From assembly GCA_026387965.1 (NCBI GenBank), contig JAPLKR010000043.1, positions 1 to 33,338 of the forward strand: DNA of 33,338 nt. Reading direction: 5' to 3'. This DNA comes from Fusobacteriota bacterium. Lineage in GTDB: Bacteria; Fusobacteriota; Fusobacteriia; JAPLKR01. The stretch's first letter is position 1; each line of letters starts with the position of its first letter. The notes below the pieces were generated by a model. The model was not told the DNA's origin. It worked only from the letters and a program-made list of their open reading frames with translations, and did not search any database. Position numbers and translations under genes: made by a program. Shown here piece by piece: positions 1 through 33,338 of the stretch.

Positions 1-6
1 AAATGA

Positions 7-147
7 AAAAAAGTACATCGCAGTATAGGGCTTCGTGTTGCAGAGGGGGCTGTTACTAATACACTAGAGGAAGCAATACACTTTTTTGGGCGTATTGAGT
101 CGCAATTTCCCATTATTGCAATGCCCGATTTTAGCGTAGGAGCTTAG
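7..147 (+). pseudogene. C-terminal coding fragment, unknown
   Basis: An open frame runs from just after an in-frame TGA (4-6) to TAG at 145-147 and encodes about 46 residues, including RVAEGAVTNTLEEAIHFFGR. The composition looks like protein. It lies in the same frame as the next ORF, separated from it only by the TAG and six sense codons, so the two may be parts of one decayed gene. The window edge hides the 5' part. No family recognised. Confidence 0.3.
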
Positions 148-165
148 GATACAATTGAAATATAT

Positions 166-660
166 TTGCTCGAAGAGGTATTTCGTATAAAGCTTGATAT
201 TCCTCATATCTTAGAAGAGTTTATCATGGGTCAAATTGTGATATTTGATGAAAAAGCAGATGATTATTCGAATGTGATTTTTTTTGGATGCCATGTAGAT
301 AGTGATGGACTTATTAATACAGTCAATGACAATTTAGCCAGCTATTTTCACTCTCTTAGAGAGATGTCGACAGAGTTTGAGAGAATTGGAAGGATGTACA
401 TCAAAGTATTTGAGGTGAAATGCGGCTTCTTCCATTTAATTTTTTTTCTAACGCCTTCGGGAGAGATTGTAACGCTAAAAGTGAATATTCATCCACTAAA
501 TGGAGGACTAGAGTTCCTTTATTATGCTCACGATATGTATTTGTTTCAAATATGGGCCAATATGATTGTTAACGAGGCGCATCACGCAGAGCATGAACGC
601 AAATACTATGTGGTGGCACGTGGGAAGAAAATGCTGCTACCACTACAAAAACACTCATGA
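166..660 (+). CDS. Hypothetical protein, probably part of a broken gene
   Basis: 164 codons from a TTG start with no convincing ribosome site. The product is soluble and acidic, rich in aromatic and hydrophobic residues, with no signal peptide, clear membrane segment or catalytic motif that I recognise. The frame ends at TGA 658-660. The neighbouring +1 frame continues as coding-like sequence (THEELMSWLSEIVGHEIYPE and onward) to a stop at 776-778. A single-base frameshift near 640-660 therefore probably truncates the protein, whose original end was at 778 or later. Upstream, a TAG at 145-147 interrupts the same frame. A gene with stops at both ends is best read as a pseudogene of unknown function, though an intact short product cannot be excluded. 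Confidence 0.45.
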   Translation: MLEEVFRIKLDIPHILEEFIMGQIVIFDEKADDYSNVIFFGCHVDSDGLINTVNDNLASYFHSLREMSTEFERIGRMYIKVFEVKCGFFHLIFFLTPSGEIVTLKVNIHPLNGGLEFLYYAHDMYLFQIWANMIVNEAHHAEHERKYYVVARGKKMLLPLQKHS

Positions 661-778
661 AGAGTTAATGTCATGGCTCTCAGAAATTGTCGGTCATGAA
701 ATATATCCTGAAGTGGTTGTAAGTGCAATGGGAAATGAGTATTATATTGTTCGAATAGAGAGTCGCGAGAGACTTTAA
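661..778 (+). pseudogene. Frameshifted tail of the preceding hypothetical gene
   Basis: The +2 frame reads in coding style from about 650 to TAA at 776-778 (EELMSWLSEIVGHEIY to RIESRERL). Its own first ATG (566) lies deep inside the previous ORF in another frame, so it is unlikely to be an independent gene. The join to the upstream ORF needs a one-base shift near its end. Confidence 0.4.
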
Positions 779-859
779 GAAGTCATTGGTGCAATTCAAG
801 CAAAACGTAAAATTAAAAATATTTTTTTGTTCTGGCTAAAATCAATAAAATATTTAGAT

Positions 860-897
860 AAAAACACCCTTCGAATAAAACCGAATGGTGTTTTTTT
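860..897 (+). terminator. Rho-independent terminator
   Basis: Inverted repeat AAAAACACC ... GGTGTTTTT with a partly paired inner CTTCG/CGAAT and a T-run to 897. It ends the 1-778 unit and insulates the PEPCK-like gene starting at 945. Confidence 0.7.
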
Positions 898-944
898 AGT
901 GAAAATATGATATAGTTTATATAGAAATATTACAAGGGGGAGCT

Positions 945-2672
945 GTGCAGAGAGCATTTTCTATTACTAATAATAAAATCATCCTTAATTTTACACTAAA
1001 ATATTGTTCAAGTGAGATTGAGATACTAGAAAGCGAAGGATTTTTCAAAGTATTTGAGGGATTCTTAAAAAAACTTTCAAAATCAGGCTCATATAGGCTG
1101 AAATATTTTGAAGGATTAAGAATATCACAAAATCTTCAAGAGACCCTTACCGATGTATTTAAACTATTACTGGTACTAAGTAGTAGTGAGATATCAAAAA
1201 TTAAAAGTGAGTATCAAAAAATAGTGAGCAGTCCTGATATGATTATTGGCTTCATCGAGGAGTTCTATAACTATTGGAGACGGCATGAACGCTATGCTGT
1301 GATACATGCTTCAAAACAGATGAGCGGTATTCAAAATGTCAATTTTATTGATGAGATGAATAATTTTACTGATTTAATACTAAAGCTTTATAGAACCATA
1401 GAAGAGAAAATTAATGGACAAACACATCACATCTACCGTCAACTTTCAGCGGGTGTGAGTGCTGGGCTTGTAGTTTACCCATTAGAGTGGCGAGCTACAC
1501 ATAAATATGAGTTTTTAAACTCTGTCTTTTTCATTGATACCATTACGATACGCCCACCATTTATCTCTTATCCGCAACAGACCACACGTGATGGCTTTTT
1601 CAAAGAGGTAGATGAGCTTGATTTAGGAGAAATATCACTAGATAGCGCTGATTTTTTGTGCTACCCAGCTTGGGTAGGTGATAGTCTTGCTTATGTCTAT
1701 TTTCATCAAAATCTCATGTCTCACGGAGTGGCTTTGTGCAATCTCTTTGAACTCGCTAAACTTTCAGAGTGTGAGGGAAGAAAACCTGATTTAATTTACA
1801 TTTTTGGGGCTGAGAGTGATATGGAGGATGAGGCGTGTTATTTTCATGATAAAGAGAGCAATATCTTCGTGGGGGTTGCAAAAAATTGTAAAAAGGTTGA
1901 CTACTTTGGGTATATGAAGAAGATGCTTCTTACACTGCACAATGTGAAGATGATAGAGCAGGGGAATTTACCAATACATGGTGCTTATGTCAATATTACC
2001 CTAAAAAATGGAAAAGAAGCTAATGTTGCTATCGTTGGAGATAGCGGTGCAGGGAAATCAGAGAGTTTAGAGGCTTTTAGAATTCTTTCCGAAGAGTACC
2101 TTCAAGGGATTAAAATAATATTTGATGATATGGGAAGTTTTACCATTTCAAACCAGTCAATTGTGGGGTATGGGACAGAGATAGGCGCTTTTGTAAGGCT
2201 AGATGACCTTGAAAACTCCTATGCGTACAATCAGATGGATAGAGCGATATTTATGAATCCCGATAAAGTCAACGCAAGGCTTATAATGCCTGTCTCAACA
2301 TACTCTGAAATTATGCAAGGATATCCGGTAGACATTTTGCTCTATGCCAACAATTATGTGGAGAAATCTACAGTATTAGAATTTTTTGAAAACAAGCAAG
2401 AAGCGATAGAGTGTTTCAGAAAAGGGGCACGAAAAGCAAAAGGGACAACAACAGAAACAGGAATTGTAGAGAGTTTTTTTGCTAACCCTTTTGGTCCTTA
2501 TCAACGACAAAATGAGACTAATTTACTTTTGGACAGATATTTTGATAAATTTTATGAGCTTGATATTCCCGTGGGGCAAATATATACCAAGCTCGCCATT
2601 GATGGCAAAGAGCAAAGTGGACCACAAGAGGCCGCTAAGGCACTGTTTGATTGGATAATGAAAAATAAGTAG
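945..2672 (+). CDS. PEPCK/HPr-kinase-like P-loop protein
   Basis: 575 residues. A Walker A loop GDSGAGKS lies at about residues 365-372 and is followed about 30 residues later by IIFDDMG, a likely metal/Walker B segment. This arrangement recalls phosphoenolpyruvate carboxykinases and HPr kinases. The block QGYPVDILLYANNY and the C-terminal segment around GQIYTKLAIDGKEQSGPQEA resemble low-GC bacterial proteins annotated as phosphoenolpyruvate carboxykinase. A PEP/oxaloacetate reaction is inferred; a protein- or small-molecule kinase role is equally possible. The N-terminal 350 residues match nothing I know. The start is GTG 945, chosen because AAGGGGGAG lies just upstream and no ATG fits; an AT-rich promoter-like stretch (TATAGT near 911) precedes it. 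It is monocistronic, after the terminator at 860-897. Confidence 0.6.
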   Translation: MQRAFSITNNKIILNFTLKYCSSEIEILESEGFFKVFEGFLKKLSKSGSYRLKYFEGLRISQNLQETLTDVFKLLLVLSSSEISKIKSEYQKIVSSPDMIIGFIEEFYNYWRRHERYAVIHASKQMSGIQNVNFIDEMNNFTDLILKLYRTIEEKINGQTHHIYRQLSAGVSAGLVVYPLEWRATHKYEFLNSVFFIDTITIRPPFISYPQQTTRDGFFKEVDELDLGEISLDSADFLCYPAWVGDSLAYVYFHQNLMSHGVALCNLFELAKLSECEGRKPDLIYIFGAESDMEDEACYFHDKESNIFVGVAKNCKKVDYFGYMKKMLLTLHNVKMIEQGNLPIHGAYVNITLKNGKEANVAIVGDSGAGKSESLEAFRILSEEYLQGIKIIFDDMGSFTISNQSIVGYGTEIGAFVRLDDLENSYAYNQMDRAIFMNPDKVNARLIMPVSTYSEIMQGYPVDILLYANNYVEKSTVLEFFENKQEAIECFRKGARKAKGTTTETGIVESFFANPFGPYQRQNETNLLLDRYFDKFYELDIPVGQIYTKLAIDGKEQSGPQEAAKALFDWIMKNK

Positions 2673-2860
2673 GGTTTGAATTTTAATTATTTAAATTTGC
2701 TTCCACGGTTATACAAGAAACGAACGGATTATATTTTCACACTCGCCTTGTAAGTCACACTTTTTTAAGAGTGTGTAGAAAAGAGTTGAAATAAAATATT
2801 TAAGTAAACAGAGCAGTTGAAGTACTAGGGGTAATATATAATTTTAAAGAAGAGCAAGTG

Positions 2861-3495
2861 ATGAGCGTGAGGCTGAAAAATATTATTATGATCTTTATAC
2901 AGTTTTTTATCTGGAGCGCTTTGTTAATAACTGTGGAGGTATGGTGGTTTCACTAAACAATGGACAGAGAATCAATTTTGCGCTGTATTTTAACTATGGG
3001 AATTGCATCACTCTTTATGCCAACGATTGCAGGTATCATTGCAGAACGTTGGATTAACGCGGACAAGCTGCATGGAATTTTTCATATCCTCGGAGGGATA
3101 TCTTTAATATGGGCTTTTTACTCAAGAAGTCTCCTAGAATTTTTATTGGAATTTTAATTGCAGTGTATTTTTATATGCCAACACTCGAATTAACAAATAG
3201 TATTGCGTATTCACTACTTAAAACGAAAATTTTTGATATAGTGAAAAGTTTTCCCCCGCTAAGAGTATTTAGGACGATTGGGTTCATTGCTGCAATATGG
3301 AGCGCAGCATTATTTAATTTAGAAGAGTCAACTGGTATGTTTTATCTAGGGGGAATTGCTGAGATTATTCTTGGTGTATATAGCCTTATCTTCCCAAAGT
3401 GTTCACACTTTCCAAAAGAGAGTGTATCAAATGAATGCACAGAGAAAATAGGAACACAAGGTATTTTTTATAATTGCTTTATTTTGGATGTGTAA
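2861..3495 (+). pseudogene. Decayed NupG/XapB-type nucleoside permease
   Basis: Three overlapping frame pieces read together like the N-terminal half of the MFS nucleoside:H+ symporter NupG (about 418 residues). Piece 1, 2861-2956, is a 31-residue first membrane helix ending at TAA. Piece 2, 2960-3157, is in the same frame and contains GIASLFMPTIAGIIAERWI and the HILGGISL helix. Piece 3, 3109-3495, is in the next frame and contains YMPTLELTNSIAYSLL and DIVKSFPPLRVFRTIGFIAAIW. E. coli NupG has equivalents such as FMPALLGIVADKW, YMPTLGLINTISYYRL and DFPPIRIWGTIGF. One stop with a small deletion after helix 1, one frameshift near 3110-3155, and loss of the C-terminal six helices make it nonfunctional. 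Family assignment is from remembered sequence. Confidence 0.72.
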
Positions 3496-3570
3496 ATATT
3501 GTGAAAAAAACATTAAACAATACGCATGATTTTTATGAAACATTGTTATGTAAAGTTACATTCATTTAAG

Positions 3571-3599
3571 TTGATTTTTAATACATACTATGCTAAAAT
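3571..3599 (+). promoter_or_regulatory. Sigma-70-type promoter of the secreted-protein gene
   Basis: TTGATT (3571-3576), a 17-bp spacer, and TAAAAT (3594-3599), about 38 bases before the ATG at 3637. It is among the best -35/-10 pairs in the window. Confidence 0.65.
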
Positions 3600-3636
3600 T
3601 AATGTATGAAATCAAAAAAACTTGGAGGTAATATCA

Positions 3637-4131
3637 ATGAAAAACTTATTAACAATCATCTCAATCGTAACAGTAGGTAGTTTAATTATGGGTACAACTG
3701 CAATGGCAGATGTAACTGTGCAGAACAGTTCGGCATATGCAGTGAATTACAATATTAATGTTAACCCTAATGAAACCGCAACGGTGGCTAATACTAATTA
3801 TACTGTTTTCACAACAAATGATGGACAAACTCAACAAATGGCTATGGGACTTTACAAAAGTATATTATATAACTCAGGAGCGTTAAATGGTACTTTAGCA
3901 GCTGGACAAGCTCTTGTAATCTCAGAAACTGGAATGACAAAATCAAGTAATCCAAAAGCCAACGAGCTTCAACTTACTATGAATGTACCAGGAGATGTAA
4001 ACGCATTTACAACAGGACTTTATAACTATGGTACACTAAGCGCTGTCCCTGTAACACAAACAAATTCACAGATTCTAATGGTTGCTTCAAGTGGATATAA
4101 TAAAATCACTTTAACTGGTGGAACTAAGTAG
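3637..4131 (+). CDS. Small secreted protein of unknown function
   Basis: 164 residues. The N-terminus MKNLLTIISIVTVGSLIMG is a basic start plus hydrophobic core, followed by TTAMA-DV, a typical signal-peptidase I site near residue 24. The mature part (about 140 residues) is rich in Asn, Thr, Ser, Ala and Gly, has no cysteine and few charges, and looks beta-rich; it would be exported to the periplasm or surface. ATG 3637 is chosen over TTG 3622 because GGAGGT (3625-3630) is optimally spaced for it and the signal peptide begins there. A good promoter, a strong ribosome site and a strong terminator make it a stand-alone and probably well-expressed gene. No family recognised; a pilin-like or spore-coat-U-like fold is only a guess. 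Confidence 0.75.
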   Translation: MKNLLTIISIVTVGSLIMGTTAMADVTVQNSSAYAVNYNINVNPNETATVANTNYTVFTTNDGQTQQMAMGLYKSILYNSGALNGTLAAGQALVISETGMTKSSNPKANELQLTMNVPGDVNAFTTGLYNYGTLSAVPVTQTNSQILMVASSGYNKITLTGGTK

Positions 4132-4153
4132 TCAACTCTTTATAACAAAATTG

Positions 4154-4180
4154 AGAGAGCCTTTAAGGCTCTCTTTTTTT
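4154..4180 (+). terminator. Rho-independent terminator
   Basis: AGAGAGCC / GGCTCTCT stem (8 bp), 5-base loop, then a T-run to 4180; 22 bases after the secreted-protein stop codon. Confidence 0.88.
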
Positions 4181-4188
4181 AGCAGATT

Positions 4189-4320
4189 TTAATCATAGAA
4201 TTTCACCACATCAAGGTAATCCTTGCTGAGAAAGTCAGAGCCTAGGTGGATGGATGAATACGCTTCTGCATTAGCAGATAATATTTTTTCTAAAAGGTCA
4301 GTTTTTGTCCATAAGATTTG
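4189..4320 (-). pseudogene. Orphan C-terminal gene fragment, unknown
   Basis: On the minus strand, about 43 codons of protein-like sequence end at the stop complementary to 4189-4191. They include DLLEKILSANAEAYSSIHLG and DFLSKDYLDVVKFYD. The open frame runs on to 4371, but beyond about 4320 it overlaps the promoter, ribosome site and start of the TnpB remnant. The fragment therefore looks like the tail of a gene cut off by the insertion element. Parent family not recognised. Confidence 0.35.
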
Positions 4321-4321
4321 A

Positions 4322-4327
4322 TATAAT
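4322..4327 (+). promoter_or_regulatory. -10 element of the TnpB remnant
   Basis: Consensus TATAAT, 28 bases before the tnpB-like ATG (4355). GGAGGTG at 4342-4348 is the ribosome site. Both expression signals survive although the gene is broken. Confidence 0.5.
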
Positions 4328-4354
4328 CTAATCATAAAGATGGAGGTGAAAGAG

Positions 4355-4980
4355 ATGAATAGGGCATTCAAGTTTAGACTTAACCCTAATAGATTTCAAG
4401 CTCAAATATTTTAAAAAACATTTGGGTGTGTTCGCCTTGTCAACAGCAAAATGCTAAAAGAGAGAAAAACGAATTATGAAATTCTCAAAGAGGATAAAGA
4501 AACATTGAAAAAAATGAAATATCCTACTCCAGCTAAGTATAAAACTGAATTTGAGTTTCTAAAAGAAATTGATTGCCTAGCTCTAGCTAATACACAACTT
4601 CATCTTGAAAGTGTCTACAAAAACTTTTTAGAGGGAATTTTAAGTTTCCTAAGTTCAAGTCTAAGAAAAAACCTGTGGCCACTTTTACTACAAATAATCA
4701 AAAAGCAAATGTAAGAATTGAAAATGTCTATATAAAACTCCCTAAAATAGGGCTTGTCAAAATTATACTACACCGTGAATTGTAACAAGATAGCACCAGA
4801 AAATCGGTTGCTATCTCACATACTCCAAGAGGAGAATATGAAGTGTCAATTCTTGTGGAGTATGCAAAAGAAATAATGCAAAAAGAAATCAATACTTCTG
4901 TAGGTTTAGATTTTGCACTGGATGGCTTGTATGTCGACAGTAAGAGTGAGAAAACCAGTTACAAGATACATTTCTTATAG
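4355..4980 (+). pseudogene. IS200/IS605-family TnpB (OrfB) remnant
   Basis: TnpB is the RNA-guided nuclease of IS200/IS605 elements, usually about 370-400 residues. Starting at ATG 4355 the sequence reads MNRAFKFRLNPNRFQAQIF, then TAA (4412-4414). The same frame then gives KTFGCVRLVNSKML, YPTPAKYKTEFEFLKEID and LALANTQLHLESVYKNF, all recognisable TnpB N-terminal blocks. A frameshift near 4635 moves to a frame reading FKFPKFKSKKKPVATF and onward. There is another TAA at 4783-4785, then a stretch reaching GLDFALDGLYVDS, which carries the first RuvC aspartate, and TAG at 4978. The RuvC II/III and zinc-finger parts are gone. No TnpA partner is visible, so the copy cannot act on its own. Confidence 0.85.
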
Positions 4981-5130
4981 GTTGCTAGCTCCCTCACTTA
5001 ACTGAAAAGCCAATAAAGATATGATCGTTATTATGAGCTTAACAAACGAAAACTAATCGCTAACTGCTATGAATTTTATAATCAAATGTGACAGGAAATA
5101 TAATAGAGGAAAAACTTACGCATATTATCA
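4981..5130 (+). other. Probable right-hand debris of the TnpB element
   Basis: About 150 bases between the last TnpB-like frame and the pduL promoter. Short snatches (ELNKRKLIANCYEF at about 5036-5077) look like shuffled coding remains, but no continuous frame exists. I could not define the element end, a target site or an omega-RNA scaffold. Confidence 0.3.
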
Positions 5131-5161
5131 ACTTTTTCCCCACAAACACACAAAACTTTGA

Positions 5162-5167
5162 TATAAT
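5162..5167 (+). promoter_or_regulatory. -10 element upstream of pduL-like gene
   Basis: TATAAT, 35 bases before the ATG, within an AT-rich tract. No good -35 is seen at the usual spacing. Confidence 0.4.
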
Positions 5168-5201
5168 ATATATAATTAAAAAAATTAATTTAGGAGAATA
5201 A

Positions 5202-5783
5202 ATGTCAACTAAAATTATTGTTGAAGCATCAGCAAGACATATTCATGTGACACAAGAGACTTTAGAAGAGCTTTTTGGGAAAGGGCATACTTTAACAATT
5301 AAAAAAGAGCTTTCTCAACCAGGGCAATATGCGTGTGAAGAGAAAATTACAGCCGTTGGGCCACGTGGAAGATTAGAGAAAATCAGCATTTTAGGACCAG
5401 TCAGAGCAGCGAATCAATTAGAAGTATCGTTAACAGATGCAAGAGTACTTGGTGTTGAGGGTGTTATCAGAGAGTCTGGAGATATCAAAGGAACGCCTGG
5501 AATTCAAATTTTTAATGGTGATAAATGTGTTACACTTTCAGAAGGTGTCATTGTAGCCAAAAGACACGTACATTTAGACCCTGCAACAGCAGCAGAGTAC
5601 AATGTAAAGGATAAAGAAGTAGTAATGACTAAAATCGATACAGCAGATAGAGCGCTTATATTTGATGATGTTATGATTCGTGTTAGTCCTAGCTTCAAGC
5701 CTGCAATGCACGTTGATATTGATGAAGCCAATGCATGTGCATACCAAAATGGGTCTGTTATTTCAAAAATCATTAAAAGATAG
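5202..5783 (+). CDS. pduL: PduL-type phosphate acyltransferase
   Basis: 193 residues, the usual PduL length. PduL enzymes exchange CoA and phosphate on acetyl- or propionyl groups, feeding acetate/propionate kinase for ATP synthesis. The two-lobed zinc site is visible: RHIH at residues 12-15 and RHVH at 121-124. Other family blocks are LSQPGQYACEEK, LGPVR, VEVSLTDAR-type text and GVIVAKRHVHL. The protein begins directly with the first beta-barrel lobe and lacks the N-terminal encapsulation helix of microcompartment PduL, and no shell genes are nearby. A cytosolic role in fermentation is therefore inferred. Ribosome site TTAGGAGAAT precedes ATG 5202. A terminator follows, so it is monocistronic. 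Choice between acetyl and propionyl substrate is open. Confidence 0.9.
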   Translation: MSTKIIVEASARHIHVTQETLEELFGKGHTLTIKKELSQPGQYACEEKITAVGPRGRLEKISILGPVRAANQLEVSLTDARVLGVEGVIRESGDIKGTPGIQIFNGDKCVTLSEGVIVAKRHVHLDPATAAEYNVKDKEVVMTKIDTADRALIFDDVMIRVSPSFKPAMHVDIDEANACAYQNGSVISKIIKR

Positions 5784-5789
5784 CCAATG

Positions 5790-5822
5790 AAAAAAGCGAA
5801 CTTTTTAACGTTCGCTTTTTAT
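5790..5822 (+). terminator. Rho-independent terminator
   Basis: Perfect 11-bp stem AAAAAGCGAAC / GTTCGCTTTTT with an 8-base loop, directly after pduL. Confidence 0.9.
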
Positions 5823-6025
5823 ATTTAATGTCGTTAAACGAGGGTTTACTGTTTCAGTTGAAATAATGCTGTGTAAAATATGAAAAATGATAGGTTGAGT
5901 CAGCTATACTTTGTAAGCAGAATGACGAATGCATGAAATTTTCAAGAGTATTAAACATAATAGGATGTAAGTGTTACCGTGTATAGCGAAGCTATTCGTG
6001 GCAAAAAATATAACTAAGGAGATAT

Positions 6026-6598
6026 ATGATACAAGCGAAAATAAAAGATATTGAACTTAAATTTTACACAAACGAGAAGGTATTCTCACCAACAGAAGTA
6101 GATAAAGGTACCATTGCGATGCTAGAGGCTTTAGAACTTACAGCGGAAGATAAAGTACTTGATTTAGGGTGTGGCTACGGAGTAGTTGGAATCTATGTTG
6201 CAAAAGTCATTGGAATTGATAAAGTAGTTTTAAGTGACTCTTCAGAAAATTCTGTAAAGCTTTCAAAAGATAATGCAAAACTTAATGGTGTTGAGGGTGT
6301 TAAAATAGTGCAAAGTAATGCGTTTAAGTCACTCGATGAGGCTTACTTTACATATATTTTAACTTATCCTCCTTATCATGTGGATTTCAATGTTCCAAAA
6401 GAGTTTATTGAAAAAGGGTTTAACCGCCTTAAAATTGGTGGAAAAATGGTGATGGTTACTAAACGAAAAGAGTGGTATAAGAATAGATTAACGGCTATTT
6501 TTGGTGGAGTGCAAGTGAAAGAGCTAGAAGGGTATTTTATTTTCACCGCCGAAAAGCGCTTTCCAACCTATGCAAACAAAAAAGGTGACAATAGATAA
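6026..6598 (+). CDS. RsmC/YbxB-like SAM methyltransferase with altered motif IV
   Basis: 190 residues, a single class I Rossmann methyltransferase domain like YbxB and the catalytic half of RsmC (guanine-N2 methylation of 16S rRNA). SAM motif I is VLDLGCGYG (residues 44-52); the ribose-binding acidic residue is D71 in VLSDSS. Motif IV, normally NPP(F/Y)H, reads TYPPYH: the catalytic Asn is Tyr114 (TAT where AAT is expected). RLKIGGKMVMVTKRKEWY is the usual C-terminal strand. Ribosome site AAGGAG precedes ATG 6026. The gap from pduL is about 240 bases and includes a terminator, so it is transcribed separately. rRNA is the likely substrate class by family; activity is uncertain because of the substitution. 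Confidence 0.82.
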   Translation: MIQAKIKDIELKFYTNEKVFSPTEVDKGTIAMLEALELTAEDKVLDLGCGYGVVGIYVAKVIGIDKVVLSDSSENSVKLSKDNAKLNGVEGVKIVQSNAFKSLDEAYFTYILTYPPYHVDFNVPKEFIEKGFNRLKIGGKMVMVTKRKEWYKNRLTAIFGGVQVKELEGYFIFTAEKRFPTYANKKGDNR

Positions 6599-6626
6599 TT
6601 TTTTGAATTGACTGAGTCTAAAATTT

Positions 6627-6673
6627 AAATAGGGTGTTGTAAATAGCTTTTTGCTATTTACAACACCCTATTT
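6627..6673. terminator. Bidirectional terminator between convergent genes
   Basis: A 21-bp perfectly paired stem (6627-6647 with 6653-6673, core AGGGTGTTGTAAATAGC) and a TTTTT loop. T-rich sequence continues on the plus side (6671-6676) and AT-rich sequence on the other. It serves the methyltransferase (plus) and the transporter (minus). Confidence 0.88.
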
Positions 6674-6699
6674 TTTAAGCGAACGTAATATGATCTTTT

Positions 6700-8163
6700 T
6701 TACTCATGATACGTATCAGTTTCAATGATAACACGCTTTAAAAATCCAGAGATTAAAAATCCAATTATGGCGATGATGATAGCAATCCCCCCAAAAGCGA
6801 AGAAGGCGTTAGCGTAGATTTGATTTGCAACAAAGAGAGATGCCCCTGTTGGAACGTTTGCAAGTCCTGCTAAATGACCAGAAATCATAACTCCGATTGA
6901 AGAACCAATTAAAAACCATGCTCCCATCATGATACCAAAAAGCCTTTGAGGTGCGATTTTTGCCACCACAGATACTCCTAAAGCACTTGTGTAAAGTTCA
7001 CCAATAACAAAAACGGCGATTCCTACAACTGCCCAAAGACTATTTACTTTATGTCCGTGAGAGAGGAATGCCCCTAGTCCGATAATGATAAATCCGATTC
7101 CAACAAGTGTAATTCCAAAAGGGAATTTTCTTGAGATATGCAAATCTTTTTTTCCAAGCTTTATAGAGATAGTTGAAATGATAGGTGCAAAAATAATGCA
7201 AAATACCGAGTCTAAGTTTGGATACATAATGGGTGAAATTGTAAAATGCCATCCTAGAATATCAAAATTTCGGTTGATACATTGGTTTGCAAATGTTTCG
7301 AGTGGCATAAGTAGTTGATAATAGAGCATAAAGAAAATCATTCCTAAAATGATGAAGATAAAAGCCGTAAGAGTACGTTTTCTCTCCGCTGGAGTTGCTG
7401 ACATCATATCTTTTCCCACGTAAGCTAGTAGTCCAATAACCGAAAGAACAAGAATAGCTATGTAAATTTCAGTGTGACCTGCTGCAATTCCTAGGATATA
7501 CCCCACAATGATGACTGCAATAATGGTAATAATTTTTTTTCCAAGGTGCGTTTTTTGTCTTCCTGCTTCTGATTCATGCTCAGGTTTAATCAGTTTTTGT
7601 CCAACGAGAATGATTATAATGGCTAAAATTCCAAAGAGAAAAGAGAGAAAGAAACACCCTCTAAACCCAAGTGCCATTACCAAAAAGGTTGGGATGAAAC
7701 CACCAATAAGTCCTCCAATATTAATAAACATGTAAAACAGAGTGAATCCTGCATCAATTCTAGGATCATTTTTTTGATAGCTACGACCAATTAAGTTTGC
7801 TGGAGATGTTTTGAAAAGTCCTACCCCAACAGCGATAAATCCCATTGAAACATATAGTATTGATAGATGGTCTGCAGAAGCAATTATAAAAAAACCAATT
7901 GTCTCCATAACGAGACCGAGAATGAGAGTATTTTTTATTCCAAGAATTTTATCTTGTAAATATCCCCCCAATGGCATTGTAAGGTAAGTGATTGAACCAA
8001 ATAGAGCAGATGCAACATAGGCCTCTTTGCTTGGTATATTGTAGAGTGTCATGACTGCAAGCGTTAATGAAAATGCAATAACGTAATACCCTAAACGCTC
8101 AAATAATGTTGAAAATGATGACAACCAAAAGACTCCTGGTTGCTTTTGTGAAGAAATTGACAT
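6700..8163 (-). CDS. POT-family (PTR2) proton-coupled oligopeptide transporter-like protein
   Basis: 487 residues with about 12-14 membrane helices, of MFS/POT type: di- and tripeptide uptake by proton symport across the inner membrane. Visible signatures are FERLGYY in helix 1 (residues 21-27, counterpart of ExxERFxYY), LGGYLQDKILG in the helix 2-3 loop, FTLFYMFINIGGLIGGF (the PTR2 FYxxINxG block) and GELYTSALGVSVVAKIAP late in the protein. The first Glu of the ExxER proton-coupling motif is Thr19, so coupling or substrate may differ from classical DtpT. Ribosome site GGGAGGA precedes the ATG at 8163. It stands alone, convergent with the methyltransferase. Peptide specificity is inferred from family. 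Confidence 0.88.
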   Translation of the reverse strand: MSISSQKQPGVFWLSSFSTLFERLGYYVIAFSLTLAVMTLYNIPSKEAYVASALFGSITYLTMPLGGYLQDKILGIKNTLILGLVMETIGFFIIASADHLSILYVSMGFIAVGVGLFKTSPANLIGRSYQKNDPRIDAGFTLFYMFINIGGLIGGFIPTFLVMALGFRGCFFLSFLFGILAIIIILVGQKLIKPEHESEAGRQKTHLGKKIITIIAVIIVGYILGIAAGHTEIYIAILVLSVIGLLAYVGKDMMSATPAERKRTLTAFIFIILGMIFFMLYYQLLMPLETFANQCINRNFDILGWHFTISPIMYPNLDSVFCIIFAPIISTISIKLGKKDLHISRKFPFGITLVGIGFIIIGLGAFLSHGHKVNSLWAVVGIAVFVIGELYTSALGVSVVAKIAPQRLFGIMMGAWFLIGSSIGVMISGHLAGLANVPTGASLFVANQIYANAFFAFGGIAIIIAIIGFLISGFLKRVIIETDTYHE

Positions 8164-8558
8164 GTGTCCTCCCTAAGATAATATGAATTTATAATAATAT
8201 GAAATTATTAATATGATGGAATAAAAAGTACGGTAATTAACAGTGTGAATAATGGATAAAACCGAGAATGCGGTTATTAGAAAATTTAGATGAATTTTTG
8301 TATTTGATATATAATATTTTTTTGAATTGCTATATTTTCTCAAAATAATTTTATCTGCAAATATCTGAGATTTCCCCGCATGCTAGAGCGGTTTCAAAAC
8401 AAACCTTGGCAATGTTGTCATTTCGCCCATCTTGGAGACATCTCGAATTTTACAGGGATAGATCTCTCGGCTTCGCTCGAGATGACATATTGAAAAATGT
8501 CCAGTTTTGTTTTTGATTTGTTATAGTGTTTGAGTGCTATTTAGTAAATAATAAGTTT
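8164..8558. other. Intergenic region with MITE-like repeat
   Basis: 395 bases without a gene, between the transporter 5' end and the mnmH 3' end. 8164-8380 is AT-rich and must hold the transporter promoter on the minus strand; I cannot place it firmly. A short CCG/CGG hairpin lies near 8262-8278. 8386-8530 is the first copy of the dispersed repeat described separately. No clear terminator follows mnmH unless the repeat hairpin acts as one. Confidence 0.6.
8396..8513. repeat. MITE-like palindromic repeat, copy 1
   Basis: 118 bp bounded by 8-bp terminal inverted repeats AAAACAAA (8396-8403) and TTTGTTTT (8506-8513). The core is two facing copies of the window's palindromic repeat: GTCATTTCG...GAGACATCTCG, then AGATCTCTCGG...CGAGATGAC, able to fold into a long hairpin. 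It is about 85% identical by eye to 10950-11067, in the same orientation, and similarity extends to about 8386-8530. It has no coding capacity, so it must be non-autonomous if mobile. Confidence 0.75.
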
Positions 8559-9662
8559 TTATAGTGAATTGAAAAAATTGAAAACTTCATTTTCGTTCCC
8601 TTTGAAGATGATTTTTTTAGTGGTATTGATTATTTGGTGGGCATACATTTTATCGTAGTATTCTGATAAGAGAATCTCAATCCAAAGTTTGTGATTTTCG
8701 ATGTTAGAACCAAATGATTGGACGTTACTAGTCGTATTAAAAAGAGCCACAATCTCTTGATAACGCTCCCCACCGAGGCGATTTTTAATTTTTTTGAAAC
8801 TTGTAAGGATATACTCCTCCCACGCTTTGAGTCCTTCGCTTTCACCAAGCTCTTTAGCGTAGTGTTTTTGAGAAAGAAGAACATACTCTTGGTAGGTAAT
8901 TTCAATTCGTTCTTTTAAAGGAGCCTCTAAAATAACCAGTTTTCCATTGGAAAAATACTCGAGAAATGCCTTCGGCATATAGGTTCTTCCAATATGTTTT
9001 CCCTCATCTTCCATAATGAGATACCTTGCTCCTGCTGCCTTTTTCTTGATGATCTCAGCCGCTAGCATATTTTCAAAATTAATCTGTGTAGGTTGAGGTT
9101 CTAGAAAATTCCCAAATGATGACCCTCTATGATGTGCGAGACCTTCTAAATCGATAGAATTTTCAAGTTTATTAAGTAAAATAGTCTTTCCTGAGCCCGT
9201 GTTGCCGCCTAGAATATAGAGGGGAATAGTTTGGACGTTTGAATCTAAACTTTCTAACATAAATTGTCTAAAAGTTTTGTAACCGCCTTCAATTCTAGGG
9301 ATCCATTTTCCTGTAGCTTCATATATCCATTCTTGGGCAATTTTAGAACGAAGTCCACCTCTAAAACAAAATATGACTGTAGTAGGATTATTTTCAATAA
9401 ATTCGACCCATTTGGAGACACGCTCACTTTTAACCGAACTGCTTACCAGTGAGTAACCAAGAGCAAGTGCCGCTTCTTTGCCCTTTTCTTTATAACAAAT
9501 ACCGACGTTATGTCGTTCTTCGGTGTTCATTAGGGGAAGGTTAACCGTATTTTCAAATGAACCCTCATCAAACTCTATGGGCGCACGTACATCAATAAGA
9601 GGGGTGTTTTCTGTAATGATTTTAAAAAAATTAGAAATTAATTTGTGAGGATTTTCAGACAT
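8559..9662 (-). CDS. mnmH: tRNA 2-selenouridine synthase
   Basis: 367 residues (E. coli MnmH 364). It replaces sulfur by selenium in 2-thiouridine at wobble position 34 of Lys, Glu and Gln tRNAs, using selenophosphate, through a geranylated intermediate. The N-terminal rhodanese domain begins with LIDVRAPIEFDEG and has its catalytic cysteine in CFRGG (Cys99). A P-loop domain follows with GGNTGSGKT (residues 152-160). EGGYKTFRQF and the HHRGSSFG segment are family hallmarks. Its ATG directly abuts the selD TAA with no spacer, and its ribosome site AAGGTGG lies inside selD, so the two are translationally coupled. The gene is complete. Confidence 0.96.
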   Translation of the reverse strand: MSENPHKLISNFFKIITENTPLIDVRAPIEFDEGSFENTVNLPLMNTEERHNVGICYKEKGKEAALALGYSLVSSSVKSERVSKWVEFIENNPTTVIFCFRGGLRSKIAQEWIYEATGKWIPRIEGGYKTFRQFMLESLDSNVQTIPLYILGGNTGSGKTILLNKLENSIDLEGLAHHRGSSFGNFLEPQPTQINFENMLAAEIIKKKAAGARYLIMEDEGKHIGRTYMPKAFLEYFSNGKLVILEAPLKERIEITYQEYVLLSQKHYAKELGESEGLKAWEEYILTSFKKIKNRLGGERYQEIVALFNTTSNVQSFGSNIENHKLWIEILLSEYYDKMYAHQIINTTKKIIFKGNENEVFNFFNSL

Positions 9663-10700
9663 TTATACCACCTTAATCCATTTCTCTTTAGAAAATTCGG
9701 GTGTAGTATAGCCAATAGAATCGAGTATTAGGCCTTGAGAGGTGCAAAGAGACTTGAAAGCTTCAACGGAGTCGTTTCTTACTATGGCAAGAAGACCCCC
9801 TGATGTTTGGGCATCACAGAGAATAATCTCTTGTTCTTCACTGAATAGCTCGACTTTATGACCGTAATCCCTAAAATTATTACGAGTTCCACCAGGAATG
9901 CATCCAAGGGCGATATATTTACGCACATTTTTAAGAAGTGGTATTTTTGCATAATCGATAACCGCATTAATGTGACTGCTTTCGCAAATCTCAAGCAGGT
10001 GTCCTAAAAATCCAAACCCTGTGACGTCAGTAAGTGCCGTTACGCCAGGTAGAGCTGAAATTTCTCCGCCTATTTTATTCATGGTACACATGGCATCGAC
10101 AGCTGCATCGATATCATTACCTTCAATTTTGTCTTGTTTTTGTGCGGTTGTTAAAATGCCGATTCCAAGAGGTTTGGTTAAAAATATCTCACATCCTTCG
10201 GTAGCATCACAATTTTTTTTAAGTCTTGAATTTTCGACAATACCTGTCACAGCAAGTCCAAATATTGGCTCCAGGGAGTCAATAGAATGACCACCCGCAA
10301 GGGGAATTCCTGCTTCTTCACAGGCAGCACGGCCCCCTTCAATAACTTCTCTACCAACACTTTCAGGAAGAAGTTTGATGGGCCAACCAAATATTGCTAT
10401 AGCCATTAAAGGCTTTCCACCCATGGCATAGATGTCACTAATCGCATTGGTTGCTGCAATTTTACCAAAAGTAAAAGGATCGTCTACAATGGGCATAAAA
10501 AAATCTGTAGTGCTGAGTACACTTGTTCCATTACCAAGATCGAATGCGGCTGCATCATCTTTAGTATTATTTCCAACTAAAAGTTCAGGAAAGTGTACTT
10601 GAGGTCTTGCGCTTTTTAAGATCTTTTCCAATTTGTGTGGGGAAAGTTTGCATCCACACCCTGCACCGTGACTATATTGTGTTAGTTTTACATCTGTCAT
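9663..10700 (-). CDS. selD: Selenophosphate synthetase (selenide, water dikinase)
   Basis: 345 residues, close to the E. coli enzyme (347). It makes selenophosphate from selenide and ATP. The N-terminal active loop LTQYSHGAGCGCK is intact: Cys15 and Lys18 correspond to E. coli Cys17 and Lys20, so this is the cysteine (not selenocysteine) form. Other conserved blocks are STTDFFMPIVDDP, AATNAISDIYAMGGKP, AGGHSID, TDVTGFGFLGHL and DAQTSGGLL. Ribosome site AAAGGAG precedes the ATG. First gene of selD-mnmH; selenium here is committed at least to tRNA selenouridine. No selA/selB/selC appears in the window, so selenoprotein synthesis cannot be judged. Confidence 0.97.
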   Translation of the reverse strand: MTDVKLTQYSHGAGCGCKLSPHKLEKILKSARPQVHFPELLVGNNTKDDAAAFDLGNGTSVLSTTDFFMPIVDDPFTFGKIAATNAISDIYAMGGKPLMAIAIFGWPIKLLPESVGREVIEGGRAACEEAGIPLAGGHSIDSLEPIFGLAVTGIVENSRLKKNCDATEGCEIFLTKPLGIGILTTAQKQDKIEGNDIDAAVDAMCTMNKIGGEISALPGVTALTDVTGFGFLGHLLEICESSHINAVIDYAKIPLLKNVRKYIALGCIPGGTRNNFRDYGHKVELFSEEQEIILCDAQTSGGLLAIVRNDSVEAFKSLCTSQGLILDSIGYTTPEFSKEKWIKVV

Positions 10701-10949
10701 AATTTCTCCTTTAAGTTTTGATTTTTATAATGTGTTATAAATGAAAGAGTGAGGAAAAATAACCATCAATAGTTTTGTAAACTGAAAATGCATTTCCATT
10801 TTTCCGAACGCTTTTTTCATAAAATTTTCGGGATTCTGGAAATCACAATTTTCATTATGATGTTTATTGAATCAATATCTTTATGCATAAAGCAAGATTT
10901 AAGTCGAGTACAATAATTCAAAATCAGTGTACCAAAATAGAACAGTTTT

Positions 10950-11067
10950 AAAACAAACCTTGACAATGTTCTCATGCCGTCCAACGCGGAGACATCTCGA
11001 ATTTTACAGGAATAGATCTCTCGGCTTCGCTCAGGGTGACATATTGCAAAGCATCCAGTTTTGTTTT
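10950..11067. repeat. MITE-like palindromic repeat, copy 2
   Basis: 118 bp, the same length and orientation as copy 1, with the same terminal inverted repeats (10950-10957 and 11060-11067). Differences cluster in the forward half-core (CATTTCGCCCATCTTGG against CATGCCGTCCAACGCGG); the segment GGAGACATCTCGAATTTTAC is identical. Similarity extends to about 10940-11086. Copies 1 and 2 bracket selD-mnmH as direct repeats about 2.55 kb apart. Confidence 0.75.
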
Positions 11068-11314
11068 TTGCTTTGCTATAGTATGATCTAAGATAACTTT
11101 TTTGGAGGGAAATATCCATTTGTACAAAGAGTGGCAAAATATATGGATAAATAACCATTATTTGAGAGACGTATTAAAGGGTTTATATATTGAATAAAAT
11201 GAAAATTCCAACATTATTATATCATATTTTTGCGCATGCTACGACTTATTTATTAAAGTTTTTGTATCATAAATTTTAAAAAAATAGGGGATAATTTCAA
11301 TATTTATAAAACAC

Positions 11315-11343
11315 TTTCAATGTTGCTTAAATTTTGGTAAAAT
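11315..11343 (+). promoter_or_regulatory. Promoter of the VUT-radical SAM operon
   Basis: TTTCAA (11315-11320), a 17-bp spacer ending TTGG, and TAAAAT (11338-11343), 35 bases before ATG 11379. Confidence 0.45.
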
Positions 11344-11378
11344 ATAGTGTAAAATATAAAAAAGTGAAAGGTTAGAAA

Positions 11379-12089
11379 ATGTTTGGACAAAATGAAATAT
11401 TAACAGTATTAGAAATTATGATTAATTTCGTTGCGATCATGTTAATCTACCGTTATTTTGGCAAACTTGCTTTAGTGGTATGGGTCTCTGTGGCTCTAAT
11501 TATGGCAAACTTGCAAGTGGGGATACTGATTTCAACCTTTGGGATGAGCGCAACTCTTGGAAATGTGGCCTATGCTTCCACTTATCTAGCTACGGATATT
11601 TTGAATGAGAACTACGGTCCTAAAGTGGCTCGGAGAGCTGTATTAATAGCCTTTTTCATTCTCATTATCTTTATTTTAACCATGAATTTTTGTTTTATGT
11701 TTGATACTAGTAACAATATGGCGCCGTTTAAAGCTGTGTTTACACCACTTTTTAGATATCTTGTAGCGAGTTTGATTGCATATTTTGTATCAGAAAATAC
11801 GGATATATTGATATATGGATTCTTTAAAAAAAGAAATCCGAGTTTTAAATTGATTTGGTTTAGATGCAATCTTAGTCCTATTTTCTCAGAACTTCTGGAT
11901 ACGACTATTTTTTCACTGATTGCATTTTGGGGTGTATTTTCACTACCTGTGATGATATCGATTAGTTTATCGACGTATCTTATAAAAGTGATCACATCCA
12001 TGTGTGACACACCGTTAGTGTATTTGGCAAAATATTGGAAATTAAAAGGAAAAATCGATGGCATTGATGCAGAGATACATAGTGATTAA
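11379..12089 (+). CDS. VUT (YhhQ/DUF165) family transporter, candidate queuosine-precursor importer
   Basis: 236 residues with about six membrane helices. Family hallmarks are the segment ASTYLATDILNENYGPKVARRA after helix 2 to 3 (compare NxLxExYGxxxA in YhhQ-type proteins) and SELLDTTIFSLIAFWGVF near the fourth to fifth helix. Characterised YhhQ proteins import preQ0/preQ1 or queuine for tRNA queuosine synthesis. Its 3' end overlaps the downstream radical SAM gene by 32 bases, so they are co-transcribed and probably coupled. The weak ribosome site AAAGG lies before ATG 11379. Family is secure; substrate is inferred from the family and from its neighbour. Confidence 0.85.
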   Translation: MFGQNEILTVLEIMINFVAIMLIYRYFGKLALVVWVSVALIMANLQVGILISTFGMSATLGNVAYASTYLATDILNENYGPKVARRAVLIAFFILIIFILTMNFCFMFDTSNNMAPFKAVFTPLFRYLVASLIAYFVSENTDILIYGFFKKRNPSFKLIWFRCNLSPIFSELLDTTIFSLIAFWGVFSLPVMISISLSTYLIKVITSMCDTPLVYLAKYWKLKGKIDGIDAEIHSD

Positions 12090-12774
12090 TAAGCAAAAAA
12101 ATATTATCAATGGCGAAAAACGTGAAATGGTTCTTTTAAGAGGTAAACCTTGCAGTTATGGAAAATGCGCATTTTGCGATTATCATTTAGATAATGTTGG
12201 GCATACCTTAGAAGAGATTATCCTGTTTAACAGAGACGTTTTATCTCACGTAACTGGGGAATTTGGCGTTTTAGAAGTGATCAATTCTGGATCTATTTTT
12301 GAAATTCCAGAGGAGAGCCTGAATGAAATTTTTGAGATTTGTAAAAAGAAGAAAATACATAAAATTTATTTTGAAGCCTTTATAACCTATAAAGAGCAGC
12401 TTGAAAAGATTAAAGAAAAATTTTCAGAAATTTCTACTAAGGTGAAATTCAGACTGGGAGTGGAGAGCTTTTCTGAGAATTTTAGAATCAATGTTTTAAG
12501 AAAAGGCATTCTGAATACGGATATTTTAGCCTACGCGTCCCAATATGAAAGCGCATGTCTTCTAGTTGGCGTAGAAGGACAAACGCGTGAGATGGTGATA
12601 AGTGATATTGAGGAAGCAAAAAAGCATTTTAATAAAATCACTTTGAATGTGTTTTCAGCAAATACTACAGAGATAAAAGAAAATAGAGCGTTAAAAGAGT
12701 GGTTTTATGCGTATTCAAAAGAACTTAGAGGTGAAAAACAGATAGAAGTATTTTTAGATAACGATATTTTTTAA
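12058..12774 (+). CDS. Radical SAM protein, candidate queuosine lyase (QueL-like)
   Basis: 238 residues. The Fe-S cluster motif is C32-x4-C37-x2-C40 (PCSYGKCAFCDYH), one residue longer than the canonical CX3CX2C spacing. A SAM-site-like segment LEVINSGSIFE follows, and FRLGVESF resembles the later barrel strand. It overlaps the VUT transporter gene by 32 bases. QueL enzymes, described from queuine-salvaging gut bacteria, are radical SAM proteins that release the base queuine from queuosine or its monophosphate and are linked with YhhQ-family transporters. That makes QueL the best guess, from context and size. The start is ATG 12058, with AAAAGGA 7 bases upstream; ATG 12067 is an alternative. 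The exact reaction is not proven by sequence. Confidence 0.7.
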   Translation: MALMQRYIVINKQKNIINGEKREMVLLRGKPCSYGKCAFCDYHLDNVGHTLEEIILFNRDVLSHVTGEFGVLEVINSGSIFEIPEESLNEIFEICKKKKIHKIYFEAFITYKEQLEKIKEKFSEISTKVKFRLGVESFSENFRINVLRKGILNTDILAYASQYESACLLVGVEGQTREMVISDIEEAKKHFNKITLNVFSANTTEIKENRALKEWFYAYSKELRGEKQIEVFLDNDIF

Positions 12775-12807
12775 GATATATGACGGTATAAATAAAAGAG
12801 GTCAATT

Positions 12808-15800
12808 ATGGAGAAAGTCATTATTAACCCAGATAAGGATTTACTTAAAAATATGAGTATTTTCTATCTGGAAATTTCAGAATTAGAGATTCAGAAGTAT
12901 AGACATAAGCTGATTGTACGTCTAAGTGTCAGCTGCTACAATGGGCTTAAAGAGGTGGAACCTCTCAAAAGCAAATTAGTAGAAAAATTTGGCAAAAAAT
13001 TGAACATTCAATTTGATATGAGTTATAAAGAGGGCGTTTTTCAGGAAGATAGGATTGAAAATATTTTAGATTATATTATAACAAGTCTTGAAAAAAATTC
13101 CTATATCGTAAAGGCTTTTTTAGGTTTGGAAACGTATCGAATTGATAGAACCAACTGTACGGTAGGGATTCAAGTTAAGCACCCTATGGCAAAAGAGCAG
13201 CTGGAGCAAAGTAATATCCCAAGAGCTCTCGAAGAAGAGCTCTCTAAAATACTTCACAGAAAGTATAAAATATACTTTTTGTGTGGAGATTTTTCAGATG
13301 TAGAAGAGGCTATGGACCTTGAAAGTGAGCGTGTGCTTGCTGCCATTTCTAAAGAAAATGATACCCAATCAGCTAGTGTTCGTGCTGAGAAAAAAGAGGG
13401 TGGCGATACTTTTCAACCTTCAAGCGATGGGGATTTTTCAAAATATCAAGGACGTTCGCTTTTTTTTGTCTCTAAAAAAGATTTTGGCGAGATACTCGGA
13501 AAGAAAATCGATGAAGAGGCGATGGAGATCGCCACACTGTTTTCTAAAACGCTAGAAGAAGTCGTGGTATTTGAAGGAAAGGTATTTGGAATAGAGTTTA
13601 AGACGACGAAAAGTGGAAAAACTTTGATGATTGGAAATATTACCGATGGGCAGTCGGCTGTTTCGATAAAATCTTTTATGGATAAACCATGCGAGCTTAA
13701 AAATGGCGCGTATGTTAAAATTAAAGGCAAAAAAAATATCGATACTTTTGAAAAGAATAAAATTACACGCGAGGGTGAGCACTCTGTGTTTGTTCAAGCT
13801 ATTAATGCTATAGAGGCGCCTGAAAAAATTGAGAGAATGGACAGTTCAGCGGAAAAACGTGTTGAGCTACACCTTCATACTAAAATGTCTGAGCTTGATT
13901 CCGTTATTGAAGTCTATGATATTATTGACCGTGCTGCAAAATGGGGACATAAAGGGGTGGCGATTACCGACCATGGCGTTGCATATGGCTTTCCAACAGC
14001 ATTTAACTATGCAAAGAAAAACTACCCGGATTTCAAGGTTATTCTTGGGATAGAAGCCTATGTGGTAAATGATGACACAACGATGGTCCTCAATGCGCGA
14101 AGCACCTATCTTGAGAGTGAGACCTATGTAGTGTTTGATATTGAGACAACAGGGTTTAATCCAATTGAAGAGTATATTATTGAAATTGGTGCCGTTAAAA
14201 TTAATCGGGGTAAAGTGATTGAACGGTTCAATGAATTTGTAAAGCCAGGTAAGGATATACCACATGAGATCACAAATCTTACGGGGATTACATCAGAAAT
14301 GGTTGGAAATGCGTTAACGATTGAGTTAGTACTGCCTCAATTTTTAGAATTTGCTTCTGACTGTGTTCTTATTGCGCATAATGCGAATTTTGATATGAGC
14401 TTTATTAAAGAAAAGGCAAGTCGCTATCTAAAAAGAGAGGTGTTAAATCCCGTCATCGATACGTTGCAGTGGAGTAGAAATATCAATAAAGAGCTGAGAA
14501 AACACAATTTGAAAGCCCTTGCAGCCCACTATAAGGTATCGCTTGAAAATCATCATAGAGCTTCTGATGATGCAGAGGCAACGGGGGAAATTTTTCAAAA
14601 GATGCTCAACCAGTTAGCGGTTAAAGATGTTCATAAGCTTGATGAGATTGATAATGCTTTTGAGACCAATATCAGTGCAATGCGTCCCAATCATATGGTG
14701 ATACTCGTTCAAAATCGTGAGGGGTTGAGAAACCTCTATGAACTTATTTCAAAGTCTCATATTGAGCACTTCCATAGAACGCCAAAAATTCCAAAATCTC
14801 TTTTGATGAAGATGCGAAGCGGTCTTATCTTAGGCTCAGCGTGCTCAAGTGGAGAGCTGATTCAGACGTATTTGAAAAACAGGGATATGGAAGAGTTGAA
14901 AAGAGTTGCTAAGCAATTTGACTATCTCGAGATACAAGCGGATGGCAATAATAATTATCTTCTTACCAGTAATGCTCTGAGCTCTGTTGAAGAGATTCAT
15001 GCGATGAATAAGGTAATTGTTGATATTGGGCGAGAGCTTGAAATTCCTGTTGTCGCAACAGGGGATGCCCACTATCTCAACCCAGAGGATAAAATATTTA
15101 GAGATATTCTACTTTGGGGTAAAGGAATGAAGGATATTGAGTTTGATGAGAAAATTTATTTTAAAACCACTGAAGAAATGCTTGCGGAGTTTTCATACTT
15201 AAGTGAAAAAGATCAGAAATCAGTCGTGATAGAGAATCCTTCAAAAATCTTTGATTTAATTGAAGTGGTTCCCCCTATTCCAAAAGGGTTTTATCCACCA
15301 AAAATTGAAGGTGCTGAAGAACAAGTACGTGAGATGACGATCATAAAAGCGAAAGAGATATATGGCGATCCGATCCCAGAGCATATTTTAGTGAGAATCG
15401 AAAGAGAGCTTCAAGCTATCATTGGAAATGGATTTTCAGTGCTCTATCTTATTGCGCATAAACTGGTGAAAAAATCACTTGATGCAGGGTATATCGTAGG
15501 CTCGCGTGGATCGGTCGGCTCCTCAATTGTAGCATATATGATGAATATTACTGAAGTAAATGCGCTCTATCCACACTATATTTGCAAGTCATGTAAGTAT
15601 AGTGAATTTTTAGAAGTTGAGGGTAGCGGAGTGGATCTTCCTGCAAAAGAGTGTCCAAAATGCGGGCAACCGCTAAAGCGTGATGGTCACTCTATACCCT
15701 TCGAAGTATTTATGGGATTTGATGGGGATAAAGTTCCTGATATTGATTTAAACTTTTCTGGTGAGTATCAAGCAACCATTCACCGCTATACGGAAGAATT

Positions 15801-17232
15801 GTTTGGTAAAACACATGTATTTAAGGCAGGGACCATTTCAACTTTAGCGGAGCAAAATGCCCTCGGGTATGCGATGAAATACGTTGAAGAGCGTGGACTC
15901 AAAAAAACCAATGCGGACTTACTTCAGCTATCTCAGGGGTGTGTCAATGTGCGTAAAACGACCGGTCAGCATCCTGGGGGTATGATAGTTGTGCCCAGTG
16001 ATCACGAGATATATGAGTTCACACCGGTTCAAAAGCCGGCCAATAAAATGGATTCGGATTCGATTACGACCCATTTTGATTATCATGTTATGGATGAACA
16101 GCTTGTAAAGCTGGATATTCTAGGACATGATGATCCTACCACAATTAGAATTTTGCAAAAAGAGCTAAAACGGGTAATGGGAATTGATCTTGCTATTGAA
16201 GATATTCCGCTCGGAGATGAAAAGACATTATCCATTTTTCACTCCACAGAGGCACTTGGGGTGACAGAGAAGCAGATAAACTCTCCTGTTGGAACATTTG
16301 GAATTCCTGAATTTGGAACACGATTTGTGCGTGAGATGCTGATTGAAACGCGTCCCTCTATATTTGCTGAACTTGTTAGAATTTCCGGACTTTCCCATGG
16401 AACGGATGTATGGCTCAATAACGCTCAAAATTATTTTAGACAAGGTGTGGCAAAGCTGAGTGAAGTAATTTCGGTGCGTGATGATATTATGAACTATTTG
16501 ATTGATCATAAAGTGGATAAGAGTACAGCTTTTCAAATTATGGAGTTTGTGAGAAAAGGGCAACCTTCAAAAAACAAAGAGAAGTGGGAGCAATTTGCAA
16601 AGCTTATGCAAGATCATGATGTTCAGCCTTGGTATATTGAGTCGTGTGAGAAGATAAAGTATATGTTTCCAAAAGGTCACGCCGTAGCCTATGTGGTCAT
16701 GGCGATGAGAATTGCCTACTTCAAGGTACATTATCCACTAATTTTTTATTCTGCCTTTCTAAGCCGAAAAGTAGATGATTTTGACTACGTGGAGATGTTT
16801 GGTAAAATTGAAAATATTGGGGTGAATTTTGCAAAGCTTGAAAGTGATATGGGGCGAGGCTTTACCGTGGATAAAGATGGTGTGCAAAAGCCATGCAAAC
16901 CCGATGTGAAGAACAAGGCAAAAATTGGGATTTTTGAAATTCTTGTGGAGATGCATTATCGAAACATTGAGCTGCTGCCTGCGGATTTGTATTCATCACT
17001 TGAGAGAGAGTTTAGAATTGAAGAGGGGAAAATTCGCTGTCCTCTTGTAACGGTAAATGGACTGGGCGAGACCGTTGCTCAAAAGATAGTAGAAGAACGA
17101 GAAAAGGGGGCATTTCTTTCAGTAGAAGAGCTCATGCAGCGGGCAAAAATCAACTCAACCGTGGTAGAGCTTCTTAAAAGTAAAGGGGTAATACAAGGAC
17201 TTCAAGAGTTTAACCAACAGCAGTTGTTTTAA
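12808..17232 (+). CDS. polC: DNA polymerase III alpha subunit, PolC type
   Basis: 1474 residues, a full-length PolC. Order: N-terminal domain; OB fold (about 255-340); PHP domain beginning VELHLHTKMSELDSVI (about residue 350); a DEDDh 3'-5' exonuclease inserted in PHP (FDIETTGF at about 444, HNANFDMSFI, HHRASDDAEAT); then the rest of PHP with TGDAHYL. The polymerase has GSRGSVGSS, a four-cysteine zinc finger (CKSCKY ... CPKCGQ, about 925-955) and the catalytic aspartates in PDIDLNFS (about 976). A C-terminal helix-hairpin-helix region includes VNGLGETVAQKIVEERE. It is the leading/lagging strand replicase of low-GC Gram-positives, Fusobacteria and Thermotogae. Ribosome site AGAGGT. It starts 33 bases after the radical SAM gene and may share its transcript. 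Confidence 0.97.
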   Translation: MEKVIINPDKDLLKNMSIFYLEISELEIQKYRHKLIVRLSVSCYNGLKEVEPLKSKLVEKFGKKLNIQFDMSYKEGVFQEDRIENILDYIITSLEKNSYIVKAFLGLETYRIDRTNCTVGIQVKHPMAKEQLEQSNIPRALEEELSKILHRKYKIYFLCGDFSDVEEAMDLESERVLAAISKENDTQSASVRAEKKEGGDTFQPSSDGDFSKYQGRSLFFVSKKDFGEILGKKIDEEAMEIATLFSKTLEEVVVFEGKVFGIEFKTTKSGKTLMIGNITDGQSAVSIKSFMDKPCELKNGAYVKIKGKKNIDTFEKNKITREGEHSVFVQAINAIEAPEKIERMDSSAEKRVELHLHTKMSELDSVIEVYDIIDRAAKWGHKGVAITDHGVAYGFPTAFNYAKKNYPDFKVILGIEAYVVNDDTTMVLNARSTYLESETYVVFDIETTGFNPIEEYIIEIGAVKINRGKVIERFNEFVKPGKDIPHEITNLTGITSEMVGNALTIELVLPQFLEFASDCVLIAHNANFDMSFIKEKASRYLKREVLNPVIDTLQWSRNINKELRKHNLKALAAHYKVSLENHHRASDDAEATGEIFQKMLNQLAVKDVHKLDEIDNAFETNISAMRPNHMVILVQNREGLRNLYELISKSHIEHFHRTPKIPKSLLMKMRSGLILGSACSSGELIQTYLKNRDMEELKRVAKQFDYLEIQADGNNNYLLTSNALSSVEEIHAMNKVIVDIGRELEIPVVATGDAHYLNPEDKIFRDILLWGKGMKDIEFDEKIYFKTTEEMLAEFSYLSEKDQKSVVIENPSKIFDLIEVVPPIPKGFYPPKIEGAEEQVREMTIIKAKEIYGDPIPEHILVRIERELQAIIGNGFSVLYLIAHKLVKKSLDAGYIVGSRGSVGSSIVAYMMNITEVNALYPHYICKSCKYSEFLEVEGSGVDLPAKECPKCGQPLKRDGHSIPFEVFMGFDGDKVPDIDLNFSGEYQATIHRYTEELFGKTHVFKAGTISTLAEQNALGYAMKYVEERGLKKTNADLLQLSQGCVNVRKTTGQHPGGMIVVPSDHEIYEFTPVQKPANKMDSDSITTHFDYHVMDEQLVKLDILGHDDPTTIRILQKELKRVMGIDLAIEDIPLGDEKTLSIFHSTEALGVTEKQINSPVGTFGIPEFGTRFVREMLIETRPSIFAELVRISGLSHGTDVWLNNAQNYFRQGVAKLSEVISVRDDIMNYLIDHKVDKSTAFQIMEFVRKGQPSKNKEKWEQFAKLMQDHDVQPWYIESCEKIKYMFPKGHAVAYVVMAMRIAYFKVHYPLIFYSAFLSRKVDDFDYVEMFGKIENIGVNFAKLESDMGRGFTVDKDGVQKPCKPDVKNKAKIGIFEILVEMHYRNIELLPADLYSSLEREFRIEEGKIRCPLVTVNGLGETVAQKIVEEREKGAFLSVEELMQRAKINSTVVELLKSKGVIQGLQEFNQQQLF

Positions 17233-17257
17233 GAACTTGTCTAAATTCTATATTTAT

Positions 17258-17275
17258 CCTCTCTTAGAAGAGAGG
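17258..17275 (+). terminator. Hairpin after polC, possible terminator
   Basis: Perfect inverted repeat CCTCTCTT AG AAGAGAGG, 26 bases after the polC stop, but with no T-run behind it. It may be an RNA 3'-end stem or part of a small dispersed repeat rather than an intrinsic terminator. Confidence 0.35.
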
Positions 17276-17441
17276 GGCGGGTGAGTTGTGTTTATAGGGT
17301 TATGAATTTTAAAGTAAAATAGGCTCTTTGCTTTATTGAATGCATAGATACTGGTGTAAAGCTGGTATGACATACCTTGAAAATACAGATTTAATTACAA
17401 CAACTATCTTTCTAAACATACCTTTCTTTTTCGAAGTGAAT

Positions 17442-17485
17442 AAAAAAAAGCCAGTTAGTGATATGTCACTAATTGGCTTTTACAT
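17442..17485 (-). terminator. Terminator of the outer-membrane protein gene
   Basis: A 16-bp stem with one G-T pair (17446-17461 with 17466-17481), 4-base loop; the A-run on the plus strand gives the U-tract on the minus-strand transcript. It lies immediately after the minus-strand gene and could also end polC readthrough. Confidence 0.85.
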
Positions 17486-17491
17486 TTTAGG

Positions 17492-18199
17492 TTATCTTAA
17501 ATCAAAGTCATATCCAAGGGAGAAGGTACAGCGTGGATAGTTGATCATGACTTGTGAGCCTCTTGAATCTTGTCCGAACATATTGGAGTTTTCAAATAAA
17601 ATATTGGCATCAAGCTTGTTATTGAATTTTACCCCACCGCCGACTGCAAAATAGAGTCCGCCGTTATATCCTGGTCCATCCCAATATCCATTGGAATACC
17701 CAATTTGCGTTTCAAAGTAAGGTTTTACGTTACTATAAGGGGAGAATGAAAAACGGTAATCAAAATATATCGGCACCATTGCGACCCAATTGGTATAACC
17801 TTGATTAGGTGTATTATAGTAATAGTTACTGATTTGAACTGGGGCTTCGTATTTCACACCAAAGCCAATTTGCGTGAATGGATTGAGACCGTATAACATG
17901 TTTACGCCATAAACAGGTGAAACGGTACCAGAAATAGGCCATGAGTATGTACCATAGTAACCATTGTAGACATTAACGTACCCAAAGTTAGCGGCAAATC
18001 CAATACTTGGAATCACTTGCCAATGACCGGTTGATGCGGTTGGCTTGTAGGCTACTGGAGCCGTTGAAGTGACGTATGTGGTGGTTTCATATATGGGTTG
18101 AGGATCTACATAAACGGATGAATATCCTACTTCCACAAAAGAAAATGATAGGCTAGAGATAATCACACTTGCAAGTATAATAAGCAATTTTTTTTTCAT
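17492..18199 (-). CDS. Outer-membrane beta-barrel-like protein
   Basis: 235 residues. The N-terminus MKKKLLIILASVIISSLSFS is a clear signal peptide. The mature protein is rich in Tyr, Gly, Asn and Val, with alternating strands separated by short turns (for example FTQIGFGVKYEAPV, IYFDYRFSFSP, LYFAVGGGVKFNN, CTFSLGYDFDLR). This is the pattern of a small 8-stranded outer-membrane barrel such as OmpW/OmpA-like porins. It ends YDFDLR rather than in the usual terminal aromatic. Ribosome site GGGAGGA precedes the ATG. It is monocistronic and convergent with polC. Function is unknown; the protein suggests that the organism has an outer membrane. Confidence 0.75.
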   Translation of the reverse strand: MKKKLLIILASVIISSLSFSFVEVGYSSVYVDPQPIYETTTYVTSTAPVAYKPTASTGHWQVIPSIGFAANFGYVNVYNGYYGTYSWPISGTVSPVYGVNMLYGLNPFTQIGFGVKYEAPVQISNYYYNTPNQGYTNWVAMVPIYFDYRFSFSPYSNVKPYFETQIGYSNGYWDGPGYNGGLYFAVGGGVKFNNKLDANILFENSNMFGQDSRGSQVMINYPRCTFSLGYDFDLR

Positions 18200-18370
18200 A
18201 TTTCCTCCCAGAAATTATAAAATGAGTTTGATTGATAATATCATTAAAGTATGATTTTTGTGCGAACTTTGTGTGAAGTTAATTTGAAAATGAGGTAAGT
18301 AAACGAGGAATTATAACAAGAATAGCGCGCAATGCATAGCAAAACAACCTGTAGCAAATATTTATTTACA

Positions 18371-18398
18371 AGAAGAACGGAATATGTCCTTCTTTTTT
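18371..18398 (+). terminator. Terminator-like hairpin without an upstream gene
   Basis: AGAAG / CTTCT stem with further AC/GT pairing around an internal mismatch, then six Ts. On the plus strand no annotated gene precedes it, because the flanking gene is divergent. It could end a small RNA or be chance. Confidence 0.35.
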
Positions 18399-18514
18399 GC
18401 TATAATGGGGTATAGCTGAAAATAGAGTGAATAATCTTTAGTTAAGATGCGCTTAAAGTGCTGAAAATATTAGGACTAAAGTGTAGAAAAGACTCTTGAA
18501 AACAGTGGAAATAT

Positions 18515-18522
18515 GGTATAAT
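18515..18522 (+). promoter_or_regulatory. Extended -10 promoter of mod
   Basis: TGG-TATAAT arrangement (TATAAT at 18517-18522), with TTGAAA upstream at a short 15-base spacing. The block ATATGGTATAATTTA recurs at 31529-31543 before queA. GGGAGC at 18548-18553 is the ribosome site. Confidence 0.5.
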
Positions 18523-18558
18523 TTATTAAGTTGAAAAAATGATAAAAGGGAGCAAAAT

Positions 18559-20515
18559 ATGGAAAAATTAGAAGGCACCACTTTAAATATCGTAAATGAA
18601 AATATCGAGCAGTTGAAAAAAATATTCCCCGAAGCCTTCACAGAGGGGAATATTGACTTTGACGCTCTGAAAGAGTCCCTCGGCGAATTTGTGGACGGGA
18701 AAAAGGAGCGGTATAGCTTCAACTGGCACGGTAAATCAGACGCTAAACGCCTCGCACAGCTCCCAAGCACGGGAACACTTCGCCCAAAATCGCGCTGAGA
18801 GCGTGAACTTTGAGGAGTCACAGAACCTCTACATAGAGGGGGATAATCTTGAGGTGCTGAAACTGCTCCAAAAAAGCTACCACGGCAAGGTTAAGATGAT
18901 TTATATTGACCCGCCCTATAATACAGGGAAAGATTTTGTCTATCCCGATAAATTTCACGACTCACTGGCAAACTATAAGCAGATTACTGGGCAGGTGGAC
19001 GGTGATGGCAACCGTGTTAGCACCAACAGTGAGAGCAGTGGGCGTTACCACACCGATTGGCTCAATATGATGTATCCAAGGCTTACGCTCGCTCGTAATC
19101 TTCTTCGAGATGATGGGGTTATTTTTATCAGCATTGATGACAATGAGGTGGCGAATTCAAGAAAAATGTGTGATGAGATATTTGAGGAAAGTAATTTTAT
19201 AGCTAATTTTATTGTTGTGCGATCAGAAGGTGGAGGATTGGCAAAACAAGCAGTTATCGGTCATGATTATTTATTGTGTTATTCTAAGAATAATATAAAT
19301 TTTATTCCATTAAAAAAACCAAAAGATATCAGAGGTAAAGTTGTTATAATCAATAATGAAGAATATTGGATTGAAGATGACTGGTTAAGAAAAGAATTTG
19401 GAAAATATGGAACTTGCCCATACAATGAAATAGAAAAGTATTATGATTTTAATAAAAAAATAACTATAGATAAAGGAATTGAAGAAGGAAAGTATCAATT
19501 AATTGAAAAAAATGGTGTAATTCTTGTTGGAAGACTTAGAAAAATTAGCGAAGATGGTTCAAAATTTTATACAATTATGAAACACTTAAATAAGAATGGT
19601 GTAAAAGATTTACAAGAATTAGATTTGGAAACGATATTTGATTTTCCAAAGCCAGTTTCTCTTTTATTTTCTATAATTCAAGGAAGCACATTTAGTTCAA
19701 GCATAAATGAGGATATTATTTTAGACTTCAATAGCGGTTCAGCCACTACTGCCCATGCCGTCATGCAATTGAACAGTGAAGATGGGGGAAATAGAAAGTT
19801 TATCCTCGTGCAACTTCCAGAACCGTGTGATGAGAGTTCTGAGGCTTTTAAAGCTGGGTATAAGAACATTTGCGAGATAGGCAAGGAGAGAATTAGACGG
19901 GCAGGGAAGAAGATATTAGAAGAAAGATCTCTCGGCAATGCTCAGGGTGACAAAAAAAGTATTGTCATTTCGACCGAAGCGGAGAAATCTACTCTTTTAA
20001 AAGAGGAAATGAAAGATGTCTCGACTACGCTCGACATGACACCTAATGGTGTTGTTCAGGGTGACAATAATAACGACATGACAAAAAAACTTGACATTGG
20101 TTTTAAGGTTTTGAAACTAGATAGCAGCAATATCAAAGAGTGGGACCCATTGTGTCATGAGGATTTAGAAAATCAACTGCTTTTTAGCGTAGACAATATT
20201 AAACAAGAGCGAACGGCTGAAGATGTTCTTTATGAGATTTTCATCAAGTATGGGCTAGAGTTGACTGTACCGTGGAGAGTAGAGAAAAGTGGAGAGAAGC
20301 ACTTTTTTGTGGTCGGGGCTGGTAATCTGATTGTCTGCTTGTAAAATACCATTACAAGAGAACTCATTCAACATATCATAGAGTATAGCGTAAGTTCAGG
20401 GCTACCCAATCCATCCCTTATCCTCAAAGAGCTAGGGCTGGGGACGGATACCAATAAAACAAACATTTTACAACAATTAAAGCAAGCGAAAATCGAAGAT
20501 GTAAAGTGCGTGTGA
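18559..20515 (+). pseudogene. mod: Type III restriction-modification methyltransferase (Mod), disrupted
   Basis: Mod recognises the target and methylates adenine at N6 in type III systems. Translation starts at ATG 18559 with the usual Mod N-terminus, then hits TGA at 18796-18798. The remainder lies one base forward (long frame to TAA 20342-20344) and continues past that TAA, in coding style, to TGA 20513-20515. So there is one frameshift near 18790 and one in-frame stop. In the long frame the catalytic DPPYNTG starts at residue 74, ISIDDNE follows, the target-recognition region is about 165-340, and the SAM-binding DFNSGSATTAHA at about 346 comes after it, as in beta-class enzymes. Residues 413-465 are made by inserted palindromic repeats. 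Normal Mod text (DIGFKVLKLDSSNIKEWDP) resumes after them. Confidence 0.85.
19925..20085 (+). repeat. Palindromic repeats inserted in frame within mod
   Basis: Three to four repeat units in alternating orientation: reverse unit 19925-19952 (AGATCTCTCGG...GGTGACA), forward unit 19964-19994 (GTCATTTCGACCGAAGCGG...CTACTC), reverse unit 20014-20041, and further GGTGACA/GACATGAC debris to 20085. All are translated without a stop into about 53 residues, including VISTEAEKSTLL. Mod homologues go nearly directly from AGKKILEE-like to LDIGFKV-like text, so this stretch is an insertion. Confidence 0.8.
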
Positions 20516-20526
20516 TTCGCCCCTTT

Positions 20527-20612
20527 GTCATTTTGACTGAAGCGAAGCGTAACAGAGAAATCTACTCTTTTAAAACCAAGGGAGCAGATCTCTCGGTAAG
20601 CTCGAGATGACA
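20527..20612. repeat. Inverted pair of palindromic repeat units
   Basis: Forward unit 20527-20567 (41 bp, GTCATTTTGACTGAAGCG...TCTACTC), then reverse unit 20582-20612 (GAGCAGATCTCTCGG...GAGATGACA). They lie just after the mod remnant and before the GIY-YIG gene, and together could fold into a hairpin of about 30 bp with mismatches. Confidence 0.8.
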
Positions 20613-20654
20613 AATGAAAAAAAAATGATAAACAAAAAGTAAAAGGAGTGCCTC

Positions 20655-20939
20655 ATGGAAAATCATTACTATGTCTATATCCTAACCAATTATGCTAAAA
20701 CAGTATTATATATTGGCATAACAAACAGTATTCAAAGGCGACTATATGAACATAAAAATGATGTACATGAGGGATTTTCTAAAAAATATCAATGTCATTT
20801 TTTGTTGTATTGCGAAGAGTGTAGTGATGTAAATTCTGCCATTGCACGTGAAAAACAACTAAAAAAATGGAGCAGAGCCAAAAAAGAGTCACTGATTAAT
20901 CAAGTCAATCCAAGTTGGGAAGAGTTGAAAATATTTTAA
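20655..20939 (+). CDS. Stand-alone GIY-YIG endonuclease-domain protein
   Basis: 94 residues, a single GIY-YIG domain of the UPF0213/YhbQ-like class. YVYILTN (residues 6-12) is the GIY half and YIGIT (19-23) the YIG half, 10 residues apart. Arg28 or Arg29 (IQRRLYEHK) is the catalytic arginine, and Glu66 in AIAREKQLKKW is the metal-binding glutamate. All catalytic elements are present, so it looks active. Ribosome site AAAAGGAG precedes ATG 20655. It sits between an inverted repeat pair (20527-20612) and a tandem array of the same repeat (20949-21256), inside a destroyed type III R-M locus. A role in repeat mobility is my hypothesis; DNA repair or structure-specific cleavage are alternatives for this class. 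Confidence 0.9.
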   Translation: MENHYYVYILTNYAKTVLYIGITNSIQRRLYEHKNDVHEGFSKKYQCHFLLYCEECSDVNSAIAREKQLKKWSRAKKESLINQVNPSWEELKIF

Positions 20940-20948
20940 ATTCAAAAA

Positions 20949-21256
20949 GAGTAGATCTCTCCGCGTTGGTCGAGATGACAAACAGAACAAAAGAGTAGAT
21001 CTCTCCACGTTGCTCAGGGTGACAAGCGGAGCAAAAGAGTAGATCTCTCCACGATGGTCGAGATGACAAAATAAGGGTGAGATGGCAAAGAAAAAAAGTC
21101 TGTCATTTCGACTGGAGCGAAGCGTAACGGAGAGATCTACTCATTGTAAGAAAAATTAAAAGAGTAGATCTCTCCACGTTGGTCGAAATGACAAACAGAG
21201 CAAAAGAGTAGTTCTCACAGCGTTGCTCAGGGTGACAACATAAGGGCGAGATGACA
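20949..21256. repeat. Array of palindromic repeats, 44-bp period
   Basis: Reverse-orientation 32-bp units at 20949-20980, 20993-21024 and 21037-21068, exactly 44 bp apart, separated by 12-bp linkers such as AACAGAACAAAA. A forward unit of 41 bp follows at 21102-21142, then reverse units at 21162-21193 and 21206-21237, again 44 bp apart, and degenerate ends (GAGATGGCAA, GAGATGACAA). Unit consensus is about GAGTAGATCTCTCC then RCGTTGGTCGAGATGACA. No ORF uses the array, and it occupies the place where the 5' half of res should be. Confidence 0.88.
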
Positions 21257-21262
21257 ATGTAA

Positions 21263-22294
21263 ATGTTTGAAGAGGGGTATAACCGTATCATTCAAGAGCC
21301 TGATTTTCAAACACTTTTTGAAAATCGGTATAAAAATATGGAAGTCTCCAAGATACACAATGGATATTTTTCGCAGGATAATAAAAAACGTGCCAAGGAT
21401 ACCAATGGAAGCACCAAAGATGATGATGATACCTATGAGCTGATAATGAAAGATAAAGAGAGACTTCTCTCACTTTCAGAGCCACTAAGATTTATTTTCT
21501 CACATTCCGCCCTGCGTGAAGGGTGGGACAATCCCAACGTATTTCAAATCTGTACCCTCAATGAGAGCAGTTCTGAGGTGAAAAAACGTCAAGAGATAGG
21601 ACGCGGACTCCGTTTGGCAGTATATGAAAATGGCGAACGTTCCGAGGGGTTTCAAATCAATTATTTAACAGTCATGGCAAATGAGAGTTATGAGGAGTTT
21701 GTCTCAAAGTTGCAAAAAGAGTTTGAAGAGGAAAATGGTATTAAATTCGGCGTACTGGAAAATCATATTTTTAGTACCATTTACGTACCAAATGGCGAGA
21801 GTGGAACATTTTTAGGGGCTGAAAAATCCAAAGCGTTGGTGGAGTATCTCACTTCTGTTGGGTACGTTGAGAGCAATGGAAAAGTGAGTGACAAACTCAA
21901 AGAGGATTTAGTCACGGGAACGGTAACATTGCCTCAAGAGTATCACGAGATAAAAGAGAGTATCATTCATAAGCTGAAAACGGTTGCAGACAACCTCAAC
22001 ATTAAAAGAGCTGAGGATAAACGAGAGATTAAACTCTATGCAAAACTTCCAGCGAGTTTTAAAATTGAGACACCTCTGGGAAATTATAATCCTGATTGGG
22101 CATTAGTCTATGAAGAGAGAGGTGAGGAAAAACTCTATTTTATCGCTGAAACCAAAGGAACACTTAACAGCAGTGAGTTAAGAGAAGTTGAAAAAGGAAA
22201 AATTCATTGTGGTAAAAAACATTTTGAAGCCCTTTCTAATGATATCCATTTTGAACAGGTTGGTAGTTTAAAAAGCTTGGTGGATAGAGTATAA
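21263..22294 (+). pseudogene. res: Type III restriction endonuclease (Res), N-terminally truncated
   Basis: 343 residues matching only the C-terminal third of Res (about 950-1000 residues in EcoP1I-type enzymes). Retained: the late helicase motifs HSALREGWDNPNVFQ and QEIGRGLRLAV, and the C-terminal PD-D/ExK nuclease domain (YNPDWALVYEE ... FIAETKGT). Missing: the ATP-binding motifs I-IV of the N-terminal helicase. The frame starts where the repeat array stops; ATG 21263 has no ribosome site. Without ATPase motifs it cannot translocate and cleave as a type III enzyme. A short product with residual nuclease fold is conceivable but unlikely. Confidence 0.85.
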
Positions 22295-22373
22295 AATTTG
22301 ATACCGAGTAAAAAAAAAGATTTAATGCTTACTGTTTAAATTCATGGCAAATTAATACTATTGGAGGTTTAAA

Positions 22374-22613
22374 ATGGCAGAGATAAAATTTGATATAGTA
22401 GAAAAATTAGGTGCATTAGGTGAAAGTTCTAAAGGATGGCAAAAAGAGCTTAACCTCGTTTCGTGGAACTCACGGGGAGCCAAGGCTGATATTCGTGATT
22501 GGGATGAACTTCATGAGAAGATGGGGAAAGGTGTGACGCTTAACAGAAAAGAGCTAATAGCACTGAAAAAGCTACTAAGTGAGCTGGATTTGGATAGTTT
22601 GGAGATGGAGTAG
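22374..22613 (+). CDS. YdbC/PC4-like single-stranded DNA-binding protein
   Basis: 79 residues, the full length of the YdbC family (PC4-like fold, related to the transcription coactivator p15/PC4, binds single-stranded nucleic acid). Hallmarks are FDIVEKLGALGESSKGWQKE, LNLVSWNSRGAKADIRDW and HEKMGKGVTL. Ribosome site GGAGG precedes ATG 22374. It lies between the res remnant and the recCBD operon with about 220 bases before recC. A DNA-repair or transcription role is inferred only from the fold. Small acidic cytosolic protein; intact. Confidence 0.87.
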   Translation: MAEIKFDIVEKLGALGESSKGWQKELNLVSWNSRGAKADIRDWDELHEKMGKGVTLNRKELIALKKLLSELDLDSLEME

Positions 22614-22683
22614 GACGTTTCAAAACTACCCCCTCTAACTCCCCTTATGTTAGTGGGAGGACAAAAGGATTTTATCTTTAATT

Positions 22684-22821
22684 ATAATCATTCAAAAATC
22701 CGCCCTTATCCGTGGCAAAAAAGAGTTACTTACTTTAAAGTGTGGATTCTGCAATTTCGTTCCCATTCGTGACAACAACCTCTTTGTACTGTTTAAGCGA
22801 TTTAGCTTAGGCTCAAAATAA
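22684..22821 (+). pseudogene. Possible remnant of a small zinc-ribbon-like gene
   Basis: A continuous frame of about 45 codons ends at TAA 22819-22821: KSALIRGKKELLTLKCGFC, then NFVPIRDNNLFVLFKRFSLG. It has coding-like composition and one CxxC pair but no start codon or ribosome site, and the recC ribosome site follows at once. It may be the tail of a lost gene or chance. Family not recognised. Confidence 0.3.
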
Positions 22822-22836
22822 TTTTAAGGAGCATAT

Positions 22837-25800
22837 ATGGCATTTAATTTATACTATGGAAGTAAAATAGAAAATCTCGTCACAGAACTTTGGGATAGAG
22901 TGATAAAATCTCAAGAGCTTCCTGTGTTAAAGCCAAGGTGTATTGTAATACAAAATCAAGGAATGGCAGCATGTATCAAACAAACTCTGGCTGAGTATGT
23001 GGGGATATGCGCTAATTTTGAGTTTCCCTTTTTAGCTAAATTTTTAGGCGATACGTTAAAAGAAAATTTGAAAATGGAAGAGCGAGCCAGTGCTATTTTT
23101 CATTCTAAAGAAAAAATGATCGCTAAAATATACACTCTGATATCTACGGAATTTTTGTGCCTTCCTGAGATTACAGCCTACCTTGCAGGTGAGGCGACTC
23201 CTCAAAAAAAAATACAACTTAGTATGGAACTTGCGAGCCTTTTTGACCAGTACCAGATTTTTAGGCTCGAAGAGGTGCTAAAATGGGAAGAAGGCGTGGT
23301 AGAAGAGGGAAATTGGCAAGCTAAGATATACAAAAGAGTGGCGAGTGAGGGCGTATCGAGAGCGAGAGAACTGAAAAATTTTTTAGAGCTAGAGTCTGTG
23401 AAAAAAAGTGGCGAGATTATTCTGTTTGGCGTCTCCACGATGGCGCCAATATTTTTAGAGCTCTTGAAAAAAATCTCACACGTAAACACTGTCCACTTCT
23501 TTTTGATGTCTCCAACGTATATTACTAATGAAAGAGCAAAAGAAGCGAATCCACTGTTGATAGCCTATGGCACGCAACATCTTGAATTTACAACACTATG
23601 TGCGAATAGTGCTGATAATATCATTGAAGTAAGTAGTCATGGTAGTGGAAACGATACCCTCTCGCTTTTGAAAAATTCTGTACTAGATAATCAAAAAGAG
23701 ATGCAGCCGTGTGAGTATAAAAATATCATCATCAGTAAGTGCCACACCATCTCACGGGAAATTGAGACGCTCTTTGATGAGCTGCTCTATGCGGTGGAAA
23801 GAGAAGAGATATACCCCAGGGATGTCTTAGTTATGACGCCTTCCATTTCAGAATATGCCCCCTTTATCAAGGCAATATTTGACCGAAGAAATTATGAACT
23901 TTCAAGAAGTGAGAGAGCGCTTAACTATACTATTACAGATATTCCCCTTGAAGAGGGCGGGAGTGTTCTCAGTGTGGTGGATAGACTTTTAAATTACTCT
24001 GAATCAGAATTTAGCGTAACGGGACTTTTTGATATCCTAGGGATGGAGCTTATTTCGGAAAAATTTGAATTTACACATAGTGAGATGAATTATTTAAAAC
24101 AGTGGATTCATAAAACTGGCATTCGTTGGGGGATAGATGCCAAGCATAGAAAAGAAATATCAGGCTTTGCATTTTCAGAAAATTCTTTTAATTCTGGAAT
24201 AGATATACTGCTTCTAAATTTAATGATGAAGCTAAATTTTACGGATATCATTTTTGATGGACATGGCGTTACGGGGATAGATTTTGGCGTTAAGCAGAGT
24301 TTAGAAAAGTTTATCAAAATATTTAGAACGCTTGAGAACTGTCATGCTCAGATGGTGCAAGTTAAGGGAGTGGAAGCGTTTGCCACCCTCGTAGAAGGGT
24401 TAGTAGAAGCGTTTATTCCCTTAGAGACAGGGACGTTTAAAGAGATTAACTTAATCACACGTACTCTGAAAAAGGTGAGAGAGGCTGATTTTGAGGTACT
24501 TGAACTCAATTGGCGCAGTTTACGGGAATTTTATACCATGTTACTTGGAAAAGAGAGTATCAGTACAGGATTTTTAAGGGGTAAAATTACATTTTGTTCG
24601 ATGCAACCTATGCGTGGGATTCCCTCAAAGTTTATTGCACTACTCGGTATGAATGAGGGATGCTTTCCAAGAAAAGAAGGCATTAGAAATTTCTCTCTTC
24701 TCAAAGAGCGTCAGTGTGGTGATAGGTCTCAAATATTAGAGGAGCGGTATATCTTTCTTGAAATTCTCTTTTCAGTTCGGTCAAAACTTCTCATAAGCTA
24801 TATTGGAAGTGATAGCCGAAAGCAAGAAGAGCGCCTACCCTCAGTGGTGGTGCAAGAGCTTAAAGAGTTTATAAATGAAAAAAATGGCATATTCAAAGAG
24901 CATACGCTACATGGTCATAATCCTAAGTATTTTATGGAGGGGGATGAACTTTTCACCTATTCGAGACAAAGTTATGAGAGTATGCGAGAACGGCAGAAAT
25001 TTTTAGGTGGCAAAGAAGATAATGTAGTTATTTCGCAAGGTGTAGCATCTGAAAAAGAGGTTACTCCCGCTCACCTAGAAGTGACGCTCAAAGAACTGAC
25101 AACATTTTTCATGAACCCTTCCAAGGCATTTGCCCGCTCTAAGGGTATTAGTTTAGAGAGCCGTCGTGAGATAAGTAAAAACTTTGAACCCCTAAAAATT
25201 GAAGGGTTAGATAAATATGAAATTAACCAAGAGATTATGCAGGGTGTGTTAGAGGGGGAGAGTGCTACGAGCTTGAAAAAGCGCCTATACCTTCACGGAA
25301 AAGCTCCCGTTCAAGAGTTGGGTTCATTAAGTTTAGGAGAGTCTATTTTGAAAATAGCGGCCATTTTAGAGGAGCCGCTAGCCACATTTGAGCTGAGTTT
25401 GAAAGAAGTATTAAAACGAGCTGAGCGTAGAACCGTTGAATTTAAAGGGCAAGATTATACGCTAACAGGTGAGTTAGAACCTATTTTAGACGGTGAAATG
25501 CTCTTTGCACGGATACAAAGTGAGAGCGAAAAGTTAAAATTATCGGCTTGGATACACTACCTTGTAGCGGTAGCGTGTGGAAATGCAACGCGGTGTGACT
25601 ATTTTGTTAAAAAAGAGCCTACTGGCGGGATACATAAAAGTAATTTTTTAAAAGAGTGCAGTCAAGCAGAGGCGTGTGAGATGCTCAGTATTCTCATCTC
25701 ACTTTTTAGAGAAGGGCACACTCATCCACTTGAATATTTTATAGAGGCAAGTTCGGTACTCTTCGAAAAGGGAAAAGAGAAAGCCATTGCCAAATTTAGT

Positions 25801-25950
25801 GAAAGCGACCAGTATAGTAAAGCTGAAAATGAGGATGATTATATCTCACTTTTCTTTACTGAAGAGATATTTGAAGAGGATAAAACGTTAGAAATAGCGG
25901 AAAAAGTTGTGAAATATATAGAAAAAAAAGAAAAAAAGGGGGCAAAATGA
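22837..25950 (+). CDS. recC: Exodeoxyribonuclease V gamma subunit
   Basis: 1037 residues (E. coli RecC 1122). RecC holds the RecBCD complex together, splits the duplex and reads Chi. The start is typical: MAFNLYYGSKIENLVTELW, then VIQNQGMAACIKQTLAEYVG and ANFEFPFLAKFL, matching the E. coli N-terminal helicase-like fold without a Walker motif. Later blocks include SKCHTISREIETLFDEL, IPLEEGGSVLSVVDRLL, FCSMQPMRGIPSKFIALLGM and FPRKEG. Ribosome site AAGGAG precedes ATG 22837. Its 3' end overlaps recB by 4 bases (ATGA). First gene of recC-recB-recD; Chi-reading residues cannot be judged by eye. Confidence 0.95.
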   Translation: MAFNLYYGSKIENLVTELWDRVIKSQELPVLKPRCIVIQNQGMAACIKQTLAEYVGICANFEFPFLAKFLGDTLKENLKMEERASAIFHSKEKMIAKIYTLISTEFLCLPEITAYLAGEATPQKKIQLSMELASLFDQYQIFRLEEVLKWEEGVVEEGNWQAKIYKRVASEGVSRARELKNFLELESVKKSGEIILFGVSTMAPIFLELLKKISHVNTVHFFLMSPTYITNERAKEANPLLIAYGTQHLEFTTLCANSADNIIEVSSHGSGNDTLSLLKNSVLDNQKEMQPCEYKNIIISKCHTISREIETLFDELLYAVEREEIYPRDVLVMTPSISEYAPFIKAIFDRRNYELSRSERALNYTITDIPLEEGGSVLSVVDRLLNYSESEFSVTGLFDILGMELISEKFEFTHSEMNYLKQWIHKTGIRWGIDAKHRKEISGFAFSENSFNSGIDILLLNLMMKLNFTDIIFDGHGVTGIDFGVKQSLEKFIKIFRTLENCHAQMVQVKGVEAFATLVEGLVEAFIPLETGTFKEINLITRTLKKVREADFEVLELNWRSLREFYTMLLGKESISTGFLRGKITFCSMQPMRGIPSKFIALLGMNEGCFPRKEGIRNFSLLKERQCGDRSQILEERYIFLEILFSVRSKLLISYIGSDSRKQEERLPSVVVQELKEFINEKNGIFKEHTLHGHNPKYFMEGDELFTYSRQSYESMRERQKFLGGKEDNVVISQGVASEKEVTPAHLEVTLKELTTFFMNPSKAFARSKGISLESRREISKNFEPLKIEGLDKYEINQEIMQGVLEGESATSLKKRLYLHGKAPVQELGSLSLGESILKIAAILEEPLATFELSLKEVLKRAERRTVEFKGQDYTLTGELEPILDGEMLFARIQSESEKLKLSAWIHYLVAVACGNATRCDYFVKKEPTGGIHKSNFLKECSQAEACEMLSILISLFREGHTHPLEYFIEASSVLFEKGKEKAIAKFSESDQYSKAENEDDYISLFFTEEIFEEDKTLEIAEKVVKYIEKKEKKGAK

Positions 25951-28900
25951 GACTACTTGACTTAAACTGCTGCCCCCTAGAGGGACTAAACTTAATCGAA
26001 GCGAGTGCGGGAACAGGAAAGACTTATACACTTCAAAATCTCTTTGCACGCATCATTTTAGAAAGTAATACACCCATTTCTGAGATACTTTTGGTCACAT
26101 TTACCGACTCCGCCACGTCAGAACTAAGAAGTCGAATTCGAGATATTTTGATTCAAATTCGTGAATACTGTATGGACGAAAATAGTCTAAAGGAAGAGGA
26201 AAGGAATAGAATTCTAGCTCTGATTTCTTCAAAGAAACTCACTAAGGAAGAAATTTTGAGTAAAGTACAAAATGCGCTGAGAGAGTTTGATAGGGCAAAC
26301 ATCTATACTATTCATGCATTTTGCAATTTTTTGCTCAGCAATTATGCTTTTGAGAGTGGGAGCAGTTTTACCCAAAGTTTAGAAACAGACTCAAAGGGCG
26401 TAATGGAGAGCCTTTCATATAGCTATTTTAGAGAGAGAGTCTACCCTTCAAAATTCAACAGTATTTGTGTGACGAGTTTTAAACTTGAGCTCTCAGAACT
26501 GGTGAAATTTGGCATAAATTATATCAATACCCCCATCGAAAGGCTTCATTTTGATGGTATAGATATTAACAAAGGGGAAAAAATATTTAAGGAGATTTAC
26601 GAAGAGGCATTAGCGAAAAAAGAGGAGTTATTAGCCTATCTTATATTAGAGTGTGGGATATTTAATAAAGATAAACGTATTGAGTGTCAAGAAATAATAA
26701 ATAGTTTAGAAAACAAAATATCAATTGAAGATCCTTATATTCCTATATTCAAACTGGTACGCGCATATAGCGAGATGAAACCAAAAGATTATAATGCAAA
26801 GAAACAAAAATTAGAGCGCCCATCAGAACTGGTATCCCTTTTTGATAAAATAGATTTAATGAAACTAAGCAAAAACTGCTTACTGCTTGATTTTAAAGAG
26901 TATTTAGACACTCACTATGAGACTTACCGTGAGGAGCGGGGATTTCTACTTTTCGATGACCTGTTGGTGAAGTGTGAAAGGCTTATTAAAGAGAATCCAC
27001 TTTTTAAAGAGACGGTGAGAGGACTCTTTAAATTTGGGATGATTGATGAGTTTCAAGATACGGACAGTGTTCAGTATACGATATTTTCTGAAATATTTTC
27101 AGGTAAAACACTCTTTCTTGTTGGGGACCCAAAGCAATCAATATATAGCTTTAGAGGTGGGGATATTCGTGTATATTCTAAAGCAAAAGAGAGTGTAACA
27201 GAGGATAAAACCTACTCTCTTGCCACCAATTTTCGCTCAAGCGAAGCGATGGTGGAGAGCATCAATGATTTGTTTTCACATGTCCCGACCCCCTTTTTAG
27301 ATAGTGCCATCTCATACACAAACGTGAATGCATATCATAAAGAGTCGAAAATATATTTTAATGAGTCATCCAAACCACTACGCATAACGCTTTACCAAGA
27401 ACAAAAAACAAAACCACTGCTCTATAACGATATTGCAGCTTCGTGTGTAAAACAAATAGAGGATTTGCTTGAATGCGGTAAGGTGCAAAAGTCAGAAAAT
27501 GAAAGTGAGCGAAGTATCGATCTTTCAGATATTGCTGTTTTGGTTATGGAAAATCTTGAGGGTAAAAAAATTAAGCGAGCACTTGAAAAAAGAGGGGTGC
27601 CAGCGGTACTTCAAAGCGAAGAGCTCCTATTTGATACGTCAGAAGCAAAAGAGTTTCTCAGACTTTTAGAAGCGATTGAAACACCGAGTAAAACAGAGCG
27701 CGTAAGAGGGGTTCTCGTCTCATCATTTATCAATTTTCAAATAGAGAATTTAGGTGAAAACAGTGACGGAGAAAAGGCGCTTGAGAGGCTCTCCTTGACC
27801 TTAAGTGAGTGCCATAAAATCTGGAACGAACATACGTTTTTAGAGATGATTGAGCACTTTAACCGTACATTTAATATCCGTAGTACACTCTTAAAAGGTC
27901 TAGAAGGGGAAAGAAAGCTGACCAACTACATCCATTTAATTGAGACGCTCCACACCCTGTGTACAAAGAAAAGTTTAAGTATGAATTCTGCCATTTCTTG
28001 GCTTTCTAGACACATTTATGATAAGGATAACCGTGATAAAGAGGGGGATATCTACCAACTTAAATTAGAGACCGATAGTAAGACAGTGACCATTATGACC
28101 GTTCATAAATCCAAAGGGTTAGAGTTTAATATTGTGATATGTCCCTACCTTTCCTTTGATTCACGAAAGATAAAATCGCCATATTTTAAGCAAAGCATAG
28201 AGGAAAAACACTTCTATTTTATAGATGAGGTGACAGGTGAAAATATTGATTTGGTAGCAAATACACTCTTGGAAGCCTTCTCTGAGCGGATGCGACTACT
28301 CTATGTGGCCCTTACACGGGGAAAGTATGCAACATTTATTCATTGGGCGAAAAGAGAAGAGGGTGGGGTATCGCCGATAGATTATCTTCTCCTTCGTGAG
28401 CGGGTAAAAGGATTTGAAGCAGAGGGTTGCAAAATATCAGCCTCTTTGGTTTTACCTCAACTTAGTCAAGAGAAGCAAAAATTATATAAAGAATTTCTGG
28501 GTGATGAAGAGTTTATTAGCTATGAGTTTAAAGGAAGTGAGTATGCAAAGGCACTTTCAGAGATAGCTAATTTAAAGAAATTAGAACTCATTGATGTTGA
28601 GATTTTCGTGGGGGAAGGATATAAGAAAAGCGCAGAACCTTTCTATTTAGTTGAGGAAAACAGAGTTGTGAGAGAAAATTTAGAATTTTCCCTCTCTAAA
28701 TTAGATAGAGGGTACAAGCATGTGAGCTTTTCGAGCTTTACATATGATCTTTCACAAGAAAAATTCACCTTTGATCTTGAAAAAGATGTGGATATGCAAA
28801 GTATAGAAATCGAGAGTGAAGAGTCGCAAATTGGTAGTCTTCGAGATTTAGTAGGGGGTGCGAATACTGGGAGTTGTTTGCATAAGATATTTGAAGATAT

Positions 28901-29552
28901 ATCTTTTCAATCGCCACGCTCTGAGATAGAACTTGTCGCTAAGCGTACACTTCAAGAGTACAAACTCTACGATGAGAGCTGGCCTGTGGTAGAGAAAGTG
29001 GCTGATATGGTTGAAGCGGTTCTTCACGTGGATTTAGGCGGATTTTCCCTCTCTACCATTCCTGAAGTGGAGCGTGTAAGCGAAATGGAATTTATATTTC
29101 CTATTGAGAATAGAGTAGAGAGTGATAAACTAAGCCAATTTCTGCTTGAATATATGCGAAAATTTAAAATTGAAAGCCAATTTTTAGAGTTTAAACAGTT
29201 TGTAAACAAGGGTTTTTTCAATGGATTCATCGACCTTCTATTTTGCTATAATGGGAGATATTACATTGTCGATTGGAAGTCAAATAAGTTGAAAAGTTAT
29301 GCGTTTGAGTCGATATGCTCTGAGATGAAGCATCACCAATACTTCTTTCAATATCTTCTTTACTCAGTATCGCTACATAAATTTTTGAAACAATGCATCC
29401 CCAATTACCGTTTTGAGCAGCATTTTGGGGGAGTGTACTACATCTTTTTAAGGGGCGTAAAAGAGGGCAGTTCGCAGGGTATTTTTAGTGATTTTCCAAC
29501 GCTTGATGAGATAGTGAAACTTTCAGAGATATTAGGAGGGGGAGATGAATAA
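25947..29552 (+). CDS. recB: Exodeoxyribonuclease V beta subunit
   Basis: 1201 residues (E. coli 1180). RecB is the 3'-5' UvrD-type helicase plus the only nuclease of RecBCD, processing double-strand breaks and loading RecA. Walker A ASAGTGKT is at residues 19-26, motif II DEFQDTD at about 366, DPKQSIYSFRGGD follows, VHKSKGLEF (motif V) is at about 717, and ALTRGKY is motif VI. The C-terminal nuclease has GFIDLLF, then IVDWKSNKL (Asp and Lys of the catalytic triad at about 1108). All catalytic elements are present. It is coupled to recC (4-base overlap) and recD (8-base overlap). Confidence 0.97.
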   Translation: MRLLDLNCCPLEGLNLIEASAGTGKTYTLQNLFARIILESNTPISEILLVTFTDSATSELRSRIRDILIQIREYCMDENSLKEEERNRILALISSKKLTKEEILSKVQNALREFDRANIYTIHAFCNFLLSNYAFESGSSFTQSLETDSKGVMESLSYSYFRERVYPSKFNSICVTSFKLELSELVKFGINYINTPIERLHFDGIDINKGEKIFKEIYEEALAKKEELLAYLILECGIFNKDKRIECQEIINSLENKISIEDPYIPIFKLVRAYSEMKPKDYNAKKQKLERPSELVSLFDKIDLMKLSKNCLLLDFKEYLDTHYETYREERGFLLFDDLLVKCERLIKENPLFKETVRGLFKFGMIDEFQDTDSVQYTIFSEIFSGKTLFLVGDPKQSIYSFRGGDIRVYSKAKESVTEDKTYSLATNFRSSEAMVESINDLFSHVPTPFLDSAISYTNVNAYHKESKIYFNESSKPLRITLYQEQKTKPLLYNDIAASCVKQIEDLLECGKVQKSENESERSIDLSDIAVLVMENLEGKKIKRALEKRGVPAVLQSEELLFDTSEAKEFLRLLEAIETPSKTERVRGVLVSSFINFQIENLGENSDGEKALERLSLTLSECHKIWNEHTFLEMIEHFNRTFNIRSTLLKGLEGERKLTNYIHLIETLHTLCTKKSLSMNSAISWLSRHIYDKDNRDKEGDIYQLKLETDSKTVTIMTVHKSKGLEFNIVICPYLSFDSRKIKSPYFKQSIEEKHFYFIDEVTGENIDLVANTLLEAFSERMRLLYVALTRGKYATFIHWAKREEGGVSPIDYLLLRERVKGFEAEGCKISASLVLPQLSQEKQKLYKEFLGDEEFISYEFKGSEYAKALSEIANLKKLELIDVEIFVGEGYKKSAEPFYLVEENRVVRENLEFSLSKLDRGYKHVSFSSFTYDLSQEKFTFDLEKDVDMQSIEIESEESQIGSLRDLVGGANTGSCLHKIFEDISFQSPRSEIELVAKRTLQEYKLYDESWPVVEKVADMVEAVLHVDLGGFSLSTIPEVERVSEMEFIFPIENRVESDKLSQFLLEYMRKFKIESQFLEFKQFVNKGFFNGFIDLLFCYNGRYYIVDWKSNKLKSYAFESICSEMKHHQYFFQYLLYSVSLHKFLKQCIPNYRFEQHFGGVYYIFLRGVKEGSSQGIFSDFPTLDEIVKLSEILGGGDE

Positions 29553-31455
29553 CCAAACGAAGCAGTTAAAAAGCAGTGATATAGCTCAAAGTGATATCTC
29601 TCATATCGATATCGAGCTTGCTAACTATCTTGAACGTCAAGGTGTTGGGGAAAATATGTTAGATAAAGAAGCCTATGCGCCACTCTATCTGCTCACGCTG
29701 TTTCTCTTAAGAGAGATATCTAAACAAAGCGTTTGCCTAAAGCTTACCTCCACAAACGAGGAATCCCAAACGATTTTAATAAATGGAGAAACAGTAAGAA
29801 TGCCATTACTCGAGGAGGTGGAAGAGGCGAGAAAGAAATTTCCTCATATCCTTTCACGGCTTGAAGCAGAAGGTGAGAGTGGCAAGACTCCGCTACTATT
29901 AACACCTTCCAATATGCTCTATTTTCAACGCCATAGAGTTTTAGAAACGCGAATTGTTGAAAATCTTATCGAGAAAATTTTTAAAGTGCCAGACTGCGAA
30001 ACACATGAGTGTGTCTCTTCCCTTGAAAGACTGCAAAAACTACATAAATATTTTGAAGACGTGAAGCGAGGCGAGATTAACTTTCAACATTTAGCAGCAA
30101 GCTTAGCCCACAACTTTCCCCTTTTTATTATTACAGGTGGACCCGGAACAGGGAAGACAACCGTGGTATCAGCTATATTAGGAGCGGCGCTTCTTGAAAA
30201 TGAAAATTGTAAAATTGTCATAACAGCACCCACAGGAAAAGCTGCCAACCAAATGAGTCTCTCTCTTCGTGAAGAGGTTAAAAATTTAAATATTCCAGAT
30301 GAATTGAAAGAAAAAATAGTGAAAAATACCCCTTATACTCTTCATAGACTGCTCAAAATTAAAGGGTATAGCCGCGAGTATCTGCATACAAAAAAAAATC
30401 CAATTGATGCAGATTTGATTGTTATTGATGAAGCTTCGATGATATCACTCTCACTTTTTGAGAGTTTACTCAGTGCCATTCCCAAAAAATGCAAAATTAT
30501 CTTGCTTGGGGACAAAAATCAGCTGGCATCAGTGGAAGAGGGAGCAATTTTTTCCAATCTATGCGACTTTTTTTATGCTAACTTGCTATCACCGTCAGTA
30601 ATAGAGGGGGCAAATGCTTTTTTTTATTCGGATTTTGAAAATAGGCACACGACTATGACATCAGTACAAATGAAGGCGTTAGGCTCTGTCATTGAGCTCA
30701 CCAAGACGCATCGTTTTTCGGAAACGTCCAACATATTCAAAATGAAAAAAGCCTTAGAAGAGAGTAAGCCTTTTAATGAATTAGAGGCAGAGCTGAAAGG
30801 GGGTGGCGATGATTTTATTTGGACAGAGACTCCAGCGATAGAACACCTGACTTCAAAGATTGAAAGAATACTCAAAGAGAGTTTTGTAACAGTTTTAAGC
30901 AAAAAAGTGAGCTTTGACAAGCTGATACATGAGAGTGATCCAGTGGCACTTTTAGAAGGGTTCAGTCAATTTAAAATTCTAACCAGTCATGCGGTAGGCC
31001 CCTATGGCAGTGTAAAAGTGAATCAAATATGCCAAAGCGTGATAGTGGGACATATAGGGTTAGTGAGTGGGCTCCCAATAATGATTCTTGAAAATGATTA
31101 TAATTTAGGACTCTTTAATGGCGATTTTGGTGTTGTGGTTGAAAAGGAAGAAAAACTTTATGGTGCATTTCAAATCCAAGATAAAATTCACCATGTGCCT
31201 CTTTCGCTACTACCAAAATTTGAAGTCTCTTACGCGATGACAGTGCATAAATCTCAAGGTTCAGGGTATGATAAAATAGTGATACTATATCCAGAAAGTG
31301 AAAGTCCACTTCTTACACGTGAACTTCTATATACGGCAATTACCCGTGCAAAAAAAGAGTGTATTCTTTGGATGAACTCCGAAATTTACACATACTCTAT
31401 GAAAAACCAATTGAAACGTGAAAGTGGTATTTATAATATTCTTATAGAAAAATAG
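29545..31455 (+). CDS. recD: Exodeoxyribonuclease V alpha subunit
   Basis: 636 residues (E. coli 608), the 5'-3' SF1B helicase of RecBCD. Walker A GGPGTGKTT at about residue 198, LVTAPTGKAA-type motif Ia (VITAPTGKAANQM), DEASM at about 293 (motif II), LLGDKNQLASVEEGAIF (motif III) and AMTVHKSQGSGYDKI with YTAITRAKK near the C-terminus (motifs V and VI). It starts inside the recB end; ribosome site AGGAGGGGG lies in recB. Last gene of the operon. The terminator overlaps its stop codon. Confidence 0.97.
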   Translation: MNNQTKQLKSSDIAQSDISHIDIELANYLERQGVGENMLDKEAYAPLYLLTLFLLREISKQSVCLKLTSTNEESQTILINGETVRMPLLEEVEEARKKFPHILSRLEAEGESGKTPLLLTPSNMLYFQRHRVLETRIVENLIEKIFKVPDCETHECVSSLERLQKLHKYFEDVKRGEINFQHLAASLAHNFPLFIITGGPGTGKTTVVSAILGAALLENENCKIVITAPTGKAANQMSLSLREEVKNLNIPDELKEKIVKNTPYTLHRLLKIKGYSREYLHTKKNPIDADLIVIDEASMISLSLFESLLSAIPKKCKIILLGDKNQLASVEEGAIFSNLCDFFYANLLSPSVIEGANAFFYSDFENRHTTMTSVQMKALGSVIELTKTHRFSETSNIFKMKKALEESKPFNELEAELKGGGDDFIWTETPAIEHLTSKIERILKESFVTVLSKKVSFDKLIHESDPVALLEGFSQFKILTSHAVGPYGSVKVNQICQSVIVGHIGLVSGLPIMILENDYNLGLFNGDFGVVVEKEEKLYGAFQIQDKIHHVPLSLLPKFEVSYAMTVHKSQGSGYDKIVILYPESESPLLTRELLYTAITRAKKECILWMNSEIYTYSMKNQLKRESGIYNILIEK

Positions 31456-31482
31456 AGGGAAACAGACCCCTCTATTTTTTAT
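31448..31482 (+). terminator. Terminator of the recCBD operon
   Basis: AATAGAGGG / CCCTCTATT stem (31451-31459 with 31468-31476) flanked by A- and T-runs; the recD TAG lies within the 5' arm. Confidence 0.9.
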
Positions 31483-31531
31483 TTTTGTGTAATAAAAGTA
31501 AAGAATTTTCATATAAAAGTTCTATAAAATA

Positions 31532-31540
31532 TGGTATAAT
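31532..31540 (+). promoter_or_regulatory. Extended -10 promoter of queA
   Basis: TGG-TATAAT arrangement (TATAAT at 31535-31540), 38 bases before ATG 31579, without a good -35. The 15-base context is the same as before mod (18511-18525). Confidence 0.5.
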
Positions 31541-31578
31541 TTAAAGTAAAATAGTAATGATGAATAAAGGGAAGAATT

Positions 31579-32604
31579 ATGAAACTATCTGATTATGATT
31601 TTCATCTACCAGATGAGCAAATAGCACAAACGCCTATAGAAAAGCGTGATACTTCAAAACTGCTTGTGGTGGATAGGGAAACGGGAGAATTTGAAGAGCG
31701 AAAATTTTATAATATTATTGATTATTTAACAGATAATGATGTTCTAGTGATGAATAATACAAAGGTAATTCCAGCAAGACTTCTTGGTAGTAAAGCAGGA
31801 ACGGGGGGGCAAATAGAGGTATTTTTAATCAAGCGCCACTCACTCAATGTATGGGAGTGTCTACTAAAGCCAGGAAAACGCTTAAAAGTTGGACAAGTTG
31901 TTGAATTTTCTGATGGAGAACTGTTGGCGAGACTCATTGAAATTAAAGAAAATGGAAATCGCGTTATGGAGTTTGCCTTTGAAGGGATTTTTGAAGAGAT
32001 TTTAAATCGTCTTGGAGAGATGCCCTTACCGCCATATATCAAAGAAAAACTAAAAAATCATGATAGATATCAAACAGTTTATGCAAAAGAGGGAGAGTCG
32101 GTAGCAGCACCAACGGCAGGGCTACATTTCACGCCAGAACTTTTGAGCAAGATTAAGGCTAAAGGGGTGGAGATTTTAGAGATTAATCTTGAAGTAGGAA
32201 TTGGGACATTTCGTCCGGTTCAGGTGGAGAATGTTTTAGAACATGACATGCACGGTGAGATGTATGAAGTCACAAGTGACGTAGCACAAAAAATCAATGA
32301 GGCTAAGAAAAAAGGAAAAAGGATTGTAGCGGTTGGAACAACCAGTGTTCGAACGTTGGAGTCGGCAGCGGTTGAGATGGGGCGTATCAGAGCAGAAAAA
32401 AAAGAGACGAAGATTTTTATCTATCCTGGATATGAGTTTAAGGTGGTTGATGCTTTAATTACCAATTTTCATCTTCCAAAATCGACACTACTTATGCTTG
32501 TAAGTGCGCTATCTTCAAGAGAATTAATGTTAAATGCATATGAATTTTCAGTAGAAAATGAGTACCGTTTTTTCAGTTTTGGCGATTCAATGTTTATTAA
32601 ATAG
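31579..32604 (+). CDS. queA: S-adenosylmethionine:tRNA ribosyltransferase-isomerase
   Basis: 341 residues (E. coli 356). QueA transfers and isomerises the ribosyl part of SAM onto 7-aminomethyl-7-deazaguanine (preQ1) in tRNA to form epoxyqueuosine. Family blocks: [106 protein letters not shown], and [17 protein letters not shown] at the end. Complete. Ribosome site AAAGGGAAG before ATG 31579. Together with the VUT/radical SAM pair at 11.4-12.8 kb it points to queuosine modification in this organism. rsmD follows after 142 bases. Confidence 0.97.
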
Positions 32605-32746
32605 AGAAGTTTGAATTTTAACAACGCACACAGATGCCATGCATACTCTGAAAAAATGGATATTTAGAAAATATGTGTTAGAAAATTCACTCAGAATCTG
32701 TAAAATCAGTGTTCGTAGTATAAAATTTATGGTAGAAGGAAAAATT

Positions 32747-33325
32747 ATGAGAATATTACAAGGCAGACTTAAAAATAAAGAGTATGGTTCGAAAAAAGGG
32801 ATTGAGACAACGCGTCCGACAACGTCACTTGTAAAAGAGGCGATTTTCAATAAAATGGCAGATCATATTCATGGAGCAGAATTTTTAGACCTATACTCTG
32901 GTACGGGTGCCATTGCATTTGAAGCAATAAGTCGTGGAGCAGAGCGTGCTGTTATGATTGAAAAAGATGCATTAGCACTTAGAATTTTGATTGAAAATAT
33001 TATCAAGTTAGAAATTAGCGATATATGCAGAGCTTATAAAAATGAGAGTATCAAAGCGATTAGGGTACTTGATAGAAAAGGGGCGAAATTTGATATTATT
33101 TTTATGGATCCCCCGTATGAAGCAAAAGTTTCAATTGAGACACTTCAAGCTTTAGAAAAGAGTGACATTTTAAAGCCGACAGGCATCGTTGTATGTGAAC
33201 ACCATAAATTCGAAGATATGCCTGAAGAGTTAGGGAGATTTATTCAATATGATGAAAAAGAGTATGGCAATAAGCGCGTGACCTACTACTATCAAAAAGA
33301 GGTAAGCGAGGTAGAAAATGGCTAA
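32747..33325 (+). CDS. rsmD: 16S rRNA guanine-966 N2-methyltransferase
   Basis: 192 residues (E. coli 198). RsmD methylates G966 of 16S rRNA in the assembled small subunit. MRILQGRLKNKEYGSKKG and TTRPTTSLVKEAIFNKM are the RsmD opening. FLDLYSGTGAIAFEAISRGA is SAM motif I, VMIEKD the ribose site, and FMDPPYEAKV the DPPY catalytic motif. ATG 32747 is chosen because AGAAGGA lies just upstream and homologues start at MRI; the frame is open back to 32639, but that 36-residue extension is not conserved-looking. Its last 8 bases overlap the next gene's start. Confidence 0.93.
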   Translation: MRILQGRLKNKEYGSKKGIETTRPTTSLVKEAIFNKMADHIHGAEFLDLYSGTGAIAFEAISRGAERAVMIEKDALALRILIENIIKLEISDICRAYKNESIKAIRVLDRKGAKFDIIFMDPPYEAKVSIETLQALEKSDILKPTGIVVCEHHKFEDMPEELGRFIQYDEKEYGNKRVTYYYQKEVSEVENG

Positions 33326-33338
33326 GAAAATAACTTAT
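33318..33338 (+). CDS. Start of the next gene (partial, cut by window end)
   Basis: ATG 33318 opens a frame beginning MAKKITY that overlaps the rsmD stop by 8 bases, with AGCGAGG upstream. Too short to identify. Confidence 0.4.

Follow-up and report, generated by a model that had tools for sequence, protein, structure and literature searches.

We consider it probable that the repeat cluster interrupting the methyltransferase gene mod of this Fusobacteriota contig is an insert of TGTC-tagged, REP-like palindromes in a decaying gene, and that these REPs form one cassette with the GIY-YIG nuclease gene next door. Judged from the sequence comparisons reported here, the nuclease is likely the dedicated partner of CGTC-type REPs, and we infer that it mobilises them. 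Somewhat less firmly, we also lean towards a more general view, in which a small stand-alone GIY-YIG nuclease is the dedicated mobiliser of CGTC/TGTC REPs across phyla, including dRS3 of Neisseria and probably RPE-4 and RPE-6 of Rickettsia, and does so free of HUH and DDE enzymes. Taken alone, the in-frame insertion is nothing new in kind and only moderately interesting. The partnership of nuclease and repeats is the part that matters more.

The insert lies in a restriction island of which both main genes are damaged. Coordinates refer to the window, i.e., the whole stretch of 33,338 nucleotides that was analysed.

18559-18798, + strand: 5' part of mod (MEKLEGTT...), in a frame that differs from the rest of mod according to three-frame translation
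18689-20344, + strand: main open frame of mod, a type III-like N6/N4 DNA methylase (PF01555, Pfam E 1.6e-29)
20345-20512, + strand: 3' remainder of mod past the stop, frame unchanged, matching the C-termini of homologues (E 6e-7 and 3e-5)
21263-22294, + strand: res remnant of 343 codons (PF19778), compared with the homologues in loci L168-L175

The reading frame of mod is lost near 18780, and its main frame is terminated by an in-frame TAA at 20342-20344. The res remnant lacks approximately the first 440 and approximately 210 internal codons, i.e., about 650 of the roughly 1000 codons present in relatives, where res directly adjoins mod (e.g., locus L169). As the genome is a draft, a lone frameshift in mod could be an assembly error, but the losses in res hardly can. 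These frames mark mod as a broken gene, or pseudogene, in a decaying restriction island. A sequence-only reading of this DNA had placed the repeats between normal Mod blocks; homologous blocks do align on both sides, but the gene to which they belong is not intact. Two relatives from the same class (G019 and G007, loci L174 and L175) also have mod split in two frames, at another place than in the window, and phase variation, decay or sequencing error could explain the split in all three genomes. A short ORF with a PC4-like domain (PF02229) is located downstream of the res remnant, at 22374-22613.

The repeat units were delimited with R1, a 36-nt cmsearch model built from 12 units of the window. 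Four of these 12 training units are those of the mod insert, and the E-values given for them here, computed within the window, are thus partly a fit by construction:

19925-20081, + strand: inserted repeat cluster, read in the mod frame as RSLGNAQGDKKSIVISTEAEKSTLLKEEMKDVSTTLDMTPNGVVQGDNNNDM and missing from Mod homologues
19925-19952, - strand: TGTC-tagged half-unit with truncated tail (R1 26.2 bits, E 2.5e-7)
19963-19998, + strand: full TGTC-tagged half-unit (R1 34.1 bits, E 7e-10)
20007-20041, - strand: TGTC-tagged half-unit, partner of 19963-19998 (R1 24.8 bits, E 7e-7)
20042-20066, - strand: degenerate TGTC-tagged half-unit (R1 10.8 bits, E 0.02)

The second and third half-units form an inverted pair, which folds as DNA into a 79-nt hairpin (z -2.75), and a tag fragment extends the cluster to approximately 20081. 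This agrees with the earlier statement that at least three repeat units are read in frame within mod. The mod frame is free of stops across 19925-20081 (approximately 52 codons), and each of the other five frames carries one to five. An alignment with Mod relatives of the same class puts the borders of the insert exactly between RIRRAGEKIK and LDIGFKVFKLDSSN, where the linker measures 57 residues in the window versus roughly 7-23 in most close relatives. The alignment indicates that the insert is real and that it fell into a naturally length-variable, tolerant linker of Mod. The insert residues were looked for in the aligned relatives and are absent from all of them. The notion of a conserved Mod domain was rejected on the same ground. 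It had further been claimed that the repeat family spread after mod arrived, and in this point the absence of the insert from relatives fits an insertion into an existing mod.

An insert in the only open frame of six, placed in a tolerant linker, might be taken for a functional new segment of a working Mod that is kept by selection, as proposed for the Rickettsia palindromic elements (RPEs). In R. conorii, proteins bearing RPE-1 are indeed expressed (cited in PMC3733652). For the window, we regard this explanation as very improbable. mod carries a frameshift and a stop, and of res only a remnant is left; since mod is already broken, the in-frame status of the insert says little about function. 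Across all frames of 13 single palindromes, 26 of 78 are open, which makes an in-frame landing unremarkable, and by our own estimate a random insertion keeps an open frame perhaps once per 10-20 tries. Among the 24 clusters found in the genome, the insert is the only one within a protein gene and hence the only in-frame case. The remaining 23 lie outside long open frames; where they overlap a frame at all, it is a short chance one of no more than 118 codons. The proposal that the family creates new peptide segments does not hold as a rule: the insert peptide has no significant match among the other proteins of the genome, and the claim comes down to one dead gene, where luck may have been at work. 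That the frame stayed open is due either to chance or to selection at a time when mod was still functional.

The half-units share a common architecture. Each starts with TGTC, followed by an imperfect stem led by A-T, e.g., TGTCATTTCGACCGAAGCGGAGAAATCT, and two half-units in inverted order yield a long hairpin. The GTCA tag is found in 12 out of 12 window units, nearly always as TGTC. DNA folding yields the stems ATTTC/GAAAT and ATCTC/GAGAT in most of them, with a 5-bp outer stem, an interior mismatch and a larger loop than in the described CGTC families, while units starting with TGTCACC... fail to pair. R1 detects 43 units genome-wide and none in 47 control loci (151 kb); among 98 genomes of the class, the repeats are confined to the window's genome. 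It is these counts, and not the within-window E-values, that establish the repeat family as real. The 24 clusters are mostly inverted pairs. The CTCTTTT tail is shared by units on contigs C9 and C58, so that some spread took place within the genome. No Rfam family matches 18500-22700. Two further members of the window come from the genome-wide cluster survey:

8416-8487, no strand assigned: dispersed palindrome with TGTC tag
10972-11041, no strand assigned: dispersed palindrome with TGTC tag

At these two places and in loci L176-L192, a longer dispersed element of approximately 130 bp surrounds a central TGTC pair; its shared outer sequence runs from CAAAACAAACCTTGACAATG... to ...CCAGTTTTGTTTTTGAT. 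The element has a MITE-like look and approximately 14 copies in the genome.

Further half-units bracket a small nuclease gene between mod and res, 570 bp downstream of the insert:

20526-20612, no strand assigned: inverted pair of half-units upstream of the nuclease gene, 20526-20571 (+) and 20579-20612 (-), found by R1
20655-20939, + strand: orphan GIY-YIG nuclease gene, 94 aa (PF01541, E 4.5e-16)
20945-21237, no strand assigned: array of six half-units downstream of the nuclease gene, found by R1 like each of its parts
20945-20980, 20989-21024 and 21033-21068, - strand: first three units of the array
21101-21145, + strand: fourth unit of the array
21158-21193 and 21202-21237, - strand: last two units of the array

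The segment 21101-21193 folds as DNA into a strong hairpin (z -7.95). The nuclease gene is single-copy in the genome. Its catalytic-type residues Y, G, R and E are invariant in 22 relatives, and the AlphaFold2 model (mean pLDDT 93) has UPF0213 and Slx1 as nearest folds, the latter being a branched-DNA nuclease. Such genes are usually annotated just as "GIY-YIG nuclease family protein"; NCBIfam holds no model for the nuclease, and PHROGs gave weak GIY-YIG matches only. Since 50,697 phage records contain no relative, the gene is unlikely to derive from a phage homing endonuclease. In named genomes, relatives occur in at least 16 phyla. On a plasmid of Planktothrix agardhii (L233), a relative is situated in a defence island, with an MmeI-type restriction gene on one side and DISARM drmA on the other, and perfect tagged hairpins are absent within 400 nt of it.

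The association of nuclease and repeats extends far beyond the window. Of 81 nuclease loci, 37 have R1 matches no farther than 400 nt from the gene, and 23 have them on both sides. The density of matches is 2.42/kb within 250 nt of the gene versus approximately 0.05/kb beyond 750 nt. Independently of any model, 49 of 79 loci have three or more 12-mers in common between their two flanks, versus 1.9% of 532 control positions obtained by shifting within these loci. TGTCAT is the top enriched flank hexamer, runs of N aside (289 observed versus 43 expected, in 70 out of 81 loci). Perfect CGTC hairpins border the nuclease gene on either side in Neisseria gonorrhoeae, Azospirillum lipoferum 4B and Rhizobium sp. 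CIAT894; in Sinorhizobium meliloti they lie upstream of it. In N. gonorrhoeae, the bracketing repeats are of the CGTCATTCCCGCGCAGGCGGGAATC type, which fits the description of dRS3. A scan for tagged hairpins with loose pairing gave just a roughly 3-fold enrichment (3.1) of YGTC over a high background, and the stricter tests above were used instead. The same scan speaks against an explanation by GTAG repeats and RAYTs, which was rejected: GTAG-tagged hairpins are not enriched (ratio 0.8 versus 3.1 for YGTC). At a locus from Treponema's class (L196), a third type of repeat, GTCATTGCGAGGAGGCGAATG...GAAGCAATC, borders the nuclease gene on either side.

These figures also bear on the possibility that REPs are simply RNA or terminator hairpins found genome-wide, whose proximity to the nuclease is a by-product of hot spots in islands. 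REPs are often transcribed at gene ends (PMC3733652), as such a role would have it. The enrichment drops sharply with distance and is lacking at shifted positions in the same loci. Such repeats are missing from ordinary GIY-YIG genes (housekeeping, UPF0213-like) and from mod loci in the window's class. A terminator role also leaves unexplained the co-divergence described below, and we give it hardly any credence.

Two repeat types can be distinguished in the flanks. Type A (GTCAYYYCGA...) is imperfect and window-like; type B consists of perfect hairpins of 7-8 bp, e.g., TGTCATTCCCGCGAAGGCGGGAATCCC. A type could be assigned at 57 of 82 loci versus 6 of 271 control windows, and 25 of the 82 are without a clear type. 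Two changes of type suffice on the nuclease tree over these 57 loci, versus a mean of 17.7 and a minimum of 12 in 300 shuffles, whereas host phylum changes 28 times; the tree has few columns and many weak forks, but the contrast in change counts is large nonetheless. With loci from Spirochaetia and Alphaproteobacteria added, there are 3-4 type changes over 71 A/B loci and 18-20 changes of host GC class. By these comparisons, repeat type tracks the nuclease rather than the host.

Co-occurrence across genomes points in a similar direction, with exceptions. In Treponema's class, window-type repeats are present in numbers in one of 198 genomes, a nuclease-bearing one, with one borderline single match besides. 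Among 30 nuclease-bearing genomes, 25 carry window-type repeats, a biased figure as most of the 30 were picked for repeats near the gene. In 385 alphaproteobacterial genomes, presence of the nuclease is associated with that of a canonical CGTC REP pattern (odds ratio 5.3, p 1.6e-7, genomes treated as independent). Flank repeats common to both sides were found in 18 of the best 30 alphaproteobacterial nuclease loci versus 0 of 55 controls. On the other hand, no nuclease hit was obtained in 16 of the 48 alphaproteobacterial genomes that are REP-positive. One of them, G600, holds 92 canonical CGTC REP copies and zero nuclease matches at E 1e-14. Such genomes may have lost the enzyme, may be incomplete, or may use another enzyme.

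Those 16 genomes are in line with our chief rival explanation, in which the GIY-YIG gene would be a parasite of the homing type with existing REPs as its landing sites, the REPs being spread by something else. Filled and empty sites are informative here. In A. lipoferum, a REP-nuclease-REP cassette is located between sufB and sufC; it is absent from this place in A. ramasamyi, A. oryzae, Azospirillum sp. B510 and A. thermophilum. The empty site of these relatives has no CGTC REP (B510 has an unrelated hairpin there), which suggests that REPs and nuclease gene arrived together, against the expectation for homing. Filled and empty sites align, but in a search for a target-site duplication, the criterion applied to MITEs, intergenic divergence masks the exact ends. 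A different situation was found in Sinorhizobium, where strain C101 holds a single REP-like palindrome at the site at which S. meliloti Ak57 has REP, nuclease sequence and REP. Existing REPs may thus be favoured landing sites, as homing would predict. In Ak57, a 3' fragment of the nuclease lies between REPs just upstream of a full copy (L232, 1159-1776), which would fit two rounds of insertion or recombination of the cassette. In two classes, the window's genome aside, window-type repeats were found in numbers solely in company with the nuclease, and the repeat type co-diverges with the nuclease. Altogether, the Azospirillum site and the co-divergence argue against homing as a full account, and we think it unlikely as such; the Sinorhizobium site speaks for it as an account of part.

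The cassette explanation, which we prefer, would run as follows. The nuclease gene and its flanking REPs would constitute a cassette that is distributed across bacterial phyla, with solitary REPs as its non-autonomous copies. The nuclease would recognise tag plus hairpin when extruded or single-stranded and would nick the hairpin. A fold near UPF0213 and Slx1, together with the invariant catalytic-type residues, makes hairpin-nicking the simplest reading. Repair or replication would then copy the REP, or the REP-nuclease-REP DNA, to a broken or new site. In the window, TGTC-tagged REP-like palindromes would in this manner have landed in the tolerant linker of a type III mod.

Few repeats are as common in bacterial genomes as REPs, and GTAG REPs are served by RAYT transposases. 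We know of no case in which a nuclease fold of the GIY-YIG type spreads repeats in prokaryotes. In the papers searched, no link between GIY-YIG and such palindromic repeats was found; subscription journals and preprints were largely outside this search, and an earlier description is possible. A gene annotated just as a GIY-YIG nuclease family protein gains a candidate role. If true, the proposal would explain how palindromes reach the interior of genes, be it mod in the window or proteins in Rickettsia, and it would provide a way of repeat spreading by a nuclease fold with neither HUH nor DDE transposase.

Compared with known systems, the window units are closest to the CGTC-REP superfamily, which includes Neisseria dRS3 as well as RPE-4 and RPE-6 of R. 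conorii (Di Nocera 2013, PMC3733652). Common to both are an unpaired TGTC or CGTC tag at one end, complementary A-T residues at the first two stem positions (in most window units), and inverted pairs or clusters dispersed genome-wide, mostly between genes and sometimes in frame within genes. The described CGTC families have a perfect stem of 8-9 bp and a loop of 4-5 (PMC3733652), whereas the window units have an imperfect short stem and a larger loop. We therefore see them as relatives of the superfamily outside its four described families. Around nuclease relatives, such perfect stems do occur in Neisseria, Azospirillum, Rhizobium and Sinorhizobium; the 2013 survey counts A. lipoferum and S. 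meliloti as CGTC-positive (PMC3733652). That survey concluded that CGTC REPs are without a dedicated transposase (PMC3733652), whereas a dedicated enzyme is proposed here.

With the Rickettsia RPEs, the insert shares palindromes in frame within a protein gene, and the resemblance noted from the sequence alone is borne out by the membership of RPE-4 and RPE-6 in the CGTC-tagged superfamily. In-frame REPs are known in many cases, and clusters in R. conorii and Thauera encode 43-82 residues (PMC3733652). RPEs differ in that they reside in many working genes, here it is one of 24 clusters and one broken gene. GIY-YIG homing endonucleases, UPF0213 and Slx1 have the fold and the conserved Y, Y, R and E in common with the window nuclease, but the latter stands alone and has a conserved REKQLKKW segment, and its cassette is bounded by REPs and not by an intron or intein as in homing endonucleases. 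The closest parallel in organisation is the REPtron of RAYT. In both, a single-copy nuclease gene is bracketed by REPs dispersed in the genome, and enzyme and repeat type co-diverge. The REPtron uses an HUH/Y1 tyrosine transposase and GTAG REPs or REPINs; the proposed cassette combines a GIY-YIG nuclease of 94 aa, as assigned by PF01541 and fold, with the TGTC/CGTC tag.
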